Shown: positions 1 to 40,116, numbered from the stretch's first letter. The stretch is DNA of 40,116 nt from a bacterium (GCA_030430495.1 JAUIKM010000045.1:1-40116); one strand, 5' to 3'. The notes: generated by a model from the letters alone, not told the origin. Numbers and translations: made by a program.

Positions 1-100
1 TTGTAACCGGCGTGACGTCTTACACGGCGTCGCATGAGGATGCACGTCTCTAAAACACCGGTCGGGATAAATTCCTTGCTTTTTAACATACCGGCGGCGG
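1..100. repeat. Left arm of a 100-bp inverted repeat shared with 39991-40090
   Basis: Position p pairs with 40091-p. Reading the right arm in reverse complement gives the left arm, with 99 of 100 positions identical; the only difference is C at 95 against the counterpart of 39996. Similarity stops after position 100. The left arm begins at the first base of the window, so its outer limit is unknown, while the right arm is followed by 26 further bases. It could be the end of a mobile or repeated element, or a repeat at which a sequence assembly broke. Confidence 0.9.
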
Positions 101-193
101 GGCGGGCGATGGGGCAGGCGGGCCCCTTGATCACCCCAAACTGCGCCCAAAATTTTCCAACCTGCCCGTTTAACACCAAAAACCGCCCGTTCA
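93..193. repeat. Dispersed intergenic repeat R2, copy 1
   Basis: Bases 93-131 are identical to 10026-10064 (39 bp), and similarity continues at the same offset to 193/10126 with scattered differences and small compensating indels. The shared part includes a G/C-rich block and the string GTTTAACACCAAAAACC. No reading frame is conserved convincingly, so this looks like a non-coding dispersed repeat. It overlaps the inner end of the left inverted-repeat arm. Confidence 0.85.
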
Positions 194-200
194 GACAAAA

Positions 201-784
201 AAAACGCCTGATCAACCGCAAAATCCAACGCCACTAAAATGGCCGTGCTCCGACTGCCGACGTATCCCGCAACGAATACAATTCCTCACGCAACGAATAC
301 GATTCCTCCCGCAACGAATACAATTCCTCACGCAACGCGCGACCGCCCGCTCAGGCTGTAAAAACACCGATCAACCGCAAAATCCAACGCCACTAAAATG
401 GCCGTGCTGCGACTGCCGACGTATCCCGCAACAACTACGACGTCTCACGCAACGCGCGACCAACCGTTCTGGCTTTAAAAACGCCCGATCTACCGGATAA
501 ATCCAGCGCAACCCTCACGGCATTATATCGAAGATCGCATTGCCACGCTGCGACGCCGATTTCTCACGCCATGCGCGACCAACCGATCAACCGCAAAAAC
601 ACAGCGCAATCGAATCGACAATGCAACGACGTACGCATTGCCACGCTGCGACGCCGATTTCTCACGCAACGCGCGACCAACCGATCAACCGACCAACCGC
701 AAAAACACAGCGCAATCGAATCGACAATGCAACGACGTACGCATTGCCACGCTGCGACGCCGATTTCTCACGCAACGCGCGACC
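201..784. repeat. Tandem/phased repeat array upstream of the TPR regulator
   Basis: The 18-mer CTCACGCAACGCGCGACC, or a close variant, starts at 327, 444, 563, 661 and 767, so copies are spaced about 98-119 bp. The copies at 563, 661 and 767 lie in near-identical larger units that begin at 538, 636 and 742; the second unit is 8 bp longer through duplication of ACCAACCG. Two earlier units share ATCAACCGCAAAATCCAACG at 211 and 370. Inside the first is a 21-bp unit, starting AACGAATACAATTCCTC, repeated three times at 271-333. There is no gene here that I can support; the open frames differ between units. Confidence 0.85.
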
Positions 785-829
785 CAACATCTTCTCACTG
801 ACCCGAAAACCGGACGCTCCACACCGCGG

Positions 830-910
830 GACAAACAAAAGCAAAAAGCAAGCCGGCGAACATCGTGAGAAGGCGAAGCGCCTCAAGCAGCGCGACCGCA
901 AACCACAGCT
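830..910 (+). repeat. Boundary repeat R3, copy 1 (GACAAACAAAA at 830-840)
   Basis: The core is followed by AAAAAGCAAGCCGG and then by GGCGAAGC about 45 bp further on, which is the bipartite pattern seen in several other copies. In one frame it would read TNKxKKQAG, as do other copies, but no open gene explains this. It lies just upstream of the regulator at 923 and in the same orientation as that gene. Confidence 0.7.
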
Positions 911-922
911 CAATCAGCCTTT

Positions 923-3100
923 ATGTATATTGCGCCTCAGCTCCGGCCGCGCGCCGGAACAGACGAGTCGTATGTCTGGTGGAAATTGGAACAAGCTGAG
1001 ATCGTGCAACACGACGAACTACAGAAATTGCGGCGCAAAGTCGAGTACAGCCGCGGCCTGCGCAAGATTCGCGCCGAAGCCGAATTGGTCGAAGCGCTCG
1101 CGCGCGACAACAACGAAGAAGCCCTCGCCATTGGCCGCGACGCCGCTGAACGCGCACGCAACCTCCTGCTGCGCGCCGCCGAACGCAATACCGAAACCGC
1201 CGAGTACAAGCGCAACCTGGCCCACGTCCTGCGCGCCCTGGCCTATGCCCTCCTGCCCGCCAAACAGCCCGACGCCGTCCGCGCGGCCGTCGATGAAGCC
1301 CGCCGGATCTTTGACGAGCTCGACGATATTCGAGAACTCGTGCGATGCCACGAAATCGGCTGCATGCTCTGCCGCAACGAGAACCGGCTGACGGACGCCC
1401 TGCGTGAACTGGAACGCGCGCTGGAACTCGGCGAGAGCATCAAATACTACGACCGCGCTCCGATTATCCACGCAGGCCGCGCCGATATGTACCGTCGCCT
1501 CAATCAGGTGGATCGTTCGCTGGATGCCGCTGAAGCCGGACTGCGCATAGCGCGGGCGCTTGGCGACGACTACGCCGAAGAGGTTCTGCTGAGCGAATCG
1601 GCACGCACGTTTGATCAAAGCGGCCGACCGCGTCAGGCGCTGGAGCGCTTCGCGGAGGCCGTCGCACTGGAACGCCGCCGCCGCGTCCTCGACGGCTGGA
1701 ATCGCGTCACCCAGATTTACGACTACGCCATACTGAGCTTGTACCTGGGCCGCCTGAGCGAGGCCGCCACATTGCTGGACGAAGCCGTTAACGAGGCGGG
1801 GGAAGCACATTTCGAGCTGCTGCAGGCCCTGTATCTCGTCACGTTGGCCGGAGTTAACATTTACTGCGCCGACTATCTGGCCGGCATTAACAATTTGCAG
1901 CGCGCCCAGGACATCTACCTGCGCGGCAAGGACAACAGCATGCCGGCCTGGTGCACCGCGCGCATCGGCAGTTTGTTTAACAGGGCAGGGCTGACGGACG
2001 CGGCCACAGAGTACTTCAACCATTCACGCGATCTGCTGGAGGCCGCCGGCAAACCGCGCGTGCTGGAGCAGAGTTATCACCGCGCCTGCATTGTACTCCT
2101 GGTTCAGCACGGATACACCGCCTTCGACAGTTCGTGGTATCTGCAGGAAGTTAACGCCCGCCTGGACGGCTTTGACGGCAACCAGCGCGCCATGAGTATT
2201 CTGATGCAGGTGCACGCCAGAGCGCATCTGCTGGAGGCTGTGGGCCGCAGCGAGGATGCACGGCGCGACTTTGCCTTACTGCTGGACCGTTTTGTTGAAC
2301 TGGACTATCCCTATCACGAGTGCAGCATTCGCCTGCAGATTGGCCGCCTGTTAATGCAGAACGGCGACATGCCGACCGCCCGGCCGCACCTGGAAAAGGC
2401 CTTGCGTCTGGCGCGCGAACAAGGATCACACGATGTGCGCATGCGCGTGCACTGTTTGCTGGCAGCCTGCTGCGACGATGCAGGTCTGTTAACTGAGGCC
2501 GCCGAACACCGCATGCAGGAGGAGCGCCTGCGACGGACGTTTCTGGCGCCTTCTCTGGTTGCGCAGCTGCAGCTGTGGCGCGAACGAGACATCAACCGCC
2601 GCCTCCAACAGCAAACTCAGGACTTAAACACTCAGCTCAACCGGCTGCAATCGGACCATGCCGCCGCCAAACGCCTGCTGGAGTCCCGCGACGCCAACCT
2701 GACGCACCTCAAGGACGCACTTAAACAATTCGCCGCCGAGATCACACCCGACGATGGTGAAAGCGAACAGGCTTACCGCCTGCGCGCCGCACAGATTGCG
2801 CAGAGCATGACCCTGCTTGCGGACGCGGAGGAGTGGGCCAACTTCGGCGAAGACGTTAAACAACAGGACGAAGAGTTTCTCTCGCGCCTGGCGCGCGCCT
2901 ACCCGACGCTCACCGCCACGGAACGCAAGATTTGCGCCCTGATGCGACTTAACAACACAACAAAAGATCTCGGCCGCCTGCTTAACATTTCACCGCGCTC
3001 GGTGCAGGCTTATCGCTACCGCATCCGCAAAAAGCTGTCCATTCCTTCGGATGCGGATTTCAACGCTTCCATCCTGGCCATATTGTATCCGGATAATTAA
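923..3100 (+). CDS. TPR-repeat transcriptional regulator with C-terminal HTH
   Basis: The 725-residue protein has no signal peptide or membrane segment. Residues about 40-540 are helical repeats of TPR type (e.g. LGRLSEAATLLDEA, GDMPTARPHLEKALRLA). Residues about 560-620 are a predicted coiled coil rich in Q, L and R. The last 75 residues form a LuxR/GerE-like helix-turn-helix containing LTATERKICALM and ISPRSVQAYRYRIRKKL. This TPR-coiled-coil-HTH order is common among Bacteroidota cytoplasmic regulators, where the TPRs are thought to bind a partner; the signal is unknown here. ATG 923 is the only reasonable in-frame start, but it has no clear Shine-Dalgarno sequence. The gene sits alone between inverted copies of repeat R3 and downstream of the phased repeat array. 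Confidence 0.85.
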   Translation: MYIAPQLRPRAGTDESYVWWKLEQAEIVQHDELQKLRRKVEYSRGLRKIRAEAELVEALARDNNEEALAIGRDAAERARNLLLRAAERNTETAEYKRNLAHVLRALAYALLPAKQPDAVRAAVDEARRIFDELDDIRELVRCHEIGCMLCRNENRLTDALRELERALELGESIKYYDRAPIIHAGRADMYRRLNQVDRSLDAAEAGLRIARALGDDYAEEVLLSESARTFDQSGRPRQALERFAEAVALERRRRVLDGWNRVTQIYDYAILSLYLGRLSEAATLLDEAVNEAGEAHFELLQALYLVTLAGVNIYCADYLAGINNLQRAQDIYLRGKDNSMPAWCTARIGSLFNRAGLTDAATEYFNHSRDLLEAAGKPRVLEQSYHRACIVLLVQHGYTAFDSSWYLQEVNARLDGFDGNQRAMSILMQVHARAHLLEAVGRSEDARRDFALLLDRFVELDYPYHECSIRLQIGRLLMQNGDMPTARPHLEKALRLAREQGSHDVRMRVHCLLAACCDDAGLLTEAAEHRMQEERLRRTFLAPSLVAQLQLWRERDINRRLQQQTQDLNTQLNRLQSDHAAAKRLLESRDANLTHLKDALKQFAAEITPDDGESEQAYRLRAAQIAQSMTLLADAEEWANFGEDVKQQDEEFLSRLARAYPTLTATERKICALMRLNNTTKDLGRLLNISPRSVQAYRYRIRKKLSIPSDADFNASILAILYPDN

Positions 3101-3681
3101 CCCGCTCTTTTCACTGCCTGACTTAAACAGCCCGCTTCGCCCTCCCTGCGTTCCGGCTTGCTTTTTCCCCTTGTTTGTCAGCGATCGATCAAGTTGCCGA
3201 ATCGCCGATCGGTCTTCGCGCGTCGTACGTGAACGCCGCTCCGTCTGCATTGCATGCGTGTCACCAAAACAGCGCCTCTATCCGAGTTCGGAGTTGACAA
3301 ATCCGAACGTGTTTTCAGTCCGAATTCACATCATCCGCCGTGCACGTCCGCCAGACGCCCGATGCGGAAGTCGACAGCAATCCGCAGCGGACGGCTGTCG
3401 CAGTTGTGTCAAACTGTAGTAGCAATGTTGCACCGTGTTGCAGCTAGATTGGCATCGACTGTGCGGCAGTCCGGCTGCGTCTCCGCGGGTGTGATCATCC
3501 CGTTGTGCCGAACCGGCTGTCGCCATTTTTCTGACTAAAACAGCCCTTGCGGCGTGCGGAGATACATGACCGGTGCTGCAACCGGCTCAGGACCCGCTGC
3601 GAGCGGCACAATCCAACTCAACAGCAAACCAGAAGCGTCGTCGGGCGCCTGAATAAACTCCCCCTGCGGATGGAGGTCGGT
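3101..3681. other. Gene-free interval between the regulator and the giant secreted protein
   Basis: It holds repeat R3 copy 2 near its left end and otherwise no gene I can support. A TTGACA string at 3294-3299 has no convincing -10 partner. An open frame runs into this region from the downstream gene, but its residues 1-45 look non-coding. Confidence 0.6.
3110..3179 (-). repeat. Boundary repeat R3, copy 2 (core at 3169-3179)
   Basis: Read on the minus strand it gives GACAAACAAGG, then AAAAAGCAAGCCGG and a later GGCGAAGC, matching copy 1 in order and spacing. It starts about 10 bp after the stop of the regulator gene and is inverted relative to copy 1, so the two copies bracket that gene. Confidence 0.7.
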
Positions 3682-6600
3682 ATGTACACCCCAAAAACAC
3701 CTTATGCCGGATTGCGGCGACAGTACCGCAAAACACTGCGTCGCCTGGCGACGGCCCTGCGGCAAAACGACGACGCGACGACCACGGCAGGGCGGCGCCG
3801 CAAACTGCTGCGGCGTCTGCAAAATCTGGCGCGTGCGCTGCGAACGCCCTTTGCCCCCGTGTTGCGCGCGGCATGTGTCGCGGCAGCACTGAGCGCTGCG
3901 GCGCTGAACGCCCAGACGCCCAAAGTCCTGGAACTGACGCCGGCGACCAATTCACACGTCGCGGCCAGTGCGGCCAATATTCAGGTTTCGTTCTCTACCC
4001 AGATGTCGGTCACCACCCTGAGCGCGACGAACATCGCAATTCACGGTGCGCAGTCGGCCTACCTGAGCACGCGCGGCACATTCAGCGGCAATCCGGTTCG
4101 GACGTTTAACCCCGACGACAACCTGCGCGTGGGCGAGCTGATCACCGTCAGCGTGACGGGCGCCGCCAGCCTGGGCGGTGTGCCGCTTACACGGGCGCAG
4201 GTATTCCAGTTTCGCGTGGGCGTCTCGCGCGGCAACGGCGTGTTCAAGAGTTCGGCTTTTGGATCGACGATCACCGAGGACGGCGCGCTGGGCGACCTGG
4301 ACGGCGACGGCGATCTCGACGCGATATTCGCCACCCGCGAGGCTCCCAACGAAGTGTGGCTCAACAACGGCAACGGAACGTTCACATCTTCGACTTTCGG
4401 CTGGACGGCCGGCAGGACCGAAGCCGTTGCTCTGGGCGACCTCGACAACGACGGCGACCTCGATGCGGTGTTCGCCAACAGCTCGCAGGCCAATGAAGTC
4501 TGGCTCAACAACGGCGACGCCACGTTTGTCAGCACATCGATTGGAACGGGCTGGAGCCAGGACGTCGCACTGGGCGATCTGGACGGCGACGGCGACCTCG
4601 ACGCCGTAATCGCCAATTTCAGCAACCAACAGAGAATCTGGTTAAACAACGGCGATGCGACATTCAAACGACAACTGTACGGCGAGTCCAACAGCAGCTA
4701 CGGCGTCGACTTCGGAGACCTGGACAATGACGGCGATCTGGACGTCATCGTCGCAAACTACCACGCCCCGCAGGAGGTGTGGTTAAACAAGGGCGACGGG
4801 ACGTTTGTCTCCTCCTACGCCGGACACTCGAGCGGATTCAGTTACGGCGTTGAAATGGGCGACCTCGACAACGACGGCGACATGGATGCAATCATCGCCG
4901 GGCGGCCGCAGAGCGAAATCTGGATAAACAACGGCGACGCCACGTTTGCGACCAGTCGCTTCGGTCCGTCGATATGGGGCAACGACGTCGCCATGGGCGA
5001 TATCGATCACGACGGCGACCTCGACGCAATCATCTCCAACCTCACAGGCCAACAGCAGATCTGGATTAACAACGGCGACGGAACGTTCGGCACCAGCAAG
5101 TTTGGTCCGGAGTCAAACTCCAGCATCGGCGTTGCAATGGGCGACCTCGACGGCGACGGAGATATCGACGCTGTTATCAGCAATTATTTCTCGCCGCAGG
5201 AAGTCTGGAAAAACCGCGAGTTCCCGCCGTTTAATCCTTTTGCACCCAGAATCGCCGCCATGTCGCCGGCAACAAACTCGCATGCCGCACCGCGCAATGC
5301 CGATATTAACATCGAATTTACACGCGTCATGACGACGGCCGGAATAACGGTCGGCAACGTGTACATTCACGGTTCACAGACCGGTTATCTGAGCACGCGC
5401 GGTACAATAACAGGCGCTCAGTTCACCAGTTTTAATCCGGACCGGAAATTCATGGCGGGCGAACTGATCAGCGTCATGGTGACGGGCGCAACGAGCCTTG
5501 GCGGCACAACCACGACCGCACCGGTGCTGCTGGCATTCCGCGCGGGCGTCGACGGCGGCGCGGCGGAGTTTGCGGGCAGCGACTACGGCGGCGGTGCAAG
5601 CCTGGGCCTTGCTTTCGGCGATCTGGACAGCGACGGCGACCTCGACGCGGTTATAGCCAACTACAACCAGGCGCAATACATCCTGTTAAACAACGGCGAC
5701 GCCACGTTCAGCAGCTCGACCTTCGGCGGTTTCAGTAAAAGCACCAACGTTGCGTTGGGCGATCTGGACAACGACGGCGATCTCGACGCGATTGTCATCG
5801 GCGACGTTACGGCCAAGGAAATCTGGTTAAACAACGGCGATGCGACATTTACCAGCAGCACTTTTGGCGTGACGAATGTGCTGAGCAACGACATCGCGTT
5901 GGGCGACCTGGATAACGACGGCGACCTCGATGCAATCATCACCAATTTCAACCGCGATCAGGAAATCTGGTACAACAACGGCGACGCCACGTTTGAGTTA
6001 TTCCGCGACGGACCGGAGGACAGCAGCAACAGCCGCGGCATTGATCTGGGCGATCTGGACGGCGACGGCGACCTCGACGCGATCATCGCGAATGACAGCT
6101 GGGCGCCGCAGGAAATCTGGTACAACAACGGCGACGGACGGTTTACGATTACGACCTTTGGCACGGATCGCAGTCAGGACGTCGCCATCGGCGATCTGGA
6201 CGGCGACGGCGACCTGGATGCAATCATCTCCAACTACAATCAGAGCAGCAAGCTGTGGCGCAACAACGGCGACGGCACGTTCGCCGAGAGCAACTTTGCC
6301 GGCTTCAACCCGCATTGGCGCGCCGCCGAACTGGGCGATTTTGACGGCGACGGGGATCTGGACGTGGTTTTTGCCAATCGCAAAGGCAGCAACTCCTTTT
6401 ACCTCAATGACGGCGCGGGCAATTTCACCTACAGAACAAGCGGAGGAGCGGGAGCCAGCGCTGCCAGCGGCGGCGTTGCAGTTGGCGATCTGGACCGCGA
6501 CGGCGATCTGGACATCATGTTCGCCAACCTGAGCAAGGCGCAGCGCATCTGGATCAACCAGCCGCAGGCCCCGATGATCAGGTGGGTTTCGCCCGCGGCG

Positions 6601-9600
6601 GCGCCGGCCGGCGCGGCAGTTGTCGCAATAGAAGTGCGCGGCAAGGACTTTGAACAAACGACGGCGCAGATTACCACGCTGGACCAACTCGGCAATCCCG
6701 CAGGCACGCTGACGCTGACGCCGGTGACAGCCACACGGGCGCAGATCGGTCTGGAAGTTCCCGCGGGCTACTTTGCCACGCGCGGCACGCTGACGCTGAC
6801 GGTCGGCAACCAGAGCGGCACGACGAGCACGACCATCTCGGTACTTAACGACAGCCCGGCGATCAGCCTGGACAGGAATCCGCTGCAGATCGACGAAGAC
6901 AACGCAACCGAAGTCATCGTTTCCATCGGCGACGTCTGGCCGGGCTTTGCGGCGTTGACGCTGACGGCGCCGACGGCGGACCTGACGACCATCGCTTCGA
7001 TCACACAACTGGGAGCCACGGGCGCGACAACTACTTTCCGCATCGTGCCGGTCGCAAACGCTTTTGGAAGCATTGAGCTGGACTTCGCGGTTTCCGACGG
7101 CGAGTTGCAGTCGACGACAACGCTTTCACTGGAGGTTGCGCCCGTAAACGATCCGCCGACGATTGCGGCTTCGAACCCAGTGATAAACATGGGAAAAAAC
7201 AGTGTGACGGGGCTGTCAATCGGATTGCAGGATATCGACACGCCGTATGCCGCGCTTGATGTGAGCGCCACCTCGTCCAATCCGACGCTGCTGCCGGTGG
7301 AAAACATTGTGTTCAGCGCCACGGCGGCCACGATGCAAATGAGGCTGGGACCGGACTGCGAAACAGTCGGCCAGAGTGTGGTTACGGTGACGGTCAGCGA
7401 CGGCGACAACGAACGGTCGACGACGATCCTGGTCAACGTTGCACCGGGCGCTCCAATGCAGATTACGGGTGCGGCCTGCGCCTGCGTCGATGCGGTGTTA
7501 ACATACAAAACACGACCGGCCGATACGAGTGCATCCTACGTCTGGGCGGCGGAAGGCGGCACGATTGTGGCGGGACAGGGCAGCGGCGCAATTCGGGTCA
7601 TCTGGGAGCACGAGACGACTGTAGCGTCGCTGAGCGTAACACGAACAGTATTAACCGGCTGCACCAGCGCCACGACAATTCAGCAGACCGGCAAGTTGGT
7701 CCAGGCGTCGATGGACTTTGCGGTGGTTTCGGGAACAAACAGCACTACACTGGCGGCAACGGCCAACGATACCGCCACAAATCCGCTGATTCTCTCCGTA
7801 GGAACGCCGCAGCACGGCAGCGCGGAGGTCAGCGCCAACAGCATTGTTTACGCGCCGACGGCGGGATTTGGCGGCAGCGACAGCTTCCACTACATCATAC
7901 AGGACGAGAGCGGCTGCACGACGGCCGGACTTGTGCAGGTGTTTGTACAGAACGCAGCCGATGACAACGTCAATCTGGAATTTGTCGAGCACGAGCGGGA
8001 CCGCAGCGGCGGAGTACGCGGGCTGCGCGGCGCAAAAGCTGCGGCCGTGAGTCCGGACGGCCGATTTGTGTATGCCGCGGGATTCTACGACCATTCGATT
8101 GCGGTTTTCAGCCGCAACCTCTCAACGGGAATGTTAAGTTTTCAGACGCGCGTACGCAACGGCCGCGGCGGCGTCAGCGGGCTCAAATACGTGAGCGATG
8201 TTAAAATCAGCGCCGACGGAATGCGCCTCTACGCAGCCGGATACGGTGACAATGCCGTCGCCGTGTTTAATCGCGATATTAACAGCGGCGGCCTGGAATT
8301 TGCCGAGCGCAAAAAGCGCGGAGAAACGGACGACGGACAGATCATCGGCGGACTTAAACGACCGCGCCGCATAGCTATCAGTCCCGACGGACGTACAATT
8401 GTCGCTACCGGCTATGCCGACCACTCATTGGCGCTGTTCCGCTACAACGCCGTGGCGGATCGCATGGACTATTACTCTGTTAAACGCGATGGAGTTGAAG
8501 GCGTCGACGGACTTAAACAAGCGCTGGGCGCTGCGTTCAGTCCCGACGGCAGGCACCTGTACGTAGCCGGTGCGGGCGACGACGCCATTGCCGTTTTTGT
8601 GCACGATGAAGGCGACCTGACATATGTCGAACGCCTGCGCGACAATGTCGGCGGCGTCGATGGACTGGGAACTGTGACAGATGTGTATGTCAGTCCTGAC
8701 GGGCTGCACGTTTACGCGGCGGGAACGGGCGAGAATGCCATTGCCGTTTTTGAGCGCAATCCGCTGGATGGTCGATTGACCTATGTTGAGTGTTATAAAA
8801 ACGGTCAGGGCGGCATTACGGGACTGGCGGGCATCGACGGGCTGGTTGTTGATGGCAGCGGCGCGCTGCTGTGGGCTGCCGCGGAGCAGGACAACTCGCT
8901 GACCGTGTTCAAGCGCAACCACGGCAGCGGGACTTTGCAGACAGCCGACCAGGCGAAGGATGGTCAGAGCGGCTTCAACGGTCTGGCCGGCGCAGCTATG
9001 ACGGCTTTAACATCTGACGGCGCACACGCCTACACAGCCGGAACAGACGACAACGCCGTGGCGGTTGTGTATCGCAACCGCGCAGCGCAGGCGGAAAACG
9101 ACACGGGTGGCAGCGCAGACATCAACAGCACTGTAACGATAAACGTGTTAAACAACGATACCGATCCCGACGCACATGTGCTCAGCATCGCATCCGCGAC
9201 GGACGGAACGCTGGGCACAACGGCCATCACGGGCGGCGGCACGACGATTGATTACAAGGCAGGGGCAAGCAGCGGCGCGGACCAATTCACCTACACGATT
9301 GAAGACGGCCACGGCGGCAGTTCAACAGCCACGGTGACGATTAACATCACAATGCCCAAATCCGGCATCGGAGAAGGACCGCCGTCCGCAAACAACGGCC
9401 TGACTCTATCGCCCAACCCGGCAAGGACGGGCAGCGTCGCAGAGTTCACCTTGCACGAAAAAGCCGAAGTGAGCATACACATCACGGACCTGCGGGGAGT
9501 GCGGCGTTTAAGCATCGATTCAGGCGAACTGCCCGGCGGCACACATGCCCTGAACATCGACCTGCGCGAAGCGACGGGGGCACGATTCCCCGCGGGCACC

Positions 9601-9672
9601 TACATTGTCGAACTGGAAGTCAGAGGCAATCGCGATTCAAGAACCGTCAGCCGCACGTTGATCGTGCGCTAA
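3682..9672 (+). CDS. Giant T9SS-exported protein with three seven-bladed propellers
   Basis: About 1996 residues. I chose ATG 3682 because GGAGGT lies at 3672-3677 and a signal peptide follows: a long basic N-region, a hydrophobic core and LNAQ near residue 77. Order: SbsA-like Ig (Big_5) ~80-180; seven VCBS/FG-GAP repeats with DxDxDxD calcium loops ~185-513; a second Big_5 ~523-630; seven more VCBS repeats ~630-960; IPT/TIG-like ~963-1053; cadherin-like and PKD-like Ig domains ~1060-1423; a lactonase-like propeller of seven blades (repeated SPDGRxxYAAG...AVF) ~1432-1800; another cadherin-like domain; and a T9SS type A sorting domain in the last ~90 residues (LTLSPNPA...GTYIVEL). The protein is expected at the cell surface. 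Binding partners are unknown. The Big_5 plus seven-repeat block is duplicated inside the gene. Confidence 0.9.
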   Translation: MYTPKTPYAGLRRQYRKTLRRLATALRQNDDATTTAGRRRKLLRRLQNLARALRTPFAPVLRAACVAAALSAAALNAQTPKVLELTPATNSHVAASAANIQVSFSTQMSVTTLSATNIAIHGAQSAYLSTRGTFSGNPVRTFNPDDNLRVGELITVSVTGAASLGGVPLTRAQVFQFRVGVSRGNGVFKSSAFGSTITEDGALGDLDGDGDLDAIFATREAPNEVWLNNGNGTFTSSTFGWTAGRTEAVALGDLDNDGDLDAVFANSSQANEVWLNNGDATFVSTSIGTGWSQDVALGDLDGDGDLDAVIANFSNQQRIWLNNGDATFKRQLYGESNSSYGVDFGDLDNDGDLDVIVANYHAPQEVWLNKGDGTFVSSYAGHSSGFSYGVEMGDLDNDGDMDAIIAGRPQSEIWINNGDATFATSRFGPSIWGNDVAMGDIDHDGDLDAIISNLTGQQQIWINNGDGTFGTSKFGPESNSSIGVAMGDLDGDGDIDAVISNYFSPQEVWKNREFPPFNPFAPRIAAMSPATNSHAAPRNADINIEFTRVMTTAGITVGNVYIHGSQTGYLSTRGTITGAQFTSFNPDRKFMAGELISVMVTGATSLGGTTTTAPVLLAFRAGVDGGAAEFAGSDYGGGASLGLAFGDLDSDGDLDAVIANYNQAQYILLNNGDATFSSSTFGGFSKSTNVALGDLDNDGDLDAIVIGDVTAKEIWLNNGDATFTSSTFGVTNVLSNDIALGDLDNDGDLDAIITNFNRDQEIWYNNGDATFELFRDGPEDSSNSRGIDLGDLDGDGDLDAIIANDSWAPQEIWYNNGDGRFTITTFGTDRSQDVAIGDLDGDGDLDAIISNYNQSSKLWRNNGDGTFAESNFAGFNPHWRAAELGDFDGDGDLDVVFANRKGSNSFYLNDGAGNFTYRTSGGAGASAASGGVAVGDLDRDGDLDIMFANLSKAQRIWINQPQAPMIRWVSPAAAPAGAAVVAIEVRGKDFEQTTAQITTLDQLGNPAGTLTLTPVTATRAQIGLEVPAGYFATRGTLTLTVGNQSGTTSTTISVLNDSPAISLDRNPLQIDEDNATEVIVSIGDVWPGFAALTLTAPTADLTTIASITQLGATGATTTFRIVPVANAFGSIELDFAVSDGELQSTTTLSLEVAPVNDPPTIAASNPVINMGKNSVTGLSIGLQDIDTPYAALDVSATSSNPTLLPVENIVFSATAATMQMRLGPDCETVGQSVVTVTVSDGDNERSTTILVNVAPGAPMQITGAACACVDAVLTYKTRPADTSASYVWAAEGGTIVAGQGSGAIRVIWEHETTVASLSVTRTVLTGCTSATTIQQTGKLVQASMDFAVVSGTNSTTLAATANDTATNPLILSVGTPQHGSAEVSANSIVYAPTAGFGGSDSFHYIIQDESGCTTAGLVQVFVQNAADDNVNLEFVEHERDRSGGVRGLRGAKAAAVSPDGRFVYAAGFYDHSIAVFSRNLSTGMLSFQTRVRNGRGGVSGLKYVSDVKISADGMRLYAAGYGDNAVAVFNRDINSGGLEFAERKKRGETDDGQIIGGLKRPRRIAISPDGRTIVATGYADHSLALFRYNAVADRMDYYSVKRDGVEGVDGLKQALGAAFSPDGRHLYVAGAGDDAIAVFVHDEGDLTYVERLRDNVGGVDGLGTVTDVYVSPDGLHVYAAGTGENAIAVFERNPLDGRLTYVECYKNGQGGITGLAGIDGLVVDGSGALLWAAAEQDNSLTVFKRNHGSGTLQTADQAKDGQSGFNGLAGAAMTALTSDGAHAYTAGTDDNAVAVVYRNRAAQAENDTGGSADINSTVTINVLNNDTDPDAHVLSIASATDGTLGTTAITGGGTTIDYKAGASSGADQFTYTIEDGHGGSSTATVTINITMPKSGIGEGPPSANNGLTLSPNPARTGSVAEFTLHEKAEVSIHITDLRGVRRLSIDSGELPGGTHALNIDLREATGARFPAGTYIVELEVRGNRDSRTVSRTLIVR

Positions 9673-10025
9673 GCGAGCCGAGGCGGTGCGGACTTCGTTT
9701 TGGCGGTCGGTCCGGACAGCCTTAGTGTCTGTAGCCACGTCCAATACAAATCAGTTTGCGATTGGCGGCGGGAGCAGTCGGCGGAGCGTCATCGCGGTTC
9801 GTCGACTGTTCCCGTTTAACTGCATTGAGTGACCGTTCAACCACGTTCCGGGCTACGTTCAGTTTTTTAGACATGGATAATTTGTGGTTTCGACGTAGAC
9901 TGGCGCATATCACGGAGCGCCGCATGCAACGCGCCGTGTTATGCCGGACTGACGTTTGCCCTGGAAAAATCTGCACTGGTTGCAGGGTGGGAGGAGTGCG
10001 TCCGGACGTGGTGGAGACTCGCGGT

Positions 10026-10126
10026 GGCGGCGGGGCGGGCGATGGGGCAGGCGGGCCCCTTGATTCACCCAAAAATGCGCCCAAAATTTCCGAGCCTCCC
10101 GTTTAACACCAAAAACCACCCGCTCA
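10026..10126. repeat. Dispersed intergenic repeat R2, copy 2
   Basis: Same orientation as copy 1 at 93-193, with 39 identical bases at 10026-10064 and clear similarity to 10126. The bases just before it (GGTGGCGG) also resemble the inner end of the right inverted-repeat arm, so repeat pieces seem to be shuffled between the three sites. Confidence 0.85.
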
Positions 10127-10247
10127 CGACTTAACACAGCCCGTTCACACACTCAAACAGACCGGCAGTCATCGCGTTTATTAAACACCGTCATCACTGG
10201 CTGAACCGGGCCATTTAACAGTATAACCGGGGCTTCTTTGCTCGCAA

Positions 10248-10270
10248 CCGACAATTCACCGAATTGTCGG
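10248..10270. other. Perfect 10-bp inverted repeat with 3-nt loop
   Basis: CCGACAATTC, then ACC, then GAATTGTCGG. There is no T-run on either side, so it is not a normal intrinsic terminator. It could be an operator or a repeat-associated hairpin. Confidence 0.6.
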
Positions 10271-10380
10271 CCGAGCATGGATTCGAACACGACCGAGCGG
10301 TTCTAACGGGCGGCGCAGCCAAACGCCGCCATCTCACTGCGTGAACAAAAGGCGGGACCGAACTGCGCAACCAAACGGCG

Positions 10381-10424
10381 CCTGATCTCTGAGCGAACAA
10401 TCAACACCTGATCTCTGAGCGAAC
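10381..10424. repeat. 18-bp direct repeat
   Basis: CCTGATCTCTGAGCGAAC occurs exactly at 10381-10398 and 10407-10424, starts 26 bp apart. It is intergenic and has no assigned function. Confidence 0.85.
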
Positions 10425-10503
10425 GGAAACTCGCGCCTACGGTTTTAAACAGCCGGCAGAAAAACTTAACACTCGATCAAACGCTCCATACCCCTCACCC
10501 CAT

Positions 10504-10555
10504 GACAAACAAAAAATTCATAAAGCAAGCCACGCGCGCGGGGCGAAGCAATCAG
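10504..10555 (+). repeat. Boundary repeat R3, copy 3 (core at 10504-10514)
   Basis: GACAAACAAAA, then AAAGCAAGCC and GGGGCGAAGC. It lies just beyond the stop of the ABC ATPase gene, in the opposite orientation to that operon, and pairs with copy 4 at the operon's other end. Confidence 0.7.
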
Positions 10556-10563
10556 AGATCTGC

Positions 10564-11337
10564 TCAGTTGAAACGCTCGATGAAGTCCCGCACCACAGGG
10601 TCAGTGCTGGCGCGCATCTCGTCCGGTGTGCCCAGGAAATGCACCACGCCGTTGTACAACATCGCCACCGTTTTGGCGATGCGGTAAACCGAAAACATGT
10701 CGTGTGTGATAACTATCGATGTGGCCTTGAGTTTGCGCGTGAGTGCCAAAATCAACTGGTCGATTTGCTCGGAAGTGACGGGGTCCAGACCGGTCGTCGG
10801 CTCGTCGTAGAACACGTAGGACGGCTCGCCGACAAGGGCGCGCGCCACGCCGACGCGCTTGCGCATCCCGCCCGATAAATCAGAGGGTTTTTTGTTTTTG
10901 AGGATGTTCCACTCGCGATCAAATTCCTCCGCACTCACCTCATTTGGATCGGGCAGCAGGCTGACGGCGCCAAGGACACGGCGCGCCTCCGCATCCAGTA
11001 CGTCCTCGCGCGTTTCGCCGTGCTCGTACAGACTCAGAATGATGTTTTCATAAACCGTCATCGAGTCGAAGAGGGCAGCCGACTGAAACACGTAGCCGAA
11101 ACCGCGGCGCAGCTCAAACCACTCCTCCTGGCTCATAGTGCCGACGTCATTGCCGTCGATCGTCACGTGGCCTTCGTCCGCGTCGAGCAGGCCGACGATG
11201 TGTTTGAGCAGCACGCTTTTGCCGCTGCCCGATGCGCCGATAATGCAGATCGTCTCACCCGTGGGGATGTTCAGGTTGACGCCGTTGAGTACTTTTTTGG
11301 GGCCGAAGCTCTTGCGGAGATTTTCGATGCTGATCAT
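10564..11337 (-). CDS. ABC transporter ATPase, MlaF/Mce type
   Basis: A 257-residue nucleotide-binding subunit with Walker A GASGSGKS (34-41), Q-loop Gln86, signature LSGGM (155-159), Walker B YVFYDE (175-180) followed by PTTGLDP, and H-loop His213. The sequence most resembles MlaF/Ttg2A ATPases, which power lipid movement between inner and outer membrane through an MlaE permease and an MCE-domain protein. The segment between Q-loop and signature (about 100-150) is longer than I expect for MlaF. No permease or MCE gene is present; the three genes upstream in the same operon encode predicted lipoproteins. The start codon lacks a strong ribosome site. ATPase identity is secure; the Mla assignment is family-level inference. 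Confidence 0.9.
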   Translation of the reverse strand: MISIENLRKSFGPKKVLNGVNLNIPTGETICIIGASGSGKSVLLKHIVGLLDADEGHVTIDGNDVGTMSQEEWFELRRGFGYVFQSAALFDSMTVYENIILSLYEHGETREDVLDAEARRVLGAVSLLPDPNEVSAEEFDREWNILKNKKPSDLSGGMRKRVGVARALVGEPSYVFYDEPTTGLDPVTSEQIDQLILALTRKLKATSIVITHDMFSVYRIAKTVAMLYNGVVHFLGTPDEMRASTDPVVRDFIERFN

Positions 11338-11373
11338 CTGCTACCGGGGATAGGCTGTTGCAAATCTGTCAGG

Positions 11374-12030
11374 TCATTCGACAATGACGGTTGGACGATT
11401 GACCGTGCTGATTCGTGGCAGTGCATCCGTCCAGGTGAAGTTGGAGAACGCAGCCGCGCCGCCCGGAGGAGTCTCAAACACAAGAAATTCAGTGGCCGGG
11501 TTGGTCATGTGCGCATCGTAGAGCAACTCACAGTCAATCATGATGCGCAGGCGCCGCGCGTCGTTGAGAACGCGGAATCGCGCCGCGCGGCCGTGCTCCG
11601 CCCGGATATCCGCCCGCTGCGCCAGCACCTGCCCTTTGTACGTCAGCTCCGTGCCGTCCACGCCGTAGCGCAGTCGCACGGAAGGCGTCAGGTCGAATTC
11701 GATCGGCACGGCGCGGATGTGAATATCCGTGTAATCGCCAAATTGCAGGTTGGCGTAGAACTCGACTTCAATCTGTGTGTCGCGCCACATGCGCACCGCC
11801 GCCAGAGCCGAATCCTGCAGCAGCACCGTCGCGCCCTGCTCGGTTTCCACCGTGCCGATCGGCGTCAGCTTGCGCCCGTAAACCGCAAACGGCGTCAGCT
11901 CGTTCAGCACAAAACCCTCGGAATAACAGCCCGACAGCAGCAGGAGCGGAAACAGGTGTACAGCGATCCGACGCAGTCGGGAATGTCTGCGAACGCCGGA
12001 TGAATCGCTATGACGCCTTTGAACTTTCAC
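11374..12030 (-). CDS. Predicted lipoprotein, unknown function
   Basis: 218 residues. A basic N-region, a hydrophobic stretch and the lipobox LLSGC predict lipidation at Cys35. The mature part has alternating hydrophobic residues suggesting beta structure and contains no family I recognise. Its ATG overlaps the stop of the preceding barrel gene by four bases, so the two are probably translationally coupled; 36 bp separate it from the ABC ATPase gene. The context suggests an envelope job shared with those proteins, but nothing in the sequence specifies which. Confidence 0.8.
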   Translation of the reverse strand: MKVQRRHSDSSGVRRHSRLRRIAVHLFPLLLLSGCYSEGFVLNELTPFAVYGRKLTPIGTVETEQGATVLLQDSALAAVRMWRDTQIEVEFYANLQFGDYTDIHIRAVPIEFDLTPSVRLRYGVDGTELTYKGQVLAQRADIRAEHGRAARFRVLNDARRLRIMIDCELLYDAHMTNPATEFLVFETPPGGAAAFSNFTWTDALPRISTVNRPTVIVE

Positions 12031-13505
12031 TCGCGGTTGTAGCGCAATTCCTGTGGAAAAAAGATGCGATCCTGGATGCCCAGCGTAAAACCGGCGTAGA
12101 AGCCGGAAAAGTCGTCGAAGCTGCCGATGTTGTTGCGCACAAATTCGGCCAGCTCAGTGTCGATGCCCGTGCTGCCATTGACGTAACCCGCCGTCAGGCC
12201 GACGTTAAAGCGCTCCATGACGTAGAGGTTCAGGTTCGCGCCAAGGTGGAAAAAACTCGAGGGAAAGTAGTTGTACTCGGCAAAGGGCTCAAGCGAGAGT
12301 TCGTCCGGAATCAGCGTCTGGAAAAAACCGGCGCGCAGCGGCAGCACGCCCACGCCGCCCGCATTTTTGCCAAGCGCCACAATGTTGAACAGCGACGTGC
12401 CCGCGTAGACGCGGTAGTCCGCCCAGGGAAGGGCGATCGACGTGTTGGCCACGCTCAGAATCACGCCGGTGATCGGAAGGTTGACGTCCTGATCCGGATC
12501 GCTGCCGTCGGCAAAGACCGACACGTCCTCGCCGCCGAACAAAAGTGACGCGCGCAGCAGGCCGATGCGCCAGGCCGAGTGCTCGTGATCCTTCCACTCC
12601 GTGTAGGTCTCCGGCACGCGGTTGAGAAAGTCGATCACCGACACGCCGAAACCGAAATAGGGGAAATTGACCGACTCGCCCGTCGCCGCGCCGCCCGGGC
12701 TGTTGTCATCCGTGATGAACGGCGAGTACGTGGCGTTGAGTCCGACGACGTAACCCAGGTAGGCGCGCAGATTGAGCCCGCCCATCGAGCCGACGTCAAA
12801 GGTGCCGCCCAGGTTGACGTAATGCGAGGGATACCAGCCCATGCCGAAAGTCGGCGTGACCGCCACGTAGGGAATTTCTTCGCGCAGGTAAAAACGCTTG
12901 CGAATGTACAGCGGCAGAATGCTGGCCATTGTCTTGCGATCGCTCGACTCCGGCAGAATCATTTCGTAGGCCGAGGTTCCGATCGTCCAGTCGGGCGAAT
13001 CGCGGAACCAGCGCAGGCGTCCTTCATAAATCAAAAAGCGGTACAGACCGCCGCCGAAGGTCGCGTTATTGCGCGAGGTCGTGTCGAGTGGATCGAGTGA
13101 GTTTTCAGCAAAGTCGGCGTCGAACAGACCATACACGCCCAGAATCCCGGAGCCGATGCCGCGGTCGCCCGCGCCGGTCAGCAGCAGGCCGGCGCTCTCA
13201 AAAAGGCCGACGCGGATGAAGTCGGGATAAAAGCGGTTCTCAATGCTGTCGTACTGGATGGTATTGCGCGTAATCTCGACGGTGCGGGAGGATGGATAAA
13301 TGACGCCGTTATCGCGATCGCCGGGCTGGTTGCGCACCAGGTCGTTTTCGGTGGTGTCGCGCACGGTAATTGTATACAGATCGCTTTCCGTGCGGGTGAT
13401 GCAGGACTGCATCAGCAGGCCGGCCAGCATCAGCCCGGTCAGGCTGAAAATCGCAATTGGGCGGCGGCGCCATCCGCGCTTCGGTCCGCACTCGTCGGCA
13501 ATCAT
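12027..13505 (-). CDS. Outer-membrane barrel-like lipoprotein
   Basis: 492 residues with a basic N-region, a hydrophobic segment and a possible lipobox LMQSC (Cys35). The rest has many short amphipathic, aromatic-rich strands (e.g. YVAVTPTFGMGWYPSHY, NLNLYVMERFNVGLTAGYV) typical of an outer-membrane beta-barrel. I cannot assign a substrate. It starts 2 bp after the stop of the small lipoprotein gene and overlaps the next gene by 4 bp, so it is the core of a four-gene operon that ends with the Mla-type ATPase. A periplasmic beta-sandwich is a less likely alternative. Confidence 0.75.
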   Translation of the reverse strand: MIADECGPKRGWRRRPIAIFSLTGLMLAGLLMQSCITRTESDLYTITVRDTTENDLVRNQPGDRDNGVIYPSSRTVEITRNTIQYDSIENRFYPDFIRVGLFESAGLLLTGAGDRGIGSGILGVYGLFDADFAENSLDPLDTTSRNNATFGGGLYRFLIYEGRLRWFRDSPDWTIGTSAYEMILPESSDRKTMASILPLYIRKRFYLREEIPYVAVTPTFGMGWYPSHYVNLGGTFDVGSMGGLNLRAYLGYVVGLNATYSPFITDDNSPGGAATGESVNFPYFGFGVSVIDFLNRVPETYTEWKDHEHSAWRIGLLRASLLFGGEDVSVFADGSDPDQDVNLPITGVILSVANTSIALPWADYRVYAGTSLFNIVALGKNAGGVGVLPLRAGFFQTLIPDELSLEPFAEYNYFPSSFFHLGANLNLYVMERFNVGLTAGYVNGSTGIDTELAEFVRNNIGSFDDFSGFYAGFTLGIQDRIFFPQELRYNRE

Positions 13506-13507
13506 GG

Positions 13508-13843
13508 TTAATCCTGTGGTTCGTCGAAGTCGATAATTTCAAGCACTTCCGCGACAGTGCCCACCTGACAGACGCTGGCCGCCTTGGGATTCGGTCGGAT
13601 AATCAGCGTGACCGTCGCCCCTTCCGTCATCAGCTCCGGCAGCAATTCGCCGTCCAGCAGATAAACCTGCACGTCGTCCAGCTCCTCGCCGGCCTGCAGC
13701 ACCCAGCACCCGCCTTCGAGCTGCATCAGATGCATCGTACCTACGACTTCTATCGCGCCCTTATACTGATCGGCCGAGGGCGTGGCACAGGCCGCCGCGG
13801 CCAGAATCAGGGCAATCAGTGCAGTGCGGATTTTCACGGGCAA
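13508..13843 (-). CDS. Small predicted lipoprotein
   Basis: 111 residues. The N-terminus is a short signal ending in AAAAC, which predicts a lipidated Cys19, although this lipobox is weaker than those of its neighbours. The mature domain includes EGGCWVL and SVCQVGTVAEVLEI, a pattern I associate with small OB-like lipoprotein domains; the two cysteines in these strings could form a disulfide. It is the first gene of the minus-strand operon with the barrel lipoprotein, the second lipoprotein and the ABC ATPase. No specific function can be given. Confidence 0.75.
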   Translation of the reverse strand: MPVKIRTALIALILAAAACATPSADQYKGAIEVVGTMHLMQLEGGCWVLQAGEELDDVQVYLLDGELLPELMTEGATVTLIIRPNPKAASVCQVGTVAEVLEIIDFDEPQD

Positions 13844-13879
13844 TACTCACAGAATACGACTTTCACTAACTGGAGTCGC

Positions 13880-13923
13880 GACGCGTTCCTTTGGTCGCCT
13901 TTTCCAGGCCATTTTTGTTTGTC
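13880..13923 (-). repeat. Boundary repeat R3, copy 4 (core at 13913-13923)
   Basis: On the minus strand GACAAACAAAA is preceded by CCGGC and followed by a diverged second half (GGCGACC). It lies just upstream of the lipoprotein/ABC operon, in the operon's orientation, while copy 3 sits beyond the operon's end in the opposite orientation. Confidence 0.65.
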
Positions 13924-13998
13924 GCCGGGAGCGAAGCCGTGCAGTGTACGGCAGGGTGGAGTCGGCAAGGGCCTGAGCCGACAAGCGACGGCGGCAAA

Positions 13999-14688
13999 TC
14001 AGGGCGCGGTCGCTTCCACCTCGATAGCCAGGTGCGCCACGGAGCCGAGCCGCGCTTCCAGCTTGTCGCCGGGGGAGATAGACCCGACGCCGTGCGGCGT
14101 GCCGGTAAAAATGCAGTCGCCGCGGCGCAGCGTAAAGATGCCGGAGAGCCAGGCGATCAGTTCGTTGACGCTGTGCGTCATGTCGCGTGTGTTGCCGCTT
14201 TGTCGCAGATATCCGTTCACAAATAGCTCAAGGTCAAAATCACCGCGGCCGCCGTCCAGTGCATAGGCGGGCACGATCTGGGAAATCGGCGCTGAACCGG
14301 CAAAAGCCTTGGCGCGCGCCCAGGGCCAGCCGTTGTTCTTGGCTTCGCGCTGGACATCGCGCAGCGTGATGTCGATACCGACCGCATAACCGGCAATAAA
14401 ACGCGCGGCGGACTCGGCGCTGACGTTCTCGGCGTCGCGCCCGATTACCACGACCATTTCCACTTCGTGGTGGACGTCGCCCTGGTCAAACGGCAGGGTC
14501 AGCACGCTGCCGTGCGGCAGGTAGGCCGCCGGCGGTTTCAGGAAAACCAGCGGCTCCGCCCGCGGTTTGTCATCACCCATTTCGGCGGCGTGCAGCGCGT
14601 AATTTTTACCGATGCAGTACATCGTGCCGACCGGCGTCACGGTCGAATCGGCAAAGATGAAGTTGCGCTTGTCCAGTGTTTCTGCCAT
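13999..14688 (-). CDS. Fumarylacetoacetate hydrolase (FAH) family protein
   Basis: 229 residues, the usual size of single-domain FAHD1-like enzymes. The motif CIGKNYALHAAEMG (25-38) and the metal-ligand region HHEVEMVVVIG, followed by GIDITLRDVQ and FTGTPHGVG, match the FAH fold, in which acidic residues hold a divalent metal for C-C bond cleavage or decarboxylation of beta-keto acids. Family members include acylpyruvases, oxaloacetate decarboxylases and dienedioate isomerases; the substrate here cannot be told. It follows ispD by 18 bp, so the two are probably co-transcribed. The GGAG sequence is very close to ATG 14688. Confidence 0.88.
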   Translation of the reverse strand: MAETLDKRNFIFADSTVTPVGTMYCIGKNYALHAAEMGDDKPRAEPLVFLKPPAAYLPHGSVLTLPFDQGDVHHEVEMVVVIGRDAENVSAESAARFIAGYAVGIDITLRDVQREAKNNGWPWARAKAFAGSAPISQIVPAYALDGGRGDFDLELFVNGYLRQSGNTRDMTHSVNELIAWLSGIFTLRRGDCIFTGTPHGVGSISPGDKLEARLGSVAHLAIEVEATAP

Positions 14689-14706
14689 AGCTCCGTAATT
14701 CGGTCT

Positions 14707-15414
14707 TCAATGCGCCGGTCGCCGGGACGCGGCGGCGGCAAGGTATTGCGTTATTCGCTCGTGATCGGAACGGGTCGTCAGTTTGATGTTGTCGGCTTCG
14801 CCGTCTATCAGCACGACGCGATGGCCGAACGCCTCTACGGCGGAGGCGTCGTCCGTAACGCGTATGCCGCGGCTGCGAACATGCGCCAGCGCCGATTGCA
14901 GCAGGGATCGCTTGAAACCCTGAGGCGTCTGGACGGCTCGCAGACCCGAGCGCGGCGGCGTGCGCAGAACAAACCCGTCCGCATCGATTTCCTTGATCGT
15001 GTCGCTCGGAGTTATGCCGGGCACGGCGGCGTCAAAATGCTGCGCCGCACTGATCACGCGCAGAACCAGCTCGTCGCTCACGCAGGGCCGGACAGCATCG
15101 TGAACCAACACAATATCGGCCGTTCGGGCTGTCGGGCTTTGCAGTGCGGCCGCAACCGAGTCCTGCCGTTCAGAACCGCCGATTAATATATCACGGACTT
15201 TGTTAAGAGCATAATCTTCGACAAGGGCCTCAAGCGTTTCCCGATATTCCTCGGAAACGGCCACCACAATGCCGTCTATCAGGCCGCAACGCTGGAAAAC
15301 GCGGATGGTGTGGACCAGAACCGGAATGCCCGCGACAGTGGTGTATTGTTTCGGTTGTGGACCGCCGAAGCGCTTGCCGACTCCGGCGGCGGGTATGATG
15401 GCCACGTGTTGCAT
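14707..15414 (-). CDS. ispD: 2-C-methyl-D-erythritol 4-phosphate cytidylyltransferase
   Basis: 235 residues, normal for IspD, which transfers CMP from CTP to methylerythritol phosphate in the non-mevalonate isoprenoid pathway. The nucleotide-binding N-terminus PAAGVGKRFGG followed by PKQY (8-24), the metal-binding HDAVRP (105-110), TPSDTIKE and the C-terminal TDDASAVEAFG are all present and in order. It precedes the FAH-family gene. No other pathway gene is in the window, and ispF is not fused to it. Confidence 0.95.
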   Translation of the reverse strand: MQHVAIIPAAGVGKRFGGPQPKQYTTVAGIPVLVHTIRVFQRCGLIDGIVVAVSEEYRETLEALVEDYALNKVRDILIGGSERQDSVAAALQSPTARTADIVLVHDAVRPCVSDELVLRVISAAQHFDAAVPGITPSDTIKEIDADGFVLRTPPRSGLRAVQTPQGFKRSLLQSALAHVRSRGIRVTDDASAVEAFGHRVVLIDGEADNIKLTTRSDHERITQYLAAAASRRPAH

Positions 15415-15486
15415 GTAGACGCTGTTCCGGGCGGAAAGGCACGACCCTGAGTTCGTTCGCGGCGAATTTCTGTGTTGATTGAGCGC

Positions 15487-16980
15487 TCAGCGCAGCACGC
15501 GCAGGTTCAGATTGGTCGCGCCGTCCCTGGTATGCACGCGCACGATGTACGCACCCGGGACCAGCCCGGAGGTATGCAGCAGGACGGATTGTTCCCTGAC
15601 TTCTGCAACAGCCGTTTTTTGTTCGCCGCGCAGGTTGAAGACTTCTATCGACTCGATGGTTTCCGGCGTTTGCGCTGCAATGCGAACAATATTGTCGGCC
15701 GGGTTCGGGCTCAAGGTCAGCAGGGGCTGAATCGCCTCGGTCTCGTCGGCTGAGCTGACCGTGCCTTCCAGTGAAAAAATGCCGCGATTGCGCGTAATGC
15801 CGCGCGCGTCGTCGAGTTTGATGCTGAGATTTTGTTCCAGCGGCCTTGCGCTTTCAACCTGCAAATACACCACCGTGCCGTTGAGGCGCACGCCGGTATG
15901 CGGGTAAAAATGACCGATCGCCAGGCTCACGCTGCGCGTATCGTTGTTGATCTCGTCAACAAACTGGCCGCCCGGCTGCAGAAAAACCTCGCCGTTGGTG
16001 ATTCCGACCACTTCGACGTCCGCCGGCAGATGCGCCCATGAGATGCGCCCCGCCAGGCCCAGCCCGATCTCATCGCTTTCCACCGTCACGGGGATGCTGT
16101 AGGTCGCGTTGAGTTTGTCGCTGCCGAAATTTTTCGTACCCCTGCCGCCGTTGATCTCGTCGTCATTTTTCTTCACGGCGCCCACGTGGATGCGGTCAAA
16201 ATTGGCCATCACCACCAGGAAGTCCGTGTTGTCGACGCGGCCGCTGCCGTCGGCGTCGGCATAGGTCACGCGCACGCTGTCCCAGGAGAGCGCACGCTGC
16301 GCGGCCCAGATTGTCGATGCCGGGTCACGCGCAAAACCGCGGATGCGGCCGGCCGGGTCGCCGTCGTCAAAAAACTGGCTGATAACCGACCAGTCCGAGT
16401 GGTCGACGACGCGGTCGTTGTTGGCGTCGCCGGGCCAGACGTCGATGAATCCGTGCACGTCGTAAGAATTGCTGATGCCCACCAGCCGCTCAATCGATCG
16501 ATCGATATTGCCGACCACGGCTTCCGGTTTGGTAAAGCTGAAACGCACCCGCGAGTTGTGCACCGCGTTGGCTGCGCCGATAAAGTTCAGTCGAATGACG
16601 GTGTGGTCGTTGAGGCCGGGACGGCCGACGGGATTGGCAAGCTGCGCCGCAACGGAGATGCTGCCGGTGCCGTTGGCCTGATTGGTGCGCACCGGCGGCA
16701 CCGTCAATTCAGACTCGGCATACGCACCGTCGGCGGACCAGCCGTCAAAACGGATCGCGCCGGCGTTGGTCCACTGCATTTCAAAAAAGACGCCTTTGAT
16801 GTTGTTCAAACCTTCCACGCGCACGTTCAGGCTGAACGGCTGTGTAGCTGTCAGGAAGTGGTTCTTGCCGGTGGAGGGCGGCCGGTCGGCGCGTTCAATC
16901 AGTATGGTCTGAGCCTGGACGGTAGTCGCCAGACAGAGTAGCGCCGCAATCAGAGTCGAAAATCGTAGGGTTGTTCGCAT
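15487..16980 (-). CDS. T9SS-exported protein with cohesin-like and dockerin-like regions
   Basis: 497 residues from ATG 16980, chosen because it opens a clean signal peptide (MRTTLRFSTL... ending VQAQ); the open frame extends further upstream but looks non-coding. Residues about 40-180 resemble a cohesin/carbohydrate-binding beta-sandwich. About 180-262 hold two dockerin-like calcium loops, GDANNDRVVDHSDW and DADGSGRVDNTDF. A middle beta domain follows, then a T9SS type A sorting domain from about 419 to the end (LTLSPNPADN...PGAYIVRVHT). The protein is expected to be surface-attached or released. Cohesin and dockerin-like pieces in one T9SS protein suggest structural or binding roles; no catalytic domain is visible. 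Confidence 0.85.
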   Translation of the reverse strand: MRTTLRFSTLIAALLCLATTVQAQTILIERADRPPSTGKNHFLTATQPFSLNVRVEGLNNIKGVFFEMQWTNAGAIRFDGWSADGAYAESELTVPPVRTNQANGTGSISVAAQLANPVGRPGLNDHTVIRLNFIGAANAVHNSRVRFSFTKPEAVVGNIDRSIERLVGISNSYDVHGFIDVWPGDANNDRVVDHSDWSVISQFFDDGDPAGRIRGFARDPASTIWAAQRALSWDSVRVTYADADGSGRVDNTDFLVVMANFDRIHVGAVKKNDDEINGGRGTKNFGSDKLNATYSIPVTVESDEIGLGLAGRISWAHLPADVEVVGITNGEVFLQPGGQFVDEINNDTRSVSLAIGHFYPHTGVRLNGTVVYLQVESARPLEQNLSIKLDDARGITRNRGIFSLEGTVSSADETEAIQPLLTLSPNPADNIVRIAAQTPETIESIEVFNLRGEQKTAVAEVREQSVLLHTSGLVPGAYIVRVHTRDGATNLNLRVLR

Positions 16981-17124
16981 ACCTGCACCCGGGGACTGTA
17001 ATTTCGTCGAAGGAAAACGTGGAAAGTACGAGAACGCAGCGTAAAGGTCAAGCGGACGCCCCGCATTGTCACAGCGGTACGACCGAACAATTCCCGAACA
17101 GACCCCGGAATGCATGGCCCGAAC

Positions 17125-17754
17125 TCAGTCAGGCGCGGCAAAAGCGGACGAACCGTCGGCATCCACGCGGCGCGTGTTGAGCGACTCGTCCAGCAACCCG
17201 CGGCCGCTTTTCTTCAGGCGGCCTTCGCTCTTGAGCGAATCCAGGATTGAATCGAGAATTCCATTCACAAAAACGCCGCTTTTGTCGGTTGAATAGCGTT
17301 TGACGATTTCGATGGCTTCGTTGATCGTCACTTTGGGCGGAATGTCCTGGAAGGACAGCATTTCGGCGATGGCAATCTGCATCACGATGCGGTCGATATG
17401 CGCGATGCGGTCCAGTTCCCAGTTCTGGGAAAAGCGGCGGATCATTTCCTCGGAAAAATCCTTGTGCAGCAGCGTGGCGCGGATCAGCTCGTGACCAAAC
17501 TGCACGAGCTCGTCGTCCCAGTCGATATTGCAATCCGCTTCGAGAAGTGCGATTTCGTCGCGGGTCAGCAGCCGCTCGGAGGATTGTTCAATCTCTTCGT
17601 CGCGGAATTCAAAGGGAAAAATGCGGTCAAAGTTTTCAAGCCAGTCTACGCCGGATACGTGCATGGCGGCCAGAATCTGCATGGCTTTTTCGCGCACCAG
17701 TCGGCGCGTGCCTTTGACGCGCTCTTTGCCTTCAAGGTTATTTCGATTGCTCAT
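17125..17754 (-). CDS. nusB: Transcription antitermination protein NusB
   Basis: 209 residues. The N-terminal TRRLVREKAMQILAAMHVSG and the C-terminal core WELDRIAHIDRIVMQIAIAEML, IPPKVTINEAIEIVKRYSTDKSGVFVNGILD match NusB, an all-helical RNA-binding factor that works with NusE/S10 on rRNA operons. It is longer than the usual ~140 residues because of an acidic insert (about 40-75) and a C-terminal extension. It lies between the leucine dehydrogenase gene and the cohesin-like gene; the spacing to both suggests separate or loosely linked transcription. Confidence 0.93.
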   Translation of the reverse strand: MSNRNNLEGKERVKGTRRLVREKAMQILAAMHVSGVDWLENFDRIFPFEFRDEEIEQSSERLLTRDEIALLEADCNIDWDDELVQFGHELIRATLLHKDFSEEMIRRFSQNWELDRIAHIDRIVMQIAIAEMLSFQDIPPKVTINEAIEIVKRYSTDKSGVFVNGILDSILDSLKSEGRLKKSGRGLLDESLNTRRVDADGSSAFAAPD

Positions 17755-17830
17755 AGAAGTCGTAGGATACCGAATCAGTACACAGCCGGCGCAATCAACT
17801 CAATGGCCGACGAGACCGGCGGAACAGGAA

Positions 17831-17858
17831 TGCCGCGGGGGCTTGCGCCTCCGCGGCA
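17831..17858 (-). terminator. Hairpin between leucine dehydrogenase and nusB
   Basis: On the minus strand TGCCGCGG and CCGCGGCA form an 8-bp stem, extended inside by GGC/GCC closing a GCAA tetraloop. There is only a weak T-rich stretch after it, so termination efficiency is uncertain; it could also act as an RNA-stabilising hairpin. Confidence 0.45.
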
Positions 17859-17906
17859 CGATACTTCGGTGGAACACTGCCGGCCGCAGCCGCATTGTTC
17901 CCGGCG

Positions 17907-18986
17907 CTAGTTGCGCGGACCTCCAACGTGGTACTTGCCGATGCGCGCCACCTTGCGGATGCGCTCCTCGGCAATCTCATTGGAAGCTTCGATTGTCAGG
18001 ACGTTGTCACGCTGTGCACGGTTGAGAATGTTCAGCATGATATCGTAGATGCCTTCGGCCTGCCGCAGAACGCCTTCGCGGTCGTAACCGCGCAGTTCCG
18101 ACGCCACGTTCATCAGACCGCCGGCGTTGATAACGTAATCCGGCGCCCACAGAATGTCGCGGTCGGCCAGTTGACGTGCATGCTCGCCTTCGCGTGCAAG
18201 CTGATTGTTGGCGCCGCCGGCGACGATCGAACACTTGAGCTGCGGAATGGTCTCGTCATTGAGGATTCCACCCAGCGCGGCGGGGCTGAAAATGTCGCAC
18301 TCAATCGAGTAGACATCTTCGGGGTTCACGTACTGTGCGCCCAGACGCTCACAGAGTTTGTGGGCTTTGTCTTCGTAGATGTCCGTCAGCAGAACTTTGG
18401 CGTTTTCCTTCGTCAGGTACTCGGCCAGAAAGGACGCCACATTGCCCGCGCCCTGGATCATGACGGTTTTACCGGCCAGTGAGTCACTGCCGTAGCGAAA
18501 TTTTGCACAGGCTTTCATGCCGTGGTAGGTGCCGTAGGCCGTAACGGGGGAAGGATCGCCGCTGCCGCCCTGGCCGTTGATACCGGTGACAAAGCGCGTT
18601 TCCTGGCGGATCCAGTCCATGTCGCGCACGGTTGTGCCGACGTCTTCCGCCGTGATGTAGCGCCCGCCCATTCCCTCGACGAAGCGGCCGTAGGTCCGGA
18701 ACATCGCTTCGGATTTTTCTTTGTGCGGATCTCCAATCAACACAGCTTTACCGCCGCCCAGATTGAGCCCGGCAACTGCCGCTTTATAGGTCATTCCCTT
18801 TGACAGTCGCAGCACGTCGCGCACGGCGTCCAGGTCGCTGGCATAGGTCCACATCCGCGTACCGCCCAGAGCAGGTCCCAACGTCGTGTCGTGGATGCCG
18901 ATGATCGCCTTCAAGCCCACAGTCTTATCGGAACAAAACACAAGTTGCTCGTGTTCAGTCGATTCGATAAGCTCGAATATCTCCAT
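17907..18986 (-). CDS. Leucine dehydrogenase (Glu/Leu/Phe/Val dehydrogenase family)
   Basis: 359 residues, close to known leucine dehydrogenases (~365). The enzyme oxidatively deaminates branched-chain amino acids with NAD+. KGMTYKAA places Lys68 and GLNLGGGKAV places Lys80, the substrate-binding and catalytic lysines at the same numbers as in the Bacillus enzyme. A Rossmann motif QGAGNVASFLAEYL and the family segment INAGGLMNVASELRG are also present. It is monocistronic or first before nusB. Valine or phenylalanine dehydrogenase cannot be fully excluded from sequence alone. Confidence 0.9.
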   Translation of the reverse strand: MEIFELIESTEHEQLVFCSDKTVGLKAIIGIHDTTLGPALGGTRMWTYASDLDAVRDVLRLSKGMTYKAAVAGLNLGGGKAVLIGDPHKEKSEAMFRTYGRFVEGMGGRYITAEDVGTTVRDMDWIRQETRFVTGINGQGGSGDPSPVTAYGTYHGMKACAKFRYGSDSLAGKTVMIQGAGNVASFLAEYLTKENAKVLLTDIYEDKAHKLCERLGAQYVNPEDVYSIECDIFSPAALGGILNDETIPQLKCSIVAGGANNQLAREGEHARQLADRDILWAPDYVINAGGLMNVASELRGYDREGVLRQAEGIYDIMLNILNRAQRDNVLTIEASNEIAEERIRKVARIGKYHVGGPRN

Positions 18987-19280
18987 TAATTACATCCCGT
19001 GTTTCCGTGATACAAACGCCGAATTTACCGTCCTTCGCACTGGTCGCACCAACTGCCGAATCGCATCCGTCCAACGCTCCGCCCTGTAATCAACAGGGGT
19101 CAATCAAAAGAATGCCCTCTGGAAGCATGCCAAGTACAGACCAGCCAATATAAGAAAGTTTCTTGCAACATTCCGCAGTTTTCCGGTCTATTGGGCGCGG
19201 TGCCCTGCTGACTTCCCGGAGCGTATTTTGTTCAACAAACGGCATAATGCACCGGCCGCTTTAATCGTCACATATCGCCT

Positions 19281-19796
19281 ATGAAAAAGCCAAATATATC
19301 GCTCTGTTTTTGCCTCTTGTTTGTCTCGCTTGCGCTCTTCAGTGCCGAGTCCCGAGCCGGTGAAAAAGTTGAACTCGTCGATCTCAAAACATTCATGCCG
19401 ATGCTGCAGCCGCAGAATGACACGCTGTACATCGTCAACTTCTGGGCCACCTGGTGCAGTCCCTGCGTCAAGGAACTGCCGCACTTTGAGAAAATCGGCA
19501 AAGAATATGCCGGTCGAAAGGTCAAAGTCATCCTGGTCAGCCTGGACTTCGCGGACGAACTGCAACAACGCGTTCAGCCCTTCGTCGAGAAACGCAAATT
19601 GCAATCGGATGTGATGCTTCTCGACCCCGGCCGCGGCGGTGAATGGATAGATCAGGTGGATTCACGTTGGTCCGGCGCCATCCCTGCAACGCTGTTCATC
19701 AACGGCAGCACCCGTTTGCGGGCCTTCCACGAGAAGAGTTTTACCTACGAAGAACTTTCAGCCCTTGTTCAAACTTACACTGGAGAACAACAATGA
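19281..19796 (+). CDS. TlpA/ResA-like exported thiol-disulfide oxidoreductase
   Basis: 171 residues with an N-terminal signal sequence (about 1-26) and a thioredoxin fold whose active site is WCSPC (58-62); the cis-Pro loop is GAIPATLFI. Such proteins reduce or oxidise cysteines in the periplasm, often for cytochrome c maturation. Its TGA overlaps the ATG of the following redoxin gene (ATGA), so the pair is probably coupled. Its signal-peptide codons contain, on the opposite strand, a copy of the R3 core motif (19315-19325). Confidence 0.9.
   Translation: MKKPNISLCFCLLFVSLALFSAESRAGEKVELVDLKTFMPMLQPQNDTLYIVNFWATWCSPCVKELPHFEKIGKEYAGRKVKVILVSLDFADELQQRVQPFVEKRKLQSDVMLLDPGRGGEWIDQVDSRWSGAIPATLFINGSTRLRAFHEKSFTYEELSALVQTYTGEQQ
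19315..19325 (-). repeat. R3 core motif inside the tlpA-like signal peptide (copy 5)
   Basis: The minus strand reads GACAAACAAGA. It lacks the second half of the repeat and lies within coding sequence, so it may be chance or a remnant of an inserted repeat. Confidence 0.4.
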
Positions 19797-20398
19797 TGCG
19801 ATTGTTGACCACCGGCGCGCTCGTATTCCTGAGCTTCGTCGTTGTCATGCAAGCCGGCTATAAAGTCGGCGACGTTGCTGAGGATTTCACCCTCAAAAAT
19901 GTCGATGGTTCAATGATGTCCCTGGCCGACATGGATGAAGCCAAAGGATTTATCGTGATCTTTTCGTGCAACCACTGCCCCTATGTGGTCAAATACGAAG
20001 ACCGCATGATCGAACTGCACAATCAATTTGCCGATATGGGTTACCCCGTCGTCGCTATCAATTCCAACGACCCGGAAAAAGTCCCCGAAGATTCCTTCGA
20101 CAACATGGTGGCGCGCGCCAAAGACAAGGGTTTTCCTTTTCCTTATCTGTTCGACGCTACACAGCAGGTAGCCAAGGACTTCGGCGCCACCCGCACCCCG
20201 CACGTTTTCCTGCTGCAACGCTCGGAAGACAGCAAACTGAAGGTGGCGTACATCGGTGCAATTGACGACAGCCCCAAAACGGCCGCGGACGTTAAAGACA
20301 AATACGTCGCCATGGCCATCGGCGCTATCGAAAACAACGGCACACCCGACCCCGAATTCACCAAGGCGATCGGCTGCACGATCAAATGGCGTGAATGA
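19793..20398 (+). CDS. Exported redoxin-family protein with CNHC active site
   Basis: 201 residues from ATG 19793, which overlaps the previous stop and has GGAG at 19782-19785. A short signal peptide (1-21) is followed by an AhpC/TSA-type thioredoxin fold. The CxxC is FSCNHCPYV (Cys59, Cys62), and GATRTPHVFLL is the cis-Pro loop. Proteins with this CNHCPYV signature are annotated as thioredoxin-like or redoxin-domain proteins; the exact substrate is unknown. With the TlpA-like protein it forms a two-gene periplasmic thiol unit ended by the hairpin at 20463. Confidence 0.88.
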   Translation: MMRLLTTGALVFLSFVVVMQAGYKVGDVAEDFTLKNVDGSMMSLADMDEAKGFIVIFSCNHCPYVVKYEDRMIELHNQFADMGYPVVAINSNDPEKVPEDSFDNMVARAKDKGFPFPYLFDATQQVAKDFGATRTPHVFLLQRSEDSKLKVAYIGAIDDSPKTAADVKDKYVAMAIGAIENNGTPDPEFTKAIGCTIKWRE

Positions 20399-20462
20399 CG
20401 GCTGCCCCGTCCATCTATATGACAGGCCGACAGTTCCGACAACAGAACATGCCTTGACTATG

Positions 20463-20501
20463 AACAAACCGTCCGGTTCAACACCGGGCGGTTTGTTGTT
20501 T
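20463..20501 (+). terminator. Intrinsic terminator-like hairpin after the redoxin gene
   Basis: AACAAACCGTCCGGT (20463-20477) pairs with 20483-20497 through 15 bp with one G-U, loop TCAAC. The following T-run is short and interrupted (GTTTGG). Confidence 0.7.
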
Positions 20502-20534
20502 GGACGCCGGATTCACCGTCGTGAAAAATAAGCT

Positions 20535-20567
20535 GTTGATCCGGTGAACCTATTTGGGCTATATTTG
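20535..20567 (+). promoter_or_regulatory. Bacteroidota-type promoter for the DUF3098 gene
   Basis: TATATTTG at 20560-20567 matches the Bacteroidota -7 element TAnnTTTG. A TTG at 20535-20537 is a possible -33 element with a 22-bp spacer, slightly long. It lies 55 bp upstream of ATG 20622. Confidence 0.5.
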
Positions 20568-20621
20568 TATGCTGTTGCGCACATGTGTGCACAATACGAA
20601 CCTTACATCTGGTTGAGAGTT

Positions 20622-20954
20622 ATGGCAAAAAATGTCCCCGCGGCGCGTCAGCGCAAACAACAACAGCGTCGCCCCGCCCCCCGGCGTCAGGCCGGCCCGA
20701 AAAAAAGCTCAACGGTAGCTATTCCCTTTGACCGCAGCAACCTGATGATTTTCGGCGCAGCCCTGCTGGTCATTATCATTGGTTTTGGCTTCATGTCCAC
20801 CGGCATGACCGAAGAAGTGATGCACGACGGCATCTGGAATTCGCCCCTCGCAATCGGCGTAGCGCCCGTTGTGCTCGTCATCGGTTACTGCGTCATCGTT
20901 CCGCTGGCAATCATGTTCAGGCCTAAACAGACCGCGGCCGAAGCCGCCGAGTAA
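20622..20954 (+). CDS. DUF3098-like small membrane protein
   Basis: 110 residues from ATG 20622; the longer open frame upstream would put the promoter inside the gene. A basic, Q/R-rich cytoplasmic N-terminus (about 1-35) is followed by FDRSNLMIFGAALLVIIIGF, a loop and a second hydrophobic segment (LAIGVAPVVLVIGYCVIVPLAIMF). This matches the DUF3098 pattern of a short two-helix protein found in Bacteroidota, often near cell-division genes. Function is unknown. The gene has its own promoter and a strong terminator, so it appears monocistronic. Confidence 0.82.
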   Translation: MAKNVPAARQRKQQQRRPAPRRQAGPKKSSTVAIPFDRSNLMIFGAALLVIIIGFGFMSTGMTEEVMHDGIWNSPLAIGVAPVVLVIGYCVIVPLAIMFRPKQTAAEAAE

Positions 20955-20984
20955 ACTCCGCGAGCATATCGGTCAACAAATTTG

Positions 20985-21019
20985 AGAGCAGTGCCGTCCG
21001 GCATTGCTCTTTTTTTATT
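20985..21019 (+). terminator. Intrinsic terminator after the DUF3098 gene
   Basis: AGAGCAGTGCCG pairs with CGGCATTGCTCT (20999-21010), with one G-U, and is followed by a run of six or more T. This is the clearest terminator in the window. Confidence 0.9.
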
Positions 21020-21076
21020 TCAGTGGTTCCGGTCAGCCGGAAACATAGCTGCCCGTCTTCCTGCTTGCGGCACAGC

Positions 21077-21087
21077 GACAAACAAAA
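21077..21087 (+). repeat. R3 core motif upstream of aspartate kinase (copy 6)
   Basis: Exact GACAAACAAAA, 23 bp before the aspartate kinase ATG and in the same orientation. The second half of the repeat is not visible because the ribosome site and gene follow directly, so it would lie in the mRNA leader. Confidence 0.6.
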
Positions 21088-21110
21088 AGGGCAGCTAAAG
21101 GAGTCGGACA

Positions 21111-22439
21111 ATGCGCGTCATGAAATTCGGCGGCGCCGTACTGAAAAACGAAACGGGCTTTGAAGCGATGCGCCAGGTGCTGGGACAGAGCAAAGGCCCG
21201 CTCCTGCTGGTCGTGTCGGCGCTCGGAACCGCCACCAGTGATCTGCAGCGCGCCGCACGCCGCGCCGAACTCGGCAACGAAGAAGCTGCGCTGAGGCTGG
21301 CGGATAAGATTGTCTCCAAACAGCTGAAGTTCACCCAGACCTTGCTGCGGGACAAACGCACCGGTGAGGCCATCGGCATGCTGCTGGAGGACTACGCCCG
21401 GCGCCTGCGCGATATGCTGCGGGGCGTGGCGATCACCATGGAGCTGACGGACCGCACGCTTGACGCAATCCTCAGCTTCGGCGAGTACTTCGCAGTCCGC
21501 ATCGTCAAACACTACCTGGATGAAGCCGGCTTCAACATCGGTTTTGCCGATGCATGCGACATCATTGCGACGGACGAGACGCACCTGGCCGCCCGCGCGC
21601 TGCGCGAGGAAAGCCGCCAGAGGGTCAAAGAAAAACTGACGCCCATGTTCGGCAAGTTCAACATCGTGATTACCCAGGGATTTGTCGGGCGTTCGCGCGA
21701 AGGCAACATCACGACGATGGGCATGGAGAGTTCAAACTTTACCGCCAGTCTGCTCGCCGAGCTATTGCGGGCGCGCGACGTCACGATCTGGACGGACGTG
21801 GAAGGCGTGCGCAGCGGCGATCCCAAACTGGTGGCGACGACGCGCGGCATCCCGCGCCTGAGCTACCGGCAGGCGAGCAGCGCGGCGCTCAACGGCGTCA
21901 AACTGCTGCACCCGCGCATGATCAGTCCGGCCGAACGCGCCGGCATTCCTATTCTATTCCGCTCGGCTTTCCGGCCGGACGGCGACTTCACCACCGTCGG
22001 ACCGGATGAAGCGCGCGACCACGCGCCGATCGTCGGATGCACCGAACCCGTCACGCTGGTACAGGTCAATCGCCGACCGGGCGAACAGCCGATTTTTGAC
22101 AACAGCGACGCGCGTACGCTCTTTCCGGACGGCACGGACGTGATTGCCGTCACGCAGCGCCACGACGCGCTGACCGTGGTCGCCAGCGGCAAGGCGCGCC
22201 TGCAGCACAGCAAACACATCGACGTGGCCGCGGTGCGCCACAACTACGCCTACATCAGCCTGGTAAACGTCCGCCCGCAGCGGGCCTTCGGCCTGATTGC
22301 GCGTCTGGAGCACGACATGTTCCGCATGGAGCCGCCGCTGCTCGAAATCGGCGCACCGCAAAACATCGCCGCGCTCACGGTGCCGCGCAGCCTCATGACG
22401 CAGCTGGTGACCGAGCTGCACCGCGCGCTCTGCCTCTGA
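21111..22439 (+). CDS. lysC: Aspartate kinase
   Basis: 442 residues; phosphorylates aspartate at the start of the Lys/Thr/Met pathway. The N-terminal MKFGGAV, GFVGRSREGNITTMGMESSNFTA and VTIWTDVEGVRSGDPK fit the amino-acid kinase fold, and two ACT-like regulatory domains occupy about 310-442 (VIAVTQRHDALTVVAS, YAYISLVNVRP). The usual KFGG-[ST] has Ala here. AAAGGAG precedes ATG 21111 at good spacing. It is a monofunctional enzyme: no homoserine dehydrogenase domain follows. Feedback control by Lys or Thr is likely from the ACT domains but not deducible. Confidence 0.92.
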   Translation: MRVMKFGGAVLKNETGFEAMRQVLGQSKGPLLLVVSALGTATSDLQRAARRAELGNEEAALRLADKIVSKQLKFTQTLLRDKRTGEAIGMLLEDYARRLRDMLRGVAITMELTDRTLDAILSFGEYFAVRIVKHYLDEAGFNIGFADACDIIATDETHLAARALREESRQRVKEKLTPMFGKFNIVITQGFVGRSREGNITTMGMESSNFTASLLAELLRARDVTIWTDVEGVRSGDPKLVATTRGIPRLSYRQASSAALNGVKLLHPRMISPAERAGIPILFRSAFRPDGDFTTVGPDEARDHAPIVGCTEPVTLVQVNRRPGEQPIFDNSDARTLFPDGTDVIAVTQRHDALTVVASGKARLQHSKHIDVAAVRHNYAYISLVNVRPQRAFGLIARLEHDMFRMEPPLLEIGAPQNIAALTVPRSLMTQLVTELHRALCL

Positions 22440-22534
22440 AATTCGGGCGGAGTGAAAAATCAATCAAGAAAGCTTGCCGGCATTCGTCATGGCGCTGAGA
22501 AAATGACGTCCACAAACTGCCGGAGGGGAAAACG

Positions 22535-23227
22535 ATGTCTGTCAACAGCCCGATCGACGAAGACGACCAACAGGAAACTCCCCACGCAGCCAGCGCGCAC
22601 GGCTGGAAAATCATCTTCATTTTTCTGGGCGCGATTGTCCTGCTGGTGACGGCGCTGACGCTGATGTACCGCGAAATGCCGAAAAAATCCGGCATTGTGG
22701 AACGCCGCAAGACGCCCGCCACCGCCGGCGTGTTCACCGCCGTGATTTCACCGATTGATTCGGTGCAGGCCGCGGAGATCGCGGACCGCATCGCCGCCTC
22801 AATCGGAGCGGATTCCAGCGTGACGCAGATGGTGGTGGGCGGCACGCACAACTACAAACACTGCACCTCCCTGGCGGACTATCAAACCATTCTGCAGAGC
22901 GCCATGATCAATGCGCGGCCGGAAGACCTGGACACCCAGTCCAAACTTCTGGCCCAGGTAGTCAGCCGCCTGATGACGGACCACATGCCTTCAACCTTCT
23001 ATCTCGTAGGGGACTTCGAACCGGCCGACTTCTCAACGATCGCGTATCGCGTATCCGGGGCGGCCAATGTAATGCGCATGCGAGCAGCCATGAGTGATCA
23101 GTATGGCAGCGTGTCGATGGTGGTCTTCCCCGACAAACAGTACAGCGGGTCGGCCGAACGCGAAACCGTGCGCACGCAGGTTTTTGATACCTTCCGCGCA
23201 CAGGGAATCGACGTCAGAGTGCACTAA
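22535..23227 (+). CDS. Membrane-anchored protein of unknown function
   Basis: 230 residues; GGAGGGG at 22522-22528 supports ATG 22535. An acidic cytoplasmic N-terminus (1-22) is followed by one transmembrane helix (WKIIFIFLGAIVLLVTALTL) and an extracytoplasmic domain of alternating strands and helices (FTAVISPID, STFYLVGDF, VSMVVFPDK). I do not recognise the domain; it could be a Rossmann- or VWA-like alpha/beta fold without a visible metal site. It ends in a four-base convergent overlap with prolyl oligopeptidase and follows aspartate kinase by 95 bp. Confidence 0.75.
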   Translation: MSVNSPIDEDDQQETPHAASAHGWKIIFIFLGAIVLLVTALTLMYREMPKKSGIVERRKTPATAGVFTAVISPIDSVQAAEIADRIAASIGADSSVTQMVVGGTHNYKHCTSLADYQTILQSAMINARPEDLDTQSKLLAQVVSRLMTDHMPSTFYLVGDFEPADFSTIAYRVSGAANVMRMRAAMSDQYGSVSMVVFPDKQYSGSAERETVRTQVFDTFRAQGIDVRVH

Positions 23228-25272
23228 ACCTGCCCGTCCATGCCCAGATGGTGCATGATAAAACTCCAGTAATCGGACTCGTCGGCGATGATTTTGTCGA
23301 TGGGTCGTCCGGCGCCATGCCCGGCGCGATCGCCGACGCGCAGAATCACCGGATTCGGCGGCTGTGCCGCCTGCAATGTAGCCGCAAACTTATACGAATG
23401 GGACGGCACAACGCGGTCGTCGTGGTTTGCCGTCATAATCAGCGTCGCCGGATAGTCCACTTCCGGCCGGACGTTGTGCAGAGGCGAGTAAGCGCGCAGG
23501 GCGTGAAACTGCTCTTCATTTTCACTGCTGCCGTATTCCGTGCGCCAGGCCCAGCCGATAGTGAACTTGTCGTAGCGCAACATGTCAAATACGCCGACAA
23601 TCGGCACAGCGGCGGCAAAGAGTTCCGGGCGCTGCGTCATAACAGCGCCGACGAGCAGTCCACCGTTGGAGCCGCCCATCATCGCCATGTGTTCAGGCCT
23701 GGTGTAGTTGAGATCAATCAACAGTTCGGCCGCGGCAATGAAGTCATTGAAAGTGTTCTGCTTTTTCTCCAGAATGGCTGCTTTGTGCCACTTCTGGCCG
23801 AACTCGCCGCCGCCGCGTGCATTGACCACCACAAAAACACCGCCGCGCTTGAGAAAACTGTCGCGCAGGCTGTTGTATTCGGGCGTCAGTTTGATGTTGA
23901 ATCCGCCGTAGGCGTAAAAAACCGCCGGATTGTTGCCGTCGAGTTGAATGCCTTTTTTATGGATAACGAACATTGGAATGCGCTCGCCGTCGGCGCTGAC
24001 AGCGTGCAGCCGTTCGGTCACGACCTCGGGATTGCCGCCCGTGACGCGGCGGACCACGGAGAGACTGCGGTCGGCCGTATCGTAGTGCATGACACTGATG
24101 GGCTGTGTGAAAGTCGTGTATCCAAAGCTGAGGATGCTGGAATCGGGCTCCGCATGCGCCTCAAAAATTGTCGCAGGCCCGGGCAGATCGGGCTCGTCAA
24201 TCAACCGGCCGTCGAAGTCGTAGATGCGCAGTTGCGAAGATGCATCGTGGAGGTAAAGCGCCGCAATCGCATTTGCGGTGAGGACCGCGTTGCTCAGGAC
24301 TTCTTCGCCGGTCGGCAGCACATCCAGCCAGTTGGTTTCGGCCGGATCTTCCGGATCGACGGACACAAGTCTGTAGTTGGGAGCATTCAGATCGGTGCGC
24401 AGCAGAAGCCGGCCGTTTGCGTAACCCACGGGTGAGTATTCCGTTTTGGGCGTCAATCCAATCTGCGTCCAGCCCGCCTCAGCAGCGCCGTCAAGCGGAC
24501 GGTACAGCAAACGATTGCCTCCGGACGAACCTTCGTATTCCACGATGAACTGCGCATTCTGTTCCGGGTAGACCATGGCTCCCACAAGAGCGCGCGGCTT
24601 TTCCGGGTTGCTGTAGACCAGGCGATCCTGCTCCTGGGACTCGCCGAGCCTGTGGTGGTAGACCTTCTGATATTGCGCGGAAGCCACCAGTGCCGTTTTC
24701 TCGTCGGGCGGATCAAAGGCGCTGTAGTAGAATCCTTCGTGATCCCATTCGGGCAGGTTGTAGCGCACCCACCGTATTTCATCATCCAGGTCACGGCCAG
24801 TCTCGAGTTCGCGCACGCGGATCGTCACCCAGTCCGATCCCGCCTCCGACAGTCCGTAAGCCAGGTAGCGCGCGTCGCGCGAGGGCGTCACAAAGTTGAG
24901 GCTGACGGTTCCGTCGTCTGAAAAACCGTTTGGATCAAGTACGGATTCTTCCGCGTCGTCCTTCATACAACACAGCGCGGCAAGCTGATCTTGCGGGCGT
25001 TTGCGCCAGAAATACACTTTGCCGCCTATGACCAGAGCGGGACGATAGCGGGTGGAATTGAGACTCTCTTTGAACTCGGCACGCAGGGCCGCGCGAATGC
25101 CGATTTCACCCAGGTATGCTGCACACAGCTTCTTTTGTTGACGCAACCACGCTGTAACGGCTTGGCTCTGACCGTCTTCCAGCGGCCGAAAGGGGTCTTC
25201 CACGGCGATACCAAAATAGTCATCAACCACGGCGGCGCGGGGCGCGGCCGGATACCTGATGTCAACTGCCAT
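23224..25272 (-). CDS. Prolyl oligopeptidase (family S9A)
   Basis: 682 residues from ATG 25272, which has AAGGA upstream; the open frame begins 15 codons earlier. The N-terminal YFGIAVEDPFRPLED and a seven-bladed propeller region (about 60-400) precede an alpha/beta-hydrolase domain with Ser535 in GGSNGG, Asp618/619 in NHDDRVVP and His652 in AGHGAG, the S9A triad in the expected order and spacing. It cleaves short peptides after proline. There is no signal peptide, so it is probably cytoplasmic. It is convergent with the upstream unknown membrane gene. Confidence 0.95.
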   Translation of the reverse strand: MAVDIRYPAAPRAAVVDDYFGIAVEDPFRPLEDGQSQAVTAWLRQQKKLCAAYLGEIGIRAALRAEFKESLNSTRYRPALVIGGKVYFWRKRPQDQLAALCCMKDDAEESVLDPNGFSDDGTVSLNFVTPSRDARYLAYGLSEAGSDWVTIRVRELETGRDLDDEIRWVRYNLPEWDHEGFYYSAFDPPDEKTALVASAQYQKVYHHRLGESQEQDRLVYSNPEKPRALVGAMVYPEQNAQFIVEYEGSSGGNRLLYRPLDGAAEAGWTQIGLTPKTEYSPVGYANGRLLLRTDLNAPNYRLVSVDPEDPAETNWLDVLPTGEEVLSNAVLTANAIAALYLHDASSQLRIYDFDGRLIDEPDLPGPATIFEAHAEPDSSILSFGYTTFTQPISVMHYDTADRSLSVVRRVTGGNPEVVTERLHAVSADGERIPMFVIHKKGIQLDGNNPAVFYAYGGFNIKLTPEYNSLRDSFLKRGGVFVVVNARGGGEFGQKWHKAAILEKKQNTFNDFIAAAELLIDLNYTRPEHMAMMGGSNGGLLVGAVMTQRPELFAAAVPIVGVFDMLRYDKFTIGWAWRTEYGSSENEEQFHALRAYSPLHNVRPEVDYPATLIMTANHDDRVVPSHSYKFAATLQAAQPPNPVILRVGDRAGHGAGRPIDKIIADESDYWSFIMHHLGMDGQV

Positions 25273-25344
25273 TACTGTATTTCCTTGCTGCTGTGTGGCC
25301 CGCCGGGCGCGGGGCATGAACTCTCAGCGCCAAGCCGATTGACG

Positions 25345-26745
25345 CTATTTACTGACTATGACAATTTCAGTTCGGCGGTTGAGCGAACGACCGAATTCAG
25401 TTTCGTTGGTGGCTATGGGCTTGCTTTCTCCATAGCCGAACACCTGAATGCGCTCCTCGGGAATTCCCGTGCGCACGAGATAACGGCGGACCGCTTCGGC
25501 GCGCTGCTCGGAGAGGCGCTGATTCAACTGGTTGGAGCCGCGGCTGTCGGTATGCCCTTCAACGCGGATAGCCACCGTGGGCTTGCGCTCCATGTACATG
25601 GCGATGGTATCCAGCGCCGGCACCGTGCCCTGCAGATCGGCACTGCCTGTGCCGAACAACAGATTCTTGATGATCAGTTTGCGGCCGACTTCTCCGATGG
25701 GAATTGTGCGAAGCGTCAGGCGGCGCTTTTCCTTGTCCAGAATCCCGATTTCCAACGAATCCGGCAAGGCCGGCGTACCGGAGCGGTACTTGAGCGCATA
25801 CAGGTTTGTCAGCTGATTGGAGAAGTTGTCGAGGATTGTCGCAAAGGACTGATTGATATCAAACGTAGCGCCGCGCGTGCCGTTGGAGATCACTTTGTAC
25901 TGTTCCAGCGTCTTGGGCACGATGCAGAAAACGCGTGCGTCGTTCTGCGACAAAAAATTTGTGATGCTCGGCGTCGTAAAACTCGTCACACCCTGTCCGT
26001 GATCGCCCTTTTGATGGTAGGGCGCATCTGTAATCAGCACGAATACTTTGTTCGCAGAAGGGCGAAAATCCATTCGGGCGGCCGTTGCCAGTGCTTCCAG
26101 GGCATTTTCATTGAAATCGCTGCCACCGCTGGCGCGTGTGTTGGCCAGCCACTCCAGAAACTTGATTACGTCCCCGCTGGGCGAGTAGGAATTGTCGATC
26201 ACGTCGGAAAACAGCACCAACCCCAGCTTGTAGTCGATGCCGCGCCGCACCAGGGAGGAGGTGAAGTTGATGATGTTGTTGCGGACGCCGTCGATATAGG
26301 TCTGCATCGAACCGGTTACGTCGATCACAAACACAAAGTCGACCGGAACGCGCTCGTTGACCGAAAGTTTTTCAACTGAGAGAACGGGTATCTCTGCCTG
26401 ATTCTCCATGATGGTCAGATCTGTGTCGACCAGCGTGTCCAACGGCTCGCCCTCATCGTTGAACGCTTCAACGATGACGTTGACCAGAGGCCACTCGGAG
26501 ATATCGACATTGCGGATCGTCAGGACCAGACCGTCGCGCTGCGACTGTACCGTGGTAGCGGGCATCGTGTCGGGCTGGGCGACAGTGTCTTGCAAGGCGC
26601 GCGCCTGCCGCACCGGCGCATCGAAGGCCGCCCTGGTGGAGTCGACGGACCACGCCTGTGTTGAAGCCAGAATCAAGCCGAGAAAGAGAACCACGAACCA
26701 CTGCTGCAAAGTCCGTTCATTTCGAGGCTTAGGCATTCTTCCCAT
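25345..26745 (-). CDS. VWA domain protein with C-terminal OmpA domain
   Basis: 466 residues: signal peptide (about 1-32), a beta-rich segment (70-130), a von Willebrand A domain starting FVFVIDVTGSMQTYIDG with MIDAS residues Asp142, Thr144 and Ser146, and an OmpA-type peptidoglycan-binding domain from about 350 (ADLQGTVPALDTIA, VEGHTDSRGSNQLNQRLSEQRA, GYGESKPIATNE). It is probably anchored to the cell wall with the VWA domain facing the periplasm. A terminator separates it from the barrel gene upstream, so it has its own promoter. MPKPRNER (26736) is an equally good start. Confidence 0.9.
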   Translation of the reverse strand: MGRMPKPRNERTLQQWFVVLFLGLILASTQAWSVDSTRAAFDAPVRQARALQDTVAQPDTMPATTVQSQRDGLVLTIRNVDISEWPLVNVIVEAFNDEGEPLDTLVDTDLTIMENQAEIPVLSVEKLSVNERVPVDFVFVIDVTGSMQTYIDGVRNNIINFTSSLVRRGIDYKLGLVLFSDVIDNSYSPSGDVIKFLEWLANTRASGGSDFNENALEALATAARMDFRPSANKVFVLITDAPYHQKGDHGQGVTSFTTPSITNFLSQNDARVFCIVPKTLEQYKVISNGTRGATFDINQSFATILDNFSNQLTNLYALKYRSGTPALPDSLEIGILDKEKRRLTLRTIPIGEVGRKLIIKNLLFGTGSADLQGTVPALDTIAMYMERKPTVAIRVEGHTDSRGSNQLNQRLSEQRAEAVRRYLVRTGIPEERIQVFGYGESKPIATNETEFGRSLNRRTEIVIVSK

Positions 26746-26800
26746 TTACATCCACGCTCTCATTGGCCTGCTGCCGGCCGCTCTTCCAACTGGGTGGAAC

Positions 26801-26832
26801 AAAAAAGGGCGGCGCCTGTGTTGGCGCCACCC
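26801..26832 (-). terminator. Intrinsic terminator between the barrel gene and VWA-OmpA
   Basis: On the minus strand GGGTGGCGCC, loop AACACA, GGCGCCGCCC and then six T. The 10-bp stem has one G-U. It ends transcription of the gene at 26912-28360 before the VWA-OmpA gene begins. Confidence 0.85.
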
Positions 26833-26911
26833 ATGGAAATACTGATTTTCGACGCCGACGCTCTTCAGACGTCTACGAAAACATGCATTTCAAGAACGCC
26901 GGTTGAATACG

Positions 26912-28360
26912 TCAGATCGTAAGACGCAGAACCGGCGAAATCATGAAAAAGTGGTCGGATTCGTAGTAGCGCGTGCTGCGCAGCGGCTGTGCGTACTTGC
27001 CTTCCAGATAGAAGAAGCGGCCAAAGAGCGGAATGTACACGCGGCCCAGCAGAATCTGGTTCGAGTACTGTGCGGAAATCCCGAAGGGAAATGCCGCCTG
27101 GCTGCGGTATTCGACTTTGGCGTAGATCCAGTCGCCTAGTTCGCTGTTTTTATAGGTGCGCAGTCCCAGCACGCCTTCCGTCGATATCTTGGAGATGCGC
27201 TCGTTGTCAATGAAAAACGCCGCTTCACGCACTTCCGCGTAGGAAATACCCAGGTCAAAACGGAAATAGTTTTCAGGTACCGCCGGGTCCAGCCACAGGT
27301 GGTAAAAACCCGTAATCTGGCCCGTACCGCGCAGAATTGGAGCGACCGAAAGAACGTCAAATTTCGGGTCAAGAAATTCGACGGTGCGGCCGCGGCCGGT
27401 ATTTACCGGAAACAGCGCATACGTGCCGGGATCAATGCCTTCGGTTCCCAGCCCCGCAAAGGGCAGGTTCAACTCCACGTGCAGGCCGGCTTCAGGATGT
27501 ACCGGAACGTGGAAATCCAGACCGGCAAAAAACTTGCCACCGGGACCCGCGTTGAGACGGCGCTCTTTGACCCAGTCAAACACGCCGCTGGTTCCGTCTT
27601 CCAGTCCGGTCGAAAGGCGATAGGAGCCGCCGATCCAAACGTCGATCAGATGCGGAATCGCCTTGCGCGTGCGCGTGTCCGTGTTTTCGTACAGCGGACG
27701 GCGCAGACTGGCCATCGCTTCGCCTGCGGACCAGAAGTGGTAACCCACAGCGTCGTTGCCGATGTGAGAACGCAACCAGAAACCGGACTCGCCGACTTTG
27801 ACCGCCTGGTCAAAAGCCGAAAGCGTAAAGGCGTGGTTCACGTTCGTCGGCTCCAGAAAGTCCGTGATGACTTCGTGCTGATACTGCGTCAGCGGAGCGT
27901 CTTTCGGAATTTCGTTGAAGCAGTACGTGCGCTCACCGTAATCGTTGATAAATCCTTTGTACGGGCCGCTGAAGATGATCTCGCCGCTGACGATCCCCGC
28001 CAGGCTTTCCATGTAGGAGTCGATTTCAGAGGCGGTCATGTGGCATTTGCCGCATTCGACCAACAGCAACTGATAGGGCTCGTACGGGTCGTCGATGGAT
28101 TTTGGCGCCGCCGTCACAACGATGTCGTTGACGTCGAGGCTGTCAGCCGGAAAACCGTGCAGAATGAAGACCTGCTCAATCTGAATCTGCAGGTCGTACT
28201 CACAAAGACTCCAGCGCGGAAAGTATCCAACGATGTTCGAGTCGAGCGTCGTCAGGGCGCTGACCAACTGCTTGCGGTTTTGAGGAGGATTGGCCTCGCT
28301 GTGAATCGGCATCGAGACCATGCACGCTACCGCAGCCAGAAAGACAAGTGCACGTTTCAT
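26912..28360 (-). CDS. Predicted outer-membrane barrel protein with a CxxCH site
   Basis: 482 residues from ATG 28360, which opens a typical signal peptide (MKRALVFLAAVACMVS); a start at 28378 is possible. Residues about 45-230 form a domain with cysteines, including CGKCH at 103-107, the pattern of a c-type haem site. The remainder (about 240-482) has repeated aromatic strands such as IGGSYRLSTGL, FRFDLGISYAEV and GRVYIPLFGRFFYLEGKY, ending PVLRLTI, as in an outer-membrane barrel. I do not recognise a family. It follows the other barrel gene and lies before a terminator. Confidence 0.75.
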   Translation of the reverse strand: MKRALVFLAAVACMVSMPIHSEANPPQNRKQLVSALTTLDSNIVGYFPRWSLCEYDLQIQIEQVFILHGFPADSLDVNDIVVTAAPKSIDDPYEPYQLLLVECGKCHMTASEIDSYMESLAGIVSGEIIFSGPYKGFINDYGERTYCFNEIPKDAPLTQYQHEVITDFLEPTNVNHAFTLSAFDQAVKVGESGFWLRSHIGNDAVGYHFWSAGEAMASLRRPLYENTDTRTRKAIPHLIDVWIGGSYRLSTGLEDGTSGVFDWVKERRLNAGPGGKFFAGLDFHVPVHPEAGLHVELNLPFAGLGTEGIDPGTYALFPVNTGRGRTVEFLDPKFDVLSVAPILRGTGQITGFYHLWLDPAVPENYFRFDLGISYAEVREAAFFIDNERISKISTEGVLGLRTYKNSELGDWIYAKVEYRSQAAFPFGISAQYSNQILLGRVYIPLFGRFFYLEGKYAQPLRSTRYYESDHFFMISPVLRLTI

Positions 28361-28490
28361 ATAGTTCGCTTTAATCATAGTATCTGAGTGAGAGTCTGTT
28401 CGCGATATAGGGGTTGAATCGTGAGGCGCGTTGCACATCCGGCGAAACGCTCATGCGCTTCCGGATAAACTCGGCGGCCCCGGCTGCAGT

Positions 28491-30236
28491 TTACCAGTTG
28501 TAAAGCACTCGTACCGAAGGCAGAAATACGCTGCCCGGCTCCCAGGCGTGCTCGTCGCGCAGTGCGGCCGCAAAGCCGCGCGCATCCAGCTTGACCCTGA
28601 CCTGGTCCGATACAGGAATCTGCAACCAGATGTTGCCCCAAATCGCCTCGTCAAAGTACTGAACGCCAAAACCGAAAGGCGTCGTCTCCGCCAGCCCCAT
28701 GAACTCAATGCGGCCGGAAATGCCGCCGCGCGTTTCACTGCCCTGCTCGCGGAACTCTACAACGTCCTCAAATTCGCTGTTCTGATCCGGTTCATATCGC
28801 CAGTCTTCGATCGTGTAGACCGTACCACCAACGCCAAAACGGAACAGATAGTCGTCGTCGACGGCCACCGCAAAGGTGTAGTGCGCCTGTGCGTTGAAGC
28901 GAATGAAGTAATCCAGATCGTTGACATTTTCTTGGAACGTGAACGGATCGGTGTCGCGATCCTTGTAAGATGCCGGTTCGGCGTCACCCAGAACATAACC
29001 GAACGACGCACTAAAAATACCGCTTTTCGGAATAACTTTGATCGGGAAGTCCATCTTGCCGTTGATACCGAAGCTGCCGTGCGTCAGCATGCGATCCGCT
29101 CCGAGGTCTTCGGACAGCGTCGCCCAACCCGACGTCGGCAGAATCACACCCAGCTTGACATTGCTCCAGATGGCATTCAGCGCCACGCGCTCCGACCACA
29201 GACCGGGATAGTTGATCTCGTCGATGCCGTATTTCAGCTCAACGCCGTACTTCGGCAGGTAATTGTTCAGGATGGGCTGATAAGCATCGGCTTCCGCCGC
29301 AGCCAGTTCTTCGCCGCTCAGATCGTTGCCCTCATCATCCTGCGGCGGATAGTAGTAGGGATCCTCGTAGCGGCGGTAGCTTATCTCGTCCACGCCGACA
29401 ACCAGCAGGTTTTCGCGGTAGATGTCCGCCGGCTCGCCGTTGGAAATGCGCAGGTACTGCTGAATGTCCTCAGGCGAAACATTGGCGGAGTTGCGCTCGA
29501 GCGGCGCGGATTTGCCGAAAACCTGCGGGTAGAAGTTGGTTTGTCCAAGACCCTGCAGTTGGGCCGTAATGTTCGAGTAGTCGCGCTGTACGATGGCGTT
29601 CTCAACGTAGTCGTACAGGTTCGCCGCGCCCAGGCTGGAATCGATTTCGTAGGCCTTGAGCTCGTCGATGGTCAGGATGTCCGTCGGCGCAACCGTGTTG
29701 AGGTTGTCCTCCGCTTTTTCCTTGCCTTTGCTCGATTGAATCAGCGAGATGATCGTTGGCGTGACGCCCTGCGGCGCGCGCGTCGTAACGAGGTAGACGT
29801 CTTCGATGCGACGCTTGACCCCGCCATCCTTGATTTTGGCTTCGATGACCGCCTGAATGTCGGGCGTCAGTCGAATACCGAGTCCCTGCAACTGCCTGAC
29901 GACATCCTGGAAGTTGCGGCTGCGCTGTACGGCCGCGTCGATGGCGCGAACCGTGGCGGGGTCGACCTTGGCCAGAATTGCCGGATCGACTTCTTCACCT
30001 TCGTCGCTCGTCGTCAGCAGCTTTTTTACGGTGCTGACGCTCGGCGCCTGCAGACGCAGTACCCAGATGTCGCTGTAGCGATAGTATTTGAGCTTCTGCA
30101 CCAGGGGCCTGATGTCGTTCTGAGCAAACAAATCGCCGCTCAGGAACATCAGCGCCGCCAGTGCGGCCGTTATCGCGGGAACCAGACGGCGGGGGCCTGC
30201 AGCCTTTGCCGCACGGACTTTTTGTGCTTGAATCAT
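28491..30236 (-). CDS. Predicted outer-membrane barrel protein with N-terminal helical domain
   Basis: 581 residues from ATG 30236; the open frame extends upstream into the next gene but MIQAQKVRAAKA opens a signal peptide ending LFAQ. Residues about 45-330 look mostly helical and charged, with QGLG segments (RQLQGLGIRLTPDIQAV, AQLQGLGQTN). About 345-581 is strand-rich with aromatic girdles (GINGKMDFPIKV, YLFRFGVGGTVYTIEDW) and ends VRVLYNW, a C-terminal aromatic residue typical of barrels. No known family is recognised. It sits between the GldM-like gene (139 bp) and the other barrel gene (130 bp). Confidence 0.75.
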   Translation of the reverse strand: MIQAQKVRAAKAAGPRRLVPAITAALAALMFLSGDLFAQNDIRPLVQKLKYYRYSDIWVLRLQAPSVSTVKKLLTTSDEGEEVDPAILAKVDPATVRAIDAAVQRSRNFQDVVRQLQGLGIRLTPDIQAVIEAKIKDGGVKRRIEDVYLVTTRAPQGVTPTIISLIQSSKGKEKAEDNLNTVAPTDILTIDELKAYEIDSSLGAANLYDYVENAIVQRDYSNITAQLQGLGQTNFYPQVFGKSAPLERNSANVSPEDIQQYLRISNGEPADIYRENLLVVGVDEISYRRYEDPYYYPPQDDEGNDLSGEELAAAEADAYQPILNNYLPKYGVELKYGIDEINYPGLWSERVALNAIWSNVKLGVILPTSGWATLSEDLGADRMLTHGSFGINGKMDFPIKVIPKSGIFSASFGYVLGDAEPASYKDRDTDPFTFQENVNDLDYFIRFNAQAHYTFAVAVDDDYLFRFGVGGTVYTIEDWRYEPDQNSEFEDVVEFREQGSETRGGISGRIEFMGLAETTPFGFGVQYFDEAIWGNIWLQIPVSDQVRVKLDARGFAAALRDEHAWEPGSVFLPSVRVLYNW

Positions 30237-30375
30237 CGCGCTCTTTACGTAAGTATGAATGATAGTTCTGTTCTTTGTGATTACATGTCTCGCCCGCTGG
30301 GCGCCTGGCGGCTCTTCCTCTTCATACCTCCAGGCTACTGCGCGTCGGGTCCCCCTTCCCCGGGAACCGCTATCA

Positions 30376-32682
30376 TTACCTGCGCGGCGGCGGGCGACGT
30401 CCACCAGGTCCGCCTCCACGCGTTCTGGCCACCTCATGCGAAACCGTCACGTTGAACGTTCCGACCGCCGGCGATGATGTCACGCCGTTGATTGAGTTGC
30501 GCACCGTCGTGGACAGACTGATGTCAACATAGCCGGAAATCTCTTCTTCGCGACCAAGGTCGCCTTCAAAGTTGATGTTGACCGTGTACATGCCGTCGCC
30601 CTGGTCTTCCACGTAACTTTCCGTCGGCTGGAAGTCCGGTGCAAGCGAAGCCGTGATTTCACCAACTTCAGGCATGGACAATTCATCCGGTGTGGAGGTC
30701 ACGGCGGACGTATCTACGATCGCCGGCACGACGCGAATGTCGCGAAGACTGAGCGTGAATTTCTTCGTGCTCGTTCCGGATGTCTTGGTCGATACACGCG
30801 TGAAGTCGAACGAAGGCGGCTCCTGATTGATCGTCTTCGACGCCGCGGGATACAGGTCGACTTCTTCGTTGGTGTAGGGCGAAATCCAGGTGATCCGCAG
30901 ACTGGCCGTTTGGGCCGAAGCCGGGATCTTCATGATCTGGCTCAGACCATAGGTCGGCGCCGTCTGCTCGAGCGAATTGAGTCCGGCGTAGGTGCGGAAC
31001 TGGTTCGCGGGGATTTTCCCTTCGCTGGTCGGCGTCGCCTCAACCGTAAGAGCATAGCCGTAGTAGAGGCTGTTCATCTTGAAGTCGAGATCGTTTTTGC
31101 TGTCCTGCGTCAGACCCGTCGGATAGACTTCCAACGGCGTGACTTCTTCTTTGACCTTGCTGGCGTTTTTCTGTACGACCTGAATCGTGTAGTTGCCCGG
31201 CTCCAGCACGCGGTCTGCAACCGCCTTGTACAGCTTCTTGCCGCCGCGAACGGATTCGGAACCGCCGCCCGCTTCCGCCACCGCGCCGATCGGCTCGATA
31301 GACAGCGGAATCTGCTGGCCGCTGGCCGTCAGAATAATACCGGTCGGTACGTTGTTGCCCTGGAACGGACCCGACGTAAAGGTGAACGCCGGACGCAATT
31401 TGTCGAAGTAAAACACGCCTTCGGGCGGCAGGTCAACATAGGGGTCGGCAATGTTCATCGGCGGTTTGATCACGCGGATGTCGATCTCTTTGGTGCCCTG
31501 ATTCTGCTGGAAGAAGTCCGACATATTCGGCGCCAGCAGCTTGCCGATATAACCGTAGAGGTCGATCTGCGACATCAGGCGCGTTGCCTCGTTGTCGTCG
31601 TCGAACTCGCCGGCTACGCGGCGCTCGCTCACGCGTTTCTTGGCTTCTTCCAGTTGTTTGTCGTAATCCGCCGCTACCTGGCGCACTTCAACTTCGCCGC
31701 CACGTGCTTCAAACAACATCTCTGCCGACGGAACGCCGAGGCCTTCCAGTCGCTTGGTCAATTCCTTGTGAACCGTTTTGAGTTCTTTAACCTTCAGTTG
31801 CACCGTCCCGATGTTGACCTTGGCATCGTCGGGTACGGCGTCAATCGTCAGCATGTCGGCATCCGCGCCGCCCAGACCGAGAATCTTGTTCGTGCGCGAA
31901 CCGAAGCGAAGTTTGTACCAGCCCGGTTTCTGCGGCGCCTGAAAGCGCACCACAAACACGCGTTTTTTCAGTTTGTTGTCGTCTTTGGCAGCCAGTTCCA
32001 TGGTCGAATTCTGGTCGTACCAGAACACGCTGTCGGCTTTGATGGCTTCGGGCGGCGCGTGTGCCGCCAGGTCCCCGACCTCATGCGTAAAGTCGCTGTA
32101 CATCGGTTCTTCCCAGGAGTGCGTGGCCCCCGTGTCCAGCTCAAGACGGCGCACCATCTGCAGACGCCAGTAGTCGCCGTCGATCTCATCGCCGATTATC
32201 TGTCCTTCTTCGGTCAGGTTGATCAGCTCAAGCGAATCGCTCGACGGAAAAGTCGGCGATTGCTCGGGATCGAGGCTGGGGTGGAAGAATATCTGGTATT
32301 CCAGCTCTTCCACGTTGGCGAGCCGGATGTTTGTGCGGTATTTCTCGTGATAGTCTTCCTTCGTCGGATCGAGATCCTCGTGGCCGGAAATGTCCGTTAC
32401 GCCGACTTCGATCTCGTATTCGCGGTCCTGGCGAATCTCCGGACCGTCGCCCGTTTTGACTTCCTGCAGCGTGATTTCGTCTTTCGGTTTTGTGCTGATG
32501 CCTTCGCTGCCTGCGCCCGTTTGCAACTGGGAGAGAATGCTCTCCACAATGCGCATCGTTTCTTTCTGCTTCTGGATAAGGTGTTCTTCGGCTTCGTCAC
32601 GCTCTACGATGATGATCAGAAGCTCGAGAATCACAGCGAGGTAAAGTACAAAGTAGACCTTCCCCGCACCGCCTTGTGCCAT
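30376..32682 (-). CDS. GldM/PorM-like protein, one N-terminal transmembrane helix
   Basis: 768 residues. GGAGAAG precedes ATG 32682. A single transmembrane helix (about 9-27, with Glu20 inside it) is followed directly by helical charged sequence and a large extracytoplasmic region: beta-rich parts, a coiled coil near 320-370 (VKELKTVHKELTKRLEGLG), more beta domains, and a Gly/Pro/Arg tail GGGPGGRRPPPRR. This topology and the helix sequence resemble GldM/PorM of the type IX secretion motor, but the protein is longer than GldM (~513) and no gldL or gldN is adjacent. T9SS cargo in the window makes the link plausible; homology is not demonstrated. Confidence 0.6.
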   Translation of the reverse strand: MAQGGAGKVYFVLYLAVILELLIIIVERDEAEEHLIQKQKETMRIVESILSQLQTGAGSEGISTKPKDEITLQEVKTGDGPEIRQDREYEIEVGVTDISGHEDLDPTKEDYHEKYRTNIRLANVEELEYQIFFHPSLDPEQSPTFPSSDSLELINLTEEGQIIGDEIDGDYWRLQMVRRLELDTGATHSWEEPMYSDFTHEVGDLAAHAPPEAIKADSVFWYDQNSTMELAAKDDNKLKKRVFVVRFQAPQKPGWYKLRFGSRTNKILGLGGADADMLTIDAVPDDAKVNIGTVQLKVKELKTVHKELTKRLEGLGVPSAEMLFEARGGEVEVRQVAADYDKQLEEAKKRVSERRVAGEFDDDNEATRLMSQIDLYGYIGKLLAPNMSDFFQQNQGTKEIDIRVIKPPMNIADPYVDLPPEGVFYFDKLRPAFTFTSGPFQGNNVPTGIILTASGQQIPLSIEPIGAVAEAGGGSESVRGGKKLYKAVADRVLEPGNYTIQVVQKNASKVKEEVTPLEVYPTGLTQDSKNDLDFKMNSLYYGYALTVEATPTSEGKIPANQFRTYAGLNSLEQTAPTYGLSQIMKIPASAQTASLRITWISPYTNEEVDLYPAASKTINQEPPSFDFTRVSTKTSGTSTKKFTLSLRDIRVVPAIVDTSAVTSTPDELSMPEVGEITASLAPDFQPTESYVEDQGDGMYTVNINFEGDLGREEEISGYVDISLSTTVRNSINGVTSSPAVGTFNVTVSHEVARTRGGGPGGRRPPPRR

Positions 32683-33226
32683 AAATACTTCTCCGCAGAC
32701 TATTGTATAGTGTTCTGAAAATTTTCGACGTTGAGATCAGGTTCTCGTAGCAGCGTAAGCGCTCCCGTCCGGCGCATTTTGTGCTTTGTGCTTCCGGTGT
32801 AATCCGTTGCCCTGCGTAAAGTCACACGTAACAACGGGATTGATGAACTGGGCTTCAGAGATTTCGAGTTACCTGATTGATGCGTTGATCCGTTGACGCC
32901 GCGGCGAAAATATGCTTACGACCCGGACTCAGGCGCGGCGCCATGATATAGTTGCCCAGTTAGGGCGAAAACTTTAATACTATCATCTTTTGAAACAAAA
33001 ATCAAGCCGGATTTTGCCAAAAGACAATTTTGTCGTATCAAAATTTGTCGTCCCTGCTCGTGCTATGCAATCAAAACCCTACCTTGTTGCGTCTAACCCG
33101 CCGATAGAATTTCCGCCGGCGGGATAGTCAATCCCGGTCGCGCAATTTGGTCACATGCACCGCGCCTGTTTGTACGCTGCGCGGCGCCCGTTCATCCCAA
33201 TGTTCCCTCAATGTTCAATGGTCAAC
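32683..33226. other. AT-rich divergent control region
   Basis: The interval between the GldM-like gene and the MauE-like gene. Bases about 32960-33110 are much richer in A/T than the flanks, as expected for promoters in both directions. GACAA-TT-TTGTC at 33023-33034 is a small inverted repeat that could be an operator. On the minus side TATACAAT lies about 25 bp upstream of the GldM-like start. No gene is seen. Confidence 0.45.
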
Positions 33227-33706
33227 ATGAAAACTCCATCCGTCCTCAATAATCCCGTTCTGGTCGCCGCCGCCCGGCTGGTGCTCGGCATGGTCTTCCT
33301 CGTTGCCGCCGTCGCCAAAATCGCCGACCCCGACACCTTCGCCAAATCCATTATCGGCTACGAAATGCTGCCCTACGGCCTGACCAATCTCGTGGCCCTT
33401 TTCATTCCCTGGCTGGAAGTCATCTGCGGCCTCTTTGTCATCTTCGGCGTGCGGCTGCGCGTCAGCGCCGGCCTTATTCTGGGCATGCTTCTCGTTTTTA
33501 CCACCGCAATCGTCATCGCTGTTCTGCAGGGCAAGGAACTCAGCTGCGGTTGTTTCGGCGACGCCGGCGACGCCAAAATCGGCTGGCCCAAGGTGCTCGA
33601 AAATGTCGGCCTGATACTGCTTGCACTTTATATCGTCCTTTTTCCCAACGATCGCATCGGCCTTGTTCCGCAGCCCGACTCGCACGCACAGCAGGCCGCC
33701 GGCTGA
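33227..33706 (+). CDS. MauE/DoxX-family membrane protein
   Basis: 159 residues from ATG 33227; earlier in-frame starts would add a non-hydrophobic N-terminus. Four hydrophobic segments (AAARLVLGMVFLVAAVAKI, LVALFIPWLEVICGLFVIF, AGLILGMLLVFTTAIVIAVL, VLENVGLILLALYIVLF) and the motif GKELSCGCFG identify the MauE/DoxX-like group, inner-membrane proteins linked to disulfide or quinone redox chemistry. No mau genes are nearby; the exported thiol proteins at 19-20 kb are the only related functions in the window. Repeat R3 copy 7 follows the gene. Confidence 0.85.
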   Translation: MKTPSVLNNPVLVAAARLVLGMVFLVAAVAKIADPDTFAKSIIGYEMLPYGLTNLVALFIPWLEVICGLFVIFGVRLRVSAGLILGMLLVFTTAIVIAVLQGKELSCGCFGDAGDAKIGWPKVLENVGLILLALYIVLFPNDRIGLVPQPDSHAQQAAG

Positions 33707-33739
33707 CCGGAGCCGCTTTTCCTCACACGCCGTACCGCA

Positions 33740-33797
33740 AAAACCCCCTGAGCGCTGCGCCCTGCTCCGCATGGCTGGCTTCTTCTTTTTGTTCGTC
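33740..33797 (-). repeat. Boundary repeat R3, copy 7 (core at 33787-33797)
   Basis: On the minus strand GACGAACAAAA, then AAGCCAGCC and a later GGGCGCAGC, so both halves are present in diverged form. It lies downstream of the MauE-like gene, in the opposite orientation to it. Confidence 0.6.
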
Positions 33798-34074
33798 GCC
33801 GGGAGCCCAGCCTCCTGCCGGCGCGTGAACGGTATTTTTTGCCGCCGCGACCGCGGGCTTGACATATAAACGCTGCGATTATCCTGGAATATTGACCGCT
33901 TGACCACGCGCTGTGGACCTTGGCGTTTTTGCGCTTGTATTCGGGTTTGCCTCTTCACACTTTGAGCTTCGAAGGCGGGCGCTCCACCGCCGGGGACAGA
34001 CTCCGCGCTCCGCGCCGTCCGACATGCGCAGGGAAACAGTTGCTCGCGCGTGGACCGCAGGCCTGCAACCCGTC

Positions 34075-34138
34075 AACAAACAAAAGGGAAAAACAAGCCG
34101 CCCGGCCGCCGCTCCGCGGAGGGAGGAGGCGAAGTGTC
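34075..34138 (+). repeat. Boundary repeat R3, copy 8 (core at 34075-34085)
   Basis: AACAAACAAAA, then AAAAACAAGCCG and GGAGGCGAAG. It lies upstream of the metallopeptidase gene in the same orientation. Confidence 0.65.
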
Positions 34139-34241
34139 AGGGCCGCAACACTGCCGCATGCCATCTGAAAAACGTATCTTGGACCCGGAAATCCGGAGCA
34201 GGAAACATGAAACAACGCGCCAACGTCCGAAGAAACAGCCC

Positions 34242-34988
34242 ATGAGTTCGGCCAGAATCGTTGAACAGATCGACGATATCAGCTACGAAATCCGGCGGAC
34301 CCGCAACGCCAAGCGCATCAGTCTGCGCATCGCCGATGACGGCCGCGTCTGGGTGTCGATGCCGCCGCGCGTCCCCCTGCGCGAAGCGCGTGAGTTTGTG
34401 CGCGACCACGTAGAAAAAATCCGCGAGCACCTCGATGCCGGACAGAAACGCCGCGACCGCATCCTGGATGAAAAGGAAGCACTGCGCCTGCCCTTCAAAG
34501 GCAAGTGGTATACCGTGGATCTGCTGAGCGACGAAGGTCCCGCGATGGTGCGGCTGCCGCGCAATGACGAGCGCCTGAGCATTCGCGTCGAAGCCGATGT
34601 GCCGGTAGAAGATCGACGCCGCATCGCAATTGTGCAGTGGCAAAACCGCATGATCGACGCCGCCAACCGCGAGCTGCCGCAGCGCGCCGTTGAGCTCTCG
34701 CATCGCCACGAACTGTTGGTGCGACGCATCCGCATCGGCGACCAGCGCAGCCGCTGGGGATCCTGCTCGAAGGCCAACAAATCCGTCAACCTGAACTGGC
34801 GCTGCGTGCTCTTTCCCGACGATGTGCGCGACTACCTGATCCTGCACGAACTGGCGCACCTGCTGCACGCCGATCATTCGGCCGACTTCTGGAATCAGGT
34901 CGGCGAGTGGTGCGCGGACTACCGCCGTTGCGACAACTGGATAACCGCGCACGGTCCCAAATTGATGGAAGTGACGCGCGTCATGTGA
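34242..34988 (+). CDS. YgjP-like (DUF45/M48-type) metallopeptidase
   Basis: 248 residues from ATG 34242. The C-terminal half carries the YgjP signature: RIRIGDQRSRWGSCSKANK (about 162-180), then HELAHLLHADH with zinc ligands His202, His206 and His212 and catalytic Glu203. The N-terminal half is a charged beta/helical domain (ISYEIRRTRNAKRISLRI) as in other family members. It has no signal peptide and is probably cytoplasmic; substrates of this family are unknown. It stands alone between an R3 copy and the kynA operon. Confidence 0.9.
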   Translation: MSSARIVEQIDDISYEIRRTRNAKRISLRIADDGRVWVSMPPRVPLREAREFVRDHVEKIREHLDAGQKRRDRILDEKEALRLPFKGKWYTVDLLSDEGPAMVRLPRNDERLSIRVEADVPVEDRRRIAIVQWQNRMIDAANRELPQRAVELSHRHELLVRRIRIGDQRSRWGSCSKANKSVNLNWRCVLFPDDVRDYLILHELAHLLHADHSADFWNQVGEWCADYRRCDNWITAHGPKLMEVTRVM

Positions 34989-35150
34989 ACGCCCGCGCTG
35001 TTTGCCCGCGGCGGCAAAGCCATCGATCCGACGCAAATCCGCAGGTAGCGGCCGCATCTCATTGTTCAGGTGTGTGAAAATTTTAGCTTGTGATTTTTCC
35101 CGGCGCGCGGTGCGCCGTTCAACCATTTATTCTCCGTCCGGAGTAGCAAC

Positions 35151-36272
35151 ATGACTGATTCACCAGATTCAAAAAACACGTCGGCGTTTAAACACAAGGA
35201 CCAGTACTATCGCGATTACCTGCAGCTCGACACAATTCTGAATGCACAGCACATGGTGAGTTCGGAGCCGGGCAACATCGAAGCGCATGATGAGATGCTG
35301 TTCATCATCACGCACCAGGCCTATGAGCTGTGGTTCAAACAGGTTCTGTTTGAGGTCGGAGCCGTCATCGGCATCTTCAGTCAGGAAAATGTCGCGGAAA
35401 AAGATGTCGCGCTGGCGCACCACTACCTGAATCGCATCAACCGCATCATGCCGGTGCTTATCAGCCAGTTCGACATTATAGAAACGATGACGCCCGGCGC
35501 GTTCACCGATTTCCGTTCATATCTGAATCCGGCCAGCGGATTCCAGAGCCTGCAGTTTCGCCAGTTGGAAATCGGCCTCGGGCTGCGCGCGGCCGAACGC
35601 CGCGAATTCGGCGGACAAACGTTTCACTCGCGGCTAGACCAGCGCGACCGCGACGCGGCGCACAAGGCGACGGAGCATGCTTCACTGCTGGAAGTCATGA
35701 TAAAATGGCTCGAGCGCATGCCCTTCCTTGAGCACAAGGACTTTACCTTCAGCGAGGCGCTTAAAAACGTCGTGCATGAAATGTACGAAGCCGACCGCGA
35801 GCGCCTGCGCAACTCCGATTCGCCGGCGGACGGCATCCAGCAACAGCTGGACCAGATCGACAAAACGGAAGCCGGCTTCGACGCTCTCTTCGACGCCGAA
35901 AAGTTTGAAGCGCTGCGCCGGGAGGGCAACCTGCGCCTTTCAATGCGCGCTTCACACGCCGTGCTGTTTATCTTTCTGTACAAGGACTATCCGCTGCTGC
36001 AGATACCTTACCGCCTGCTGACGCAGTTGATCGAGCTGGACGAAAACATGGCGATCTGGCGTTTCAGACACGCCCAGATGGTCTCCCGCATGATCGGCTC
36101 AAAGATCGGCACGGGCGGCTCTTCCGGTCACTCCTACCTTATCATGACGGCGGACAAACACCGCGTTTTCACTGAAATCAGCAATATCAGCTCCTACCTG
36201 ATTCCCGGTCAGTTTATTCCCGCGCTGCCGGACGGTCTCGCCAAAAAACTGGAGTTCAACTTCGAATCCTGA
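35151..36272 (+). CDS. kynA: Tryptophan 2,3-dioxygenase
   Basis: 373 residues; a haem enzyme that oxidises tryptophan to N-formylkynurenine. FIITHQAYELWFKQ places His55, the distal active-site histidine at the same number as in Xanthomonas TDO, and WRFRHAQMVSRMIGSKIGTGGSSG places the haem ligand His307. It is longer than typical bacterial TDO (~280-300), with an extra central region (about 185-270), closer in length to animal enzymes. CGGAG precedes ATG 35151. It opens an apparent operon with comF 13 bp downstream. No kynU or formamidase gene is nearby. Confidence 0.95.
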   Translation: MTDSPDSKNTSAFKHKDQYYRDYLQLDTILNAQHMVSSEPGNIEAHDEMLFIITHQAYELWFKQVLFEVGAVIGIFSQENVAEKDVALAHHYLNRINRIMPVLISQFDIIETMTPGAFTDFRSYLNPASGFQSLQFRQLEIGLGLRAAERREFGGQTFHSRLDQRDRDAAHKATEHASLLEVMIKWLERMPFLEHKDFTFSEALKNVVHEMYEADRERLRNSDSPADGIQQQLDQIDKTEAGFDALFDAEKFEALRREGNLRLSMRASHAVLFIFLYKDYPLLQIPYRLLTQLIELDENMAIWRFRHAQMVSRMIGSKIGTGGSSGHSYLIMTADKHRVFTEISNISSYLIPGQFIPALPDGLAKKLEFNFES

Positions 36273-36285
36273 GCGGAGGGAGCGG

Positions 36286-37038
36286 ATGAAGTCGACATGG
36301 GTTCAATCGCGGCCTGGGCGCCGGTTGCGCGCGGCTCTGCAGCGAGGCGCACAGAGTGCTCTGGAATTCCTGGCGCCGCGCCATTGTGAGCTCTGCGGAG
36401 GGCATATCGGCATGACGCAGCGCCGCTTTGAGTTCGCCTGTGACGCATGCGTGGACGCATTGCCGCCCGCCCCTGCTCCCGCAGAGTTGCTGAACCGCCC
36501 CGCCGCGCGCGCCGGCCATGCATCAACCGCACTGGACGCGGTCTACGCCCGCTTTCTGCTTTGTCGCGAGGCGCACACGCATGAACTGATTCACGCGCTC
36601 AAGTACCGCGGCTGCCGCCGCATCGGCCTGGAGTTCGGAGCGGAGTTGGCGCGGACGCTGCGGCACATGGATTTTGACGATGTGGACGCGCTGGTGCCGG
36701 TGCCGCTGCATGCCGCCCGGCAACGCGAGCGCGGATTCAACCAGGCGGAATACCTGGCGCGCGGCGCGGCCGCCGTGCTGCAAATTCCCGTCTATCCCCA
36801 CGCTCTGCGACGCGGCGGCTACACCGCTTCACAAACAGGACTTACGGCGCTGCAGCGCCAGGACGCACGACGGCGCAACTTCCGGCCGGGACCACAGGCA
36901 GCCGCGCTGCGCAATGCACACGTGCTGATTGTCGACGACGTATTTACCACCGGCGCGACAGTCAATGCATGCGCCGGGACACTACGCGAACAGGGCGTGC
37001 GTCGCATCGAAGCCGCTGCCCTGGCGGCGGCCGAATAA
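36286..37038 (+). CDS. ComF-family phosphoribosyltransferase-like protein
   Basis: 250 residues. An N-terminal zinc site has Cys34/Cys37 (CELC) and Cys52/Cys55 (CDAC); the PRTase domain follows, with HALKYRG, VPVPLHAARQRERGFNQAEYLA and the PRPP-binding loop VLIVDDVFTTGAT (213-225). ComF proteins support DNA uptake in competent bacteria, but many homologues occur outside competence operons. It lies 13 bp after kynA and directly before a methyltransferase gene. No other competence gene is in the window. Confidence 0.92.
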   Translation: MKSTWVQSRPGRRLRAALQRGAQSALEFLAPRHCELCGGHIGMTQRRFEFACDACVDALPPAPAPAELLNRPAARAGHASTALDAVYARFLLCREAHTHELIHALKYRGCRRIGLEFGAELARTLRHMDFDDVDALVPVPLHAARQRERGFNQAEYLARGAAAVLQIPVYPHALRRGGYTASQTGLTALQRQDARRRNFRPGPQAAALRNAHVLIVDDVFTTGATVNACAGTLREQGVRRIEAAALAAAE

Positions 37039-37065
37039 GTGGAATCGCGGTGGAGTGAAGCGCCC

Positions 37066-38319
37066 ATGCTGACGGAAGCAACACAGGAAATACGATCGAA
37101 GATACTGCAGGACGACGGTCCGTTTGTGGTAACGCTCAGTGCGCCCACCTATGCAGAAAAAGACAAGACACAGACAGGCCGCGACAAGGCGGCCACGCTG
37201 AAGCTGCTGCGGCAGTGGATTGAACTGCCGGCCGCGCCGCGCAAAATGGTGCTGCACAACCTGAACTCGCCCGACCAGGTCAGTCTGGAGTGTTTTACCC
37301 AGAAGCAGCACTTTACGGCGCATGTGGAGCTCAAAGAGGCCGCGGCGCTGGAATCGCTCGTGGACGCCGTGTTTTCCACGCACTTTCTGCAGGTGCATCT
37401 GCAGACGCCCGACGGCGACATCAACCTGCGCCTGTATCCGCGCGGAGGCGGCAAATCGCCCAAAGTGGTCATGAAAAAGGGCAAGGCCTCGCGCAAGCAG
37501 TGGGACGCACAGGGACGCGACGTCAGACAACATCCGATTACCGCGGGCAACTCCGTTGAACTGTTGAAAAAACTCGGCATTGCCGACGAGCGCGGCCGCA
37601 TCATCGACAGCAAACGCGCCAAATTCAAGCAGATCAACCAGTTCATCACCATCGCGCTGACGCTCGATTTGTTCAAATCGCCGCCGCGCGACCGCGCGTT
37701 GCGCATTATCGACTGCGGTTGCGGCAAGGCCTATCTTAGTCTGGCGCTGTATCACTTCCTGCAGCAGGAGCGCGGACTGAACGTGGAACTGATCGGCATC
37801 GACTCCAACCCGCGCGTCATCAACTTTGCGAACACGACGGCGCAGGCGCTCGGCATGAAGCGAGCGCAGTTTGTGCACGCCAATATCAGCGAGGCGCAGA
37901 CGCCCGACTCCTGCGACCTGCTGATCGCGCTGCACGCCTGCGACACGGCCACGGACGAAGCCCTGGCACTGGCGCTGCGCATTCAGGCGGCGGCAATTCT
38001 GGCCGCTCCCTGCTGTCACCACTACGTCAACGATCGACTCAGGCGCGCCGATGGACCGCCCGCAATGGCCGCGCTCGTACGCGACAACATCGGCCGCGAG
38101 CGCCTGGCCGACCTTTTGACGGACAGCATGCGGCGCGACATTCTGCAAAGCAGGGGATACCGCGCAGGTCTGATGGAATTTGTCGCGCCGGAACACACCA
38201 CCAGAAACATCATGATCCGCGCCGAATATCGCGGAACACCGGGCGACGAGGAAGAGCTACAGACGAGTTATGAACAGTGGGGCGTAGCGCCGTTTCTGGC
38301 CAAACTGATCAAAGGCTGA
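37066..38319 (+). CDS. SAM-dependent methyltransferase (Methyltransf_32-like)
   Basis: 417 residues from ATG 37066, preceded by GGAG at 37052-37055; a GTG at 37039, adjoining the comF stop, is an alternative. The SAM-binding motif IIDCGCGKAYLSLALY begins near residue 214, and LIALHACDTATDEAL and AAPCCHHYV are typical of the class related to GSTCD and Trm13-like methyltransferases. The N-terminal 180 residues are a charged domain (PRGGGKSPKVVMKKGKASRK) that may bind nucleic acid. The substrate is unknown; RNA is plausible. It is the last gene of the kynA-comF operon. Confidence 0.88.
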   Translation: MLTEATQEIRSKILQDDGPFVVTLSAPTYAEKDKTQTGRDKAATLKLLRQWIELPAAPRKMVLHNLNSPDQVSLECFTQKQHFTAHVELKEAAALESLVDAVFSTHFLQVHLQTPDGDINLRLYPRGGGKSPKVVMKKGKASRKQWDAQGRDVRQHPITAGNSVELLKKLGIADERGRIIDSKRAKFKQINQFITIALTLDLFKSPPRDRALRIIDCGCGKAYLSLALYHFLQQERGLNVELIGIDSNPRVINFANTTAQALGMKRAQFVHANISEAQTPDSCDLLIALHACDTATDEALALALRIQAAAILAAPCCHHYVNDRLRRADGPPAMAALVRDNIGRERLADLLTDSMRRDILQSRGYRAGLMEFVAPEHTTRNIMIRAEYRGTPGDEEELQTSYEQWGVAPFLAKLIKG

Positions 38320-38384
38320 GCAGGATTTGAACGCGCGGTTTACAGACTCGGGGCTACTGCGGGACGCCCGCCTTCAAACGCATT

Positions 38385-38420
38385 GGCAAACAAAAGCGGA
38401 TTTAAGAGGCAGGCAAAAAC
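38385..38420 (+). repeat. R3 core motif, diverged (copy 9)
   Basis: GGCAAACAAAA at 38385-38395, followed by AAGAGGCAGGC, a diverged form of the second part. It lies between the convergent methyltransferase and BtuF-like genes. Confidence 0.5.
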
Positions 38421-38423
38421 GAG

Positions 38424-39245
38424 TCAGATTGTTTTCAGAGCGGCGGCTTCCCAGCGGTCAAAGATGGCCAGAACCTGGTTGAGGCCTTCGCTGAGGGCGG
38501 CCGGACCGGGCTGCAGGATGACAGACGAGTGAATTTCGTGCATTTCGCGATCCTGGATGGCGGGTATTTCTTCCCATCCCTCGCGCGCCAGGACGCGCTC
38601 CGGTTTGAACATTTTGCCGCACCACGAAGCCAGCATGATGTCGGGTCGACGTTCAATAACGCGGCGGTGATCGGCAATAATGCGCCCTTTGGCGTCCTGT
38701 GAGTGTCGGTTTTCGGCAAAAACATCGTGCCCGCCGCAGAGTTCGATGATCTCGCTCACCCAGCAGATACCGCTGATGAGCGGATCGTACCACTCTTCAA
38801 AGTAGACGCGCGGTTTGAGGCGACGAGCGGCGCCGCGTTTGGATGCGCGTTCGCAGGCAAGCTCCAGTTCGTCGACGAGTTTCTGCATATCGCCGCCGCG
38901 GCCGATGAGCGCACCGAGACGCACGAGCATCGACAGAATTCCGGCGACGCTGCGATGGTTAAAACAGAGAACTTCGACGCCCGCGCGGATGAGCTCGGCG
39001 CAGATGCCGGCCTGCAGATCCGACCAGGCGATCACCAGGTCCGGCTTGAGCTCAAGAATTTTTTCGATGTTGGCGTCGAGATAGGTGGAAACGGTGGCTT
39101 TTTCCTTGCGCGCGCGACGTGGCCGAACCGTAAAACCGGAGACTCCAACCAGCAGATCGTCGGCTCCAATGGCGTAGAGCGCTTCGGTCGTTTCTTCCGT
39201 GAGACAAATAATCCGGCGAGGATATCCGTGTTGTATGCGGCTCAT
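38424..39245 (-). CDS. BtuF-like substrate-binding protein without signal peptide
   Basis: 273 residues, a complete periplasmic-binding-protein fold of the BtuF/FecB type: RIICLTEETTEALYAIGADDLLVGVS, PDLVIAWSDLQAG, RVYFEEWYDPLISG, RPDIMLASW and EIHSSVILQPGPAALSEGLNQV. BtuF relatives bind vitamin B12 or iron chelates and feed an ABC importer. This one starts directly at MSRIQHGYPRR with no signal peptide and no transporter genes beside it, like the orphan cytoplasmic cobalamin-binding proteins known in several phyla. The ligand is inferred only from family. It diverges from the ATL gene with a 58-bp gap. Confidence 0.85.
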   Translation of the reverse strand: MSRIQHGYPRRIICLTEETTEALYAIGADDLLVGVSGFTVRPRRARKEKATVSTYLDANIEKILELKPDLVIAWSDLQAGICAELIRAGVEVLCFNHRSVAGILSMLVRLGALIGRGGDMQKLVDELELACERASKRGAARRLKPRVYFEEWYDPLISGICWVSEIIELCGGHDVFAENRHSQDAKGRIIADHRRVIERRPDIMLASWCGKMFKPERVLAREGWEEIPAIQDREMHEIHSSVILQPGPAALSEGLNQVLAIFDRWEAAALKTI

Positions 39246-39303
39246 GCCGGCGCACCTTTCCGCTGCGAGCGATGTTTTTTTCTACAGTTATTCGGCACAG
39301 AAT

Positions 39304-39687
39304 ATGGCGACGAATCGACCAGGCCTCAAATTTAAGGATGTACCCGCCAATGAGTCAATGCAGGCGGACAGCGATTTTTACCACCGCGTGTACAACGTGG
39401 TGGCGTCGATTCCCAGCGGAAAAGTATCCACATACGGGCATATCGGCGCGGCGCTGGGCGCCAAAAGTTCGGCGCGCATGGTCGGCTGGGCGCTGAATGC
39501 CGCCGCCGGGCGCAACGACGTGCCCGCTCATCGGGTCGTCAATCGCATGGGCGCGCTGAGCGGCGCCACGCACTTTGCAACTCCCACACTGATGCGCGAG
39601 TTGCTGGAAGCGGAAAACATCGCGTTCATCGACGACGCCGTCGATCTGGACAAACATCTCTGGGTTCCGCCGATTGACGAATTCTGA
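39304..39687 (+). CDS. Alkyltransferase-like (ATL) DNA-repair protein
   Basis: 127 residues, related to the C-terminal domain of O6-alkylguanine-DNA methyltransferase: FYHRVYNVVASIPSGKVSTYGHIGAALG, the arginine-finger segment SARMVGWAL, and VPAHRVVNRMG. The catalytic Cys of the PCHRV motif is Ala75 here, the mark of ATL proteins, which bind alkylated bases without repairing them and hand them to nucleotide excision repair. ATG 39304 lacks a strong ribosome site; a start at 39358 would still keep the core domain. Confidence 0.92.
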   Translation: MATNRPGLKFKDVPANESMQADSDFYHRVYNVVASIPSGKVSTYGHIGAALGAKSSARMVGWALNAAAGRNDVPAHRVVNRMGALSGATHFATPTLMRELLEAENIAFIDDAVDLDKHLWVPPIDEF

Positions 39688-39723
39688 GCCGGGCTCACCT
39701 ACTCCGACCGGCGTCCGGTTTGT

Positions 39724-39912
39724 TTAATACCGGGAGCAATCACACCAGGCATTTGTGCACTTTGGGCAACACTGCGCGGCCCTGGGCGCTTTGATTGTGA
39801 TCTGGTCTGCGGTACCCGGCAGGAAGGGCAGAAGTTTCAGTCCGATTTCACCTGGTTTGAAGCAGCAGGCGGGCCCGATTCCGCCCGTTTGGAACGGGAG
39901 TTCAACCTGCAT
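39724..39912 (-). CDS. Doubtful small cysteine-rich protein
   Basis: 62 codons with no Shine-Dalgarno sequence. The translation has GPACCFKPGEIG and ends AQCCPKCTNAWCDCSRY, with six cysteines including CPKC, as in a small zinc ribbon. It could be real or a chance frame within a repeat-rich end. I cannot connect it to a known family. Confidence 0.3.
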   Translation of the reverse strand: MQVELPFQTGGIGPACCFKPGEIGLKLLPFLPGTADQITIKAPRAAQCCPKCTNAWCDCSRY

Positions 39913-39990
39913 GAAGCAGGTGCGCGGCCGGACTGCATTGCAGACTAAAGCGGACGCACTCCTCCGTTGATCTTGGGCCCTCCCGAGTTC

Positions 39991-40090
39991 CCGCCACCGG
40001 TATGTTAAAAAGCAAGGAATTTATCCCGACCGGTGTTTTAGAGACGTGCATCCTCATGCGACGCCGTGTAAGACGTCACGCCGGTTACAA
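39991..40090. repeat. Right arm of the 100-bp inverted repeat
   Basis: Reverse complement of 1-100 with one mismatch (39996 against 95). Twenty-six unique bases follow to the window end, so the repeat is not at the very end on this side unless the left arm is truncated. Confidence 0.9.
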
Positions 40091-40116
40091 CGTGTTTTCT
40101 GTCATTGACCGAGCAT

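Follow-up and report, generated by a model that had tools for sequence, protein, structure and literature searches.

The DNA analysed here is a stretch of 40,116 nucleotides from a bacterium (GCA_030430495.1, JAUIKM010000045.1:1-40116), which we refer to as the window. A preliminary description had placed four adjacent envelope genes on its minus strand, and each of the four frames was found at its stated position and is conserved far beyond chance. The features of the operon are as follows.

M1, 30376..32682, minus strand: 768-aa inner-membrane protein, proposed axle and shaft of a motor
M1 transmembrane (TM) segment, residues ~8-30, KVYFVLYLAVILELLIIIVERDE, 32593..32661, minus strand: near-invariant across the order, with Glu20 in the membrane span
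Barrel 1, 28491..30236, minus strand: 581 aa from the likely start; predicted periplasmic alpha/beta domain and FadL-like outer-membrane barrel
Barrel 2, 26912..28360, minus strand: 482 aa from the likely start; paralogous to barrel 1 by profile comparison and predicted to form an outer-membrane barrel
VWA-OmpA protein, 25345..26745, minus strand: 466 aa; Pfam OmpA 3.4e-22, VWA_4 9.5e-11

The open reading frame of barrel 1 is over-long, and its true start is likely residue 68 at base 30236, where a signal peptide begins with MIQAQKV; the resulting 581 aa agree with the lengths of the relatives. Barrel 2 probably starts at base 28360, which gives 482 aa. With the revised starts, the four genes are separated by gaps of 139, 130, and 166 bp. 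Within the operon, only the VWA-OmpA gene had family matches in Pfam or NCBIfam. M1 and both barrels matched nothing in Pfam, NCBIfam, or PHROGs, and a PDB sequence search with these three proteins returned a single chance hit, for barrel 1.

By these searches, the two barrels that had been predicted at this locus belong to no recognised family. The model of barrel 1 (pLDDT 72) consists of an alpha/beta domain and a FadL-like barrel at residues ~295-618 of the modelled chain, with VIA-align Z scores of 14.9 to CymD and 11.9 to PorV (6h3i_F). In a profile comparison barrel 2 matched barrel 1 at 96% (E 3.4e-9), which makes it a paralog and a predicted outer-membrane barrel. The VWA-OmpA protein is laid out as a signal sequence, a VWA domain, and a C-terminal OmpA domain. 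Its VWA metal-site motif is complete (D142-x-T144-x-S/T146, S180, D240), and the metal-site and OmpA residues are retained in 17/17 VWA-OmpA sequences. Since the OmpA residues are intact, binding of this protein to peptidoglycan is plausible.

Several genes around the operon were also considered. The S9 peptidase gene downstream (23224-25317) adjoins the operon in no relative but the closest one, and is therefore not an operon member; a ribonucleotide reductase, a spermidine synthase, and an aminotransferase, found as neighbours of M1 or L1 (the partner described below), are ordinary genes. At 22535-23227 the window encodes a conserved one-TM protein of ~230 aa without a family. Its gene lies close to the end of the operon in seven loci, and in several of these it and the VWA-OmpA gene are convergent. 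Immediately upstream of M1, several families carry genes for small cysteine-rich secreted proteins of 82-140 aa:

Cysteine-rich secreted proteins: L033:1496-1918, L035:8267-8668, L037:10939-11187, L038:10803-11075, L039:8031-8288

Conservation of the operon in Kapabacteriales

The relatives that share the M1 gene bear the names Candidatus Kapaibacterium or Kapabacteria, and on this basis the window genome is a member of Candidatus Kapabacteria, order Kapabacteriales, which are uncultured bacteria. M1 was detected in 41/41 Kapabacteriales genomes, which represent 10 families, and the four-gene order was kept in every Kapabacteriales family sampled. Even relatives with identities as low as 32-50% have all four genes, arranged and oriented as in the window. 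Among 19 wider loci, 16 carried all four genes in matching order and orientation. At L034 (genome G015), M1 and both barrels were present and the VWA-OmpA gene was absent from the locus; two further loci, without barrels, hold solo M1 paralogs of family f8, whose genomes contain the complete operon elsewhere. The VWA-OmpA gene stood beside the barrels in 16/19 loci, and also in genome G159. Since the identity of M1 to that of the window falls to 32%, yet the order is kept, the gene order is evidently under selection. The preliminary description had held that the lack of a conserved neighbourhood would speak against its proposal, and this lack proved not to be the case across Kapabacteriales.

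Two public MAG contigs, L067 and L130, labelled Desulfobulbaceae and Bradyrhizobiaceae, hold this Kapabacterial gene, and are probably mis-binned or misnamed.

The M1 protein and its proposed partner L1

In the AlphaFold model of M1 (mean pLDDT 83.9), a long helix with the single N-terminal TM segment is followed by a large periplasmic part, comprising a beta domain (~60-295), a helical domain (~298-383), and, at ~395-750, a set of three beta domains with Ig-like folds. In the alignment of the order, GKVYFVLYLAVILELLIIIVERDEAEE, the N-terminal helix, is near-invariant and has Glu20 within its membrane-spanning portion, and its motif also heads short M proteins of related orders (hhalign 97%, E 7.4e-11, 25 columns). 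A helix so constant in a protein that otherwise drifts to 32% identity is more than a plain anchor requires. This bears on the idea that M1 takes no part in a motor and is a passive tether or scaffold linking the barrels to the inner membrane. Such a role would suit the generic Ig-like folds of the beta domains, and proton coupling of M1 is itself an extrapolation; the near-invariant helix with Glu20 argues against it, however, as does the pairing of M-type helices with L proteins, and we regard a passive tether as very unlikely.

We then compared M1 with GldM. The curated GldM/PorM profile TIGR03517 was over its cut-off in 0/49 genomes of the class, including the window genome, and in 48/149 genomes outside the class, which served as positive control. 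Profile-profile alignment (hhalign) of M1 with Bacteroidia GldM gave a probability of 1.2% and left the TM helices unaligned, and a search with the M TM profile retrieved no GldM. As there was no curated, Pfam/NCBIfam, PDB-sequence, or profile-profile match, identification of M1 as GldM by sequence was rejected. A fold search of the M1 model against the PDB returned generic arrays of Ig and fibronectin domains; the matches listed did not include GldM, which is not thereby excluded. GldM has one TM helix, a helical domain D1, and three beta domains D2-D4 (PMC5790014), and the likeness of this layout to that of the M1 model is suggestive. Hence the label 'GldM-like', given to M1 in the preliminary description, fails in terms of sequence, including the profile check that the description had proposed, and stands in the sense that M1 may work like GldM, mainly by virtue of its partner gene.

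This partner is L1. In family f8 (four genomes), its gene adjoins that of an M1 paralog and encodes a 4-TM protein of 465-472 aa. An L1 ortholog is present in 41/41 Kapabacteriales genomes, and M1 and L1 are far apart in most of them. In the window genome it lies outside the window:

L1, window genome, contig C38, about 37064-38365: 433 aa, 4-TM

In related orders of the same class, a compact locus encodes L (174-355 aa) and then a short M (186-222 aa; 428 in one), followed usually by a 365-aa periplasmic protein and, in most, by one or two barrel pairs. Barrel A of these loci is homologous to barrel 1 (92%, E 5e-7), and barrel B has a weak best match to barrel 2 (29%). L was found in 11/33 genomes of the class outside Kapabacteriales; M scored in ten of these eleven, and in the one left over, G213, a short M is the neighbour of L. 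The two genes are adjacent in 9/11 related-order genomes holding both. Adjacency of an M gene to a gldL-like gene is thus seen for the M1 paralog in f8 and for the short M in related orders, and not for the M1 of the window. Two proposals on these loci were unsupported, namely that the 365-aa periplasmic gene is a split-off C-terminus of M1 or GldM, and that a 520-537-aa DUF2254 gene upstream of L is the source of the N-terminal half of L1.

L1 contains a GldL-type two-helix hairpin with a conserved TM2 Glu, and this Glu is invariant in both L alignments (A5, A7). In GldL, E49 is strictly conserved and is essential for type IX secretion in Flavobacterium (PMC8986121). When the L and GldL hairpins were compared by hhalign, the match reached a probability of 43.6% (E 2.4e-4) over 60 columns, and the conserved Glu of one was aligned to that of the other; 0/60 block-shuffled profiles scored as high, and the reversed profile scored 12.9 versus 27.25. 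These values are modest evidence that the L hairpin is remotely homologous to GldL, the match being weak on its own. The curated GldL/PorL profile TIGR03513 was over its cut-off in 0/49 genomes of the class versus 48/149 outside it, and L1 did not match the GldL_N profile. A MotA/ExbB domain in L1 was likewise discarded, as no such Pfam match was found.

Type IX secretion and the proposed motor

The type IX secretion system (T9SS) has been studied in Bacteroidia, where GldLM powers secretion. SprA is present in 41/41 genomes of the order and in 49/49 of the class. T9SS cargo had been noted in the window, and the gene at 15487-17115 does exceed the cut-off for Por_Secre_tail (29.2 bits versus 27); it also bears a dockerin type I domain. 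L1 lies directly upstream of a PorU-like C25 peptidase gene, on the same strand and at 5-284 bp, in 11/16 non-f8 loci from seven families. C25 peptidases can act as sortases, but may also be cargo. Those linked to L1 have ~1800-2000 aa, one copy ending at a contig edge, and the C25 domain was strong in both that were scanned with Pfam. For four C25 peptidases tested, the best likeness was to PorU and PorU2, at 126-264 bits, under the curated cut-offs. As to a canonical gldKLMN locus elsewhere, neither the GldL nor the GldM model had a match in the window genome; GldN was found in 0/41 genomes of the order, in a search without positive control. With GldL, GldM, and GldN as the proteins searched, a separate canonical locus did not emerge.

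In family f31 of the same phylum (L251:3287-8136, L252, L253), we observed a divergent gldL-M locus with weak model scores of 31.6 bits (GldL) and 38 bits (GldM), and at L251 a GldK hit as well. Surveys of T9SS at present may overlook divergent loci of this kind.

Taken together, these findings suggested, with moderate confidence, that a divergent machine of the GldLM type, most likely powering the T9SS, has its axle and shaft as well as its outer-membrane end encoded by the operon, with L1 as partner. This reading rests on the presence of M1 and L1 in 41/41 genomes each, the conserved gene order of the operon, the L-M pairing, the GldL-like hairpin, and the linkage to PorU-like genes, and further on the occurrence of SprA in 49/49 genomes of a class where GldL and GldM models find 0/49. 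Counting against it are the undetected sequence likeness of M1 to GldM, the generic Ig arrays among its PDB fold matches, the weakness of the L-GldL match on its own, the distance between M1 and L1 in most genomes, and the possible cargo role and sub-cut-off PorU scores of the C25 peptidases. The related-order genomes with SprA but neither L nor M, and the second pair L3-M3, both described below, also count against it. The preliminary description had left open a divergent T9SS part or a distinct trans-envelope machine, and this pair of options gains support from the conserved neighbourhood, the undetected canonical GldL and GldM, and the GldL-like, PorU-linked partner.

5:2 motors generally operate in a ring-and-axle manner (PMC9389320). 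In the GldLM-type machine that we favour, L1, encoded elsewhere, would form a ring around M1. Protons crossing at the hairpin Glu of L1, and perhaps at Glu20 of the M1 helix too, would turn or bend an M1 dimer, whose arm would span the periplasm so that its distal domains could act on the barrel pair. The VWA-OmpA protein would serve as a clamp tied to the cell wall, and type IX secretion is the process most likely to be energised. The stoichiometry, the proton use, the contacts, and the T9SS function of this L1-M1 machine are what we infer from the genes and models above. We raise only tentatively that it could represent an undescribed class of ion-driven motor in Kapabacteria and their relatives, with Glu20 in the axle, a GldL-type Glu in the ring, and a shaft driving FadL-like barrels clamped by VWA-OmpA.

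The operon and L1 could also make up a trans-envelope machine that is driven by protons but distinct from the T9SS motor, serving for example surface gliding, outer-membrane energisation, or envelope maintenance. Its distribution in related orders is patchy, though all of them have SprA: 22/33 related-order genomes hold SprA with neither L nor M detected, which means that SprA is not strictly dependent on this system. The dedicated barrels and the VWA-OmpA protein have no known counterpart in gldKLMN loci, and a positional link of the operon to SprA was dismissed, as M, L, and the barrels were all absent from the four SprA loci read. In contrast, L1 adjoins a PorU-like C25 peptidase in 11/16 loci, and the class has no recognised GldL or GldM; we consider a machine other than the T9SS motor to be unlikely.

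A second adjacent pair, L3-M3 (about 266 and 500 aa), was present in each of the ten Kapabacteriales genomes that were read for this pair, as well as in G159. It has no family match, and in the genome of the window it lies near an LptF/G-type gene. The TM motif of M3 reads YFVLYLxALxLLLPDK. L also has a third paralog, L2 (about 330-400 aa), which stands beside an AAA/TPR gene in some genomes.

L3-M3: L166:5300-7632 (G000 contig C70); also L234-L241, L247, L174
L2: L165:7877-9013 (G000 contig C9); also L242-L246

L3 and M3 are close in size to GldL and GldM and are adjacent wherever read, and in one genome (L174) the order is L3-M3-L1-PorU-like. It is thus conceivable that L3-M3 is the real T9SS motor, with L1-M1 and the barrels acting as an accessory motor or a surface-movement track. 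However, L3-M3 was seen in Kapabacteriales and G159 only, whereas the L1/M1 type extends to several related orders, and the usual neighbour of the PorU-like gene is L1, not L3. We judge this assignment to be improbable, and retain the L1-M1 pair as the candidate motor.

Where a whole class bears SprA and neither GldL nor GldM can be recognised, one must ask how its secretion is powered. The operon and L1 are concrete, testable candidates for the secretion motor of this class, and the operon proteins could yield family models that annotation lacks today.

Comparison with known systems

The outer-membrane end of the operon recalls two T9SS components. Like PorE, the VWA-OmpA protein has an OmpA C-terminal domain, presumably periplasmic, but a VWA domain replaces the other domains of PorE, and the OmpA part alone matches (70.8 bits versus a cut-off of 600). 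Barrel 1 shares the FadL-type fold of PorV (Z 11.9 to 6h3i_F); it differs in an extra N-terminal periplasmic domain of ~250 residues, in having no barrel-family match, and in a higher Z score for ordinary FadL channels.

The 5:2 ion-driven motors MotAB, ExbBD, TolQR, and AglRQS resemble the L1-M1 pair in that the inner subunit has one TM with an acidic residue in it, an intramembrane Asp in MotB and ExbD and Glu20 in M1, and in having a multi-TM outer subunit. The cell-wall-binding OmpA-type domain of such motors is on a separate protein in the Kapabacteriales operon. In contrast to these motors, L has no Pfam/NCBIfam match to MotA_ExbB and M none to ExbD or MotB, and the periplasmic shaft of M1 is much larger.

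Compared with GldLM, M1 is without sequence similarity to GldM, contains one beta domain more, and bears a Glu in its TM, L1 has an additional N-terminal two-TM region, and M1 is grouped with two barrels and VWA-OmpA rather than with GldK and GldN, usually apart from L1. On the other hand, M1 combines a single TM with an extended periplasmic part of several domains, modelled as a helical domain and then three beta domains (compare D1-D4 of GldM; PMC5790014), L1 has a hairpin with an invariant TM2 Glu, and the host genomes have SprA and T9SS cargo. The operon and L1 could link GldLM to the MotAB/ExbBD motors, and reveal the way in which a shaft connects to the outer membrane.
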